Of a stretch of DNA of 64,000 bases, positions 1 through 64,000 are shown in pieces. The notes beneath the pieces are model-generated. The model was given only the letters and a program-made list of their open reading frames with translations, searched no databases and was not told where the DNA came from. The stretch's first letter is position 1; the number at the start of each line of letters is the position of its first letter. This DNA is from Enterobacter sp. RHBSTW-00994 (GTDB lineage: Bacteria; Pseudomonadota; Gammaproteobacteria; Enterobacterales; Enterobacteriaceae): contig NZ_CP056199.1 of NCBI RefSeq assembly GCF_013782625.1, positions 1,010,588 through 1,074,587 on the forward strand, in the 5' to 3' direction. A program made the position numbers and the translations under genes.

Positions 1-668
1 CTACCTGGCTTAATGGTCAGCCTTTTGATAAGGATTTAAGCGCTCGTCTTAACCGTGAAGTCCGTCTGGCCAATGATGCCAACTGTCTGGCCGTTTCTGA
101 GGCCATTGATGGCGCAGCGGCGGGCGCGAAAACCGTGTTTGCCGTCATCATTGGTACGGGCTGTGGTGCGGGGGTGGCGTTTAATGGGCGCTCGCACATC
201 GGGGGAAACGGTACTGCGGGTGAATGGGGGCATAACCCTTTGCCATGGCCGGATGACGATGAGCTGAAATATCGCGCTGAAGTGCCGTGTTACTGCGGTA
301 AGCAGGGCTGCATTGAGACCTTCATCTCAGGAACCGGGTTTGCTACCGACTACCGTCGCCTGAGCGGTCATCCGCTGAAAGGCAGTGAAATCATGCATCT
401 TGTTGGGGAAAACGATCCCATTGCAGAGCGTGCGTTAAGCCGTTATGAGATGCGTCTGGCGAAATCACTGGCACACGTAGTGAATATTCTGGATCCTGAT
501 GTGATTGTGTTGGGCGGTGGGATGAGTAACGTCGATCGTCTGTACACCACAGTACCGAATCTGGTGAAACAGTGGGTGTTCGGTGGAGAATGTGAAACGC
601 CTATCCGCAAAGCGGTCCACGGAGATTCCAGCGGCGTGCGCGGCGCGGCGTGGTTGTGGCCGGAATAA
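1..668 (+). CDS. mak: fructokinase Mak, 3' part (5' end outside window)
   Basis: This is the C-terminal part of a ROK-family sugar kinase that phosphorylates fructose to fructose 6-phosphate with ATP. The reading frame is already open at the first base (codons start at base 3) and ends with TAA at 666-668. Visible family marks are the NDANC stretch near the start, the phosphate-binding [10 protein letters not shown] loop and a [10 protein letters not shown] zinc motif typical of ROK proteins. About 222 codons are present; E. coli Mak has about 302 residues, so roughly the first quarter is missing. The gene converges on sbcC, and the araJ gene that lies between them in E. coli is absent. Confidence 0.93.
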
Positions 669-692
669 AAGCAAAACGGCAACATTTTTATG

Positions 693-725
693 CCCTCTCC
701 CAAAGGGAGAGGGCCAGGGGGAGGG
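693..725. repeat. REP-like hairpin, copy 1 (CCCTCTCCC/GGGAGAGGG)
   Basis: A perfect 9-bp stem (693-701 with 705-713) closed by loop AAA is followed by a G-rich tail, 714-725. It lies between the convergent 3' ends of mak and sbcC. Related hairpins with a similar G-rich tail occur near 10469, 24022 and 29543, so this is a dispersed family and not only a local terminator. It may also act as a bidirectional terminator, although it has no T run. Confidence 0.8.
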
Positions 726-753
726 CTGCAGACCGAACAGATCTACCCCACCA

Positions 754-3700
754 TCACTCCACCGAAAACGCTTTATCCAGCTTGCTGTAACCTAGTCCGT
801 TGATTTTTTTCACTTTGATCTGCACCGGAATGCGCTCTTTCATCGCCTCCACATGGCTGATAACGCCGATGGTTTTCCCGGTGGCGTTTAAGGCATCCAG
901 CGCATCCAGCGCGGTGTCCAGCGTTTCGCTATCCAGCGTGCCGAATCCTTCGTCAAGGAACAGCGAATCGATCCGCGTTTTGTGGCTGACCAAATCGGAG
1001 AGTGCCAGAGCCAGGGCAAGGCTCACGAGGAAGCTTTCCCCACCTGAAAGCGTGCGCGTATCGCGAACTGCATCTGCCTGCCAGGTATCAACCACTTCCA
1101 GCTCCAGTGCATCGCTGGCTTTACGTTGCAGCAGGTAGCGCCCGTGCAGGCGGTTGAGCTGCTGGTTAGCAAGCCACACCAGGTTATCCAGGGTCAGGCC
1201 CTGGGCGAACTTACGGAAGCGATCGCCTGTGCTGGAGCCAATCAGCGAATTCAGATAGCCCCAGTCGTCGGCAAGGTGAGCGGCCTCTTCAATCTGTTGC
1301 CGTAACGTTTGCTGATGCTGGCGGTTATCACTGTCCTGTTTCAGTTGCTGGCGAATTTCACCCTGGCGGGTAGTATTTTCGCGCAGGGTGAGTGCGATGT
1401 GTTGTAACTGCGCTTGTAGCGTGACGGTGTCAGATTCCAGCGCATCAGGGCGATGCTGCTGATGCTCATGCAGCTGCTGATTCGCCTGACTGGAAAGTGC
1501 GGTGGCTTGCTGGAGTTGGTTATCCAGGGTTTGTTTTAGCTGTTCCAGACGGCGCAGGATATCGTCATCAAGCAGTGCTGCCAGGAAAGCCTCCTGATTG
1601 GCAAATACGCTTGCCGTAAGCGCCGCCGAAAACTGTGCCTGAGCGTGTTGAAGGCGTTCGCTTTCCAGATTTTCCTGCTGTTGCAGCGTTGTTAGCTGGC
1701 TTTGCAAGGATACGCACGTATTGTGGATCTCGCGCCAGTTCTCCGGGATATCGGATTCTGCTTCAGCGCTATCCCTCTCAGGAAGCGTATCAAGCAGCGG
1801 CGTCAGGGCGTCGATACGCGCTTGTATTGCGTTTTGCTGAGTTAGTTTTTCCTGCCAGCACGCAAATTCGTTCTCACGTTCTGCCAGCCAGGACGTTTCT
1901 GTGCCTTCGGCGGGTGCGCTCAGTGAAAGGGGATGCAGAGCCGTTTCCAGCGTAAGGCGGGTTGCCTCAATCTGTTGCTGGCACTGACGTTTCTGCGCTT
2001 CCTGTTCGTTGAGCTGGTTTTGCAGCCCCAGACGCTGGCTCAGCAGATAAAGCTGGCGTTCAAAGTGCTCCTGCTCATCTATCCAGGAGGCGATATCATC
2101 CTGAATATTCAGTGTAATATTCAGGCTAGCGCACGCCTCTAACCACTCCTTAGTGAGCGCTTGCTCTTCCTGAGAAAGCGTCTGTAGCTCTTCCGTTTCA
2201 CGCTGGATCTGGCTGGTCAGGGCATTTACCTGCCCGAGTATCAGCAACCCTTCTTCTTTCAGGGCTGCAACCTCTTTCTCCATCGCATCACGGCGGCGCT
2301 GGTTTTCGGAAAGCGCCAGTGCCTGGTATTGCGCCACTGCCGGATGTTCGGTTGAACCGCAGAGTGGGCAGGGTTTCCCGGCCTCTAGCCGCGCCCGGTG
2401 GCTTTCAAGATCTTTAATTGTCTCTTCGTGCTGACATAACGTTTTAAGATCCTGGTAATGCTGGTTTTTTTCTTTGAATTGTTGTCGGCGTTGCGCCAGG
2501 GTTTCGTTAAGTTTTGTCTGTTCCGTCTGTGCTTTTTGTACACTTTCGCTGTTGTGGGCAAGGCGTTTTTGCAGTGGCTGATAGCGGGCATGAAGCGTAG
2601 TCAGTCGCTGGCGCGCGGCGCGGGACTGCGTTTGCTGCTCCATAGCGGCCGCAACGTCATCGGCTGACAACGTGAGAGTGTTTTCCGGTAACTCAGCGAG
2701 CTTCCGACGCAACTCCGCGAGACGACTGGTGATTGTCGTTAGCTGGTTTTTATCGCGATTATGCTGGGAAAAATGTGCCCGCCAGCCAGCAATTTCCTGT
2801 CCCCACAACCGGAAACGGTCATGCTCTGCGAGCCACTGAGTGAGTACGTTTTGCTCAGCCAGCCCTTGTTCGCGCGCGCGCAGCGCGCCGTGACGAATAC
2901 GCGCCCGCCGTGCCACAGTGGACTGTAAGCGAGCATTTACTTCGGTAATTTGCTGTTTTGTCTGAGCAAGGCGCGTGGCTTGTTCTTGCTGATGCGCCCA
3001 AAGGGGACGTAATTGCGCAGCAGGTTGCGCCAGTTGTCGTTTTTCCAGATCGGGTGCGGCATCGGCGAGGGCCTGTTGCGCCTGTTGCTGCATTGCCACC
3101 GCCCGCTGTTGTTCGCGTAAAAGCTCGTCGTTACGTGTAAGCCATTGAAACGCTTTCTGTTGGCTTTGCTGCTGCGCCAGCAGGGTTTTCTCTTCGTCTG
3201 TAAGTACCTGCAAACTGTCCAGCAACTGCTGCTGTTGCTCCTCGCTTAGCAGCACCACACCCGCGGCCTGCGCTTCACGCAATTCAAGCTCACTGCGCGC
3301 TGCTTTGTGTTTCTCAAATACCATTGCGGAAATCTGGCCGTAGATCTCTGTGCCGGTTAACTCTTCCAGTAATTCGGCGCGCTCTTTTGGTTTGGCGTTG
3401 AGGAAGGCTGCGAACTGGCCCTGAGAGAGCAACATTGATCGGGTGAAACGACCATAATCCAGCCCGGTCAGCGAGGCGGTCAAATCCAGTTTATCTTTCA
3501 CTTTATCGGCGAGGATTTTACCATCTTCACACTGTGCCAGCTCGACGCGGGGCGCTTGTAAGTTTCCGTCTGGTTGATTCCGCGCGCGGTTCTGGCTCCA
3601 GAATGCGCGATAAGCCACACCTTTCACTTCAAACTCGACTTCCGCCAGACATTCAGCAGTATCACGTGTCATCAGGTCGTTTTGCGATTGTGACACGGTA

Positions 3701-3885
3701 TTCAGACGAGGTGTTTCGTGGTACAGCGCCAGGCAGATGGCATCGAGAAGGGTCGTTTTCCCCGCTCCTGTTGCGCCAGTAATGGCAAACAGTCCGTTGC
3801 TGGCGAATGGTTCGGCGGTAAAGTCGATTTTCCACTCACCTTTCAGGGAGTTGAGGTTTTTGAGACGCAGGCTGAGAATTTTCAT
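754..3885 (-). CDS. sbcC: exonuclease subunit SbcC
   Basis: ATPase subunit of the SbcCD (Rad50/Mre11-type) nuclease, which opens DNA hairpins and processes palindromes at replication forks and protein-blocked ends. The 1043-residue protein has the expected layout: Walker [10 protein letters not shown] at residues 37-45, a long coiled coil rich in Gln/Leu/Glu, a central zinc hook CPLCG near residue 505, a second coiled coil, the ABC signature LSGGES near 947 and Walker [12 protein letters not shown] near 977. Its ATG overlaps the sbcD TGA by four bases (ATGA), so the two are translationally coupled. Length matches the enterobacterial family. Confidence 0.97.
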
Positions 3886-5087
3886 GCGTTTTCATCCTCG
3901 TCATTAAGCGCATGCAGGGTATGGGTGAACAGTTCGTTGAGCCGCGCTCGTTTTGCGTCGTCGATCTCTTCCTGAGATAAACGTCGTTCAAACACCTCTT
4001 CAACCCGGAGTTCACTGAGCGTTTCACGTTGTGCACTTTGCAGTATTTTCTCGCGCTGTTCGCGGCTGCGACGCACCAGCAAAACCTCTACCGGCAGGTC
4101 TTCCGTCAGCGCCTGAATCTTACGCTGCATATCATGCAGGTAGTCATCGGTAGTGATTTCAATATCGAGCCAGACGGCAGGATGCTGCGCCACGCCACGC
4201 CACTGTTCCAGTTGAGCGGTGATGGCCGCCAGATCGCCTTTCAGCACGGCCAGCGGCTGAGTCACAGGCACGTCCAGCGTCTCAACAGCGCTGAGTTTGC
4301 CGTCGGAAAAGCTCACCAGGTGTACGGACTTTGCTTTGCCTGTTTCATCGAAACTGAGCGAAATGGGAGAGCCGCAGTAGCGAATGTGTTCGCTGCCGCC
4401 AATCATCTGCGCCCGGTGAATGTGCCCAAGGGCAATATAATCGGCAGGGGGAAAGTTTTGCGCCGGGAAGGCGTCGAGTGTTCCGATATAAATATCACGT
4501 ACAGCATCACTTTTGCTGGCTCCGACGGTGGTCAGATGCCCGGTTGCAATCACGGGAATAGCCTGTTCGCCGCGCAGTGCGCAAGCCTCAATGTATTGCT
4601 GGTGATAGTAGTCAGTGATGGCCTGTAATAAATGCTGCTGCTTTTCGCTGCCGGAAAACCCGGCCTGGCTTTGTACGATGTCGCGCGGGCGTAAAAAAGG
4701 AATCGGGCACAGCACCGCACCTGGCGTACCGTCGCGTTTTTTCAGGATCTGCGGAGCGTGTCCGGCGTTTGCGACGACGGTCGTGTTCAGAAATGCGAGG
4801 ATATCTCGCGACTCGTTGAGTGTGGCGACCGAGTCATGATTACCAGCGACTATCACCAGATGGCAGCCTGTTCGCTGGAGATGCACCACAAAACGGTTGT
4901 AAAGTTCTCGCGCATAACTGGGTGGGGAACCTGTATCGAAAATATCGCCCGCCACGATGATCGCATCCACCTCATGTGACTGGGCTGTGTCCAGCAGCCA
5001 GTTCAGGAACGCTTCATGTTCAGCGGCGCGGCTTTTGCTGTAAAAGTTTTGACCCAGATGCCAGTCCGAGGTGTGAAGTATGCGCAT
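3882..5087 (-). CDS. sbcD: exonuclease subunit SbcD
   Basis: Metallophosphoesterase (Mre11-type) subunit of SbcCD, giving 3'-5' exonuclease and hairpin endonuclease activity with manganese. The five phosphoesterase motifs are readable in order: HTSDWHLGQ at the N terminus, GDIFDTG, GNHD, ATGHLT and LGHIH. It has 401 residues, the family length. It is the first gene of the sbcDC operon, diverges from phoB, and overlaps sbcC by ATGA. Upstream, a TATAAT on the minus strand at 5119-5124 is a likely -10. Confidence 0.97.
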
Positions 5088-5118
5088 AACAGATCCATGG
5101 CGAAAAAAGGAATGGGCG

Positions 5119-5147
5119 ATTATAAACTTTCAGGAGCAGGAAAATAA
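5119..5147 (-). promoter_or_regulatory. probable sbcD promoter
   Basis: On the minus strand there is a perfect TATAAT (5124 to 5119). A weak -35 (TTATTT, 5147 to 5142) lies 17 bp upstream. It sits 32 bases before the sbcD ATG in the sbcD/phoB divergent region. Confidence 0.5.
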
Positions 5148-5190
5148 CCGCTGTAATAAAACAACAGTTTGCCATTTGTAGTGGTCATGT

Positions 5191-5224
5191 TTTTCATAAA
5201 TCTGTCATAAATCTGACGCATAAT
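5191..5224 (+). promoter_or_regulatory. Pho box and -10 of phoB
   Basis: Tandem 7-bp PhoB half-sites spaced by 4-bp AT-rich linkers are visible: TTTTCAT (5191-5197), AAAT, CTGTCAT (5202-5208), AAAT, CTGACGC (5213-5219). A -10-like CATAAT follows at 5219-5224, with the Pho box taking the place of a -35. This arrangement is known for the autoregulated phoBR operon and predicts induction by phosphate limitation. Confidence 0.9.
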
Positions 5225-5269
5225 GACGCCGCATTACAAACTTGTAACTTACATAAGACAGGGCAAAGT

Positions 5270-5959
5270 ATGGCGAGACGTATTCTGGTCGTAGAAGATG
5301 AAGCACCTATTCGTGAAATGGTGTGCTTCGTGCTCGAACAAAATGGCTTTCAGCCGGTTGAAGCTGAAGATTATGACAGCGCGGTGAATCAGCTGAATGA
5401 ACCCTGGCCCGATTTAATTCTGCTTGACTGGATGTTGCCTGGCGGCTCTGGTCTGCAGTTCATCAAACACATCAAACGTGAAGCGATGACGCGTGATATC
5501 CCGGTTGTGATGCTGACGGCGCGTGGTGAAGAGGAAGATCGCGTTCGTGGTCTTGAAACGGGGGCGGATGATTACATCACTAAACCGTTTTCGCCTAAAG
5601 AACTGGTGGCACGCATCAAAGCGGTAATGCGCCGCATTTCACCTATGGCAGTGGAAGAGGTGATTGAGATGCAGGGCTTAAGCCTGGATCCTACTTCGCA
5701 CCGTGTCATGACAGGTGAAAATCCCCTTGATATGGGACCGACTGAATTCAAATTATTGCACTTCTTTATGACGCATCCAGAGCGAGTATACAGCCGTGAG
5801 CAGTTGCTGAATAACGTCTGGGGAACTAACGTGTATGTCGAAGACCGGACGGTCGATGTGCATATACGCCGCCTGCGTAAAGCGCTGGAGCATAGCGGCC
5901 ACGATCGCATGGTGCAGACGGTCCGCGGCACGGGTTATCGTTTTTCGACCCGTTTCTGA
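5270..5959 (+). CDS. phoB: phosphate response regulator PhoB
   Basis: OmpR/PhoB-type response regulator that activates the Pho regulon. It has an N-terminal receiver domain (residues 1-120, acidic pocket E9/D10, phospho-acceptor D53 in LLDWMLPG, conserved lysine in TKPFSPKE) and a C-terminal winged helix that binds Pho boxes. Its 229 residues equal the E. coli length and the sequence is nearly identical. The gene sits 45 bases behind its own Pho box and 21 bases before phoR, forming the phoBR operon. Start ATG at 5270 is the only one that gives the conserved [12 protein letters not shown] terminus. Confidence 0.98.
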
Positions 5960-5980
5960 ACAATGACAGGAGTGTGACGC

Positions 5981-7276
5981 GTGCTGGAACGTCTGTCATG
6001 GAAAAGGCTCGTTTTTGAACTGATCTTATGTTGTATTCCGGCCTTCATTTTGGGGGCTATTGTGGGCCATCTGCCGTGGTTTTTGCTGGCGGCAGTGACT
6101 GGACTGTTGATCTGGCATTTCTGGAATTTACTGCGTCTTTCGTGGTGGTTGTGGGTAGACAGGAGTATGACTCCCCCGCCGGGAAGCGGAAGCTGGGAAC
6201 CTCTGCTTTATGGTTTGCACCAGATGCAAATGCGCAATAAAAAGCGCCGCCGGGAACTGGGAAGCCTGATTAAACGCTTTCGTAGCGGCGCTGAGTCGCT
6301 ACCGGATGCCGTGATTCTTACCACCGAAGAAGGGACGATCTTTTGGTGTAATGGCCTGGCGCAACAGCTGTTAGGCCTGCGCTGGCCGGATGATAATGGC
6401 CAGAACATCCTGAACCTTCTACGTTACCCGGAGTTCACGCTTTACCTGAAAAAGCGTGACTTTACTCGCCCGCACAACCTGAAACTGAACAATGGCCGAC
6501 ATCTAGAGATCCGCGTGATGCCTTACAGCGATCAGCAGTGGCTGATGGTGGCGCGTGATGTGACCCAGATGCACCAACTGGAAGGGGCGAGACGGAACTT
6601 CTTTGCTAACGTAAGCCATGAATTACGCACACCGCTGACCGTCCTTCAGGGCTATCTGGAAATGATGCAGGAGCAAACGCTGGAGGGCGCGCCACGTGAG
6701 AAAGCGCTGCACACCATGCGTGAGCAAACGCACCGGATGGAGGGTCTGGTAAAACAGCTTCTGACCTTGTCAAAAATTGAAGCTGCGCCCTCGCTGGCGC
6801 TGAATGATACGATCGACGTGCCGATGATGTTGCGTGTGGTGGAGCGTGAAGCGCAGACCTTAAGCCATAAAAAACACCAGTTGACCTTTGAGGTTGATAA
6901 CACGCTGAAAGTGCTTGGCAGTGAAGATGAACTGCGGAGCGCCATCTCTAACCTGGTCTATAACGCGGTGAATCATACGCCGGAGGGAACGCACATTGTG
7001 GTGCGTTGGCAGCATCTCCCGACAGGCGCTGAATTTAGCGTTGAAGATAACGGTCCGGGGATTGCGCCGGAACACCTTCCACGTTTGACCGAGCGCTTCT
7101 ACCGCGTGGACAAGGCACGCTCCCGGCAGACAGGGGGCAGTGGCCTGGGGCTGGCGATTGTAAAACATGCGGTCAATCACCATGAAAGCCGTCTTGATAT
7201 TCAGAGCACGTTAGGGAAGGGGACTCGCTTCAGTTTCGTCATTCCGGAACGATTAATTGCCAAAAAGAGCGCCTGA
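5981..7276 (+). CDS. phoR: phosphate sensor histidine kinase PhoR
   Basis: Inner-membrane histidine kinase/phosphatase partner of PhoB that reads phosphate supply through PstSCAB-PhoU. The 431 residues show two N-terminal hydrophobic segments (about 10-30 and 32-50), a charged linker, a PAS domain (about 100-195), the dimerisation helix with phospho-accepting His213 in [12 protein letters not shown], and ATPase boxes N (NLVYNAVNH), G1 (DNGPGI) and G2 (GGSGLGLAI). It starts with GTG, which reproduces the conserved [10 protein letters not shown] terminus; AGGAG lies 8 bases upstream. Confidence 0.97.
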
Positions 7277-7302
7277 CAGCAGGTGTGTCATCCTTCCTTT
7301 CC

Positions 7303-7326
7303 ACGGGTCAGCTTATGCTGGCCCGT
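7303..7326. terminator. hairpin after phoR
   Basis: A 10-bp stem (7303-7312 with 7317-7326, one G-T pair) with loop TTAT lies 26 bases after the phoR stop. There is no T run on its 3' side, so intrinsic termination is uncertain; it could protect the 3' end of the phoBR message. Confidence 0.4.
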
Positions 7327-7481
7327 ATGCTTTGCGGTCAAGCGAAACACGAATGAATTTTATACGGCTGATGGTTTTTTGTTCGCATTATTAGCCATGA
7401 GTTTTTCTTATCGTTGGTGCATTGTTCCAGTTCGTTTTCTCATGTTGGCATATTATTCTGGTTTTACGATCCCTCCTTGCC

Positions 7482-7504
7482 TTTAAACGTTATAAGCGTT
7501 TAAA
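7482..7504. promoter_or_regulatory. inverted repeat upstream of brnQ
   Basis: Perfect 8-bp arms TTTAAACG and CGTTTAAA are separated by 7 bases. Their symmetry and size fit a dimeric DNA-binding protein, or a weak AT-rich cruciform. The position, about 180 bases before brnQ, suggests control of that gene, but the cognate protein is unknown. Confidence 0.35.
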
Positions 7505-7685
7505 TTGCCCCCCATATACTGTCATACCGACTGTATTTGCGTGGTAAATCGAAAAACTATTCTTCGCCACGCCAGGACGGGAGCATATCCCGCTGAAATT
7601 GAGCAAATTTTCCGCTGTATTGTCCCGTCAGGGATGGCGAAAATCTCAACGTTTTCAACACCACATCCACAGGCAGTAAGGTTCT

Positions 7686-9005
7686 ATGACCCATCACTTA
7701 AAATCGCGTGACATTATCGCGCTGGGCTTTATGACATTTGCGCTGTTCGTTGGCGCAGGCAACATCATTTTCCCTCCAATGGTTGGCTTGCAGGCGGGTG
7801 AACACGTCTGGACGGCTGCGATTGGCTTCCTCGTGACCGCGGTAGGTTTACCAGTGCTAACGATTATTGCCCTGGCAAAAGTGGGTGGCGGCGTTGATAG
7901 CCTTAGCTCACCAATCGGTAAAGTGGCGGGTGTTTTGCTGGCGACCGTGTGCTACCTGGCCGTTGGACCACTGTTTGCTGCGCCACGTACTGCGACCGTC
8001 TCTTTTGAAGTGGGGATTGCACCGCTGACGGGTGACGGGGCGATGCCGCTGTTTATTTACAGCCTGGTCTATTTCGCGATTGTGATTCTGGTTTCCCTCT
8101 ATCCTGGCAAACTGCTGGATACCGTGGGCAACTTCCTGGCACCGATGAAAATTGTTGCGCTGATCGTGCTGGCAGTCGCGGCCATTATCTGGCCAGCGGG
8201 CCCTATCAGTGATGCGATGGATGCCTATAAAAACGCAGCCTTCTCGAATGGTTTTGTGAACGGTTATCTGACCATGGATACGCTGGGCGCTATGGTCTTT
8301 GGTATCGTTATTGTTAACGCTGCGCGTTCCCGCGGGGTGACCGAAGCTCGCCTGCTGACGCGTTATACCATCTGGGCTGGTCTGATGGCGGGTGTTGGCC
8401 TGACACTGCTGTATCTGGCGCTGTTCCGTCTGGGTTCTGATAGCGCGACGCTGGTCGATCAGAATGCCAATGGCGCAGCTATCCTGCATGCTTACGTTCA
8501 GCACACCTTCGGTGGCGCGGGTAGCCTCCTGTTAGCGGTACTGATTTTCCTCGCGTGCCTGGTGACGGCGGTTGGCCTGACCTGTGCGTGTGCTGAGTTC
8601 TTTGCCCAGTATCTGCCTCTCTCTTACCGCACGCTGGTATTTATCCTTGGCGGCTTCTCGATGGCAGTGTCAAACCTGGGGCTGAGCCACTTGATCCAGA
8701 TCTCCATTCCGGTGCTGACTGCCATTTATCCGCCGTGTATCGTGCTGGTTGTACTGAGCTTTACGCGTCCGTGGTGGAATAATTCATCCCGAATTATTGC
8801 GCCTGCTATGTTTATCAGCCTGCTTTTTGGTATCCTTGACGGGATTAAAGCATCAGCGATTGGCGGCATGCTGCCTGCCTGGACACAACGTCTGCCATTG
8901 TCTGAACAAGGCCTGGCATGGCTGATGCCTACCGTTGTTGCGCTGATTCTGGCTGTTATCTGGGATCGTGCTGCAGGGCGTCAGGTTACCTCTAACGCGC
9001 ATTAA
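7686..9005 (+). CDS. brnQ: branched-chain amino acid transporter BrnQ
   Basis: Sodium-coupled carrier for leucine, isoleucine and valine in the inner membrane (LIVCS family). The 439-residue protein is hydrophobic throughout, consistent with 12 membrane segments, and begins with the conserved [21 protein letters not shown]; the GAGNIIFPP motif after the first helix is a family mark. It stands alone between phoR and proY and is followed by a strong terminator, so proY has a separate or read-through transcript. Length equals that of E. coli BrnQ. Confidence 0.97.
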
Positions 9006-9025
9006 TCAACGGCAACAAAATGTTT

Positions 9026-9063
9026 AACCACGGGGCTTAAGGCCCCGTGGTTTTTTGTTTTTT
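9026..9063 (+). terminator. brnQ intrinsic terminator
   Basis: A perfect GC-rich stem of 9 bp (9028-9036 with 9042-9050), extended by two A-T pairs, is followed by TTTTTTGTTTTTTT. It lies 20 bases after the brnQ stop. Confidence 0.9.
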
Positions 9064-9086
9064 TCGAGTTGAATGGCAAGATTTAA

Positions 9087-10460
9087 ATGGAAAGCACTAA
9101 CAAACTCAAACGTGGGCTAAGTACCCGCCATATTCGCTTTATGGCGTTAGGCTCAGCGATTGGTACTGGCCTTTTTTATGGCTCGGCAGATGCCATTAAA
9201 ATGGCCGGTCCGAGCGTCCTGCTGGCCTACATCATTGGCGGTATTGCGGCCTATATTATTATGCGTGCGCTGGGGGAGATGTCGGTTCATAACCCTTCCG
9301 CCAGCTCTTTCTCCCGCTATGCACAGGAAAACTTAGGCCCGCTCGCAGGTTACATCACAGGCTGGACTTACTGTTTTGAAATTCTGATTGTCGCAATCGC
9401 TGATGTGACGGCCTTTGGTATCTATATGGGCGTCTGGTTCCCCTTAGTACCACACTGGATATGGGTGTTGAGCGTGGTGTTGATCATTTGCGCCGTCAAC
9501 CTGATGAGCGTGAAGGTTTTTGGTGAGCTGGAGTTCTGGTTCTCATTCTTTAAAGTCGCGACCATTATTATCATGATCGTGGCGGGCTTCGGCATCATCA
9601 TCTGGGGTATCGGTAACGGTGGTCAGCCAACGGGGATCCATAACTTGTGGACCAATGGTGGCTTCTTCAGCAACGGCTGGCTTGGCATGGTGATGTCGCT
9701 GCAAATGGTGATGTTTGCTTACGGTGGGATCGAAATTATCGGGATCACTGCGGGTGAAGCGAAAGACCCTGAAAAATCGATTCCCCGCGCGATCAACTCT
9801 GTTCCAATGCGTATTCTGGTGTTCTATGTGGGTACGCTGTTTGTGATTATGTCCATTTACCCGTGGAACCAGGTCGGCACTAACGGTAGCCCATTCGTGT
9901 TGACGTTCCAGCATATGGGGATTGCGTTTGCAGCCAGTATTCTCAACTTTGTCGTTCTGACGGCGTCACTTTCTGCCATTAACAGCGACGTATTTGGTGT
10001 CGGTCGTATGCTGCACGGAATGGCCGAGCAGGGGAGCGCGCCGAAAGTATTCGCTAAAACCTCACGTCGCGGTACGCCGTGGGTCACTGTTCTGGTGATG
10101 ACCATTGCGCTGTTGTTCTCGGTCTACCTGAACTACATCATGCCAGAGAACGTGTTCCTGGTGATTGCGTCACTGGCGACTTTCGCAACGGTGTGGGTGT
10201 GGATCATGATCCTGCTGTCGCAAATTGCCTTCCGTCGCCGTCTGCCCCCTGAAGAGGTGAAAGCGCTGAAATTTAAAGTGCCTGGCGGCATTACGACAAC
10301 GGTTGTTGGTTTGATTTTCCTGGTCTTTATTATTGGCCTGATTGGCTATCATCCGGATACCCGCATTTCACTGTATGTCGGTTTCGCGTGGATTGTGTTG
10401 CTGCTGGCAGGGTGGGTGTTTAAATGCCGCCGCGATCGCCAGTTGGCTGAAGCACAGTAA
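9087..10460 (+). CDS. proY: proline-specific/amino acid permease ProY
   Basis: APC-superfamily (amino acid transporter family) permease of the inner membrane, annotated in E. coli as a cryptic proline permease. The 457 residues match E. coli ProY almost throughout, with GSAIGTGLF in the first helix, GEMSVHNP, and the [15 protein letters not shown] stretch that marks the family; 12 hydrophobic segments are apparent. It starts only about 24 bases after the brnQ terminator T run, leaving little room for an independent promoter, so read-through may be its main expression. Confidence 0.95.
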
Positions 10461-10468
10461 AACAGAGT

Positions 10469-10523
10469 CCCCTCTCTCGTCGGGAGAGGGGCAGAGTGAG
10501 GCATCAGGGTGTATTGATGCCTC
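10469..10523. repeat. REP-like hairpin, copy 2, plus second hairpin
   Basis: The first stem pairs CCCCTCTC (10469-10476) with GAGAGGGG (10484-10491) and is followed by the family's G-rich tail. A second perfect 9-bp stem pairs 10498-10506 with 10515-10523. Together they separate proY from malZ and probably end or stabilise the proY transcript. The second stem abuts the malZ activator sites. Confidence 0.75.
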
Positions 10524-10542
10524 CTCCCCCGTCCTCCTCCCC
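10520..10542 (-). promoter_or_regulatory. two MalT-box-like sites upstream of malZ
   Basis: CCTCCTCCCC occurs at 10520-10529 and again at 10533-10542. Its complement GGGGAGGAGG fits the known MalT box consensus GGGGA(T/G)GAGG exactly in both copies, with a 13-bp repeat period. A possible -10 (TAACCT, 10566-10571) lies where a MalT-dependent promoter would need it. This supports maltose/maltotriose control of malZ. The pyrimidine-rich context makes chance matches easier, so footprinting would be needed for proof. Confidence 0.6.
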
Positions 10543-10620
10543 CAATAAACCTCTTCATGATGAGCTAACCTTAACAACCCTGTGGCAAGGTGACGTCAAT
10601 TTCATCAAAGGGGATTCGTG

Positions 10621-12438
10621 ATGTTAAATGCCTGGCACCTTCCGGTTGCCCCATTTGTTAAGCAAAACAAAGACAACCTTGTGATTACGCTCTGGCTGGC
10701 GGGAGAAAATCAGCCTGAACGCGTGACGCTACGCGCCGAAATAGATAACGAAGAGACTGCGCTGAAGATGCACAAACAGCGCAGCCAACCGCAGCCGGGG
10801 ATCACCGCGTGGCGGGCAAATATTGATTTACGCAGCGGGCAACCGCGCCGCCGTTACAGCTTCAAATTGCTGTGGAATAACCGTCAGCTGTGGTTTACCC
10901 CGCAAGGATTTAGCCGTTTCCCTCCGGCACGGCTGGAACAGTTTGCGGTCGATTACCCGGACAACGGCCCGCAGTGGGTTAACGATCAGGTCTTTTACCA
11001 GATTTTCCCTGACCGTTTTGCCCGCAGCCAGAAGCGTACTGCGCAGCAGGATGAGGTCTATTACCACCATGCGGCGGGCCACGATATTATCCTGAAAGAA
11101 TGGGCTGAGCCGCTGACGGCCCAGGCGGGAGGATCGACGTTCTACGGTGGCGATCTCGACGGTATCAGTGAAAAACTTCCGTACCTGAAAAAGCTGGGCG
11201 TGACGGCGTTGTACCTGAACCCGGTGTTTAAAGCCCCGAGCGTACATAAATACGATACTGAAGACTATCGCCACGTTGATGAGCATTTTGGTGGCGATGA
11301 AGCCTTACTGCGCCTGCGTGAAAATACCAAAAACGAAGGGATGCGCCTGATTCTGGATGGTGTGTTTAACCACAGCGGTGACTCCCACGTCTGGTTCGAC
11401 CGGCATAATCAGAGCATGGGGGGCGCATGCCATAACCCTGATTCTGCGCAGCGGGACTGGTACAGCTTTAACGACGATGGTCGCGCGCTCGACTGGCTGG
11501 GTTACGCCAGCCTGCCTAAGCTCGATTTTCAGTCACCTACGCTGGTGAAAGAGATCTATGGCGGCGAGGAGAGCATTGTGCGCCATTGGTTAAAAGCGCC
11601 ATGGAGCATGGATGGCTGGCGTCTGGATGTGGTGCATATGCTTGGGGAAGCGGGTGGGGCGCGGAATAATATTCAGCACGTTGCCGGGATCACACGTTCA
11701 GCGAAAATGGCCCAGCCTGAAGCGTTTGTTTTTGGCGAGCACTTTGGCGATGCGCGTCAGTGGTTGCAGGCCGATGCGGAAGATGCGGCGATGAACTACC
11801 GGGGCTTTACCTTCCCGCTGTGGGGATTTCTCGCCAATACCGATATTTCTTACGATCCAAATCATATCGACGCCGAAACCTGCATGGCGTGGATGGATAA
11901 CTACCGTGCCGGTTTGTCACATCAGCAGCAGTTGCGGATGTTTAACCAACTGGATAGCCACGATACTGCACGTTTTAAATCACTCCTCGGTAAGGATGTG
12001 GCGCGCTTGCCGCTGGCGGTGACCTGGCTCTTTACCTGGCCTGGGGTTCCATGCATTTACTACGGTGATGAAGTGGGGCTGGATGGAAACAATGATCCGT
12101 TCTGCCGCAAGACGTTCCCGTGGAAAACGGAACACCAGGACGAGAAGTTACTCAGTCTGTATCAACGTCTGGCGAAACTGCGTAAACAAAATCAGGCATT
12201 GCGCTACGGCGGCTGTCAGGTGGTTTACGCCCACGATAATGTGGTGGTCTTTGCCCGTGTCTATAACCAGCAGCGTGTGCTGGTTGCGATCAACCGGGGT
12301 GAAGCCTGTGAAGTGGTGCTGGATGGCTCTCCACTGCTCAATGTGAAAGCGTGGCAGTTGAAAGAGGGTAAAGGTTCGCTTCAGGACGGAATACTCTCAT
12401 TACCCGCGATTTCTGCATCCATCTGGTTCGGTAATTAA
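10621..12438 (+). CDS. malZ: maltodextrin glucosidase MalZ
   Basis: Cytoplasmic alpha-glucosidase (glycoside hydrolase family 13) that removes glucose from the reducing end of maltodextrins. The 605-residue protein has an N-terminal beta domain followed by a TIM barrel with the four GH13 regions: [18 protein letters not shown] carrying the catalytic Asp, FGEHFGD carrying the acid Glu, and [11 protein letters not shown] 10621 restores the conserved MLNAWHLPV start. A GTG directly before it (10618) would add one Met. Two MalT-box-like sites lie 80-100 bases upstream. Confidence 0.96.
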
Positions 12439-12443
12439 TCCTC

Positions 12444-12475
12444 TTCTGCAACGGGTACTTATGCCGGTTGCAGAA
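12444..12475. terminator. hairpin after malZ
   Basis: TTCTGCAAC (12444-12452) pairs with GTTGCAGAA (12467-12475), a perfect 9-bp stem with a 14-base loop holding two more possible pairs. It lies 5 bases after the malZ stop. No T run follows, so it is only a possible terminator. Confidence 0.45.
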
Positions 12476-12638
12476 TATTCCCCTAAGTTGTTCGGTTAAA
12501 TTCAACAGAGGGGACAAATATCTTTAATATCCGCTCAATCAAATCTCGCTATACTCAATTTGCTTTATCAGTCAGGGCCCTTTCTCATATAGCACACAAA
12601 ATCGTTGGCTTTTAACATATTGATTAAAAGGTACTTTT

Positions 12639-13280
12639 ATGTCTATTCGTGAACTGATTGACCCGTCTAACTCCGCGTTAATTTTTATCGATCATCAGCC
12701 GCAAATGTCTTTTGGCGTGGCCAATATTGACCGCCAACTTCTTAAAAATAATACGGTTGCGCTGGCGAAAGCCGGCAAAATATTTAATGTGCCGGTTATC
12801 TACACGTCAGTAGAAACCAAAAGTTTCAGTGGCTATATCTGGCCGGAATTACTGGCCGTTCACCCTGATGTCAAACCTATCGAACGTACGTCGATGAACT
12901 CCTGGGAAGATGATGCGTTTGTTGCGGCAGTGAAAGCAACGGGCCGCAAAAAACTCATCATCTCGGCCCTGTGGACTGAAGTTTGCCTCACCTTTCCGGC
13001 GCTGATGGCACTGGACGAAGGTTTTGACGTCTATGTGGTGACGGATACGTCTGGCGGAACCTCAGTGGATGCCCACGAACGCGCTATTGATCGTATGGTA
13101 CAGGCGGGTGCTGTACCCGTAACCTGGCAACAGGTTCTGCTTGAATATCAGCGTGACTGGTCACGAAAAGGCACTTATGACGCAGTCATGGATCTGGTGC
13201 GTGAGCACAGCGGGGCTTATGGGATGGGCGTTGATTATGCTTATACCCTTGTTCACGGTGCGCCAGAGCGTAAAGCGTAA
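12639..13280 (+). CDS. YcaC-like isochorismatase-fold cysteine hydrolase
   Basis: A 213-residue member of the isochorismatase-like hydrolase superfamily, closest by eye to E. coli YcaC. The catalytic triad pattern of the YcaC subgroup is visible: Asp18 in IFIDHQ, Arg83 in IERTSMNSW where many cysteine hydrolases have Lys, and nucleophile Cys116 in TEVCLTFPA. No signal peptide, so it should be cytoplasmic. The substrate is unknown; amide, nicotinamide-type or N-carbamoyl compounds are typical for the fold. It is the first gene of a three-gene cassette absent from E. coli at this locus. A TATACT at 12550-12555 may be its -10. Confidence 0.85.
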   Translation: MSIRELIDPSNSALIFIDHQPQMSFGVANIDRQLLKNNTVALAKAGKIFNVPVIYTSVETKSFSGYIWPELLAVHPDVKPIERTSMNSWEDDAFVAAVKATGRKKLIISALWTEVCLTFPALMALDEGFDVYVVTDTSGGTSVDAHERAIDRMVQAGAVPVTWQQVLLEYQRDWSRKGTYDAVMDLVREHSGAYGMGVDYAYTLVHGAPERKA

Positions 13281-13328
13281 TCCTTTGGGGGCGAGGTTCT
13301 CTCGCCCATCAATGACCAGGAAATCCTT

Positions 13329-13874
13329 ATGGCGCAAACATCACATGTGACGCTGGTGATCACACATACGTTACTTCCGGGGCAGGCCGGGCGATACGAA
13401 CAGTGGCTGGGCAAGATTATGCCCATTGCCGCTGAGTTTCCCGGCCATCTTGGCGCGAACGTCATTCGTCCCTCCGGCGAACAGGACCTGTGGACGGTGA
13501 TCATTCGCTTCGACACCATTGAGCATCTTTATGCCTGGACGCAATCAGACACGCGTACGGTGCTGGTTAAAGAGATCGAACCGTTGCTGGCAGAAGGCGA
13601 TAAAACTGAAGTGCGTACGGAAGCTGCCTTCTGGTTTACTCCGCCAGAGGTCCATGTACGTAAGCCAAAGCAGTGGAAACAGTTTCTGATTACGCTGCTG
13701 GTTATTTTCCCCAGTACCAACGTTGTACCGCTGGTAACAGGCGCGCTGCTTCCTGGCCTGAAAGGTTCTTTATTGCTGCATTTGATTAACGATGCATCTG
13801 TGGTCGCGCTGGTGGTCTGGCTGTGGATGCCCATCGTGACCCGTCTGTTTGCCGGATGGCTTAAAAAAGCCTGA
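13329..13874 (+). CDS. ABM-domain protein with C-terminal membrane segments
   Basis: A 181-residue protein whose first about 95 residues look like an antibiotic-biosynthesis-monooxygenase (ABM, dimeric alpha/beta barrel) domain: a QAGRYEQWLGKI helix, then FPGHLGANVIRPSG and a WTVIIRFD strand. The rest (from about residue 115) is two hydrophobic stretches around KQFLITLLVIFPSTNVVP and LINDASVVALVVWLWMP, suggesting a membrane hairpin. ABM proteins can oxidise quinols or bind small aromatics, but no cofactor residue is evident here. It lies 48 bases after the YcaC-like gene and 21 bases before the amidohydrolase, so the three are probably one operon. Confidence 0.75.
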   Translation: MAQTSHVTLVITHTLLPGQAGRYEQWLGKIMPIAAEFPGHLGANVIRPSGEQDLWTVIIRFDTIEHLYAWTQSDTRTVLVKEIEPLLAEGDKTEVRTEAAFWFTPPEVHVRKPKQWKQFLITLLVIFPSTNVVPLVTGALLPGLKGSLLLHLINDASVVALVVWLWMPIVTRLFAGWLKKA

Positions 13875-13895
13875 TCTGGCGTGAAGGAGTTCGTT

Positions 13896-15764
13896 ATGTC
13901 TCAAACTGCCACACTGATCTTAACCAAAGGTAAGGTCCATACGCTCGATCGTGAAATGCTGCAAACTGAAGCGGTTGCGATCGCCAACGGCAAGATCCTT
14001 GCGACCGGAAGCCACGATCGCATCATGAGTTATGCCGAGCAAGGCACACAGATTATTGATTTGCAGGGAAGTACGGTGATCCCCGGTCTCAACGATTCGC
14101 ATCTGCACCTGATTCGCGGCGGGCTGAATTATAACCTTGAGCTACGTTGGGAAGGTGTGCCCTCGCTGTCGGATGCGCTGCGTATGCTAAAAGATCAGGC
14201 CGATCGTACGCCGTCGCCGCAGTGGGTTCGTGTGGTGGGGGGCTGGAGTGAATTCCAGTTTGCCGAACGCCGGATGCCAACCATTGAAGAACTCAATGAA
14301 GCTGCGCCAGATACCCCGGTGTTTGTTCTCCATCTGTACGATCGTGCACTGCTTAACCGCGCAGCGCTGAAAGCGGTAGGTTACACCAAAGAAACGCCAA
14401 ACCCGGCAGGGGGAGAGATCGTTCGGGATAATAACGGTAATCCAACCGGGATGCTGATTGCTAAACCGAATGCGATGATCCTCTATTCTACGCTGGCGAA
14501 AGGGCCGAAATTGCCACTTGAGCAGCAGGTAAACTCCACGCGACAGTTTATGCGAGAGCTGAACCGTCTGGGGCTGACCAGCGCCATTGACGCAGGTGGC
14601 GGTTTCCAGAATTACCCGGAAGATTACGAGATCATCGAGGAACTGCATGTAAAAGAGCAGATGACGATCCGCATTGCCTACAACCTTTTCACCCAGCGAC
14701 CAAAACAGGAACTGGAGGATTTTGAGCGCTGGACCGATATGCTCAAGCCAGGCCAGGGGACCGATTTCTATCGGGCTAACGGCGCGGGTGAAATGCTGGT
14801 CTTTTCAGCTGCAGATTTTGAAGATTTTCTCCAGCCTCGTCCGGATTTACCCGAGGGGATGGAAGACGAGCTGGAACGCGTGGTTCGTCATCTGGTCGAG
14901 CATCGCTGGCCGTTCCGTCTGCATGCGACTTATGATGAATCCATCAGCCGAATGTTGGACGTGTTCGAGAAGGTAAACCGTGACATTCCGTTTAATGGTC
15001 TGCACTGGTTCTTTGATCATGCGGAGACCATCACCGAGCGCAATATCGAGCGTGTCAAAGCGTTGGGCGGCGGGATTGCAGTACAACACCGTATGGCTTT
15101 CCAGGGGGAGTATTTTGTCGACCGCTACGGTAAAGAGGCGGTGAAACATACTCCGCCGGTTGCCAAAATGCTGGAACTGGATGTGCCGGTCGGTTTAGGT
15201 ACTGATGCTACCCGCGTGGCGAGCTATAACCCGTGGACGGCGCTCTACTGGCTGGTTTCAGGACGCACTGTCGGCGGACTGACAATGTATGACGATAATA
15301 ACCGTCTGCCGCGTGATGTGGCGCTTGAACTGTGGACCGCAGGCAGCGCCTGGTTCTCCAGTGAACAGGGCAAAAAAGGGCGCATCGTGGAAGGGCAACT
15401 TGCCGATTTGGTGGTGCTCTCGAAAGATTTCTTCAGCGTGCCAGAAGAGGAGATCAAAGGCATTGAGTCGGTGCTGACGGTGGTAGATGGCAAAGTCGTG
15501 TATGCTGCAGGGCACTTTAGCCCACTTGCTCCGCCGCCGATCCCGGTATTGCCTGAGTGGTCTCCGGTCGTGAAGGTTCCGGGGCATTACCGTTCAGCGC
15601 CGCCAGCGGCCAGTAAAGTGGGCGCGGTGGTACAGATGCATCAGTGCATTGGCAGTTGCGGTGTGCATGGCCACGCGCATGGCATTGCGCGTCAGTCGGA
15701 TATTCCGGTGTCGGATGAGCAGGCGTTCTGGGGTGTGCTGGGATGTTCGTGTTTCGCGTTTTAA
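13896..15764 (+). CDS. YtcJ-type amidohydrolase with Cys/His-rich tail
   Basis: A 622-residue metal-dependent hydrolase of the amidohydrolase (YtcJ-like) superfamily. The N-terminal beta sandwich ends in IPGLNDSHLHL with the metal-binding pair His69/His71; later comes LDVPVGLGTDATRVASYNPW with the family Asp. The start chosen is ATG 13896, because AAGGAG (13883-13888) is well placed before it, whereas the upstream in-frame GTG at 13881 overlaps that site. The last 45 residues (from about 578) are unusual: CxxxC at 584/588, HxHxH at 591-595 and CxC at 617/619. Substrate unknown; a bidirectional terminator follows. Confidence 0.85.
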   Translation: MSQTATLILTKGKVHTLDREMLQTEAVAIANGKILATGSHDRIMSYAEQGTQIIDLQGSTVIPGLNDSHLHLIRGGLNYNLELRWEGVPSLSDALRMLKDQADRTPSPQWVRVVGGWSEFQFAERRMPTIEELNEAAPDTPVFVLHLYDRALLNRAALKAVGYTKETPNPAGGEIVRDNNGNPTGMLIAKPNAMILYSTLAKGPKLPLEQQVNSTRQFMRELNRLGLTSAIDAGGGFQNYPEDYEIIEELHVKEQMTIRIAYNLFTQRPKQELEDFERWTDMLKPGQGTDFYRANGAGEMLVFSAADFEDFLQPRPDLPEGMEDELERVVRHLVEHRWPFRLHATYDESISRMLDVFEKVNRDIPFNGLHWFFDHAETITERNIERVKALGGGIAVQHRMAFQGEYFVDRYGKEAVKHTPPVAKMLELDVPVGLGTDATRVASYNPWTALYWLVSGRTVGGLTMYDDNNRLPRDVALELWTAGSAWFSSEQGKKGRIVEGQLADLVVLSKDFFSVPEEEIKGIESVLTVVDGKVVYAAGHFSPLAPPPIPVLPEWSPVVKVPGHYRSAPPAASKVGAVVQMHQCIGSCGVHGHAHGIARQSDIPVSDEQAFWGVLGCSCFAF

Positions 15765-15765
15765 A

Positions 15766-15795
15766 TTAAAAAGGCCCGCATTAGCGGGCCTTTCT
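15766..15795. terminator. bidirectional terminator, amidohydrolase/tsaA
   Basis: AAGGCCCGC (15771-15779) pairs with GCGGGCCTT (15784-15792) around loop ATTA, with A-rich and T-rich flanks on the two sides. It serves the two convergent genes. Confidence 0.85.
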
Positions 15796-15809
15796 CGTCA
15801 ACCGGCCGA

Positions 15810-16412
15810 TTACAGGCTGGATACGTTCTCGGACAGGTATTTAGCCACGCCGTCTGGAGACGCGTTCATGCCTTCTTTGCCTTTTTCCCACTGAGCCGGG
15901 CACACTTCACCGTGCTCTTCGTGGAACTGCAGCGCATCAACCATACGCAGCATTTCGTCGATGTTACGACCCAGTGGTAGATCGTTCACCACCTGGTGAC
16001 GAACGATGCCGTTAGCATCGATCAGGAAAGAACCGCGCAGTGCAACGCCAGCGTCCGGATGTTCGATACCGTAAGCCTGTTGAACTTCACGTTTGATGTC
16101 CGCAACCATTGCGTATTTCACCGCACCGATGCCGCCTTTGTCGACAGGGGTGTTACGCCATGCGTTGTGTACAAATTCAGAGTCGAAGGAAACACCCACA
16201 ACTTCAACGCCACGTTTCTGGAATTCTTCGTAACGTTTGTCGAAAGCGATCAGTTCAGATGGGCAAACGAAAGTGAAGTCCATTGGCCAGAAGAACAGAA
16301 CGGTCGCTTTACCGTTGGTGTGCTGTTTGAAATTGAAATTTTCAACGATTTCACCGTTGCCCAGAACTGCTGCAGCTGTAAAATCCGGAGCCGGACGAGT
16401 TACCAGAACCAT
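15810..16412 (-). CDS. tsaA: typical 2-Cys peroxiredoxin TsaA (AhpC family)
   Basis: Thiol peroxidase that reduces hydrogen peroxide and organic hydroperoxides. The 200-residue protein has the peroxidatic Cys50 in DFTFVCPSE and the resolving Cys171 in HGEVCPAQW, the typical 2-Cys arrangement, plus WPMDFTF before the active site. A gene called tsaA at this position next to acpH is known from Salmonella; E. coli K-12 lacks it here. It has its own promoter (TTGTCT, 17 bp, TATACT, at 16488 to 16460) and AGGAG 7 bases before the ATG. It is convergent with the amidohydrolase cassette. Confidence 0.9.
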   Translation of the reverse strand: MVLVTRPAPDFTAAAVLGNGEIVENFNFKQHTNGKATVLFFWPMDFTFVCPSELIAFDKRYEEFQKRGVEVVGVSFDSEFVHNAWRNTPVDKGGIGAVKYAMVADIKREVQQAYGIEHPDAGVALRGSFLIDANGIVRHQVVNDLPLGRNIDEMLRMVDALQFHEEHGEVCPAQWEKGKEGMNASPDGVAKYLSENVSSL

Positions 16413-16459
16413 ATGATTCTCCTGTAGATACTAAGGTTATTTGGAACGCAACGCGAGCC

Positions 16460-16488
16460 AGTATAGAGAGTGTCAGACAGTAAGACAA
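16460..16488 (-). promoter_or_regulatory. tsaA promoter
   Basis: On the minus strand TTGTCT (16488 to 16483), a 17-bp spacer and TATACT (16465 to 16460) form a good sigma-70 promoter about 48 bases before the tsaA start. Confidence 0.65.
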
Positions 16489-16538
16489 AGAGGTGGTGAC
16501 AATCGTTCCGCCAGCTTTTACCTATCAATGCCCTTTCT

Positions 16539-16647
16539 ATACGCAAAATCCTTCAAGTTGCATCACGGCGGTACGTCCGGGGATCCCCTGGAGCTTACGT
16601 AGCTCAAGGACTGGGTGAGCGGACGTAGCCTGAAGGATGAAGCGTAT
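16539..16647. repeat. ERIC element 1 (109 bp) abutting acpH
   Basis: The core, reading GGAGCTTACGTAG then ACTGGGTGAGCG, resembles the ERIC (enterobacterial repetitive intergenic consensus) centre. The ends are inverted (ATACGC at 16539, GCGTAT at 16642) with CCTTCAA/TGAAGG just inside. It is 109 bp, shorter than the usual about 127 bp. Its right end touches the acpH stop codon (16648-16650) without altering the protein. Confidence 0.85.
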
Positions 16648-17229
16648 TTAAAGTTGTTTGTTTTTCGCCTGTGCCATCATGCGCGGATAAAACTGCCAGA
16701 AGCGGGTCTCCAGCGCGTCATAATGGGTGTCCAGATCGTGCCAGGAATCGCGCAGGGCATCCAGACGCGGGCGGCGACTGGCCATGCCGTTGAGTACCCG
16801 CTGAATAAACGCCATCTCGCGATACCGCTCGAGCCAGCGCTCGGACCATAAATAGTCGTTCAGATTCACAAAGCGCGGCGGCGAGTCCGGCAAAATCGTG
16901 GCGATCTGCGAATGGGCATAGTGGACGAACTCAGGTAAAGGCAGGTCGGGTGACACGGCTTCCCAGTGCCGCGACAAAAAGTGATCCCACATAACATCCA
17001 GCGTAATGGGGGCAACCCGGCGTGTTTCGGGGCGAAACCACGCTTTCGCTTCGTTCACTTCAGGCAGATTGTCGGTCAGTACATCGATCCGGCGATGCAT
17101 GAAAATCCCTTCGACCACTTCAGCAGGATAGTCATCTGCGGGATTACCGCGCACAAAATCGGCCAGCAAATTGCCGGAAAGAGAGCTGTTAGCAAGATGT
17201 GCGAGATGCAGGTGAGCGAGAAAATTCAT
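16648..17229 (-). CDS. acpH: acyl carrier protein phosphodiesterase AcpH
   Basis: Removes the 4'-phosphopantetheine group from acyl carrier protein. The 193-residue product starts at [12 protein letters not shown] (ATG at 17229); an in-frame upstream ATG would add 13 residues not found in E. coli AcpH. Family marks are [21 protein letters not shown] and the [10 protein letters not shown] stretch with clustered Asp/His residues that bind manganese. It is divergent from queA, with starts 92 bases apart. The 3' end is directly followed by an ERIC element, so termination may rely on that repeat. Confidence 0.94.
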
Positions 17230-17321
17230 GCGTTTTATTTGTCCAGATACGGCTAGTTGTTGCAGCAAAGGGGCGTGAGCACTAGACTATGCCGCCTGTT
17301 TTTAAGTCACGAGTATACGTC

Positions 17322-19573
<2,252 letters not shown>

Positions 19574-19595
19574 TTTTAATAATGAGGGAATTTGA

Positions 19596-19928
19596 ATGAG
19601 CTTTTTTATTTCTGATGCGGTAGCAGCAACAGGTGCTCCGGCGCAGGGCAGCCCGATGTCTCTGATTCTGATGCTGGTTGTGTTCGGTCTGATCTTCTAC
19701 TTCATGATCCTGCGCCCACAGCAGAAACGCACCAAAGAGCACAAAAATCTGATGAGCTCCATCGCAAAAGGCGATGAAGTGCTGACCAATGGCGGTCTGG
19801 TTGGTCGCGTGACGAAAGTAGCTGAAACTGGCTATATCTCTATCGCGCTGAACGATACCACTGAAGTGGTTATCAAACGTGACTTCGTAGCTGCCGTTCT
19901 GCCGAAAGGCACTATGAAGGCGCTGTAA
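19596..19928 (+). CDS. yajC: preprotein translocase accessory subunit YajC
   Basis: Small inner-membrane partner of SecDF in the Sec holotranslocon. It has 110 residues with one membrane helix (about residues 20-40, LILMLVVFGLIFYFMILRP) ending in the conserved RPQQKR, then a cytoplasmic domain with GDEVLTNGGLVGRV. It lies 22 bases after tgt and 27 bases before secD in the same operon. Confidence 0.96.
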   Translation: MSFFISDAVAATGAPAQGSPMSLILMLVVFGLIFYFMILRPQQKRTKEHKNLMSSIAKGDEVLTNGGLVGRVTKVAETGYISIALNDTTEVVIKRDFVAAVLPKGTMKAL

Positions 19929-19955
19929 TCCCAACTTTTCCCAAAGGGAACTGCC

Positions 19956-21803
19956 GTGTTAAACCGTTATCCTTTGTGGAAGTACATCATGCTGGTCGTC
20001 GTGATTCTCGTCGGCCTGCTGTACGCGCTTCCCAACCTGTATGGTGAGGATCCGGCCGTTCAAATCACTGGCGCGCGCGGTGTCGCCGCCAGTGAGCAAA
20101 CGCTGATCCAGGTCCAGAAAACGTTACAAGAAGAAAAAATTACCGCTAAGTCTGTGGCACTGGAAGAGGGCGCAATTCTTGCTCGCTTCGACACCACCGA
20201 CACGCAACTCCGCGCGCGTGAAGCGCTGATGGGCGTGCTGGGTGATAAGTATGTCGTGGCGCTGAACCTTGCTCCTGCAACCCCGCGTTGGCTGGCTGCA
20301 CTGAATGCAGAGCCAATGAAACTTGGTCTTGACCTGCGTGGTGGTGTTCACTTCCTGATGGAAGTGGATATGGATACTGCTCTGGGCAAACTGCAGGAAC
20401 AGAATATCGACGGCCTGCGTAGCGATCTGCGTGAAAAAGGCATCGCATACACTACCGTGCGTAAAGAAGATAACTACGGCATGAGCATCACGTTCCGCGA
20501 CAGCGCGGCACGCGATCAGGCTGTTACTTACCTGTCTCAACGCCATCGTGATCTGGTTATCACTTCTCAGGGCAGTAATCAGCTGCGCGCGGTGATGACG
20601 GATGCGCGTCTGAGCGAAGCGCGTGAATATGCGGTTCAACAGAACATCAATATTCTGCGTAACCGTGTAAACCAACTGGGTGTGGCTGAGCCGCTGGTAC
20701 AGCGTCAGGGTGCTGACCGTATCGTGGTTGAGCTGCCTGGTATCCAGGACACTGCGCGTGCGAAAGAGATTCTCGGTGCGACTGCAACGCTGGAATTCCG
20801 TCTGGTAAACAGCAATGTTGATCAGTCTGCTGCTGCCTCTGGCCGTATTCCAGGTGACTCTGAAGTGAAACAGACGCGTGAAGGCCAGCCTGTTGTGCTG
20901 TACAAACGCGTGATCCTGACCGGTGACCACATCACCGATTCCACTTCAAGCCAGGATGAGTACAACCAGCCGCAGGTTAACATTTCGCTGGATAGTGCGG
21001 GTGGTAACATCATGTCTAACTTCACCAAGGACAATATCGGTAAACCGATGGCGACCCTGTTTGTGGAGTACAAAGACAGCGGTAAGAAAGATGCCAATGG
21101 CCGCGCGGTTCTGGTGAAGGAAGAAGAGGTGATTAACATCGCCAACATCCAGTCTCGTCTGGGTAACAGCTTCCGTATCACGGGGATCAGCAACCCGAAT
21201 GAAGCGCGTCAGCTTTCGCTGCTTCTGCGTGCTGGTGCATTGATTGCACCAATTCAGATTGTTGAAGAACGTACGATTGGTCCAACCCTGGGTATGCAGA
21301 ACATCAAGCAGGGTCTGGAAGCCTGTCTGGCCGGTCTGGTAGTGTCTATCCTCTTCATGATCTTCTTCTACAAGAAGTTCGGTCTGATTGCGACCTCTGC
21401 GCTGGTGGCGAACCTGGTCCTGATTATCGGCATTATGTCCCTGCTGCCAGGGGCGACTCTGACTATGCCGGGTATTGCGGGTATCGTGCTAACCCTTGCG
21501 GTGGCAGTCGACGCCAACGTACTGATAAACGAGCGTATCAAAGAAGAACTGAGTAACGGTCGTTCTGTGCAGCAGGCGATCGAAGAAGGCTACAAAGGCG
21601 CGTTCAGCTCAATCTTTGATGCGAACGTAACAACACTGATTAAGGTTCTTATCCTGTATGCAGTGGGTACTGGCGCGATCAAAGGCTTTGCGATTACAAC
21701 CGGTATCGGTGTCGCGACGTCGATGTTTACCGCTATTGTCGGCACCCGTGCCATCGTGAACCTGCTGTACGGCGGCAAGCGCGTTAAAAAGCTGTCTATC
21801 TGA
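19956..21803 (+). CDS. secD: protein translocase subunit SecD
   Basis: RND-superfamily membrane protein that, with SecF, uses proton motive force to drive late steps of protein export. The 615 residues show an N-terminal helix ([21 protein letters not shown]), a large periplasmic region with the D1 motif [11 protein letters not shown], and five C-terminal helices including [20 protein letters not shown] with the proton-path Asp. It starts with GTG at 19956, GGGAA lying upstream. It overlaps no neighbour; secF begins 10 bases later. Confidence 0.97.
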
Positions 21804-21813
21804 GGAGTGCGTT

Positions 21814-22785
21814 GTGGCACAGGAATATACTGTTGAACAATTAAACCACGGCCGTAAAGTCTGGGACTTTATGCGCTGGGACTACTGGGCCTTCGGCATT
21901 TCAGGTTTTCTGCTGATTTTGTCCATCGTCATTATGGGTGTGAAAGGTTTTAACTGGGGTCTCGATTTCACCGGCGGTACGGTGATTGAGATTACGCTGG
22001 AAAAACCGGTCGATATGGACCAGATGCGTCTGTCGCTGCAGAAAGCGGGCTTTGAAGAGCCGCTGTTGCAGAACTTCGGCAGCAGCCGTGACATCATGGT
22101 GCGTATGCCTCCCGTCCACGATGCCAATGGCAGCCAGGAGTTGGGGAGCAAGGTCGTTAACGTGATTAACGAAACGACCAGCCAACATGCACTGGTTAAG
22201 CGAATTGAGTTTGTGGGGCCAAGCGTCGGTGCAGATCTTGCGCAGACGGGGGCGATGGCGCTGATGGCTGCGCTGATCTCCATCCTGGTTTACGTCGGTT
22301 TCCGCTTCGAGTGGCGACTGGCGGCAGGTGTTGTCATTGCACTGGCGCACGACGTGGTGATCACCATGGGCGTACTGTCACTGTTCCATATTGAGATTGA
22401 CCTGACCATTGTGGCATCGCTGATGTCGGTTATCGGTTACTCACTGAACGACAGTATCGTGGTATCGGACCGTATTCGTGAAAACTTCCGTAAGATCCGT
22501 CGCGGTACGCCGTACGAAATCTTTAACGTATCGTTAACCCAAACGCTGCACCGTACATTGATCACGTCCGGTACGACCTTAATGGTTATCCTGATGCTGT
22601 ATCTCTTCGGCGGCCCGGTTCTGGAAGGCTTCTCGCTGACCATGTTGATTGGTGTGTCTATCGGTACGGCGTCGTCTATTTACGTCGCGTCGGCACTGGC
22701 ACTGAAACTCGGCATGAAGCGCGAACACTTGCTCCAGCAGAAAGTCGAAAAAGAAGGGGCGGATCAGCCGTCTATTCTGCCATAA
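21814..22785 (+). CDS. secF: protein translocase subunit SecF
   Basis: Partner of SecD. It has 323 residues with six membrane helices; the D1-like [11 protein letters not shown] motif is at the N-terminal periplasmic end, and [18 protein letters not shown] carries the conserved Asp residues of the transmembrane core. It starts with GTG behind GAGGAG. A strong terminator follows, ending the queA-secF operon. In E. coli yajD comes next; here it is absent and a VOC/WYL gene pair takes the place. Confidence 0.97.
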
Positions 22786-22810
22786 GCAGACATCTGCTCA
22801 GTGAACTGAA

Positions 22811-22838
22811 ATCCCGGTCAACAGACCGGGATTTTTTT
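22811..22838 (+). terminator. secF operon terminator
   Basis: ATCCCGGT (22811-22818) pairs with ACCGGGAT (22825-22832), followed by a run of seven T. It lies 25 bases after the secF stop. Confidence 0.9.
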
Positions 22839-22856
22839 GTCTGTATCTGGCAAACA

Positions 22857-22880
22857 CTCCTGACAGTATGCTGTCAGGAG
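22857..22880. promoter_or_regulatory. operator-like perfect dyad before VOC/WYL genes
   Basis: CTCCTGACAG and CTGTCAGGAG are perfect 10-bp inverted arms around TATG. The right arm CTGTCAGGAG is repeated at 22913-22922, where it includes the ribosome binding site of the next gene. The arrangement suggests autoregulation by the downstream WYL regulator. It could instead fold as an RNA hairpin. Confidence 0.6.
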
Positions 22881-22927
22881 CCCTGTCATACACTCCTTCT
22901 GAACCCAAACAACTGTCAGGAGGATGT

Positions 22928-23293
22928 ATGAAAAACGTCATTAACTGGTTTGAAATTCCGGTCACAGATATGGATCGCGCCATTAAATTTTACGAACCAG
23001 TGATGCAGGTATCGCTACGTCGCGAGAAAATGGATTGTGCCGAGCTGGCGGTTTTCCCGCATGAAGACCCGGCCACGGGTGGTGCGCTGGCAAAATTTGA
23101 TGGTATTACACCGTCGCATCAGGGCGCTATTATTTACCTGCATACGGACAACCTGGCGGCTACGCTCGATCGTGTCGTATCCGCGGGTGGCAAGTGTGTC
23201 TTTGGCCCGCTGGAACTGCCGCAGGGGATTGGCACTATCGCGCTGTTTACCGATAGCGAAGATAATCGTCTTGGCCTTCATCAACCTGCCTGA
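22928..23293 (+). CDS. VOC-family (glyoxalase/bleomycin-resistance fold) protein
   Basis: A 121-residue vicinal-oxygen-chelate fold protein made of two beta-alpha-beta3 modules (NWFEIPVTDMDRAIKFYEPV; IIYLHTDNLAATLDRVVSAGG then LFTDSEDNRLGLHQ). No obvious full metal-binding His/Glu set can be assigned by eye, so enzyme or binding protein cannot be decided. The start at ATG 22928 is set by AGGAGG 4 bases upstream; longer in-frame versions would begin inside the operator dyad. It is followed after 14 bases by the WYL regulator, so they form an operon. Confidence 0.85.
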   Translation: MKNVINWFEIPVTDMDRAIKFYEPVMQVSLRREKMDCAELAVFPHEDPATGGALAKFDGITPSHQGAIIYLHTDNLAATLDRVVSAGGKCVFGPLELPQGIGTIALFTDSEDNRLGLHQPA

Positions 23294-23307
23294 TACCCGG
23301 AGAATGT

Positions 23308-23988
23308 ATGACCCGACGCGCTGACCGATTGTTTCAGATTGTGCAGATCCTGAGAGGCAGGAGACTGACAACGGCAGCGCATCTGGCGGACAGACTGAAT
23401 GTGTCCGAACGTACTGTCTACCGTGATATCCGGGATTTATCGCTCTCGGGTGTGCCTGTTGAAGGGGAAGCCGGGAGTGGTTATCGGCTGATGTCGGGTT
23501 TTGATTTACCTCCTCTGATGCTGACAAACCGGGAGTCAGAGGCGTTGATTGTGGCGATCCGCCTGCTCAAAACCTGGGGCGGGGAATCTCTGTCACGCGA
23601 GCTTGAATCGGCTCAGGAAAAAGTGCTGGCGATCCTGCCGGAGGAGAGTCGCCGTAAGGCGGAGCAGACACGGCTGTTTGCTCCGGATATGGGGACTCAA
23701 TTGCATTCAAAAAGCAACTTTGATGTGATCCATCAGGCCATTGCTTCCCAGCAAGTTTTGGCGCTGCATTATCGGGACGAGAGTGGTCAGCTGTCGTGGC
23801 GTGATGTTCAGCCCCTGGGCATGTTTTTCTGGGGAGAGCACTGGTTGCTGGTTGCATGGTGTGAACGTCGTGACGATTACCGTTGCTTCCGACTCGACCG
23901 GTGTTTGAATATCGCGGTGACGGACAGGCGATTTAGCGAGAGTACAGAGCGGTCTCTGGCTGATTTTCTGCGAAAAGTTAAGCAATAA
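23308..23988 (+). CDS. YafY-type HTH/WYL-domain transcriptional regulator
   Basis: A 226-residue regulator with an N-terminal winged helix (residues about 5-60: LTTAAHLADRLNVSERTVYR, of the HTH-11 type) and a C-terminal WYL domain (about 138-215, with GMFFWGEHWLLVAWC and RCFRLDR). WYL domains sense small ligands or nucleic acids; the ligand here is unknown. It is cotranscribed with the VOC gene, and a perfect dyad upstream of the pair is its likely operator (inference from position). A terminator follows immediately. Confidence 0.85.
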   Translation: MTRRADRLFQIVQILRGRRLTTAAHLADRLNVSERTVYRDIRDLSLSGVPVEGEAGSGYRLMSGFDLPPLMLTNRESEALIVAIRLLKTWGGESLSRELESAQEKVLAILPEESRRKAEQTRLFAPDMGTQLHSKSNFDVIHQAIASQQVLALHYRDESGQLSWRDVQPLGMFFWGEHWLLVAWCERRDDYRCFRLDRCLNIAVTDRRFSESTERSLADFLRKVKQ

Positions 23989-24017
23989 AAAAGCCAGCAT
24001 TACGCTGGCTTTTTTAT
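23986..24017. terminator. bidirectional terminator after WYL regulator
   Basis: AAGCCAGC (23991-23998) pairs with GCTGGCTT (24004-24011) with A-rich left and T-rich right flanks. The stem starts at the regulator's stop codon and also faces the 3' end of tsx. Confidence 0.85.
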
Positions 24018-24021
24018 TTGC

Positions 24022-24053
24022 GTCCTCTCCCGGGGGGAGAGGACGGGTGAGGC
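24022..24053. repeat. REP-like hairpin, copy 3
   Basis: GTCCTCTCC (24022-24030) pairs with GGAGAGGAC (24036-24044), followed by GGGTGAGG. It lies between the convergent 3' ends of the WYL regulator and tsx. Confidence 0.75.
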
Positions 24054-24079
24054 GTTAAGCCGCGAAACCCAGGTGCAAA

Positions 24080-24964
24080 TTAGAAGTTGTAACCGACAAC
24101 CAGGTAACCACCCCAGCCGGTAGATTTCACGCTGAAATCGCCGTTGCCGAAGTTCAGGCTTGCATCATCGTTCCACTGGCCACCGTTGTGCCAGTAACGT
24201 GCAACGACAGAATAGTGCCAGTGATCGTAGTTCAGTGCCAGAATGTGGCTGGACGCAATTGAGTTATTCGTACGCGCTTTCTTGCCGTTCAGGTCACGGA
24301 AGTCTTCGTTACCCAGATCGGAACCCCAGTCAAAGTTGGTGAAACCGATGTAGCTCAGGTTACCGCCCCACAGTTGGGTGATTGGCACGAAGTATTTCAC
24401 TTTGAAACGGTAGCCATCCCACTCATTTTCGTTCGCTGCGCCGTAGTTCTGCCATTGGTATTTTGCATACACGTTCATGGACAGGCTCATTGGCAGACCG
24501 GTGTCGATGTCAGTACCCAGACCCATGTACCAGGTGCTCTGACGACCAGATGCGTTGCGGCCCATGTCGTAGATGTAGTTGTTTGCGATATACCACTCTT
24601 TGAACGGACCGAAGCTCAGGTCAGCACCGGTCAGTTTGTCGATAGAGAAGCGCGGTTCGATTTCCATAAACAGCGGAGAACCGTGGTTCCAAATACCTTT
24701 TGCATCGGTATTACCACCAAAGAACACTGGGGCATCCATATAGCCGTAGAAATCAAACCAGTCTTTCTTGGCGAAGGCTTCATATTCCAGATAGGTATCG
24801 TTGCGCAGCAGTGGTCCAAAACGGGTGTGGTAGCTACCTACCACGTTGACGCTCTGATGCCACCAGTCTGACAGATACTGAGGTTGATCCTTTTCCGCTG
24901 CGTTAACAGTGAAAGAGGAGGAAAGTGCGAGTACTGCTCCGGCTGCAAGTAATGTTTTTTTCAT
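24080..24964 (-). CDS. tsx: nucleoside-specific outer membrane channel Tsx
   Basis: Outer-membrane beta-barrel (12 strands) that admits nucleosides and deoxynucleosides, also a receptor for phage T6 and colicin K in E. coli. The 294 residues begin with a signal peptide [17 protein letters not shown] ending at VNAA (about residue 22) and finish with the aromatic Phe of [10 protein letters not shown] needed for barrel assembly. ATG 24964 is chosen because it starts the signal peptide; upstream in-frame ATGs add a charged tail. The stretch [12 protein letters not shown] differs from E. coli and is probably a surface loop. Confidence 0.96.
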
Positions 24965-25049
24965 AATCATGCCACTGATTGAATTTCCCTTCCGGGAGTG
25001 AAAAATGCGCGATTTGCGTTTCAAAATATTTCGTATTTCTGCGGAGCCT

Positions 25050-25094
25050 ATTATAGGAATCCTTGCTCACAAAAATATGTGTTGTTTCACATAT
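25050..25094 (-). promoter_or_regulatory. tsx promoter with CRP-like site
   Basis: A perfect minus-strand TATAAT (25055 to 25050) has no good -35. Instead a CRP-like site is centred about 41 bases before the predicted start: TGTGA (minus strand, 25091 to 25087), six bases, ACATA. The left half is perfect and the right half degenerate. This fits the known CRP/CytR control of tsx in E. coli. Confidence 0.6.
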
Positions 25095-25197
25095 CTCTCA
25101 CACACGTAATCGATTGCGTTCACGTTTGCGTACTTTAAACGGCAGGGATTGTAACGGCAATCATTTATGTTGCCAATCTTTGCGGGATGTAAATGTC

Positions 25198-25221
25198 AGC
25201 GGAGTAACATCGCACTCCGCT
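25198..25221. terminator. hairpin after yajI
   Basis: AGCGGAGT (25198-25205) pairs with ACTCCGCT (25214-25221), 11 bases beyond the yajI stop. The T run is on the plus-strand side only, so it is a weak terminator for yajI itself. Confidence 0.45.
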
Positions 25222-25232
25222 TTTTAGGTGGG

Positions 25233-25772
25233 TTACTGTGTGACGGGCTGAATATCGTGGATGCGGACAAAACCTAACTGTTCGGGTGTAATGCCCGTCA
25301 ACTGCAACGGAATATCGACATCGCTCGGCGCTAACACGCTTGCTGGTGCATTGATCAACTGGCTTTTAACATTCACTTCCTGGTAGCTGTCCGTCGTGCC
25401 CTGAATCTGGCCCCATTCGACCGTACCGCTGAAGGCGGGTAATGGATCGTTGGATTCACCCTGAATGCGCAATGTTACCCGTGTACCATCGGCGTTGGCT
25501 GCAACGTTGATGAGCGACATACGCAATGTTCCGATCTGACTGTTCAGACGAGCAGGTGTGTTTGAGCCAGGCAGCAGGTACACACCACTGCTTGATTTTG
25601 CATTCAGTGCATTTTGCTGGGTGATCTTGACCGTTTCCTTGTTCAGCTTGTCCATTGCGGCATTGAGCGTATTGACGCTTTGTTTCATCTGACGAACTTC
25701 GGTTTGCTGAGCACAGGCACTCAGGGTGAAGAGACTTCCCACCAGGAGAATTCTTAGGTAACGTCTTGTCAT
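25233..25772 (-). CDS. yajI: lipoprotein YajI
   Basis: A 179-residue lipoprotein of unknown role. The signal peptide carries the lipobox LSAC with Cys20 as lipidation site; Gln follows after Ala, with no Asp at +2, so outer-membrane sorting is expected. A short heptad-like segment follows (VRQMKQSVNTLNAAMDKLN). ATG 25772 is chosen because it gives a normal signal peptide; in-frame ATGs further upstream would place 21 extra residues before it. Confidence 0.9.
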   Translation of the reverse strand: MTRRYLRILLVGSLFTLSACAQQTEVRQMKQSVNTLNAAMDKLNKETVKITQQNALNAKSSSGVYLLPGSNTPARLNSQIGTLRMSLINVAANADGTRVTLRIQGESNDPLPAFSGTVEWGQIQGTTDSYQEVNVKSQLINAPASVLAPSDVDIPLQLTGITPEQLGFVRIHDIQPVTQ

Positions 25773-25913
25773 TGCGTTTATTTCCTTGAAACTACGGATT
25801 GTTGTAATGGTAGACGGCATCTTACCGTCTGGCATAGATCCTTTGTCTCAAAAAACCTCTTCCTTTGTTGTCAGCCCAGTTCAGGGTAAAATAGCGGGAA
25901 GTTAACCAGATAG

Positions 25914-26375
<462 letters not shown>

Positions 26376-26379
26376 GCTC

Positions 26380-27483
26380 ATGCAGGATGAGATTTACATG
26401 GCGCGAGCGCTCAAACTGGCGCAGCGCGGGCGTTTTACCACACACCCTAATCCGAATGTTGGCTGCGTGATTGTCAAAGACGGTGAAATTGTGGGGGAGG
26501 GTTTTCACTACCGCGCAGGTGAACCTCATGCTGAAGTGCATGCCTTGCGCATGGCTGGTGAAAAGGCGCGTGGCGCAACGGCTTACGTTACGCTTGAACC
26601 TTGCAGTCACCACGGCCGCACGCCACCCTGTTGCGACGCATTGATTGCAGCGGGCGTTTCACGAGTCGTCGCGGCAATGCAGGATCCTAATCCGCAAGTT
26701 GCAGGGCGCGGACTGTATCGTCTTCAACAACAGGGAATTGACGTTAGCCACGGCCTGATGATGAACGATGCGGAAGCCATCAATAAAGGTTTCCTGAAGC
26801 GTATGAGAACAGGTTTCCCTTATATCCAGTTGAAACTCGGTGCATCTCTGGATGGGCGCACGGCCATGGCGAGCGGTGAAAGCCAATGGATTACGTCTCC
26901 GCAGTCAAGGCGCGATGTGCAACGTCTGCGCGCGCAAAGCCATGCTATTCTCACCAGCAGTGAAACAGTTCTGGCGGATGATCCGGCGATGACCGTGCGT
27001 TGGGATGAGCTGAATGCCGATACCCAGGCGCTCTATCCGCAGGAAAACCTGCGTCAGCCACTGCGTATTGTGATTGATAGCCAGAACCGTGTGACACCTG
27101 AGCACCGTATTGTGCAACAACCCAGCGAAACCTGGTTTGCCCGTACAACGGAGGACGACCGTTCGTGGCCGGAAGGTGTGCGCAACATCATGGTTCCTGA
27201 ACACAATGGTCATCTCGATTTGGTCGTGCTGATGATGCTGCTTGGCAAACAACAGGTGAACAGCATCTGGGTGGAAGCCGGTCCTACGCTGGCGGGAGCG
27301 CTGCTCCAGGCCGGGCTGGTGGATGAACTGATTGTCTACGTTGCGCCTACACTGTTAGGTAGCGATGCGCGTGGCCTGTTTGTACTGCCAGGGCTTGAAA
27401 AACTGGCCGATGCCCCACAACTCAAATTTAGCGAGATACGCCCGGTTGGCCCGGATGTCTGCCTCCATTTAACGACAGCGTAA
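26380..27483 (+). CDS. ribD: riboflavin biosynthesis deaminase/reductase RibD
   Basis: Bifunctional enzyme carrying out the second and third steps of the riboflavin pathway. Its 367 residues include an N-terminal deaminase domain (zinc motifs HAEVHAL and PCSHHGRTPPC) and a C-terminal reductase domain that resembles dihydrofolate reductase (KLGASLDGRTA, EAGPTLAGALL). ATG 26380 is chosen because it sits 4 bases after nrdR and starts the conserved MQDEIYMARAL; a start within nrdR would add 30 unsupported residues. Confidence 0.97.
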   Translation: MQDEIYMARALKLAQRGRFTTHPNPNVGCVIVKDGEIVGEGFHYRAGEPHAEVHALRMAGEKARGATAYVTLEPCSHHGRTPPCCDALIAAGVSRVVAAMQDPNPQVAGRGLYRLQQQGIDVSHGLMMNDAEAINKGFLKRMRTGFPYIQLKLGASLDGRTAMASGESQWITSPQSRRDVQRLRAQSHAILTSSETVLADDPAMTVRWDELNADTQALYPQENLRQPLRIVIDSQNRVTPEHRIVQQPSETWFARTTEDDRSWPEGVRNIMVPEHNGHLDLVVLMMLLGKQQVNSIWVEAGPTLAGALLQAGLVDELIVYVAPTLLGSDARGLFVLPGLEKLADAPQLKFSEIRPVGPDVCLHLTTA

Positions 27484-27570
27484 TTGCTCCTGAAATAGGG
27501 AAGCAGTGCGCAAAGTATTATGATAAAATCCGCCCCCCTGCGGGGCCAAATGAACCCGTAAAGGAAGAGT

Positions 27571-28041
27571 ATGAACATTATTGAAGCTGCTGTAGCTACC
27601 CCGGACGCTCGCGTCGCCATCACCATTGCGCGTTTCAACAACTTCATCAACGACAGCCTGCTGGAAGGTGCGATTGACGCTCTGAAACGTATCGGCCAGG
27701 TAAAAGATGACAACATTACCGTTGTATGGGTTCCCGGTGCATACGAACTGCCTCTGGCAGCCGGTGCGCTGGCGAAAACCGGCAAATACGACGCGGTGAT
27801 TGCACTGGGTACTGTTATTCGTGGCGGCACTGCGCACTTCGAATACGTTGCGGGCGGTGCAAGCAATGGTCTGGCGCATGTTGCACAGGATGCTGAAATT
27901 CCTGTCGCGTTTGGCGTGCTGACCACTGAAAGTATTGAACAAGCTATCGAACGTGCTGGCACTAAAGCCGGTAACAAAGGTGCAGAAGCTGCACTGACTG
28001 CACTTGAAATGATCAATGTATTGAAAGCCATCAAGGCCTGA
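27571..28041 (+). CDS. ribH: 6,7-dimethyl-8-ribityllumazine synthase RibH
   Basis: Condenses the ribityl-aminouracil made downstream of RibD with dihydroxybutanone phosphate to lumazine; it forms 60-mers. The 156 residues carry [14 protein letters not shown] and [11 protein letters not shown], with the catalytic His near residue 89. Upstream, TATTAT (27516) and TAAAAT (27524) offer possible -10 elements, so ribH-nusB(-thiL) may have its own promoter. I see no FMN riboswitch. Confidence 0.97.
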
Positions 28042-28061
28042 TTTTTTGTAAGGGGAATTCC

Positions 28062-28481
28062 GTGAAACCTGCTGCTCGTCGCCGCGCCCGTGAATGTGCC
28101 GTCCAGGCACTTTACTCCTGGCAGTTGTCCCAGAACGACATCGCTGATGTTGAATACCAGTTCCTGTCTGAACAAGACGTTAAAGACGTTGATGTTCTGT
28201 ACTTCCGTGAACTGCTGTCGGGAGTGGCGACTAATAGCGCGTATCTCGATGGTCTGATGAAACCTTATCTGTCTCGCCTGCTCGAAGAGCTGGGTCAGGT
28301 AGAAAAAGCAGTGTTGCGCATTGCGCTGTTTGAACTGTCTAAACGTGATGATGTGCCATACAAAGTGGCGATCAACGAAGCTATCGAACTGGCAAAAACC
28401 TTCGGTGCTGAAGACAGCCACAAATTTGTTAACGGCGTGCTGGATAAAGCCGCACCTGCGATCCGTCCCCACAAAAAGTGA
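28062..28481 (+). CDS. nusB: transcription antitermination factor NusB
   Basis: With NusE (ribosomal protein S10) binds boxA RNA for rRNA and lambda-type antitermination. The 139 residues match E. coli: the arginine-rich [19 protein letters not shown] start and [15 protein letters not shown] helix. It begins with GTG at 28062, preceded by AAGGGG, and follows ribH by 20 bases. A long hairpin with a T tail follows it. Confidence 0.97.
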
Positions 28482-28487
28482 TCCGCA

Positions 28488-28534
28488 AACCGGAGTGTTG
28501 CATTGCATAACGTGCGGTGCAGCTCCGGTTTTTT
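28488..28534 (+). terminator. terminator or attenuator between nusB and thiL
   Basis: AACCGGAG (28488-28495) pairs with CTCCGGTT (28523-28530) over a 27-base loop, followed by six T. Because thiL lies downstream on the same strand, partial termination would lower thiL expression relative to ribH-nusB. Confidence 0.65.
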
Positions 28535-28559
28535 CTTTATATTTGCTGAGGCATAACGT

Positions 28560-29531
28560 ATGGCATGCGGCGAATTCTCCCTGATTGCCCGTTATTTTGA
28601 CCGTGTCAGAACTTCTCGTCTGGATGTTGAAACCGGCATTGGCGATGACTGCGCACTTCTCAATATTCCTGAAAAACAGACGCTGGCGATCAGTACCGAT
28701 ACCTTAGTATGCGGGCGTCATTTCCTGCCGGATATTGATCCTGCCGATCTGGCATATAAAGCACTGGCGGTGAATGTGAGCGATCTGGCAGCGATGGGCG
28801 CCGATCCTGCGTGGTTAACGCTGGCGTTAACGTTGCCGAGTGTTGACGAAACCTGGCTCGAAACCTTCAGCGATGCGCTGTTCGAGCAGCTAAATTACTA
28901 CGATATGCAACTGATTGGTGGTGATACGACTGCCGGTCCACTGTCTATGACACTCGCGATCCACGGTTATGTGCCGGTCGGGCGCGCCCTGAAACGCTCA
29001 GGCGCGAAACCCGGTGACTGGATTTATGTGACCGGTACGCCCGGTGACAGCGCGGCTGGTCTGGCGATTTTGCAGGATCGTTTAACCGTCAGTGATGCGG
29101 ATGATGCGGCCTATCTGATTAAGCGTCACTTGCGCCCGACCCCGCGTATTTTGCACGGGCAGGCACTGCGCGAACGTGCGAGTTCAGCTATCGACCTCTC
29201 TGATGGTTTGATCTCCGATCTCGGTCATATCCTGAAAGCCAGTGGTGTAGGCGCTCGCGTTGATCTTGATACCTTCCCGCTTTCAGAACAGATGCGTAAG
29301 CACGTTGCGCCTGAGCAGGCGCTGCGCTGGGCACTTTCTGGCGGTGAAGATTACGAACTGTGCTTTACCGTTCCGGAATTACACCGCGGTACGCTGGATG
29401 TGGCGCTGGGAAATCTCGGTGCACCATTTACCTGTATTGGTCAGATCCTGCCGGAAAGCGAAGGAATGCAGTTTGTACAGGATGGCGCATCGGTGACGCT
29501 CGACTGGAAAGGGTACGATCACTTCGCGTGA
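28560..29531 (+). CDS. thiL: thiamine-monophosphate kinase ThiL
   Basis: Phosphorylates thiamine monophosphate to the active cofactor thiamine pyrophosphate. The 323 residues belong to the AIR-synthetase/ThiL fold, with [30 protein letters not shown] and [15 protein letters not shown] binding nucleotide and magnesium. It ends DHFA, two residues shorter than E. coli ThiL. In E. coli pgpA follows directly; here no pgpA is present and a hairpin repeat follows. Confidence 0.96.
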
Positions 29532-29542
29532 TACATTCAGTT

Positions 29543-29616
29543 CCCTCTCCCAGGGGGCTGAGGGATCCCAAAAAAAACCGTGTACGGACAGCCCCCTCTC
29601 TTTTTAGGGGAGAGGG
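29543..29616. repeat. REP-like hairpin, copy 4 (compound)
   Basis: CCCTCTCCC (29543-29551) pairs with GGGAGAGGG (29608-29616), and AGGGGGCTG (29552-29560) pairs with CAGCCCCCT (29589-29597), making one long interrupted hairpin with a 10-base bulge (29598-29607). It separates convergent thiL and yajO and can work as their terminator. It occupies the place of pgpA in the E. coli order. Confidence 0.8.
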
Positions 29617-29632
29617 CATCAGTCCGCATATT

Positions 29633-30607
29633 TTATTTAAATCCCACAACCGGATGCTGTTCGTACGGCGTTTCAAGTTCGGTAATCTGCTCCGGGGTCA
29701 GCGTTAAATCCACCGCATTCAGCAGCTCATCCAGTTGTTCCTCGCGGGATGTACCGATAATTGGGGCTGCGATCCCGCGTTTGCTAAGTAGCCACGCCAG
29801 TGCAACCTGCGCACGCGTTGCCCCTGTATCGTCAGCAATATTTGCTAAGCGTTCGGCAATCAGTGCGTCACTGGTCTCTGTCGCGTTGTACAGTGTCTTG
29901 CCAAATTCATCAGATACCGAACGGGCAGTGGTTTCTCCCCAGGGGCGCGTTAATCGGCCCCGTGCCAGTGGGCTCCATGGGATCACCGCCACATTTTTCT
30001 CATAGCAGAGCGGCAGCATCTCGCGTTCCTCTTCACGGTAGATAAGGTTGTAGTGATCCTGCATAGTGACAAATTGTGCCCAACCGTTCCGGGCTTGCAG
30101 ATTTAGTGCGGAAGCAAACTGGGATGCATGCATAGATGACGCACCGATGTAACGCGCTTTACCCGCTTTAACGACATCGTTTAGCACTTCCAGCGTTTCT
30201 TCTATAGGCGTGTTGTAGTCCCAGCGATGGATTTGTAGCAGATCGACATAATCCATGTTCAGACGCCTGAGGCTGTCGTCAATGGAACGCAGGATCTGTG
30301 CACGAGAAAGGCCTTCAGGCAAGTCACCCACCTGGTGGTAAACTTTGGTGGCAACGACAACATTTTCACGACGGGCAAAATCGCGCAGAGCGCGGCCCAC
30401 GATCTCCTCGCTGCTGCCATCGGAGTAACTATTGGCGGTATCAAAGAAGTTAATGCCACCGTCGATGGCATGTTTGATGATGAGGCGGCTGCTCTCTTCC
30501 GGCAGTGTCCAGGCGTGGTTGCCCCGGTCAGGCTCGCCAAATGTCATGCAGCCCAGGCAAAGCCGGGAAACCTTAAGGTCTGTTTTTCCTAATGTATTGT
30601 ATTGCAT
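29633..30607 (-). CDS. yajO: aldo/keto reductase family protein YajO
   Basis: A 324-residue aldo/keto reductase barrel. The catalytic tetrad is visible: Asp56 and Tyr61 (FFDTANSYSDG), Lys88 (VVATKVY) and His127 (LLQIHRWD). E. coli YajO has been linked with forming 1-deoxyxylulose 5-phosphate and with thiamine synthesis, which suits its place beside dxs, thiL and thiI. It is read in the same direction as dxs but has a separate start region. Confidence 0.95.
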   Translation of the reverse strand: MQYNTLGKTDLKVSRLCLGCMTFGEPDRGNHAWTLPEESSRLIIKHAIDGGINFFDTANSYSDGSSEEIVGRALRDFARRENVVVATKVYHQVGDLPEGLSRAQILRSIDDSLRRLNMDYVDLLQIHRWDYNTPIEETLEVLNDVVKAGKARYIGASSMHASQFASALNLQARNGWAQFVTMQDHYNLIYREEEREMLPLCYEKNVAVIPWSPLARGRLTRPWGETTARSVSDEFGKTLYNATETSDALIAERLANIADDTGATRAQVALAWLLSKRGIAAPIIGTSREEQLDELLNAVDLTLTPEQITELETPYEQHPVVGFK

Positions 30608-30669
30608 GGTTCCACTCCTGCTGTTTTAAACATTACGTTTAAGCATAGCAGGAGCGGAAGAGGGGAGGT

Positions 30670-32532
30670 TTAGGCCAGCCAGGTGCGAATTTTAGCTTCG
30701 ATACCTACTGCATCCAGGCCAATGCCTGCGCGGGCTTCATCCTGTGTGCCTTGCGGGATGAAATGATCCGGCAGGCCAAGGTTTAGCACGGGAACGGCTT
30801 TGCGGTGTGCCATCAGTACCTCGTTAACGCCGCTACCAGCACCCCCCATGATGGCGTTTTCTTCAAGCGTTACCAGCACATCATGACCTTCTGCCATGCT
30901 CAGAATCAGGGATTCATCGAGGGGCTTCACAAAGCGCATATCCACCAGTGTCGCATTTAGCGCTTCGGCGACTTTAGCGGCTTCCGGCATCAATGTGCCG
31001 AAATTGAGGATAGCCACTTTTTCTCCGCGACGTTTGACCAGCCCTTTCCCAATCGCCATTTTTTCCAGAGGCTGAAGTTCAATGCCCACCGCATTGCCGC
31101 GCGGATAGCGTACTGCACTTGGGCCATCCTGATAGTGGTAGCCGGTAAACAGCATCTGGCGACATTCGTTTTCGTCGCTCGGCGTCATGATCACCATGTC
31201 CGGGATGCAGCGCAGGAAAGAGAGATCAAATGCGCCCTGATGTGTTTGACCGTCGGCTCCTACAATCCCTGCACGGTCGATAGCAAACAGCACCGGCAGT
31301 TTCTGGATGGCGACGTCGTGGATCACCTGATCATAGGCGCGTTGCAGGAACGTGGAGTAAATTGCGACGACAGGCTTATAACCGCCGATTGCCAGACCCG
31401 CTGCGAATGTCACCGCGTGCTGCTCGGCGATCGCGACGTCAAAATACTGATCGGGATATTTTCTGGAAAACTCCACCATGCCAGAACCTTCACGCATGGC
31501 CGGAGTGATCGCCATCAGCTTGTTATCTTTGGCTGCGGTTTCGCACAGCCAGTCACCGAAGATTTTTGAATAGCTCGGCATACCACCGCTACTTTTCGGT
31601 AGACAACCGCTGGTCGGGTCAAATTTGGGTACGGCGTGGAAAGTAATGGGGTCTTTTTCTGCTGGCTCGTAGCCACGCCCTTTCTTGGTCATGATATGCA
31701 AGAACTGCGGGCCTTTCAGGTCACGCATGTTTTTCAGCGTGGTGATAAGCCCCAGTACGTCATGGCCATCTACCGGGCCAATATAGTTGAAACCCAGTTC
31801 CTCAAAGAGTGTGCCTGGTACAACCATACCTTTGATATGTTCTTCGGTACGTTTAAGCAGCTCTTTAATTGGCGGTACGCCGGAGAAGACTTTTTTTCCG
31901 CCTTCCCGCAGGCTGGAATAGAGCTTGCCAGAGAGCAGTTGAGCCAGATGGTTATTTAGCGCTCCGACGTTTTCAGAGATCGACATCTCGTTATCGTTAA
32001 GGATAACCAGCATATCGGGCTTGATATCCCCCGCATGGTTCATCGCCTCGAAGGCCATTCCAGCAGTGATTGCACCGTCGCCAATGACGCACACGGTGCG
32101 ACGCTGTTTGTTTTCTTTCTCTGCTGCAACAGCGATACCGATTCCGGCAGAAATAGAGGTTGAAGAGTGACCGACGCTCAGGACATCAAATTCACTCTCT
32201 CCGCGCCATGGGAATGGGTGCAAGCCGCCTTTCTGGCGAATCGTTCCGATTTTATCGCGACGTCCAGTCAGAATTTTGTGCGGATATGCCTGGTGGCCTA
32301 CGTCCCAGATTAGCCTGTCGAACGGCGTGTTATAGACGTAATGCAGCGCCACGGTCAGCTCCACCGTGCCAAGCCCGGAGGCAAAGTGCCCACTGGAGCG
32401 GCTTACGCTGTCGAGAAGGTATCGACGCAGTTCATCGCACAGCTTCGGCAGGCTCTCTTTCGGCAACAGGCGTAACTCCTGGGTGGAGTCAACTAACGCC
32501 AGTGTCGGGTGTTTGGCAATATCAAAACTCAT
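30670..32532 (-). CDS. dxs: 1-deoxy-D-xylulose-5-phosphate synthase Dxs
   Basis: Thiamine-diphosphate enzyme that joins pyruvate and glyceraldehyde 3-phosphate, the entry step of the MEP isoprenoid pathway and a source for thiamine and pyridoxal. The 620 residues include the ThDP motif [19 protein letters not shown] ending in LNDN, the conserved GHFASGLG His near residue 50 and the catalytic Glu in [14 protein letters not shown] 32532 gives the conserved MSFDIAK start; a TTG directly upstream is less likely. It is the third gene of xseB-ispA-dxs. Confidence 0.97.
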
Positions 32533-32556
32533 CAAAGGCTCATCGAGATAGTGTGT

Positions 32557-33456
32557 TTATTTATCACGCTGGATTATATAGTCCGCTAGCGCTTCCAGTG
32601 CCGAGGTATCCAGTGATTGTGCGGCCAGTTGGTTCAGAGACTGGCGGGCATCGTCAATCAGGTCCCGGGCTTTACGCTGGGCTTGCTCAAGACCCAGCAG
32701 GGCGGGATAGGTGCTTTTGCCAAGTTGCTGATCTGCACCCTGGCGTTTACCCAATGTTGCAGTATCGCCCACCACATCCAGAATGTCATCCTGAACCTGG
32801 AATGCCAGACCGATACTTTCTGCGTATCTGTCCAGAATCGGCAGGGTTTTGCGCCCGCGTTCACCTGCGCTCAGTGCGCCCAGACGAACGGCTGCACGGA
32901 TTAAAGCGCCCGTTTTATGACGGTGGATACGCTCAAGCTGTTCCAGATTAACCTGACGTCCTTCGGCATCCAGATCCAGCGCCTGTCCGCCGCACATGCC
33001 AGCAATACCACTGGCCATTGCCAGTTCGGAAACCATCGCCAGGCGATCGTGACAATCGACTTCAGCCATTGGTGCATCGCTTAAAATCGAAAAGGCCAGC
33101 GTTTGCAGAGCATCACCCGCCAGAATGGCATTGGCTTCGCCAAACTTAATGTGGCAGGTGGGTTGCCCGCGACGGAGATCGTCGTCATCCATCGCCGGTA
33201 AGTCATCATGGATCAGTGAATATGCATGGATACATTCAACGGCCGCCGCTGGGGCATCCAGCGTACTATTGCTGATGCCAAACATGTTGCCAGTCGCATA
33301 GACCAGGAATGGACGCAGGCGTTTACCGCCTAAGAGTGCGCCATACTGCATGGCTTCAACCAGTGGAGTGTTCTGAAAAGGTTGTGGTTCGATAAAACGA
33401 CGTAACGCGTCGTTAGCACGCTCAACGCACGCCTGAAGCTGTGTGGAAAAATCCAT
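32557..33456 (-). CDS. ispA: (2E,6E)-farnesyl diphosphate synthase IspA
   Basis: Prenyltransferase that makes farnesyl diphosphate for quinones, undecaprenyl phosphate and heme O (see cyoE). The 299 residues carry both aspartate-rich motifs: LIHDDLPAMDDDD (first) and QVQDDILD (second). Its ATG immediately follows the xseB stop codon, and dxs begins 24 bases after it. Confidence 0.97.
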   Translation of the reverse strand: MDFSTQLQACVERANDALRRFIEPQPFQNTPLVEAMQYGALLGGKRLRPFLVYATGNMFGISNSTLDAPAAAVECIHAYSLIHDDLPAMDDDDLRRGQPTCHIKFGEANAILAGDALQTLAFSILSDAPMAEVDCHDRLAMVSELAMASGIAGMCGGQALDLDAEGRQVNLEQLERIHRHKTGALIRAAVRLGALSAGERGRKTLPILDRYAESIGLAFQVQDDILDVVGDTATLGKRQGADQQLGKSTYPALLGLEQAQRKARDLIDDARQSLNQLAAQSLDTSALEALADYIIQRDK

Positions 33457-33699
33457 TTACTCGGCGTCCGGTGTGAAAGGTGTGGTCGCGGCAGCTTCAC
33501 TCTCAGAGAGCAGGATCTGCACGCGCTGTTCCGCTTGTTGGAGTTTGACCTGACCCTGACGCGCAAGCTGCACGCCACGTTCAAATTCATTGAGGGCTTC
33601 TTCCAGCGGTAAGTCACCGCTCTCAAGCCGGGTTACGATTTGCTCCAGTTCACTCAGTGCAGTTTCGAAACTGGCTGGTGCGTCATTTTTCTTCGGCAT
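33457..33699 (-). CDS. xseB: exodeoxyribonuclease VII small subunit XseB
   Basis: An 80-residue helical subunit that binds XseA to form exonuclease VII, a single-strand-specific DNase. The conserved [20 protein letters not shown] and [15 protein letters not shown] helices are visible. It is the first gene of xseB-ispA-dxs; its stop codon and the ispA start are adjacent. Confidence 0.96.
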
Positions 33700-33795
33700 A
33701 GTGAATTTTGACTCTCATATTTTCAGCCCTGTCATGGTAACGGACTCGGGCGGATAAGCAAATAACGCGCAATGTGCACAGGATCCGCGCGATGG

Positions 33796-33804
33796 TGGTA
33801 TACT
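33796..33804 (+). promoter_or_regulatory. probable extended -10 promoter of thiI
   Basis: TGGTATACT (33796-33804) is an extended -10 (TG, one base, TATACT). The -35 region is poor, as is common for this class. Transcription would start near 33811 and run through an ERIC element before reaching thiI at 34019. Confidence 0.55.
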
Positions 33805-33840
33805 TGCGCGCCTGGATGCAGCCACGGGTGTGGGCTGCTG

Positions 33841-33964
33841 TACACGTTATCTTTCAAGTTGCCTTTGCGTTGGCTACGTCTGCTTATCCCAGTGACTTAT
33901 TTGAGTAAGCTCCTGGGGAGGCTCAGACCTGCCGCCTTGATGCAACGTGAATGATTGTTGTGTA
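33841..33964. repeat. ERIC element 2 (about 124 bp) in the thiI leader
   Basis: The core CCCAGTGACTTATTTGAGTA then AGCTCCTGGGGA matches the ERIC centre in reverse orientation. Imperfect inverted ends (TACAC at 33841, GTGTA at 33960-33964, with CAAGTTGC and GCAACGTG inside) set the borders. It lies between xseB and thiI and downstream of the probable thiI promoter, so it would be transcribed as a long hairpin in the 5' leader. The rest of the 319-bp xseB-thiI gap holds the two divergent promoters. Confidence 0.85.
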
Positions 33965-34018
33965 TATATCTTTTTCCATCACAAGCCTTAGCTGGCTTGC
34001 TAACGAAACATTGCCGCC

Positions 34019-35467
34019 ATGAAGTTTATCATTAAATTGTTCCCAGAAATCACCATCAAAAGCCAATCTGTGCGTTTGCGCTTTATTAAAATTCTGACCG
34101 GGAACATTCGTAACGTTCTTAAGCATTACGACGAAACGCTTGCCGTTGTTCGTCACTGGGATCACGTTGAAGTGCGCGCCAAAGACGAAAATAAACGTCT
34201 GGATATCCGCGATGCGCTGACCCGTATTCCAGGTATTCACCATATCCTGGAAGTGGAAGATGTCCCTTTCACTTCGCTGCACAATATCTTCGAGAAAGCG
34301 CTGGAGCAGTATCGTGACCAGATCGAAGGGAAAAGTTTCTGCGTGCGTGCTAAACGTCGCGGTAAACATGAGTTCAGCTCGATTGAGGTTGAGCGTTATG
34401 TTGGTGGTGGTTTAAACCAGCACGTTGAGTCAGCGCGTGTGAAATTGACCAATCCGGACGTGACCGTCAATCTGGAAATCGAAAACGATCGCCTGCTGCT
34501 GGTTAAAGGCCGGTATGAAGGTATTGGCGGCTTCCCAATCGGAACGCAGGAAGACGTGCTGTCGCTGATTTCGGGTGGCTTTGACTCCGGTGTGTCCAGC
34601 TATATGCTGATGCGTCGCGGTTGCCGCGTGCATTACTGCTTCTTTAACCTGGGTGGTGCGGCACACGAAATCGGTGTTCGCCAGGTGGCGCATTATCTGT
34701 GGAACCGTTTTGGCAGTTCGCATCGCGTGCGCTTTGTTGCTGTTAACTTTGAACCTGTGGTGGGCGAAATCCTCGAAAAAGTGGATGACGGCCAGATGGG
34801 GGTGGTGCTGAAACGCATGATGGTGCGTGCAGCATCGAAAGTTGCAGAGCGTTATGGTGTTCAGGCACTGGTGACTGGCGAAGCGCTGGGCCAGGTATCC
34901 AGCCAGACACTGACTAACCTGCGTCTTATCGACAATGTTTCTGATACGCTGATCCTGCGTCCACTGATCTCTCACGACAAAGAGCACATCATCGATCTTG
35001 CGCGTGAAATCGGGACGGAAGATTTTGCCCGCACCATGCCGGAATATTGCGGTGTGATCTCGAAAAGCCCAACAGTGAAGGCGGTGAAGGCGAAGATCGA
35101 AGCAGAAGAAGAACATTTCGATTTTGCGATCCTTGATAAAGTGGTGGCTGAAGCGACCAACGTTGATATCCGCGAAATCGCTCAGCAGACCGATCAGGAA
35201 GTGGTTGAAGTCGAAACGGTGAACGGTTTTGGTGCGAACGATGTCATCCTGGATATTCGTTCCATTGACGAGCAGGATGCGAAGCCGCTGAAAGTCGAAG
35301 GCGTTGATGTGGTGTCTCTGCCTTTCTACAAACTGAGCACTGCATTTGGCGATCTCGATAAGAGCAAAACCTATTTGCTGTGGTGTGAGCGTGGAGTGAT
35401 GAGTCGCCTGCAGGCGCTCTATCTGCGTGAGCAGGGCTTTACGAATGTGAAGGTATATCGCCCATAG
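34019..35467 (+). CDS. thiI: tRNA 4-thiouridine / thiazole sulfurtransferase ThiI
   Basis: Inserts sulfur at uridine 8 of tRNA and supplies sulfur for the thiamine thiazole. The 482 residues show an N-terminal ferredoxin-like/THUMP region, the PP-loop ATP pyrophosphatase motif [10 protein letters not shown], the conserved Cys in [10 protein letters not shown] (about 344) and a rhodanese domain with the active Cys in [10 protein letters not shown] (about 456). It is monocistronic and convergent with yajL. Confidence 0.97.
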
Positions 35468-35484
35468 CAGAGAGCGATAATCGT

Positions 35485-35517
35485 AAAAACGGCAACCCTG
35501 AGTTGCCGTTTTGCTTT
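35485..35517. terminator. bidirectional terminator thiI/yajL
   Basis: AAAACGGCAAC (35486-35496) pairs with GTTGCCGTTTT (35502-35512), a perfect 11-bp stem with A- and T-rich flanks between the convergent genes. Confidence 0.9.
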
Positions 35518-36107
35518 TATTCGTAGTAGTTATAAATTCCCGCCGCCATCACTAGCGATGATGCGACTTCATGGGCTTTTTCACGCCCAACCAGCAAATC
35601 GATTATCTTCAGCGCAAAATCGATCGAAGTGCCTGGTCCCTGACTGGTGAGCAGGTTCACACGTGGATCCCAGACTATACGCTTATCAACCCACTGATCT
35701 TCAGGAATACGATCCTTCAATGTGGGGAAGCCTGTCATATTACCAACGGGGAAGAGATTGTGAGGAACCAGTACGGTTCCTGCCGCTGCACAGATTGCCG
35801 CGACGATACGCCCGGAGAGATGAAATTGTCTGACAGTCTCAACCAGAAGCGGGCTATCGCGGAAACATTCCGCCCCTTTCAGGCCTCCAGGGAGCACAAT
35901 AATGTCATAGTCGCCATCGGCTACCTCTACCAGAGGGGCATCAGCGAGGATCTTAACCCCACGCGAGCAGGTGATTGTCAGATTACCGTCGCTGGCGACG
36001 CTGGCGGTTGTCACTTTAATGCCACCACGTACCATTAGATCAATGGTGGTGACAGCTTCCATTTCTTCGCTACCAGGGGCGAGGCATACCAGTGCCGACG
36101 CGCTCAT
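35517..36107 (-). CDS. yajL: DJ-1 family protein deglycase/chaperone YajL
   Basis: A 196-residue DJ-1/PfpI-fold protein, close homologue of human DJ-1, reported in E. coli to protect proteins against oxidative and glyoxal damage. Nucleophile Cys106 sits in [11 protein letters not shown]; the acidic partner is in the [11 protein letters not shown] stretch. ATG 36107 matches the family start and lies within the panE coding region, giving a 38-base overlap, so the two are probably translationally coupled. Confidence 0.95.
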
Positions 36108-36981
36108 ACTCACTCTCCTTACGTTTAACCATGTCATACAAACGGGCGTTTTCCGGCACGCTTATACCGTGGGCGCGGGCGCGTTTTAACAGATAGCCGG
36201 TGATATAGTCGATCTCGGTATGCCGCAATGCGCGGACGTCCTGTAGCATCGAAGAGATATTTTCTGCCGTACTATCAATAACCTGCTCGACATAATAACG
36301 TATATCGTCTGCCGATGTGTGCAAGCCTTCGCGTTCAATGACACTGGCGACTTCAGCACACAGCACAGCCACTTCCTGCGGGTGATTCTTCAGCTCACCG
36401 TTCGGGCAGTTCCACAGTGCTGTTAAGGGGTTAATCACGCAGTTGACTGCCAGCTTGCGCCATAGCTGAGGGCGTATATTGTTGTGCCAGGCGACGTCCG
36501 GCAGCACGTTTTGCAGAATGTCCGCCAGGTAACTGTAATCACCATCCTGCTCACGGGCAGGGCCTATATGCGTCACACCGCTGGCGACATGGACGATGAT
36601 ATTGCCATCACGTCGTGCGGCGTGGGTTGTGGTCGCCATCAACAGCGGCTGAGGTATGCTCTTTAGCTCATCAATCGTCCCCATACCGTTGTGCAGCAGC
36701 AAAATGGGTGCTGTGTGGGGAAGGTGAGCGGCCAGTGCTTTTACCGCATCAGAGACTTGCCACGCTTTCAGCGTGACCAGCAGCAGATCGCTTTGTGCCA
36801 GAAAATCGGGATCGTTGGCGGTGAGCGATTCATTGAAGATACTGCCATCTTCATCAATCAGGTTTACACTGCAATACGGCTGTGGAACGCGTAGCCAGCC
36901 TTGTACCTCGTGTCCATGTTTGCACAGTGCGGTAAGCCAGAGCTGACCAAGCGCGCCGCATCCGAGCACAGTAATTTTCAT
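36070..36981 (-). CDS. panE: 2-dehydropantoate 2-reductase PanE
   Basis: NADPH-dependent ketopantoate reductase of pantothenate (coenzyme A) synthesis. The 303 residues begin with the dinucleotide-binding motif [11 protein letters not shown] and include the [11 protein letters not shown] stretch and the [13 protein letters not shown] helix with the conserved Lys/Asn pair. It is the first gene of panE-yajL and divergent from yajQ. Confidence 0.96.
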
Positions 36982-37109
36982 TGTTCCTCCTCACCTGCAA
37001 CTGCGCCAGGTGTTACGGCCTAAGTATAGCGCCGTCCGCTAAGCTTCTGTTGAGTTATGCCTCGTTGCGGGTATTATGCAACGCAATAAAAGTGAAGGGA
37101 GAAGAAAAG

Positions 37110-37601
37110 ATGCCATCTTTCGATATTGTTTCTGAAGTTGATATCCAGGAAGTCCGCAACGGCGTTGATAACGCAAGCCGCGAAGTTGAATCACGTTTCG
37201 ATTTTCGTGGTGTAGAGGCGACTTTTGAGCTGAACGATGCAAATAAAACGATCAAAGTACTGAGCGAGTCTGATTTTCAGGTAAATCAGTTGCTGGATAT
37301 TCTGCGTGCAAAGCTGTTAAAACGCGGCATTGAAGGGACATCCCTTGATGTACCAGAAGAGTTCGTGCACAGCGGTAAAACCTGGTTTGTTGAAGCTAAG
37401 CTGAAGCAAGGCATTGAAAGCGCGATGCAGAAGAAAATCGTGAAGCTTATCAAAGACAGTAAGCTGAAGGTGCAGGCCCAGATTCAGGGTGAAGAGATTC
37501 GCGTAACGGGTAAATCCCGCGATGATCTGCAAGGTGTGATGGCGCTGGTGCGTGGCGGCGATCTGGGACAACCGTTCCAGTTTAAAAACTTCCGCGATTA
37601 A
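37110..37601 (+). CDS. yajQ: nucleotide-binding protein YajQ
   Basis: A 163-residue protein of the UPF0234/YajQ family; members bind nucleic acid or nucleotides, and in Xanthomonas a homologue binds cyclic di-GMP. Conserved [11 protein letters not shown] start and SRFDFRG stretch. ATG 37110 is preceded by GGGAG; an in-frame start 43 codons earlier would run through the panE promoter region and is not supported. Confidence 0.95.
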
Positions 37602-37604
37602 AAT

Positions 37605-37634
37605 AAAAAAGCCCGGTTAAACCGGGCTTTTTTT
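37605..37634. terminator. bidirectional terminator yajQ/yajR
   Basis: GCCCGGT (37611-37617) pairs with ACCGGGC (37621-37627), flanked by six A on the left and seven T on the right. The T run overlaps the yajR stop codon. Confidence 0.9.
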
Positions 37635-38994
37635 ACGCTTTTAGCGCCTGTTCTACTTCAAAGCGGTTTGTCACTTTGCTGTCTATTTTGACATAAGCGC
37701 TACGTTCATCCTGGACGATAAGTACTTCGTTCACGCCTTCTTTCTCTTCCAGACGTTGCTTCAGTCCGTCGTTAATTTCTACATCATCCGGGATTTCGAC
37801 ACGCAGACTACTGACATAGCGAGGCTCTTTCATGGTGCTGGAAACCAGCAGCCAGACCGTGGCCAGTAGTGCTCCTGCCAGGAATACGGTTTGCGAATCG
37901 AATAATCCATCAACCCAGCCGCCCAGTGCGCCACCGATCGCCACACCAATGAACTGGCTGGTGGAATAAATCCCCATTGCTGTGCCTTTGTAACCTGCCG
38001 GTGACTCTTTGCTGATCAGCGACGGCAATAGAGCTTCCATCAGGTTAAATGCCAGGAAGAACAACTGTACACCGGCCACCAGTTCCCAAAAGTGTGGACC
38101 AGATCCCCACAGAACGATCTCAGCGATGAGCAGTACAGCCACGCATCCGATGAAGACGCGTTTCATTCGGCGTTTCACTTCGGCGTAGATGATGAACGGC
38201 ACAACAGAGACGAAGGAAATCAGCATCGTCACCAGATAAATTTTCCAGTGTTCGGCGGCAGGAAAGCCAGCAGCAGCCAGTTGGCCTGGCAGGGCGACAA
38301 ACGTCGACATCAGCAGAATGTGCAGACACATGATGCCAAAGTTCAGCTTCAGCAGGCGGGGCTCCACAAGGACTTTGCTAAAGCAGCCTTTCACCATGCC
38401 GGATTCGCGGTTAAGTACGTGGTTTTTACTGTCCGGTACGACCCACAGTGTCAAGGCAATACCGATGGTTGCGAGCACCGCAATCATCCAGAACAGGGCG
38501 TGTAGACCAAGCGTATGCGTAATAATCGGGCCGAGAACCATCGCAATGGCAAAGGTCACGCCGAAGCTCACGCCAATGAATGCCATTGCTTTAGTACGAT
38601 TTTGTTCGCGGGTTAAATCCGATAACAGCGCCATGACCGCAGCGGCAATCGCGCCGGAGCCTTGCAGGGCGCGGCCAAGAATAATACCCCAGATCGAATG
38701 GGAGAGGGCGGCTATCACACTGCCCAGCACAAAGACCAGTAGTCCACCGACGATCAGCGGTTTGCGACCGACACGGTCAGAAAGTAGGCCGAATGGGATT
38801 TGGAACACCGCCTGCGCCAGACCGTAGATACCGATCGCCAGACCAATCAGTGCTTCGCTGGCTCCCTGCAGCGCCATACCGTACGTGGTCAGAACAGGCA
38901 GGACCATAAACATCCCAAGCATCCGTAGCGAGAAGACAGTCCCTAAGCCCCAGGTCGCGCGAAGCTCGCCTGGCGTCATTTTATAATCGTTCAT
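37633..38994 (-). CDS. yajR: MFS transporter YajR
   Basis: A 453-residue major facilitator antiporter with 12 membrane segments and a C-terminal soluble YAM domain (about residue 385 onward, ending ...YVKIDSKVTNRFEVEQALKA). Motif A is readable as GLLSDRVGRKP. The substrate is not known. ATG 38994 is chosen because GAGG lies 8 bases before it; the GTG two codons upstream is too close to that site. Confidence 0.94.
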   Translation of the reverse strand: MNDYKMTPGELRATWGLGTVFSLRMLGMFMVLPVLTTYGMALQGASEALIGLAIGIYGLAQAVFQIPFGLLSDRVGRKPLIVGGLLVFVLGSVIAALSHSIWGIILGRALQGSGAIAAAVMALLSDLTREQNRTKAMAFIGVSFGVTFAIAMVLGPIITHTLGLHALFWMIAVLATIGIALTLWVVPDSKNHVLNRESGMVKGCFSKVLVEPRLLKLNFGIMCLHILLMSTFVALPGQLAAAGFPAAEHWKIYLVTMLISFVSVVPFIIYAEVKRRMKRVFIGCVAVLLIAEIVLWGSGPHFWELVAGVQLFFLAFNLMEALLPSLISKESPAGYKGTAMGIYSTSQFIGVAIGGALGGWVDGLFDSQTVFLAGALLATVWLLVSSTMKEPRYVSSLRVEIPDDVEINDGLKQRLEEKEGVNEVLIVQDERSAYVKIDSKVTNRFEVEQALKA

Positions 38995-39100
38995 TACCAC
39001 CTCAGTTCAAAAGCAGGCCATAGTGTAGTGCGGGGAAGGGGCGGGGTAAATAAAGGGTTATTTAACAAATATTACATGCGTTATGAATAAAATCAGTGAA

Positions 39101-39128
39101 TAAAAAAGGGCGCCGAAGCACCCTTTTA
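39101..39128 (-). terminator. cyo operon terminator
   Basis: Read on the minus strand, AAAAGGGTGC pairs with GCGCCCTTTT (one mismatch) around a TTCG loop, followed by T residues. It lies 16 bases beyond the cyoE stop. Confidence 0.8.
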
Positions 39129-39143
39129 TTCACCTGGCGTGAC

Positions 39144-40031
39144 TTACCAGACGTATGTCAGCAGGCTGTGTGAATCTGGAACCATAAAGTCTACGGACAT
39201 CATGACGGACAGAGAGGTGATAGCAACAATCGAGAACACAAACAGTTTGCGCGCCCAGACTTTGTCATCTTCCACTTTGTAACCGCGCAGCGCCATACCG
39301 AGCCACCAGACGCTCACTGCAGCCGCGACAACCAGATATTTGTATCCAGCGTAGCCGCCCAGAGAGAGCATCAGTGTCGCCACAGCAAAGGCGATGATGT
39401 ACAGCGTGATGTGGTTCTTGGCCACAGAGATGCCTTTCACAACCGGCAGAACCGGAATATTCGCTGCCTGATAATCCTTAAAGCGGAAAATCGCGATGGC
39501 GTAGGAGTGCGGCATCTGCCACAGGCTAAAGATAGCCAGCAGGATGAGCGCACCACTGTCGAATTCGTTCGTGACAGCACAGTAGCCAATCACTGGCGGC
39601 GCAGCGCCAGAGAGAGAACCGATCAACGTACCGTAGACGGAGTGCCGTTTCATATACAGGCTGTAGACACCCACATAGACCACGAACCCCATCACCCCCA
39701 GCCAGCAGGCCAGAGGGTTAGCACCAAACCACAACAGCATGAAGCCAGCAATACCCAACAAGGTGGCATACACCAGCGAGACACCTGGAGACATCAGGCC
39801 TTTAACCAGCACCCGATTCTTGGTCCTCTCCATCTTGCGATCGATATCCCTGTCGATGTAGTTGTTAAATACACAACCGGACGCCACGACCAGTGAGACC
39901 CCAATCAGCGTGAAAACGAAAAGGGTATAGTCGATGCTGCCTTTAGAGGCCAGCAGGAACCCTCCGATCACGGAGATCAGGTTACCAAAGATGATGCCTG
40001 GTTTCGTTACTTGCAGGTATTGCTTAAACAT
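39144..40031 (-). CDS. cyoE: protoheme IX farnesyltransferase CyoE
   Basis: Inner-membrane enzyme that makes heme O from heme B and farnesyl diphosphate, needed by CyoB. The 295 residues have about nine membrane segments and the prenyltransferase motif [21 protein letters not shown] 40031 gives [12 protein letters not shown]; upstream in-frame starts would read into the cyoD-cyoE junction. It is the last gene of cyoABCDE. Confidence 0.96.
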
Positions 40032-40042
40032 ACTCGCCGCTC

Positions 40043-40368
40043 TTAGTGAACCATCATGTTGTAGTTGAGGTTCCACATAATCCAGATGGAACCGACTACA
40101 AGGATAGCGATGATAATCACGGTAAAGACAAAGGCCGTCATATTCCAGCCTTCATCGGACTTGGTGTTCATGTGCAGGAAGCAAACCAGATGCACCAGAA
40201 TCTGTACCACTGCGGTGACCAGGACCGTACCCAGAATTGCCGCGTGAGAAGCAGAACCGCTCATCACCATCCAGAACGGGATTACCGTCAGGATGATCGA
40301 CAGGATGAAACCTGTCATGTAGGTTTTTACGCTACCGTGGGAAGCGCCATGATCGTTTGAATGACTCA

Positions 40369-40369
<1 letters not shown>
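40043..40369 (-). CDS. cyoD: cytochrome bo3 oxidase subunit IV CyoD
   Basis: A 108-residue subunit with three membrane helices that helps assemble the CuB site. It starts [18 protein letters not shown], one residue shorter at the N terminus than E. coli (109). Its ATG shares one base with the cyoC stop (TAATG), and cyoE starts 11 bases after its stop. Confidence 0.96.
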
Positions 40370-43928
<3,559 letters not shown>

Positions 43929-44110
43929 TTAACGACCTCAATTCCACGGAGTCTGGTGGCGTTTAAAGTGTGGGGGCATTTTACGGGAAGGTTACATTAC
44001 TGTAAACATCATTAGGGCTGTGTCAGGAAGGTGTTACTGGGTTCTGCCGCACATGTCACATGTGTTGCAAATTATGTCGTTTTTTAAGGTGAAAGTCCCA
44101 TGGGACGGGC

Positions 44111-44116
44111 ATTATA
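44111..44116 (-). promoter_or_regulatory. probable cyo operon -10
   Basis: A perfect TATAAT on the minus strand, 183 bases before the cyoA start. No good -35 lies at the usual spacing, so activation or an extended contact may be needed. Confidence 0.5.
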
Positions 44117-44181
44117 ACGAAAGGAATCTCAAGCATACCCTAAAAGGGGCAATTGGTATAACCATTGTCAAAAATACACAA

Positions 44182-44191
44182 ATAATTAACA
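44182..44191 (-). promoter_or_regulatory. ArcA-box-like site upstream of cyo
   Basis: TGTTAATTAT on the minus strand matches the ArcA consensus (A/T)GTTAATTA(A/T). It lies about 80 bases upstream of the predicted start. ArcA repression of cyo under low oxygen is established in E. coli. The surrounding AT-richness lowers the specificity of the match. Confidence 0.45.
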
Positions 44192-44405
44192 ATTAAGCAT
44201 CAATAAAAAGACAATTAAAAAACGAATATTCAATCTTTCCGGTGCTGAATCGTTTAATGAAAAATAGCTTACTAAAGCAGGCTCCAATAATTTCCAAATA
44301 TTATTGCGCACGAAACAACAAATATTTTTTTATCGGATGGCGGTTATTTCACCGTTATAATTTCGCATGGTGATTACAACGGGAAATAACCTTTCGCTTT
44401 TTACT

Positions 44406-45881
44406 TCATGCCATCGGCGTTTTACGCAACGCCAGAAAATCGAGAGTGCCACCTGTCAGAATGCCAATGATGGCCAGCAGAGCGCCAATGTCCAGCAGCA
44501 GCGAGGAGAAAGGCAGTTCTGCGGAGGCTGTCGCGTTGATCGTCAGCACGACAAGCCACAACGCCAGCGCCACACAACCCATCATCAACAGACGCAGCGC
44601 AAAACGATAGGCACGTTGATATTCTGTCCGCGGTATAAAGTGTTCCGTTTTCTGCGTATATTCCAGTGTATGGCGACAAACCAGCAATAATACTATTCCT
44701 GGCACTGCTGCAACGACAGAAAAGAGATAAAACGTAGGCCAGCCATGTGCTTCAACAAACCAGCCTGCAATCGGGCCAACATAAACACGACCCACCGCTG
44801 AAAGTGCAGAGAGCAAAGCAAACTGGGTGGCGGAAAATGATTTATTACAGAGGGTCATCAGCAGCGCGACAAACGCTGCAGTTCCCATGCCGCCACACAG
44901 GTTTTCAAAGAAAACGGCGGCGGCCATGCTGATCATATGTTTGTCTGTGACAGACAACAGCCAGTAACCTGCGTTAGAGATCCCCTGCAAAATGCCAAAG
45001 ATCAGCAGTGCGCGGAATAGCGACAGGCGCTGCATTAGCACGCCGCCGTAAAGTGCTCCCACGATAGTTGCAAAGAGACCCAGCGTTTTATTCACAACCC
45101 CCACTTCCCCGGCATCAAATCCGACACCGCGAATAAGAAAAGTGGTCGTCAGGCTCATGGCAAATGCATCACCCAGCTTATACATCACAATAAGCAGTAA
45201 AATCAGCCAGGCATTGTTACGGCCAAAAAAGTCCCGCAGTGGTTCAGCAACAGCCTGCTCCAGTGACCGTGGCACGGGAATAACATCGCTGGGTTCGGGA
45301 GCGAAAAAGGTGGCGATAATACAAGGAATCAGCAGGATGGCCATCAGCCAGTACATCCCCTGCCAGCCGAGGTATCTGTCGGCCAGCCAGAGAGCCAGGC
45401 CACCAGAGACCAACATCCCCAGACGATACCCCAGCACGCTAATTGCCGCTCCCGCACCGCGTTCTTCCGCAGGCAATACGTCCGTTTTCCAGGCATCAAA
45501 TACGATATCCTGCGATGCTGAACAAAAGGCAATGACTACAGCAAGCGCCGCCATCCAGCGCAATTGCGTCGAAGGTTCAAGGAATCCCATTGCAGCGATG
45601 GCCAGCAGTAACAGAATTTGCGTCATCACTAACCAGCCACGACGACGCCCCAAAAACGGTGGCGTGTAGCGGTCCATAACGGGTGACCACAGGAACTTGA
45701 AGACGTAAGCCTGGCCGACGAGGGAGAAGAACCCAATGGTTTTAAGATCGATATTCTCGACGGTCATCCAGGCTTGTAATGTGCCGGAGGTGAGCGCGAG
45801 AGGTAAGCCGGAGGCAAAACCAAGGATCAGCAGAATGGCTGATTTAGGTTGCTGAAAAATGCGTAAGTAGTGACTGGACAT
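44406..45881 (-). CDS. ampG: muropeptide permease AmpG
   Basis: Inner-membrane MFS-type carrier importing GlcNAc-anhydroMurNAc peptides for cell-wall recycling; it supplies the signal for AmpC beta-lactamase induction in species with AmpR. The 491 residues are hydrophobic throughout, with the conserved GFASGLPLALTSGTLQAWM and KFLWSPVMDRY stretches. It follows yajG by 46 bases with an 11-bp hairpin between them. Confidence 0.96.
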   Translation of the reverse strand: MSSHYLRIFQQPKSAILLILGFASGLPLALTSGTLQAWMTVENIDLKTIGFFSLVGQAYVFKFLWSPVMDRYTPPFLGRRRGWLVMTQILLLLAIAAMGFLEPSTQLRWMAALAVVIAFCSASQDIVFDAWKTDVLPAEERGAGAAISVLGYRLGMLVSGGLALWLADRYLGWQGMYWLMAILLIPCIIATFFAPEPSDVIPVPRSLEQAVAEPLRDFFGRNNAWLILLLIVMYKLGDAFAMSLTTTFLIRGVGFDAGEVGVVNKTLGLFATIVGALYGGVLMQRLSLFRALLIFGILQGISNAGYWLLSVTDKHMISMAAAVFFENLCGGMGTAAFVALLMTLCNKSFSATQFALLSALSAVGRVYVGPIAGWFVEAHGWPTFYLFSVVAAVPGIVLLLVCRHTLEYTQKTEHFIPRTEYQRAYRFALRLLMMGCVALALWLVVLTINATASAELPFSSLLLDIGALLAIIGILTGGTLDFLALRKTPMA

Positions 45882-45893
45882 GTTTTCTTAAGG

Positions 45894-45918
45894 CTGACCC
45901 GGCGAAGCGCCGGGTCAG
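45894..45918. terminator. intercistronic hairpin yajG-ampG
   Basis: CTGACCCGGCG (45894-45904) pairs perfectly with CGCCGGGTCAG (45908-45918). No T run follows on the minus strand, so it more likely stabilises the yajG message or partly attenuates ampG than fully terminates. Confidence 0.55.
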
Positions 45919-45927
45919 AAAGCAGGA

Positions 45928-46506
45928 TTAACGAGCGTTCTGCTTGATAAAGTCGTGGATGCTGGTGTCTTGCGCCATATCAGAGATGGTGTCGGTCAGC
46001 ACACTGTTAACCGCGTTAGCAATATTCTTGTTGGTTGCCTGGAAAGCACCTTCAACAGAGTAGCTGGCACGATAATTTTTCGTCATTTTGTTGCCGTTCT
46101 TCGCGGTGGCGATGATAGCGATATCGGCTTTGGTCGAGATGTTGTAGCGCACGTTGCCCTGGGAAACGTCTGCATACAGGTTGTTCACGATGATTTGTAG
46201 ATCAACCGCACCGCTTGGGCCAACCATATAACCGCGAGAGGTCATCTGTTTTTCCAGAACTTCTTGCAGCAGGAAACGCAGGTCGCGGGAGGCGGTCAGT
46301 GTCACTTGTTGGTTATCACGCACCACTTTTGCGAGCGCCTGATCCTGACGCTGATCTGCACCGTTAATGCTCACGGTAACGCCCATCAGGCTGGGGTCTT
46401 GCTGTGGCAGTGTGATCTTAGGTGACACATCAATCGTCGTTGGCGGGGTTGCGCAACCGGCCAGCATAAAAAGTGCTACCAACGGAAAGAAGATTTTTTT
46501 TAACAT
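45928..46506 (-). CDS. yajG: lipoprotein YajG
   Basis: A 192-residue lipoprotein with lipobox LAGC (Cys18) and a processed start CATPPTT. Function unknown; the family is conserved next to ampG and bolA. The body is a mixed alpha/beta domain with YNISTKADIAIIATAKNG. Divergent from bolA. Confidence 0.93.
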   Translation of the reverse strand: MLKKIFFPLVALFMLAGCATPPTTIDVSPKITLPQQDPSLMGVTVSINGADQRQDQALAKVVRDNQQVTLTASRDLRFLLQEVLEKQMTSRGYMVGPSGAVDLQIIVNNLYADVSQGNVRYNISTKADIAIIATAKNGNKMTKNYRASYSVEGAFQATNKNIANAVNSVLTDTISDMAQDTSIHDFIKQNAR

Positions 46507-46810
46507 TTTCGGGTTCTCAACGAATCGTAAGCATTAGAGATAAAAATTGCCGCCATCATAACATCGCTAACGGCGAGGGGAAGTGGTCAACGCATGTAAA
46601 TTCATCGCCTTGTCCGAAATCCGACCAGTTCATCTATTTTCTCAACGTATCAGAGCTAAAACGTATGAGGCTCATAGTGAACTTCATTCGTTTGGATGAG
46701 AAAATCAGACGAACGCTAAATATTTGTTGTCTTGTTGTAATGGAAACGGTAAAAGCGGCTAACATTTAAAGGGATGGGTGACATCTTAGCGTTGTCGGAG
46801 GAGTAATTTC
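46507..46810. other. 304-bp yajG/bolA divergent region
   Basis: No gene is seen. A gearbox-like -10 (CGGCTAACA, 46756-46764) with TTGTAA at 46735-46740 fits the growth-rate-dependent, sigma-S-type bolA promoter known in E. coli. The yajG promoter should lie near 46540-46640, but no clean pair is evident. Confidence 0.5.
46735..46764 (+). promoter_or_regulatory. gearbox-like promoter of bolA
   Basis: CGGCTAACA (46756-46764) resembles the gearbox -10 of E. coli bolA; TTGTAA lies 15 bp upstream. It is 46 bases before the bolA start. Confidence 0.45.
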
Positions 46811-47128
46811 ATGATGATACGTGAGCAGATAGAAGATAAATTAAGGGCTGCGTTCAATCCCGTGTTCCTCGAAGTCGTCGACGAGAGCTATCGTCATAAC
46901 GTACCGGCAGGGTCTGAAAGCCATTTTAAAGTTGTTTTGGTCAGCGATCGCTTCGCAGGAGAACGTTTTCTTAACCGACATCGTATGATTTACAGTACGT
47001 TGACGGCGGAACTTTCGACGACTGTGCACGCGCTGGCGTTACACACTTATACCATCAAAGAATGGGAAGGATTGCAGGATACGGTTTTCGCCTCCCCGGC
47101 ATGCCGTGGTGCGGGCAGCATCGCCTGA
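46811..47128 (+). CDS. bolA: stress morphogen / transcription factor BolA
   Basis: A 105-residue class II KH-like protein that affects cell shape and biofilm genes in stationary phase and pairs with monothiol glutaredoxins through its conserved His and Cys. [27 protein letters not shown] is the signature region (only partly quoted motifs: [15 protein letters not shown]). The start may be 46811 or the next ATG, 46814; GGAG at 46798 favours the first. Confidence 0.96.
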
Positions 47129-47184
47129 AAATCGTATTTGCAACCGCTGGAGTTTTTCCAGTATGTTGCATACAGATTACGTCA

Positions 47185-47212
47185 AAGCGGCCTCCGGGCC
47201 GTTTTGTTTTGT
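47185..47212 (+). terminator. bolA terminator
   Basis: CGGCC (47189-47193) pairs with GGCCG (47198-47202), extended by A-T and G-T pairs, and is followed by TTTTGTTTTG. Confidence 0.75.
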
Positions 47213-47298
47213 CTGAGTTTTGAGCGGATGGTGCGTTTTTAAGGCTAAAAATAGCCTTAAATTGTGAAAAAAGCCGCAGCAACATGCCCCAACCGTTC

Positions 47299-47327
47299 TC
47301 GACTCACCTAAGTGATGCCGCTATAAT
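47299..47327 (+). promoter_or_regulatory. tig promoter
   Basis: TCGACT (47299-47304), 17 bp, TATAAT (47322-47327). The -10 is perfect and the -35 matches four of six. Confidence 0.65.
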
Positions 47328-47452
47328 GCCGCGTCTTAATGAATGTCTTCGGGATGATTCTGGCGACAGGGAATGTGATTCTGCTAAATATAGAGAGCAT
47401 CCCGGTATTGCAAGGCAAATTCAGAGTTGACCGAGCACTATGATTTTTTTGA

Positions 47453-48760
<1,308 letters not shown>

Positions 48761-48788
48761 TTTCGCCCAACGGTTTAAAGTTTGAACA

Positions 48789-48822
48789 AAAACCCGTTGC
48801 CTTTTGGCGGCGGGTTTTTTTT
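48789..48822 (+). terminator. tig terminator
   Basis: AACCCGTTGCC (48791-48801) pairs with GGCGGCGGGTT (48806-48816, two G-T pairs) around a TTTT loop, then eight T. Confidence 0.9.
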
Positions 48823-48894
48823 ATCGCAGCAATAGCCCTGGAAGAGTGCTAAAAGGCCCTTTCAGTGTTAGCGTAACAACAAAACATTGTTATG

Positions 48895-48923
48895 CTTGAA
48901 ATAGGGCGATACGAACCCCATAA
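48895..48923 (+). promoter_or_regulatory. sigma-32-type heat-shock promoter of clpP
   Basis: CTTGAAA (48895-48901), a 14-bp spacer and CCCCATAA (48916-48923) match the sigma-32 consensus (CTTGAAA, 13-15 bp, CCCCATNT) almost perfectly. clpP is a known heat-shock gene. Confidence 0.9.
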
Positions 48924-49018
48924 GTGTGTAATCACGATGAATGAGACTGGCTGATAATCCGTCCATAAGGTTACAATCAGTACAGCAGGTGTTTTCAATT
49001 TTGATCCAGGAGACGGAA

Positions 49019-49642
49019 ATGTCATACAGTGGCGAACGAGATAACTTTGCACCCCATATGGCTCTGGTGCCAATGGTTATTGAACAGACCTCCCGTGGTG
49101 AGCGTTCTTTTGATATCTATTCCCGTCTGCTCAAGGAACGCGTTATCTTTCTGACCGGCCAGGTGGAAGACCACATGGCTAACCTGATCGTGGCGCAGAT
49201 GCTGTTTCTGGAAGCGGAAAACCCAGAGAAAGACATTTACCTGTATATTAACTCGCCGGGTGGCGTAATCACGGCTGGTATGTCTATCTATGACACCATG
49301 CAATTCATCAAGCCTGATGTGAGCACCATTTGTATGGGGCAGGCCGCGTCCATGGGGGCCTTCTTGTTAACTGCAGGGGCAAAAGGTAAGCGCTTCTGTT
49401 TGCCAAACTCCCGCGTGATGATTCACCAACCGCTGGGCGGATATCAGGGGCAGGCGACAGATATTGAAATCCACGCCCGCGAAATCCTGAAAGTAAAAGC
49501 GCGCATGAATGAACTTATGGCGCAGCATACGGGTCAATCTCTTGAGCAGATCGAGCGCGACACCGAGCGCGATCGCTTCCTCTCTGCACCAGAGGCAGTT
49601 GAGTACGGTTTAGTCGACTCCGTTTTGACCCATCGTAATTGA
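49019..49642 (+). CDS. clpP: ATP-dependent Clp protease proteolytic subunit ClpP
   Basis: Serine protease that forms a 14-mer chamber served by ClpX and ClpA. The 207 residues include a short propeptide (cut after about residue 14) and the catalytic triad Ser111 (GQAASMGA), His136 (MIHQPLGG) and Asp185. ATG 49019 is chosen since GGAGACGG lies just upstream and the N terminus [10 protein letters not shown] is conserved; an upstream in-frame ATG adds 26 residues. clpX follows after 131 bases. Confidence 0.98.
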
Positions 49643-49686
49643 TGCCCACGGCGCAAGTGTGCCGCTATACTAAGGTAGGGCGGTAC

Positions 49687-49706
49687 GCTGCTTGATAGCA
49701 AGCAGC
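49687..49706 (+). other. hairpin between clpP and clpX
   Basis: GCTGCTTG (49687-49694) pairs perfectly with CAAGCAGC (49699-49706) around ATAG. No T run follows, so it is probably an mRNA-processing or stability element between the two genes rather than a terminator. Confidence 0.5.
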
Positions 49707-49773
49707 TTGCGTCTGAGAATGGCATTTGCGTCGTCATGTGCGGCACAAAGAACTTAAAAAGAGGTTTTGACTC

Positions 49774-51048
49774 ATGACAGATAAACGCAAAGATGGTTCG
49801 GGCAAACTGCTGTACTGCTCTTTTTGCGGCAAAAGCCAGCATGAAGTGCGTAAACTGATTGCCGGGCCGTCCGTGTATATCTGCGACGAATGTGTCGATT
49901 TATGTAATGACATCATTCGCGAAGAGATTAAAGAAGTCGCGCCTCACCGTGAGCGTAGCGCGTTACCGACCCCGCATGAGATTCGTCATCATCTTGACGA
50001 CTATGTTATCGGTCAGGAACAGGCTAAAAAAGTGCTGGCGGTGGCGGTATATAACCACTACAAGCGTCTGCGCAATGGCGATACCAGCAATGGCGTAGAA
50101 CTGGGTAAAAGTAACATTCTGCTGATTGGCCCGACGGGTTCCGGTAAAACGCTGCTGGCTGAGACCCTGGCACGCCTGCTGGACGTTCCGTTTACCATGG
50201 CGGATGCGACAACACTGACCGAAGCCGGTTATGTGGGTGAAGACGTAGAAAACATCATTCAGAAGCTGTTGCAGAAGTGCGATTACGATGTGCAGAAAGC
50301 GCAGCGCGGTATCGTGTACATCGATGAGATCGACAAGATTTCCCGCAAATCGGATAACCCATCTATTACCCGTGATGTTTCCGGTGAAGGTGTTCAGCAG
50401 GCACTGCTGAAGCTGATTGAAGGTACAGTGGCGGCAGTTCCTCCTCAGGGTGGACGTAAACACCCGCAGCAGGAGTTTTTACAGGTTGATACCTCTAAAA
50501 TCCTGTTTATTTGTGGTGGCGCATTTGCCGGCCTGGATAAGGTGATCTCACATCGCGTGGAAACCGGCTCCGGTATTGGTTTTGGCGCAACGGTGAAAGC
50601 GACGTCTGAGAAACCGAACGAAGGCGAATTGCTGTCACAGGTTGAGCCGGAAGATCTGATCAAATTTGGCCTGATTCCTGAGTTCATCGGCCGTCTGCCT
50701 GTTGTGGCAACGCTGAATGAACTGAGTGAAGATGCGCTGATTCAGATCCTGAAAGAGCCGAAAAATGCGCTGACTAAGCAGTATCAGGCACTGTTTAACC
50801 TCGAAGGTGTAGATCTGGAATTCCGCGATGAAGCACTGGATGCTATTGCCAAAAAAGCGATGGCGCGTAAAACCGGTGCTCGTGGCTTGCGTTCCATCGT
50901 AGAAGCCGCTCTTCTTGACACCATGTACGATTTACCGTCCATGGAAGATGTCGAGAAAGTAGTTATCGACGAGTCTGTGATTGGTGGCCAGTCTAAGCCA
51001 CTGTTGATTTATGGTAAGCCGGAAGCGCAACAAGCATCTGGTGAATAA
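49774..51048 (+). CDS. clpX: ATP-dependent Clp protease ATPase subunit ClpX
   Basis: AAA+ unfoldase that feeds substrates (for example SsrA-tagged proteins) to ClpP. The 424 residues carry an N-terminal zinc-binding domain (Cys15, Cys18, Cys37, Cys40), Walker A GPTGSGKT (about 120-127), Walker [10 protein letters not shown], and the ClpP-docking IGF loop in [11 protein letters not shown]. Length equals E. coli ClpX. Confidence 0.98.
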
Positions 51049-51078
51049 TTAGCCAAATCATACAAGCAGTTAATCAAA

Positions 51079-51101
51079 AAGGGGGGATTTTATCCCCCCT
51101 T
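51079..51101 (+). terminator. clpX terminator
   Basis: AAGGGGGGAT (51079-51088) pairs with ATCCCCCCTT (51092-51101) around a TTT loop, followed by TTACTTTTT. Confidence 0.85.
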
Positions 51102-51122
51102 TACTTTTTCCGTATTCATGGC

Positions 51123-51150
51123 GTTGAATGTGTGGGAAACATCCCCATAT
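51123..51150 (+). promoter_or_regulatory. sigma-32-type heat-shock promoter of lon
   Basis: GTTGAAT (51123-51129), 13 bp, CCCCATAT (51143-51150). The -10 is perfect for sigma-32. lon is a classical heat-shock gene. Confidence 0.88.
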
Positions 51151-51231
51151 ACTGGTTACATGTTAATGGTTGCGTGAAGCACAGTCGTGCAACCTGATTA
51201 CCTGGCGGACACTAAACTAAGAGAGAGCTCT

Positions 51232-53586
51232 ATGAATCCTGAGCGTTCTGAACGCATTGAAATCCCCGTATTGCCGTTGCGCGATGTGGTGGTTTATCCG
51301 CACATGGTCATACCCTTATTTGTAGGGCGGGAAAAATCTATCCGTTGCCTTGAAGCCGCCATGGATCATGATAAAAAAATCATGCTGGTTGCGCAGAAAG
51401 AAGCATCAACGGATGAGCCGGGTGTAAACGATCTTTTCACCGTCGGGACCGTGGCCTCTATTTTACAAATGCTGAAGCTGCCTGATGGCACTGTCAAAGT
51501 GCTAGTAGAAGGCTTGCAGCGTGCGCGTATTACCACTCTGTCTGATAATGGCGAACATTTCTCTGCGAAGGCAGAGTACCTTGATTCTCCGCAGCTTGAT
51601 GAGCGTGAGCAGGAAGTGCTTGTGCGCACCGCGATTAGCCAGTTTGAAGGCTATATCAAGCTGAACAAGAAAATCCCACCAGAAGTGCTGACGTCGCTTA
51701 ACAGCATCGACGATCCTGCGCGTCTGGCGGATACCATCGCTGCACACATGCCGCTGAAGTTGGCTGACAAACAGTCTGTGCTGGAAATGTCCGACGTAAA
51801 TGAACGTCTGGAATATCTGATGGCGATGATGGAATCCGAAATCGATCTGTTGCAGGTTGAGAAGCGTATTCGCAACCGCGTGAAAAAGCAGATGGAGAAA
51901 TCCCAGCGTGAGTACTATCTGAATGAGCAAATGAAAGCGATTCAGAAAGAACTCGGTGAGATGGATGATGCCCCGGACGAAAACGAAGCGCTGAAGCGTA
52001 AGATCGATGCGGCGAAGATGCCGAAAGAGGCCAAAGAGAAAGCTGAAGCAGAATTGCAGAAGCTGAAAATGATGTCTCCGATGTCGGCAGAAGCGACCGT
52101 TGTGCGTGGCTATATCGAGTGGATGGTTCAGGTTCCGTGGAATGCCCGTAGCAAGGTCAAGAAAGACCTGCGTCAGGCACAGGAAATCCTCGATACTGAC
52201 CATTATGGCCTGGAACGTGTCAAAGACCGTATTCTTGAATACCTTGCGGTTCAGAGCCGTGTGAACAAACTGAAAGGTCCAATCCTGTGCCTGGTAGGGC
52301 CTCCAGGGGTGGGTAAAACCTCGCTGGGTCAGTCCATTGCCAAAGCGACCGGACGTAAGTACATCCGTATGGCGCTGGGCGGCGTACGCGATGAAGCGGA
52401 AATCCGCGGTCACCGCCGTACGTACATTGGTTCTATGCCGGGTAAACTGATCCAGAAAATGGCAAAAGTGGGCGTTAAAAACCCATTATTCCTGCTCGAT
52501 GAGATCGACAAAATGTCTTCAGACATGCGTGGCGATCCGGCGTCAGCCTTGCTTGAGGTATTGGATCCAGAGCAGAACGTAGCTTTCAGCGATCACTATC
52601 TGGAAGTGGACTACGATCTGAGCGACGTCATGTTCGTTGCAACGTCAAATTCCATGAATATTCCGGCGCCACTGCTGGATCGTATGGAAGTGATCCGTTT
52701 GTCCGGTTACACGGAAGATGAAAAGCTGAACATCGCTAAACGCCATCTGCTGTCGAAACAGATCGAGCGTAATGCACTGAAAGAAAGCGAGATTACAGTA
52801 GACGATAGTGCAATCATCAGCATCATTCGCTACTACACGCGTGAAGCGGGCGTTCGTAGCCTGGAACGTGAAATTTCAAAATTGTGCCGTAAAGCGGTTA
52901 AACAACTGCTGTTGGATAAAACCCTTAAGCACATTGAGATCAACGGTGACAACCTACACGAATACCTGGGCGTTCAGCGTTTCGACTACGGTCGTGCGGA
53001 TAACGAAAACCGCGTGGGCCAGGTAACTGGTCTGGCATGGACGGAAGTAGGTGGCGATCTGCTGACCATCGAAACCGCCTGTGTTCCAGGTAAAGGTAAA
53101 CTGACCTACACCGGTTCTCTGGGTGAAGTGATGCAGGAGTCCATTCAGGCAGCGCTGACAGTGGTGCGCGCGCGCGCGGAAAAACTGGGTATCAACCCGG
53201 ACTTTTACGAAAAACGCGACATCCACGTTCACGTTCCTGAAGGTGCGACGCCGAAAGACGGTCCAAGTGCCGGTATTGCAATGTGTACTGCGCTGGTGTC
53301 TTGTTTGACGGGTAACCCGGTACGTGCTGATGTGGCGATGACCGGTGAAATTACCTTGCGTGGACTGGTATTGCCTATCGGTGGTCTGAAGGAAAAACTG
53401 CTCGCGGCACATCGTGGAGGAATCAAAACGGTATTGATTCCTCATGAGAACAAGCGCGATCTGGAAGAGATCCCGGACAATGTTATTGCCGATTTGGAGA
53501 TCCATCCGGTGAAACGCATTGAGGAAGTTCTTACTCTTGCATTACAGAATGAACCTTCTGGAATGCAGGTTGTAACCGCAAAATAG
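51232..53586 (+). CDS. lon: ATP-dependent protease Lon
   Basis: Homohexameric AAA+ serine protease that removes misfolded proteins and regulators such as SulA and RcsA. The 784 residues comprise the N-terminal substrate domain (1-about 310, with coiled coil), the ATPase with Walker A GPPGVGKT (about 356-363) and Walker B FLLDEIDK, and the protease domain with Ser679 in [11 protein letters not shown] and Lys722. ATG 51232 starts the conserved [18 protein letters not shown]; an in-frame start 15 codons earlier is unsupported. Confidence 0.98.
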
Positions 53587-53616
53587 TGACCTCGCGCAAA
53601 GAGCGTCAATAAAAAC

Positions 53617-53657
53617 AAGGCTGGTAAGTCATTTCGGACTTGCCAGCCTTTTTTTGT
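53617..53657 (+). terminator. lon terminator
   Basis: A 14-bp stem (53617-53630 with 53637-53650, one G-T pair) closed by ATTTCG is followed by a T run. Confidence 0.92.
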
Positions 53658-53796
53658 ATAGCTAATTTAGATTGCTGATTGGGTTAGCCATCAACAACGG
53701 GTGTTGTAAGGTCATGGCAGGCCTGATATAACTGCTGCGCGGTCGCGTTGTGAAGGATTCAGGCGCGATATAAATTATAAAGAGAGGAAGAGAAGA

Positions 53797-54069
53797 GTGA
53801 ATAAATCTCAACTGATTGACAAAATTGCTGCGGGTGCTGATATTTCTAAAGCTGCAGCTGGACGTGCGTTAGATGCTTTAATTGCTTCTGTTACTGAATC
53901 TCTGCAAGCTGGGGATGACGTTGCGCTGGTAGGTTTCGGTACTTTTGCTGTTAAAGAGCGTGCTGCCCGTACTGGCCGCAACCCTCAGACCGGTAAAGAG
54001 ATCACCATTGCTGCCGCTAAAGTACCTGGTTTCCGTGCAGGTAAAGCGCTGAAAGACGCAGTGAACTGA
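53797..54069 (+). CDS. hupB: nucleoid protein HU subunit beta
   Basis: A 90-residue histone-like DNA-bending protein. The HU signature [21 protein letters not shown] (beta arms with the intercalating Pro) is present. It starts with GTG at 53797, preceded by GAGGAAGAG. Relative to E. coli it has Leu, Gln and Gly at three variable positions, all conservative. Confidence 0.98.
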
Positions 54070-54103
54070 TAGCTTTCTCGCTTCAGGGAAGCCGAAAAAG
54101 TAC

Positions 54104-54135
54104 AAGGGCGCATCATTTGATGTGCCTTTTTTGTT
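54104..54135 (+). terminator. hupB terminator
   Basis: AAGGGCGCATCA (54104-54115) pairs with TGATGTGCCTT (one bulged G, one G-T) and is followed by a T-rich tail. Confidence 0.75.
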
Positions 54136-54282
54136 TGTCCAGGCCTGATTTGTGCGAGTTTATGCGAGTTGTGGGCTGACAATTGCCCCGGTTTCTTGTC
54201 ACAATACGTCTTTACGCGCGACGGTCAGGATTTTCCGTCAGCGTCAGGTAACCAGTCACCTACAGCGGAGTGTTGTTACACC

Positions 54283-56154
54283 ATGATGGACAGCTTACGC
54301 ACGGCTGCTAACAGTCTCGTGCTCAAGATTATTTTCGGTATCATTATCGTGTCGTTCATATTGACCGGCGTGAGTAGTTACCTGATCGGCGGTAGCAGCA
54401 ACTACGCCGCAAAAGTGAATGGCCAGGAAATCAGCCGCGGGCAGTTCGAGAACGCCTTTGCTGGTGAACGTAATCGTATGCAGCAACAGCTGGGCGATCA
54501 GTTCTCTGAGCTGGCAGCGAACGAAGGCTACATGAAAACGCTGCGTCAGCAAACGTTGAACCGCCTTATCGATGAAGCGCTCCTGGACCAGTATGCTAAA
54601 CACCTGGGCTTAGGCATCAGTGATGAGCAGGTCAAAAATGCCATCTTCGCCACTCAGGCATTCCAGTCTAACGGTAAATTCGATAACACCCGTTACAACG
54701 CCATCGTGAACCAGATGGGCATGACGGCTGATCAATACGCACAGGCGCTGCGCAATCAACTGACGACCCAACAGCTCATCAATGCTGTTGTGGGGACTGA
54801 TTTTATGCTCAAAGGCGAAACGGACGAACTGGCTGCGCTGGTGGCTCAGCAGCGTGTTGTTCGTGAAGCAACGCTTGATGTAGATGCTCTGGCTGCTAAG
54901 CAACAGGTCAGTGATGCGGAAGTTAACGCTTACTACGAGCAGAACAAGAGTAATTTTGTTGCGCCGGAGCAGTTCCGCGTGAGCTATATCAAACTTGATG
55001 CAGCTGCGTTACAGGAAACGGCATCAGACGCAGATATCCAGTCTTACTACGACCAGCATCAGGATCAATTCACGCAACCCCAGCGTAATCGTTACAGCGT
55101 CATCCAGACCAAAACGGAAGATGATGCAAAAGCGGTTCTGGATGAGCTTTCAAAAGGGGCTGATTTTGCAACCGTAGCAAAAGCAAAATCCACTGATATT
55201 ATCTCGGCAAAAAATGGCGGAGATATGGGGTGGCTGGAAGATGGCACGACGCCAGATGAGCTGAAAAATGCGGGCCTGAAAGAGAAAGGCCAACTGTCAG
55301 GTGTGATCAAATCCTCCGTCGGTTTCCTGGTTGCGCGCCTGGACGATATTGAAGCCGCAAAAACCAAGCCTCTGGCTGACGTTCGTGATGATATCGCGGC
55401 TAAAGTGAAGCAGGAAAAAGCACTGGATGCGTTCTATGCGCTGCAGCAAAAAGTGAGCGATGCCGCCAGCAATGATAATGAATCACTTGCAGGGGCAGAG
55501 CAGGTTGCTGGTGTGAAAGCCGTTGAAACGGGCTGGTTCGGTCACGACAACCTGCCGGAAGAGCTGAATTTCAAACCCGTTTCTGACGCCATCTTTAATG
55601 GTGGGCTGGTGGGCGAGAATGGCACTCCGGGCAGCAACTCTGACATCATTACCGTAGATGGCGATCGTGCCTTCATACTGCGCGTGAGCGAGCACAAAGC
55701 TGAGTCTGTAAAACCGCTGACCGAAGTGAAAGATCAGGTTATTGCACTGGTTAAACATAACAAAGCGGAACAGCAGGCAAAACTGGATGCTGAGAAAGTT
55801 CTGGCTGAGTTGAAAGCCGGTAAGGGCGATGATGCGCTGAAAGCAGTAGGCCTGAGTTTCGGGGAAGCGAAAACGCTGAGCCGTACGGGACAAGATCCTG
55901 TTAGCCAGGCTGCATTTAGCCTGGGGCTGCCAGCGAAGGGCAAACCGAGCTTTGGTATTGCCAGCGATATGAAAGGCAATGTTGTCCTGTTGGCCCTGGA
56001 CGAAGTAAAAGCGGGCACAATGCCAGAAGAGCAGAAAAAAGCCATGGTTCAGGGGATTACCCAGAACAATGCCCAAATTGCTTTCGAGGCGATGATGAGC
56101 AACCTGCGCAAAGAAGCCAAAATTAAACTGGGTGACATTATTACCCAGCAGTAA
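54283..56154 (+). CDS. ppiD: periplasmic folding chaperone PpiD
   Basis: Inner-membrane-anchored SurA-like chaperone at the SecYEG exit. The 623 residues have an N-terminal anchor helix (LVLKIIFGIIIVSFILTGV), a SurA-like N domain, one parvulin domain (about 265-357, GADFATVAKAKSTD and GGDMGWL) that is inactive in E. coli, and a C-terminal domain. ATG 54283 gives MMDSLRTAANS. CTGACA (54176) with CACAAT (54200) is a possible promoter. Confidence 0.96.
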   Translation: MMDSLRTAANSLVLKIIFGIIIVSFILTGVSSYLIGGSSNYAAKVNGQEISRGQFENAFAGERNRMQQQLGDQFSELAANEGYMKTLRQQTLNRLIDEALLDQYAKHLGLGISDEQVKNAIFATQAFQSNGKFDNTRYNAIVNQMGMTADQYAQALRNQLTTQQLINAVVGTDFMLKGETDELAALVAQQRVVREATLDVDALAAKQQVSDAEVNAYYEQNKSNFVAPEQFRVSYIKLDAAALQETASDADIQSYYDQHQDQFTQPQRNRYSVIQTKTEDDAKAVLDELSKGADFATVAKAKSTDIISAKNGGDMGWLEDGTTPDELKNAGLKEKGQLSGVIKSSVGFLVARLDDIEAAKTKPLADVRDDIAAKVKQEKALDAFYALQQKVSDAASNDNESLAGAEQVAGVKAVETGWFGHDNLPEELNFKPVSDAIFNGGLVGENGTPGSNSDIITVDGDRAFILRVSEHKAESVKPLTEVKDQVIALVKHNKAEQQAKLDAEKVLAELKAGKGDDALKAVGLSFGEAKTLSRTGQDPVSQAAFSLGLPAKGKPSFGIASDMKGNVVLLALDEVKAGTMPEEQKKAMVQGITQNNAQIAFEAMMSNLRKEAKIKLGDIITQQ

Positions 56155-56185
56155 TCATTACGTGTCTGCTCGCAGATTTTCGTAA

Positions 56186-56692
<507 letters not shown>

Positions 56693-56734
56693 TCGCGTAA
56701 TAACTTGCACAGTGGCAAAAATTTGCCAGGATAG

Positions 56735-56758
56735 AGAGGTCATACCAGTTATGACCTC
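56735..56758. promoter_or_regulatory. FadR-operator-like site upstream of fadM
   Basis: The complement of 56735-56750 reads AACTGGTATGACCTCT, close to known FadR sites with core CTGGTNNGACC. It overlaps a perfect dyad GAGGTCAT (56736-56743), 7 bases, ATGACCTC (56751-56758). In E. coli fadM is a FadR-repressed gene, so the site fits. Confidence 0.65.
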
Positions 56759-56791
56759 TAATCCTATAACAACAGTAAAGGCTATTGCGCT

Positions 56792-57190
56792 ATGCAGACA
56801 AAAATCAAAGTACGTGGTTATCACCTGGATGTGTACCAACATGTCAATAACGCCCGCTATCTCGAGTTTCTTGAAGAGGCGCGTTGGGATGGACTGGAAA
56901 ACAGCGAAAGCTTTCAGTGGCTGACCGCACACAACATCGCGTTTGTGGTCGCAAATATCAATATCAACTATCGCCGTCCGGCGGTATTGGGCGATCTGCT
57001 TACGGTCACAAGCCAGGTGCAGCAGCTTAACGGAAAAAGTGGTGTGCTCAGTCAGGTGGTTACGCTGGAGCCTGAAGGACAAGTGGTGGCTGATGCATTG
57101 ATTACCTTTGTCTGTCTTGATCTCAAAACCCAAAAAGCGTTGCCACTGGAAGGGGCGTTACGCGAAAAGCTGGAGCAGATCATCGTCTAA
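56792..57190 (+). CDS. fadM: long-chain acyl-CoA thioesterase FadM
   Basis: A 132-residue hotdog-fold thioesterase, in E. coli active on long-chain unsaturated acyl-CoA (for instance 3,5-tetradecadienoyl-CoA) that beta-oxidation handles poorly. The signature LDVYQHVNNARYLEFLEEAR carries the catalytic Asp and the general-base region. It ends just before a perfect 14-bp AT palindrome (57198-57211). Confidence 0.95.
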   Translation: MQTKIKVRGYHLDVYQHVNNARYLEFLEEARWDGLENSESFQWLTAHNIAFVVANININYRRPAVLGDLLTVTSQVQQLNGKSGVLSQVVTLEPEGQVVADALITFVCLDLKTQKALPLEGALREKLEQIIV

Positions 57191-57484
57191 CATTTTGTCT
57201 TTTATAAAAGATAAATATCATTTTCAGGGATAGAGCGATAAACAGGGATAACGTCGTTGAGCGTTACCGGACCCGGGACGGAAAGATCTCGTTTACGGGC
57301 AGGTTGAAAAAGATGAGTCGTAAGGATCCGGATGTGAGTCTCGGATCCTTGTGCGAGTTGACTGTGCAGAAAAGGGGAATCAGCAGCGGCGCAGAATCCT
57401 GCCAGATAACGGTAATCCGACGCTGATGGACGTCACCTGTGCTGCCAGCGTAAAACGGTTCGACAGCACGGCTAAATAAGACGG
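57191..57484. other. 294-bp fadM-queC gap with unexplained sequence
   Basis: It contains no gene with a normal start. It holds a 14-bp palindrome (57198-57211), a 9-bp perfect dyad AAGGATCCG/CGGATCCTT (57322-57330, 57342-57350) without a T run, and a frame open from about 57324 to a TAA near 57476 lacking any ATG. fadM and queC converge across it. It looks like a remnant or a structured RNA; I cannot name it. Confidence 0.4.
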
Positions 57485-58180
57485 CTACTGCAAGCCCGTC
57501 TTTTTCTTCATGACGGTCATCACCGCCGCTTTATCTGCCAGATAGTGATTAAGGCCATTAGCCCGCAGATTACAGGCAGCACATTGACCGCAACCATCAC
57601 CTTTGATGCCGTTATAGCAGGTCAGGGTTTCAGCGCGGACTACATCCAGTTTGCCCCAGTAGTCTGCCAGTGCCCAGGTCTCTGCTTTATCAAGCCACAT
57701 TAACGGTGTTTCAAAGCGGATATCTTTCGCCATTCCAAGATTGACGGCGTGATTCAGCGCTTTGACGAACTCATCGCGGCAGTCCGGGTAGCCTGAGAAA
57801 TCTGTCTCACAGACGCCCGTAATGATGGCTTCGGCTTTTACCTGATAGGCATAGATAGCGGTCAGGGTCAGGAAAAGGATATTGCGCCCCGGTACAAAGG
57901 TATTGGGGATCCCGCTGGCATCGGGTTCGTAATCTGGAACCGGAATACTGTCACGTGTGAGGCTGCTCACCGCCAGTTCATTTAACAGCGTAACATCCAG
58001 TACCTTGTGCGCACGTGCGCCCAGTTTCAGCGCCAGTTCGCGGGCAACGTCGATTTCAGCACGATGACGCTGACCATAATCAAACGTGACACAGTGCACT
58101 TCATCATATTGATGCAATGCCTGAATCAGGCAGGTAGTGGAATCTTGTCCTCCGCTGAACACGACGACGGCACGTTTCAT
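57485..58180 (-). CDS. queC: 7-cyano-7-deazaguanine synthase QueC
   Basis: ATP-dependent enzyme that makes preQ0 from 7-carboxy-7-deazaguanine, upstream of Tgt and QueA in queuosine synthesis. The 231 residues have the PP-loop [11 protein letters not shown] and the zinc site [19 protein letters not shown] 58180 gives [11 protein letters not shown]; a start 11 codons upstream is hydrophobic and unsupported. Convergent with fadM, same strand as ybaE. Confidence 0.96.
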
Positions 58181-58246
58181 AAATAGTCTCAACAGTAACG
58201 GTAAAAACGCCATGTTACCGCCTGACTACGACGGCGACCAGCTTCT

Positions 58247-59947
58247 TCACGATTTGGGCGCCGGAAGCCAGGCTTCTGTAAAATCAAACCAGCCGCGGGT
58301 GTTCAGCCGTATGCCATTGACTCCCGGCGGGGCGCTTATTTGATACTGATAGTTGAAAAGTGGGGTTAACACAGCACTTTCCATGAGTCGGGTAAAAATC
58401 GCTTTGAGCCCGGCTTGCCGGGCATGTTCATCGGACTGTGTTTGTACTGCATCCAGTGTGGCCTGTAAGTGAGCAAGCTGAGGGGCACTTAGCAGGTACG
58501 GCCAGAGAGCATCGCAGCGAAGCCACTGCTCAAGGGTATACTCCGGTGCTTCGCCTATAAGCCTGTCTCCCATCATGATATCTGCGTCAGCCAGTTTCTG
58601 GCAGCCATCCCAGGTCTTGGCATCGTGAAAAACCACCGTAAGCTGACAGCCTTGCTGTGCAAAGTAATGTTGTAGCTGGTTCGCCATGGTATGTAACTCC
58701 ACGGGCAGGTGATAAACCAGCGTCAATTTCTCAGGAAGAGGAATGTCGGATACTTCCGGCCACTGGGGGATCTGCCAGCCAGGAAGGAGTTCCTGCGTTG
58801 GGGTGATAAGCCCTTCTTCCAGGGGAAGGGTGTGCAGAAGTGTGGTCCGATGGATGATGTTAATCAGCCGTCTGGCCTGAATTTCACTGAGAGTCGGGCT
58901 TTGCTTCAGGGTGAGATAACAAAAACCCAGGCTGGTGCTATTACTGACCAGGCGTAGGCTGGCAAGCTCATCCGGCTCGCCAATGGCAATCTGAACCGGA
59001 TGCCGGCAACTGGTTCCCAGACCTTGCTCGAAGAGTTGCGGGGTGATCCAGTACTCAATGGCTTTCAGCAACGGGTGGCTAAGATGGTATTGCTCGTGGC
59101 TTTCGAGACGCACCAGATCGGGCTCAAACACAGTGAGTCTGAAGGGGCCGCTTCCAGTAAACGGTTGTTCTGGATGAACAAGACGGCTGCCATAGCTTGC
59201 CAGTCGGTGCGCCAGCCAGTAATCCGGTTGATGTAATACAAAGGTCAGACATTGTGGGTGAGTGACCTCGATGTGTTGGACACTGTTAAACAACTGGCGC
59301 AGGGCTGGCAGGGTAAAAAGTGCGACCAGGCTGGCGCGCAATTGGTCCGTTTCAACTTTGTCGCCATTGTGCCAGTGCAGGGTTGAACGAATGTAGAAAT
59401 GCCAGCGTAATCCCTCTGAGGACACCTCCCAGTGATGGGCAAGATCGCCTGTGGGCTCACTGCTGTTACCGTGGAAGCGCGTCAGACCGGAGAACACATG
59501 CCCGACCAGATGTTGCTCCGCGCGTCCGGGTAAAAAGCCCGGCTTGAGTGGTTCGAGTGGACGATAGTAGGGAATGCGTAGCGTGGGTGTATCGTTTTGC
59601 CAGTGACCGCCAAGAAAGGGATGCAGCAACGCACGCAATGCCTGTGGTGCAAGCTGCGCCAGCTCAAGCGCATTGTGCTGTTGCCCACTTTTGAGCGCCT
59701 CTTCCATCATGCCATTACGCAGTGATTCCGGCGTAACATGAAACGTGAGTTCGCCTCTTTTCCCACGCCCGGATTGAGCATGCCAGCTTAACCAGCCAGC
59801 CTCCTGCGCCTGACGCAGCAATGTACGTATATGCCGCTCGCTGCAAAAACAACGGCTGGCAAGCTCGCTAACGGTGACCTGTTGTGGCGCACCAGAAGAG
59901 GGTTGCCACAGGCGTTGATATTGGTTGAGGCGGTTAAGCTGGCGCAT
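58247..59947 (-). CDS. ybaE: SgrR-family transcriptional regulator YbaE
   Basis: A 566-residue protein with an N-terminal winged helix of SgrR type ([26 protein letters not shown], about 23-48) and a C-terminal solute-binding-protein-like domain (SBP family 5, from about 150). E. coli YbaE is an uncharacterised SgrR homologue that presumably senses a small sugar or peptide. Divergent from cof. Confidence 0.92.
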
Positions 59948-60049
59948 GATAAACCCGGAACAATTATTGTCATCTATTCACTATTACTTCCGTATATCTC
60001 AGGCAATACTGTTGCACAAGTTAACCGCATCACACTTTCGGGAGTAATC

Positions 60050-60868
60050 ATGGCTCGGCTGGCTGCATTTGATATGGACGGCACTCTGTTAATGCCGGAT
60101 CACCGTTTAGGGGATAAGACGCTAAACACCCTGAAGCGCTTGCACGAACGTGATATCACGCTGACGTTTGCCACGGGTCGCCATGTACTGGAGATGCGTC
60201 ATCTGCTTGGTGCGCTCTCACTGGATGCTTTTCTCATTACCGGCAACGGAACGCGTATTCACTCTGTTGAAGGCGATGTACTACACCGGCAGGATCTTGA
60301 CCCGGAAGTTGCGGATTTGGTTTTGCATAGCACCTGGGATACCCAGGCCAGCCTCCACGTGTTTAACGATTCGGGTTGGTTCACGGGGCTCGATATTCCT
60401 GAATTACTGCACGCGCACGTCTACAGCGGTTTCAAATACCAGTTAACCGATTTGCGTCGCATCCCGGCGCACACTGTCACCAAAATCTGTTTTTGCGGCG
60501 CTCACGACGACCTGTGTCGTTTACGTGTTCAGCTTAATGACGTGCTGGGTAGTCGTGCGCATCTGACTTTCTCCGCAGTGGATTGTCTGGAAGTGCTGCC
60601 CGTAGGGTGCAACAAAGGTTCTGCCCTGACCGTGTTGAGCGGCCATCTGGGCTTTACCATGCAGGATTGTATGGCGTTTGGCGATGCCATGAATGACCGC
60701 GAAATGCTGGGTAGCGTTGGTCGTGGTTTGATTATGGGGAATGCGATGCCGCAACTGAAAGCGGAGCTGCCTCATCTGCCAGTTATCGGACACTGTCGTA
60801 ATGAAGCCGTGTCCCATTTTTTGACGCATTGGCTGGACAATAACAACCTCCCATATTCCCCCGAATAG
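60050..60868 (+). CDS. cof: HAD-family HMP-PP/pyridoxal phosphatase Cof
   Basis: A 272-residue haloacid-dehalogenase phosphatase of type IIB that hydrolyses HMP-pyrophosphate and other phosphates. Motif I is FDMDGTLL with the nucleophile Asp, motif II TFATGR, motif III Lys in [10 protein letters not shown] and motif [16 protein letters not shown] 60050 follows GGAG and yields the conserved [12 protein letters not shown]; earlier in-frame starts lie inside ybaE's 5' region. Confidence 0.95.
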
Positions 60869-60883
60869 TGAGACCCTTCCAGC

Positions 60884-60911
60884 AAGCCAGACTTCGGTCT
60901 GGCTTTTTTTA
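60884..60911. terminator. bidirectional terminator cof/cdsH
   Basis: AAGCCAGAC (60884-60892) pairs with GTCTGGCTT (60897-60905) around the stable loop TTCG, followed by a T run. Confidence 0.92.
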
Positions 60912-61955
60912 TTTCACCAGCTGTGCAATCTGTACTTTCCACGGCCCGATATCGCCAATATTCGCCTGTACCCACTCCGTATTGTAATAGGTGTCGAGGT
61001 AACGCTCGCCGCTGTCACACAGCAAAGTGACGATAGAGCCAGTGCGGCCTTCTTCCCGCATGCGTGCGGCCAGTTGCAGCGCGCCCCACATATTCGTTCC
61101 GGTCGACGCACCGACTTTGCGGCCAAGCTGTGTCTCCAGCCAGTGCGCCGTTGCCACACTTGCAGCATCCGGCACGCGAAGCATCTCATCCACCACATCA
61201 GGAATAAATGATGGCTCTACGCGCGGACGGCCAATACCTTCAATTTTACTGCCCACTTGACTGCGAAGGGCCGCATCACGGGTTTGCCAGTAGTCGAGGA
61301 AGACGGAATTCTGTGGGTCAACCACCATCAGTTGAGTGTCGTAACCCTGACAACGGATATAGCGGCCGATGGTGGCGGATGTTCCGCCTGTTCCTGCACT
61401 CATCACAACATATGATGGGACAGGATGTGGCTCATGGGTCATCTGACGGAAAATACTGTCGGCAATATTGTTGTTGCCACGCCAGTCGGTGGCTCGCTCG
61501 GCGAAGGTAAACTGGTCCATATAGTGGCCGTTCAGTTCGCGAGCCAGCATCTCGGAGGCGGCGTAAATTTCGCAGGCGCTTTCTACAAAATGGCAACGTC
61601 CGCCGTAAAATTCGATCTGTTCAATTTTACGTTTTGCGGTACAGGCAGGCATCACGGCGATAAATGGCAGGCCAAGCAGGCGTGCGAAGTACGCTTCCGA
61701 CACGGCGGTAGAACCGGATGAAGACTCGATAATTGTCGTCCCCTCTTTAATCCAGCCGTTACACAAACCGTATAAAAATAGCGAACGCGCCAGGCGATGC
61801 TTCAGGCTGCCGGTTGGGTGGGTGCTTTCATCCTTCAGATAGAGCTGAATACCGGCAAAACCCGGCAGGGCAAGGCGAATCAGATGAGTATCAGCCGATC
61901 GTTGATAGTCGGCATTGATTTCGCTGATGGCATGTTTGACCCAGGTGCTATTCAT
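60909..61955 (-). CDS. cdsH: PLP-dependent cysteine desulfhydrase (CdsH-like)
   Basis: A 348-residue fold-type II pyridoxal-phosphate enzyme of the cysteine synthase/cystathionine beta-synthase family. Lys52 in [12 protein letters not shown] is the likely Schiff-base lysine, and [14 protein letters not shown] the phosphate-binding loop. A gene at the same place beside ybaO in Salmonella was named cdsH, a cysteine desulfhydrase; E. coli K-12 lacks it. It is divergent from decR, so the regulator probably controls it. Confidence 0.85.
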
Positions 61956-62043
61956 CGTGTTTATCCGTTTGTCATTTTGTGCCCAGCATAGCGAAAAGCA
62001 CAGAAAAAATTGTTGCTATCTGGCCTTTAAAATAGAATGTAAG

Positions 62044-62058
62044 GAGAAAATTTTTCTC
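62044..62058. promoter_or_regulatory. dyad in the cdsH/decR intergenic region
   Basis: GAGAAAA (62044-62050), one base, TTTTCTC (62052-62058) form a perfect 15-bp dyad, 12 bases before the decR start. Its size and A/T centre fit an Lrp/AsnC-family operator, suggesting autoregulation and control of cdsH. Confidence 0.5.
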
Positions 62059-62070
62059 TGTGAGGTGGGT

Positions 62071-62529
62071 ATGTTAGATAAAATTGACCGCAAACTGCTT
62101 TCATTGCTGCAAAATGACTGCACCCTCTCTTTGCAGGCTCTCGCGGATGCCGTTAATCTGACCACCACACCTTGCTGGAAGCGCCTCAAGAAGCTGGAAG
62201 ATGACGGCATTTTACTGGGGCGCGTTGCGTTGCTGGATCCAGAAAAACTGGGGCTTGGACTGACGGCGTTTGTTCTGATAAAAACGCAGCACCACAGCAG
62301 CGACTGGTATTGCCGCTTCGTGACGGTGGTGTCAGACATGCCGGAAGTGCTCGGTTTTTGGCGCATGGCCGGGGAATATGATTACCTGATGCGCGTGCAG
62401 GTGGCCGATATGAAGCGGTACGATGACTTTTACAAGCGGCTGGTGAACAGTGTTCCGGGTTTGTCAGATGTCACCTCGAGTTTCGCCATGGAACAGATTA
62501 AGTACACCACAGCATTACCCATTGAATAA
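62071..62529 (+). CDS. decR: Lrp/AsnC-family cysteine-responsive regulator DecR
   Basis: A 152-residue regulator (also called YbaO or CyuR) that in E. coli activates cysteine detoxification genes. The N-terminal helix-turn-helix ([24 protein letters not shown]) is followed by a RAM ligand domain (about 65-145). ATG 62071 is chosen because GAGGTGGG lies before it and it gives the conserved [10 protein letters not shown]; an in-frame start 52 codons upstream would overlap the divergent cdsH gene. Confidence 0.95.
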
Positions 62530-62580
62530 ATTGAACAACTTACCGGCGTGGCCGGAGTTATACCTTCAGGAAAATACCGC

Positions 62581-64000
62581 GTGCGATTATTTGCCCAACT
62601 AAGCTGGTACTTTCGTCGGGAATGGCAACGCTATCTCGGCGCAGTGGCCCTGCTTATTATCATTGCCATCCTGCAGTTGATCCCGCCTAAAGTGGTGGGA
62701 TATGTCGTCGATGGCGTCACGGAACAGCATTACACCACCGCACGGGTGTTGATGTGGGTGGGCACGTTGGTGCTGACCGCCGTTGTTGTTTACCTGTTGC
62801 GCTATGTCTGGCGTGTGTTGTTATTTGGTGCGTCCTACCAATTAGCCGTTGAGCTACGCGAAGATTTTTATCGCCAGTTGAGCCGCCAGCATCCGGAGTT
62901 TTATCTTCGTCATCGCACGGGCGATCTCATTGCCCGTGCCACCAACGATGTTGACCGTGTAGTGTTTGCCGCCGGGGAAGGAGTATTAACACTGGTCGAC
63001 TCCCTGGTGATGGGATGCGCGGTATTGATTGTGATGTCCACTCAAATCAGCTGGCAACTGACGTTGCTGGCACTGCTCCCAATGCCCATTATGGCGTTGG
63101 CGATCAATCGTTACGGTGAAAAACTGCATGAGCGCTTCAAGCTGGCGCAGGCGGCTTTTTCATCACTGAACGACCGTACTCAGGAAAGTATGACCAGTAT
63201 TCGCATGATCAAAGCATTCGGTCTTGAGGACCGGCAGTCGGCGCTGTTTGCTGCTGATGCCGCCGATACGGGTGCGAAAAACATGCGGGTAGCGCGCATT
63301 GATGCGCGGTTCGATCCGACAATTTATATTGCCATTGGCATGGCTAACCTGCTGGCGATTGGTGGCGGGAGCTGGATGGTGGTGCAGGGCTCAATGACGC
63401 TCGGTCAGCTAACCAGTTTCGCGATGTACCTTGGGTTGATGATTTGGCCGATGCTGGCACTCGCATGGATGTTTAACATTGTTGAGCGCGGGAGTGCAGC
63501 TTACAGCCGTATCCGCGACATGCTGGCCGAAGCTCCGGTTGTTAACGACGGCAGCGAATCCGTTCCGGAAGGGCGTGGAGTTATAAAAGCGGACATTCGC
63601 GCTTTCGCCTATCCGCAAACCGCGCATCCGGTACTGGAGAACGTCAATTTTACGTTGCAACCGGGCCAGATGCTGGGCATTTGTGGTCCGACGGGCGCCG
63701 GGAAAAGTACGGTGTTGTCCCTGATTCAGCGTCATTTTGATGTGGGACAAGGGGATATTCGGTTCCACAATATTCCATTGACGAACCTTCTGCTGGATGG
63801 CTGGCGTAGCCGTCTGGCCGTGGTCAGCCAGACACCATTTTTATTCTCTGACACTGTCGCTAACAATATTGCCCTCGGTCACCCTGCGGCGACGCAGGAA
63901 GAGATTGAACATGTGGCGCGCTTAGCCAGCGTCCATGAGGACATTCTGCGTCTGCCACAGGGTTATGACACTGAAGTCGGCGAGCGTGGCGTAATGTTAT
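62581..64000 (+). CDS. mdlA: multidrug ABC transporter half-protein MdlA, 5' part
   Basis: Membrane-ATPase fusion of the MsbA type that pairs with MdlB. The frame starts with GTG at 62581 (MRLFAQLSWYFRREW) and stays open to the window end, giving 473 codons of about 590. An ABC membrane domain of six helices (about 20-290) is followed by the start of the nucleotide-binding domain with Walker A GPTGAGKST and Q-loop VVSQTPFLFSD; the signature and Walker B lie beyond the window. It follows decR by 51 bases, possibly cotranscribed. Confidence 0.95.
   Translation, partial: MRLFAQLSWYFRREWQRYLGAVALLIIIAILQLIPPKVVGYVVDGVTEQHYTTARVLMWVGTLVLTAVVVYLLRYVWRVLLFGASYQLAVELREDFYRQLSRQHPEFYLRHRTGDLIARATNDVDRVVFAAGEGVLTLVDSLVMGCAVLIVMSTQISWQLTLLALLPMPIMALAINRYGEKLHERFKLAQAAFSSLNDRTQESMTSIRMIKAFGLEDRQSALFAADAADTGAKNMRVARIDARFDPTIYIAIGMANLLAIGGGSWMVVQGSMTLGQLTSFAMYLGLMIWPMLALAWMFNIVERGSAAYSRIRDMLAEAPVVNDGSESVPEGRGVIKADIRAFAYPQTAHPVLENVNFTLQPGQMLGICGPTGAGKSTVLSLIQRHFDVGQGDIRFHNIPLTNLLLDGWRSRLAVVSQTPFLFSDTVANNIALGHPAATQEEIEHVARLASVHEDILRLPQGYDTEVGERGVML

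Follow-up and report, generated by a model that had tools for sequence, protein, structure and literature searches.

A Conserved Dyad at the -35 Position of Promoters Associated with Short WYL Regulators

A 24-bp dyad upstream of a glyoxalase-fold (VOC) gene in Enterobacter sp. RHBSTW-00994 is, as far as sequence comparison indicates, a genuine and widely conserved regulatory site of a WYL regulator. The short WYL protein encoded by the second gene behind the dyad probably binds there and would act, much as DriD does, as an activator at a promoter that has no -35 element. YafY-like WYL regulators are, to our knowledge, widespread and mostly uncharacterized, and a searchable proteobacterial promoter code would turn them into a testable regulon.

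Results

A Perfect Dyad Precedes a VOC-WYL Gene Pair

The window analyzed here is a stretch of 64,000 nucleotides from the Enterobacter sp. RHBSTW-00994 chromosome (a single 4.89-Mb contig), in which secF and tsx flank the VOC-WYL stretch. E. coli K-12 has yajD at this position between secF and tsx, and a megablast search of an E. coli genome collection with window positions 22787-24000 gave no match. A plasmid record of Enterobacter hormaechei carries a WYL gene 88% identical to that of the window. The VOC gene runs from an ATG at 22928 to a stop codon at 23291-23293, with the WYL gene immediately 3' of it. Because the WYL gene directly follows the VOC stop, the two probably form one operon. 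The features of the region are the following:

22808-22835, + strand: terminator-like hairpin 3' of secF (sequence)
22857-22880, + strand: 24-bp dyad CTCCTGACAG-TATG-CTGTCAGGAG, the proposed WYL-regulator site over the -35 position (repeat search, orthologue conservation, logo)
22889-22894, + strand: proposed -10 hexamer TACACT, 8 bp 3' of the dyad (sequence; NANNNT offset in relatives)
22901-22902, + strand: predicted transcription start, about 7 nt 3' of the -10 hexamer (from the position of the -10)
22913-22922, + strand: third half-site CTGTCAGGAG over the VOC Shine-Dalgarno, not conserved (exact in 1 of 39 loci)
22928-23293, + strand: VOC/glyoxalase-fold gene, 121 aa, first target gene (Pfam PF00903, E = 1e-09)
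23308-23988, + strand: gene for a 226-aa HTH_11 and WYL regulator without WCX domain (Pfam PF13280 and PF08279; model)

The arms of the dyad (22857-22866 and 22871-22880) are complementary at all 10 bp and enclose a TATG loop, as seen by direct reading and by repeat search. The sequence is as a sequence-only reading of the window had described it: a perfect 10-bp dyad with a third half-site over the ribosome site of the VOC gene. With up to three mismatches, CTCCTGACAG-N4-CTGTCAGGAG occurs once in the window (0 in 100 shuffles) and once in the 4.89-Mb genome (0 for a backwards control). Single half-sites with at most one mismatch are more frequent, occurring 13 times in the window against 2.7 expected. 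A consensus scan of the window sequence found no sigma-70 promoter with a -35 element before the VOC gene, and none turned up at the dyad sites, so an ordinary promoter of this kind was rejected.

The Dyad Is Conserved with the WYL Regulator

Lack of the dyad before orthologous gene pairs had been named in the sequence-only reading as one outcome that would refute it; the comparison came out in favor of the dyad, which lies upstream of the VOC gene in all 39 family loci that have both genes. In 41 of 295 sampled family genomes there is a close WYL relative, with an identity of 54% or more and in one case fragmented. All 41 contain CTNCTGACA-N6-TGTCAGNAG with at most one mismatch, and in 38 the match is exact. 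Among the remaining 254 family genomes the same pattern is exact in one (G027) and has one mismatch in 21, many of which are copies of the same few sequences; the backwards control with one mismatch was present in 2 of the 295. One of the 21 sites (G219) adjoins a WYL gene of 39% identity.

The wider samples comprised 185 class, 197 order, and 200 phylum genomes. The exact dyad is rare in them, being present in 20, 27, and 19, respectively, and of these carriers 19, 26, and 19 also have a WYL match with E of 1e-30 or better (these tallies, like those for the family, were made by eye from tables, and the class, order, and phylum samples share some genomes). The backwards dyad was absent from all three samples of 185, 197, and 200 genomes. 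Conversely, 15 of 34 class genomes, 25 of 51 order genomes, and 32 of 51 phylum genomes with a WYL match of this strength had no exact dyad; some of them carry class B or one-mismatch sites (see below), and some carry other WYL branches.

Sites were also sought from the side of the regulator gene. TGACA-N6-TGTCA spaced words occurred in 46 of 56 WYL loci with less than 75% mutual identity and in 0 to 3 of the reversed sequences; other words, likely conserved coding sequence, reach up to 47 of 56, some of them also low in the reversed set. We distinguish class A sites, with a spacer of 6, from class B sites, which read CTGACA-N4-CTGWCA. A dyad or close variant of either class was found near 211 of 228 related WYL genes, while reversed sequences gave 1 of 228 and shuffled ones 1 of 684, in a score that counts the -10 as a bonus and whose class B rule was set after inspecting the same data; the loci are partly close relatives and are the best-scoring matches of searches capped in number, and a slightly different earlier scan gave 212. 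The other 17 loci had no site above threshold. The 228 loci comprise the top 30 family matches and 40 further ones, up to 30 each from the class, order, and phylum samples, and the best 80 named loci, which among the matches listed come from alpha-, beta-, and gammaproteobacteria and a few others; L072-L100 (dyad matches fetched twice) and nine repeats were dropped. Direct-repeat operators, first seen in L119, L121, and L125, were rejected as a separate type, as they have the same CTGACA-N4-CTGWCA geometry as other class B sites.

Several loci carry additional elements. Mesorhizobium-like loci (L184, L186, L244, L247, and relatives) have two dyads upstream of the WYL gene, with loops GACTGC and GTATGT-like, which suggests two promoters for one regulator. 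An extra CTGACA stands in tandem 11-13 bp upstream of the left half-site of the dyad in L003, L013, L104, and L116. In the set of 127 sites described below, a tandem CTGACA (at most one mismatch) lies 11 bp upstream of the dyad in 12 and TGTCAG lies 14 bp downstream in 8, with a background mean below 1 in both cases. Extra half-sites beside the dyad are a minority feature.

The Dyad Occupies the -35 Position

For analysis of promoter anatomy, 127 non-redundant sites (of 191) were picked by dyad core letters and palindromy and deduplicated at less than 60% identity over 80 nt downstream; the loop and the -10 were not used in picking. The logo of these sites reads CTnCTGACA-nnAyGC-TGTCAGnAG, followed by 8 bases and a -10 (T49 A93 T50 A46 C42 T78 percent), the core letters being conserved partly by construction. 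NANNNT stands at +8 in 98 of the 127 sites, and none of the other offsets between -2 and 29 exceeds 13 sites; for the stricter TANNNT the count at +8 is 51, compared with at most 8 elsewhere. A TTGACA-like hexamer (4 of 6) with a spacer of 15-19 is present in none of the 127, a result that is partly forced by the fixed dyad letters. With a 17-bp spacer, a -35 hexamer would fall on the loop of the dyad itself. Judged by these alignments, the dyad occupies the -35 position of a promoter.

Unlike the symmetric arms, the conserved loop nnAyGC is asymmetric (A 87%, G 94%, C 74%). In the window the loop (22866-22871) sits where sigma-4 would be. The sites have polarity: at 160 of 171 class A sites the orientation agrees with that of the WYL gene, and 30 of 41 class B sites are found downstream of that gene and aim at the next one. 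In the family loci the first start codon is typically 44-51 bp 3' of the dyad.

A Segment Behind the Dyad Covaries with the Ribosome Site

Control at the RNA level, by hiding of the ribosome site, had been suggested from the sequence alone. The idea itself finds support; its partner segment does not, for the sequence that pairs with the ribosome site appears to be the -10/discriminator segment (about 22889-22902) rather than an arm of the dyad. The two arms of this hairpin are:

22889-22902, + strand: 5' arm of a predicted hairpin that would form mainly in transcripts from upstream (folds; covariation)
22916-22928, + strand: hairpin 3' arm, from the Shine-Dalgarno to the A of the start codon (folds; covariation)

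In the family loci the segment behind the dyad pairs with its own ribosome site at -14.5 kcal/mol and with swapped ones at -10.7 kcal/mol, beating the median swap in 25 of 29. Over 130 non-redundant sites the values are -9.54 (own) and -7.32 (swapped), with 88 of 130 better (Wilcoxon p = 5.6e-8). In a separate count by group, own pairing beat the median swap at 13 of the 15 family loci, 62 of the 87 remaining class A sites, and 20 of the 32 class B sites. These tests were confined to leaders of 22 to 75 nt and, for the 130 sites, to ATG starts. The pairing excess peaks at -1.9, with a 12-nt arm that begins 3 nt into the -10, and stays small (0.1 to -0.4) over the dyad and the transcribed leader. 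Stems of at least 8 pairs are found at 85 of the 130 sites, compared with a mean of 60.4 and a maximum of 70 in 20 rounds of chimeras, and stems of at least 6 pairs at 103, compared with a chimera mean of 81.3. Control gene starts gave no such difference (own -8.36, swapped -8.12, p = 0.90, n = 116), nor did 35 predicted K-12 promoters, a small control (own -5.77, swapped -6.03, 15 of 35 better). In L128 of G027, the segment behind the -10 still has 8 bp of complementarity to the ribosome site of the VOC gene.

One reading of these data is that the -10-to-start segment complements the ribosome site so as to shut mainly transcripts arriving from upstream, while the mRNA of the promoter itself has little of the 5' arm and would stay open. 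This would add to the activator model rather than compete with it, and we see the odds as evenly balanced. The hairpin would form mainly in upstream transcripts because, on average, 72% of the paired bases of its 5' arm lie 5' of the start; these starts are themselves predicted. Other points temper the idea: the ribosome site is predicted to open only modestly more (0.53 versus 0.45, higher in 77 of 130), pairing of -12 or below is seen at 35 of 130 sites but also at 17 of 116 control starts, and the complementarity might be a DNA-level inverted repeat for another protein. We therefore present the covarying -10/ribosome-site hairpin as a lead. If borne out, it would be economical, keeping a gene silent unless its own promoter fires.

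Genes behind the Dyad

Near WYL genes, the first gene behind the site matches glyoxalase/VOC in 71 of 97 representatives, from which apparent antisense or spurious frames had been removed by eye. At least six others are glutathione transferases, and SDR, LysE, hydrolase, and GyrI-like genes are single cases. The WYL gene is itself the first gene at 10 of 202 sites.

Exact dyads seemingly away from WYL genes were examined in 31 stretches, two of which hold a WYL gene, leaving 29 far sites. In two genera the gene behind the far site is alkC, both times with a complete class A promoter. The two proteins share 53% identity; one matches AlkC in the PDB (E = 1e-63) and the other matches Pfam DNA_alkylation (E = 2e-5). 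A methyladenine glycosylase gene (tag) is divergent from one alkC, on the side without a -10. uvrB lies behind far dyads in six genomes of one genus; two of these genes were identified by family search, and the other four were assigned because their proteins begin alike. This genus also has the one uvrA site, and recA is likewise a single case. Other far-site genes are three VOC, one EVE, one ABM, one thioesterase, and one polyketide-cyclase-like gene, together with one that is ABM-like by eye without a family match and one GFA gene on a side without a -10; the remaining six of the 29 sites have no clear gene or another one. Four far dyads of one genus (L288, L291, L295, and L297) stand before a 152-161-aa protein starting MIDSGFET, of which the L291 copy has no family match.

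The promoter is not equally evident at all far sites. All 9 far sites from the class sample have NANNNT at +8 on one or both sides, against 3 of 20 from the phylum and order samples. The 17 far sites (of 29) that lack it on both sides include all of the uvrB, uvrA, and recA sites, and because of this absence the geometry of the latter is taken to be different or degenerate.

The far sites at alkC, uvrB, uvrA, and recA suggest, as far as gene content can, a DNA-damage and electrophile regulon, and they point to DNA repair outside SOS. A damage-related role for the window copy would be argued from these relatives, because its own genome has a single dyad site, that before the VOC gene.

The WYL Protein Is Short and Resembles Activators

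The window protein has an N-terminal HTH domain (PF08279, E = 1.3e-17) and a WYL domain (PF13280, E = 5e-20). A C-terminal WCX domain, which most though not all WYL regulators have, is missing from its 226 residues, and the model stops one helix past the WYL domain. The AlphaFold model has a mean pLDDT of 81.5 and a pTM of 0.54. Its closest PDB matches, and those of the sequence, are DriD and PafBC, with a poor global superposition on both (TM about 0.5).

Among 25 aligned WYL proteins, R35 and R39 of the recognition helix are invariant, as are R188, R192, R195, and R198, of which R195 and R198 belong to the WYL domain. In SiwR, mutation of R38/R42 and R204/R207 abolished induction (PMC10693628). 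The pairs R35/R39 and R195/R198 have the same spacing, which suggests that they are equivalent to these residues.

The window genome contains one match to the window WYL protein, and a profile adds two weak partial matches; the locus holds one WYL gene. A weaker WYL relative could conceivably provide the partner for a heterodimer.

Discussion

The sequence comparisons place the site near the regulator, at a fixed distance from the -10 in most cases and without a -35, and they point to kinship of the regulator with DriD and PafBC. From these we infer binding, dimerization, activation rather than repression, and the nature of the signal. In the model that we favor, a WYL homodimer probably binds the two CTGACA half-sites that flank the -35 position. 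The bound dimer would help RNA polymerase to initiate at promoters with a -10 but lacking a -35 hexamer. The target families (VOC and GST) and the far sites at alkC, uvrB, uvrA, and recA suggest DNA or electrophile damage as the signal. It may be sensed through single-stranded DNA, as it is in DriD and PafBC. Should short proteins of this type turn out to activate while lacking a WCX domain, they would reveal the minimal architecture of this class of activators.

The sequence-only reading had proposed an autoregulated VOC/WYL switch. Its pairing of the dyad with the WYL regulator stands, and autoregulation is likely in the window locus because both genes lie behind the promoter of the dyad. 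This cannot be generalized: of the 41 class B sites, 30 follow the WYL gene and point at the next gene, and 29 exact sites are distant from WYL genes. The repressor-operator sense of the switch appears less likely than activation. In an autorepressed operon, the WYL protein on the dyad would block the VOC promoter until a ligand releases it. We consider this unlikely, even though the dyad covers the -35 position, so that a bound protein could block polymerase, and VOC and WYL are neighbors on one strand. BrxR and CapW, which are repressors with operators, are also among the weaker structure matches of the model. The fixed 8-bp gap to the -10 and the absence of a -35 are expected of an activator but are not needed by a repressor, and in both structure and sequence the best matches, DriD and PafBC, are activators.

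It is very improbable that the dyad belongs to another regulator and is near WYL genes incidentally. G027, G460, and G499 do hold an exact dyad without a close WYL match, but these are single genomes of 295, 197, and 185, and the remaining exact dyads of these samples are in genomes whose WYL match reaches E 1e-30 or better. In G027 (locus L128) secF, the dyad, and the VOC gene are intact, the WYL gene is gone, and a convergent gene comes next.

The third half-site is, to judge from the alignments, no general part of the system. It is exact in 1 of the 39 family loci (that of the window itself) and has one mismatch in 2, so that neither the role given to it earlier nor a part in the operator could be upheld. 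Pairing of the dyad arm CTCCTGACAG in the mRNA with this half-site (22857-22866 with 22913-22922), also proposed earlier as a means of hiding the ribosome site, is the least credible of the alternatives and largely refuted. It reaches 10-11 bp in the window genome (11 bp for 22857-22867 with 22912-22922) and 9 bp in one further locus (L020). However, it shows no covariation (own -6.76, swapped -7.14 kcal/mol, with own pairing ahead of the median swap in 11 of 29), transcription is predicted to begin downstream of the arm, and in predicted folds of longer transcripts the two dyad arms pair with each other instead.

Returning to the activator model, we put forward a broader and more tentative proposal, which we hold to be possible rather than probable: that short, WCX-less WYL proteins run a LexA-independent damage and electrophile response in alpha-, beta-, and gammaproteobacteria, in which CTnCTGACA-N6-TGTCAGnAG replaces the -35, the targets are VOC and GST genes near the regulator and alkC, uvrA, uvrB, and recA far from it, and these targets carry a hairpin that silences read-through.

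Among the open papers searched, no title or beginning of an abstract reports a CTGACA-type dyad motif for YafY-like regulators; the parallels lie with better-studied WYL proteins. According to a preprint (PMC12340889), the binding site of DriD overlaps the -35 and keeps a constant distance to the -10, and sigma-4 lies between the two DNA-binding domains of the protein. The present system is DriD-like in its palindrome over the -35, fixed -10 distance, poor -35, and protein plan (HTH, helical linker, and WYL domain), and DriD is the top match of the model. The damage theme is that of DriD and is suggested in the relatives studied here by the far sites at alkC and uvr genes. The sites themselves are unlike, ATACGAC-N7-GTCGTAT in DriD and CTnCTGACA-N6-TGTCAGnAG here, and the latter departs from the DriD consensus. 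DriD, which is known to bind single-stranded DNA, also has a WCX domain, whereas the window protein ends after its WYL domain.

PafBC of mycobacteria, a heterodimeric WYL activator that works by sigma adaptation, has the promoter motif tTGTCRgtg-8 nt-TannnT (PMC5656591) and inserts between promoter and sigma-4 (PMC11804915). The motif is close to TGTCAGnAG-8 nt-TAnnnT here, which is one base longer, and in replacing the -35 contact and regulating recA PafBC again resembles the dyad promoter. It differs in being a heterodimer of two WYL proteins with a single -26 motif touched by PafB, where we find a palindrome and one short protein, and in having a WCX domain, which the window protein lacks. 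SiwR of Mycobacterium smegmatis, which controls dinB-like genes, is a homodimeric WYL activator that needs the -26 region and binds a palindrome (PMC10693628). The homodimer, the imperfect palindrome between -35 and -10, and the stress activation of adjoining genes would be shared features, and SiwR has glyoxalase-like neighbors in some actinobacteria, as the window protein has VOC. SiwR differs in its 19-bp palindrome, its WCX domain, and its actinobacterial origin. The phage-defense WYL regulators BrxR and CapW combine a WYL domain with an N-terminal DNA-binding domain as here and match the model less well in structure.

The hairpin has a parallel of its own. In the fold-back protection of IS10, a hairpin that forms only in transcripts from outside hides the ribosome site. 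The effect would be like that proposed here; IS10 is a transposon, whereas the present hairpin belongs to chromosomal genes and is deduced from covariation.
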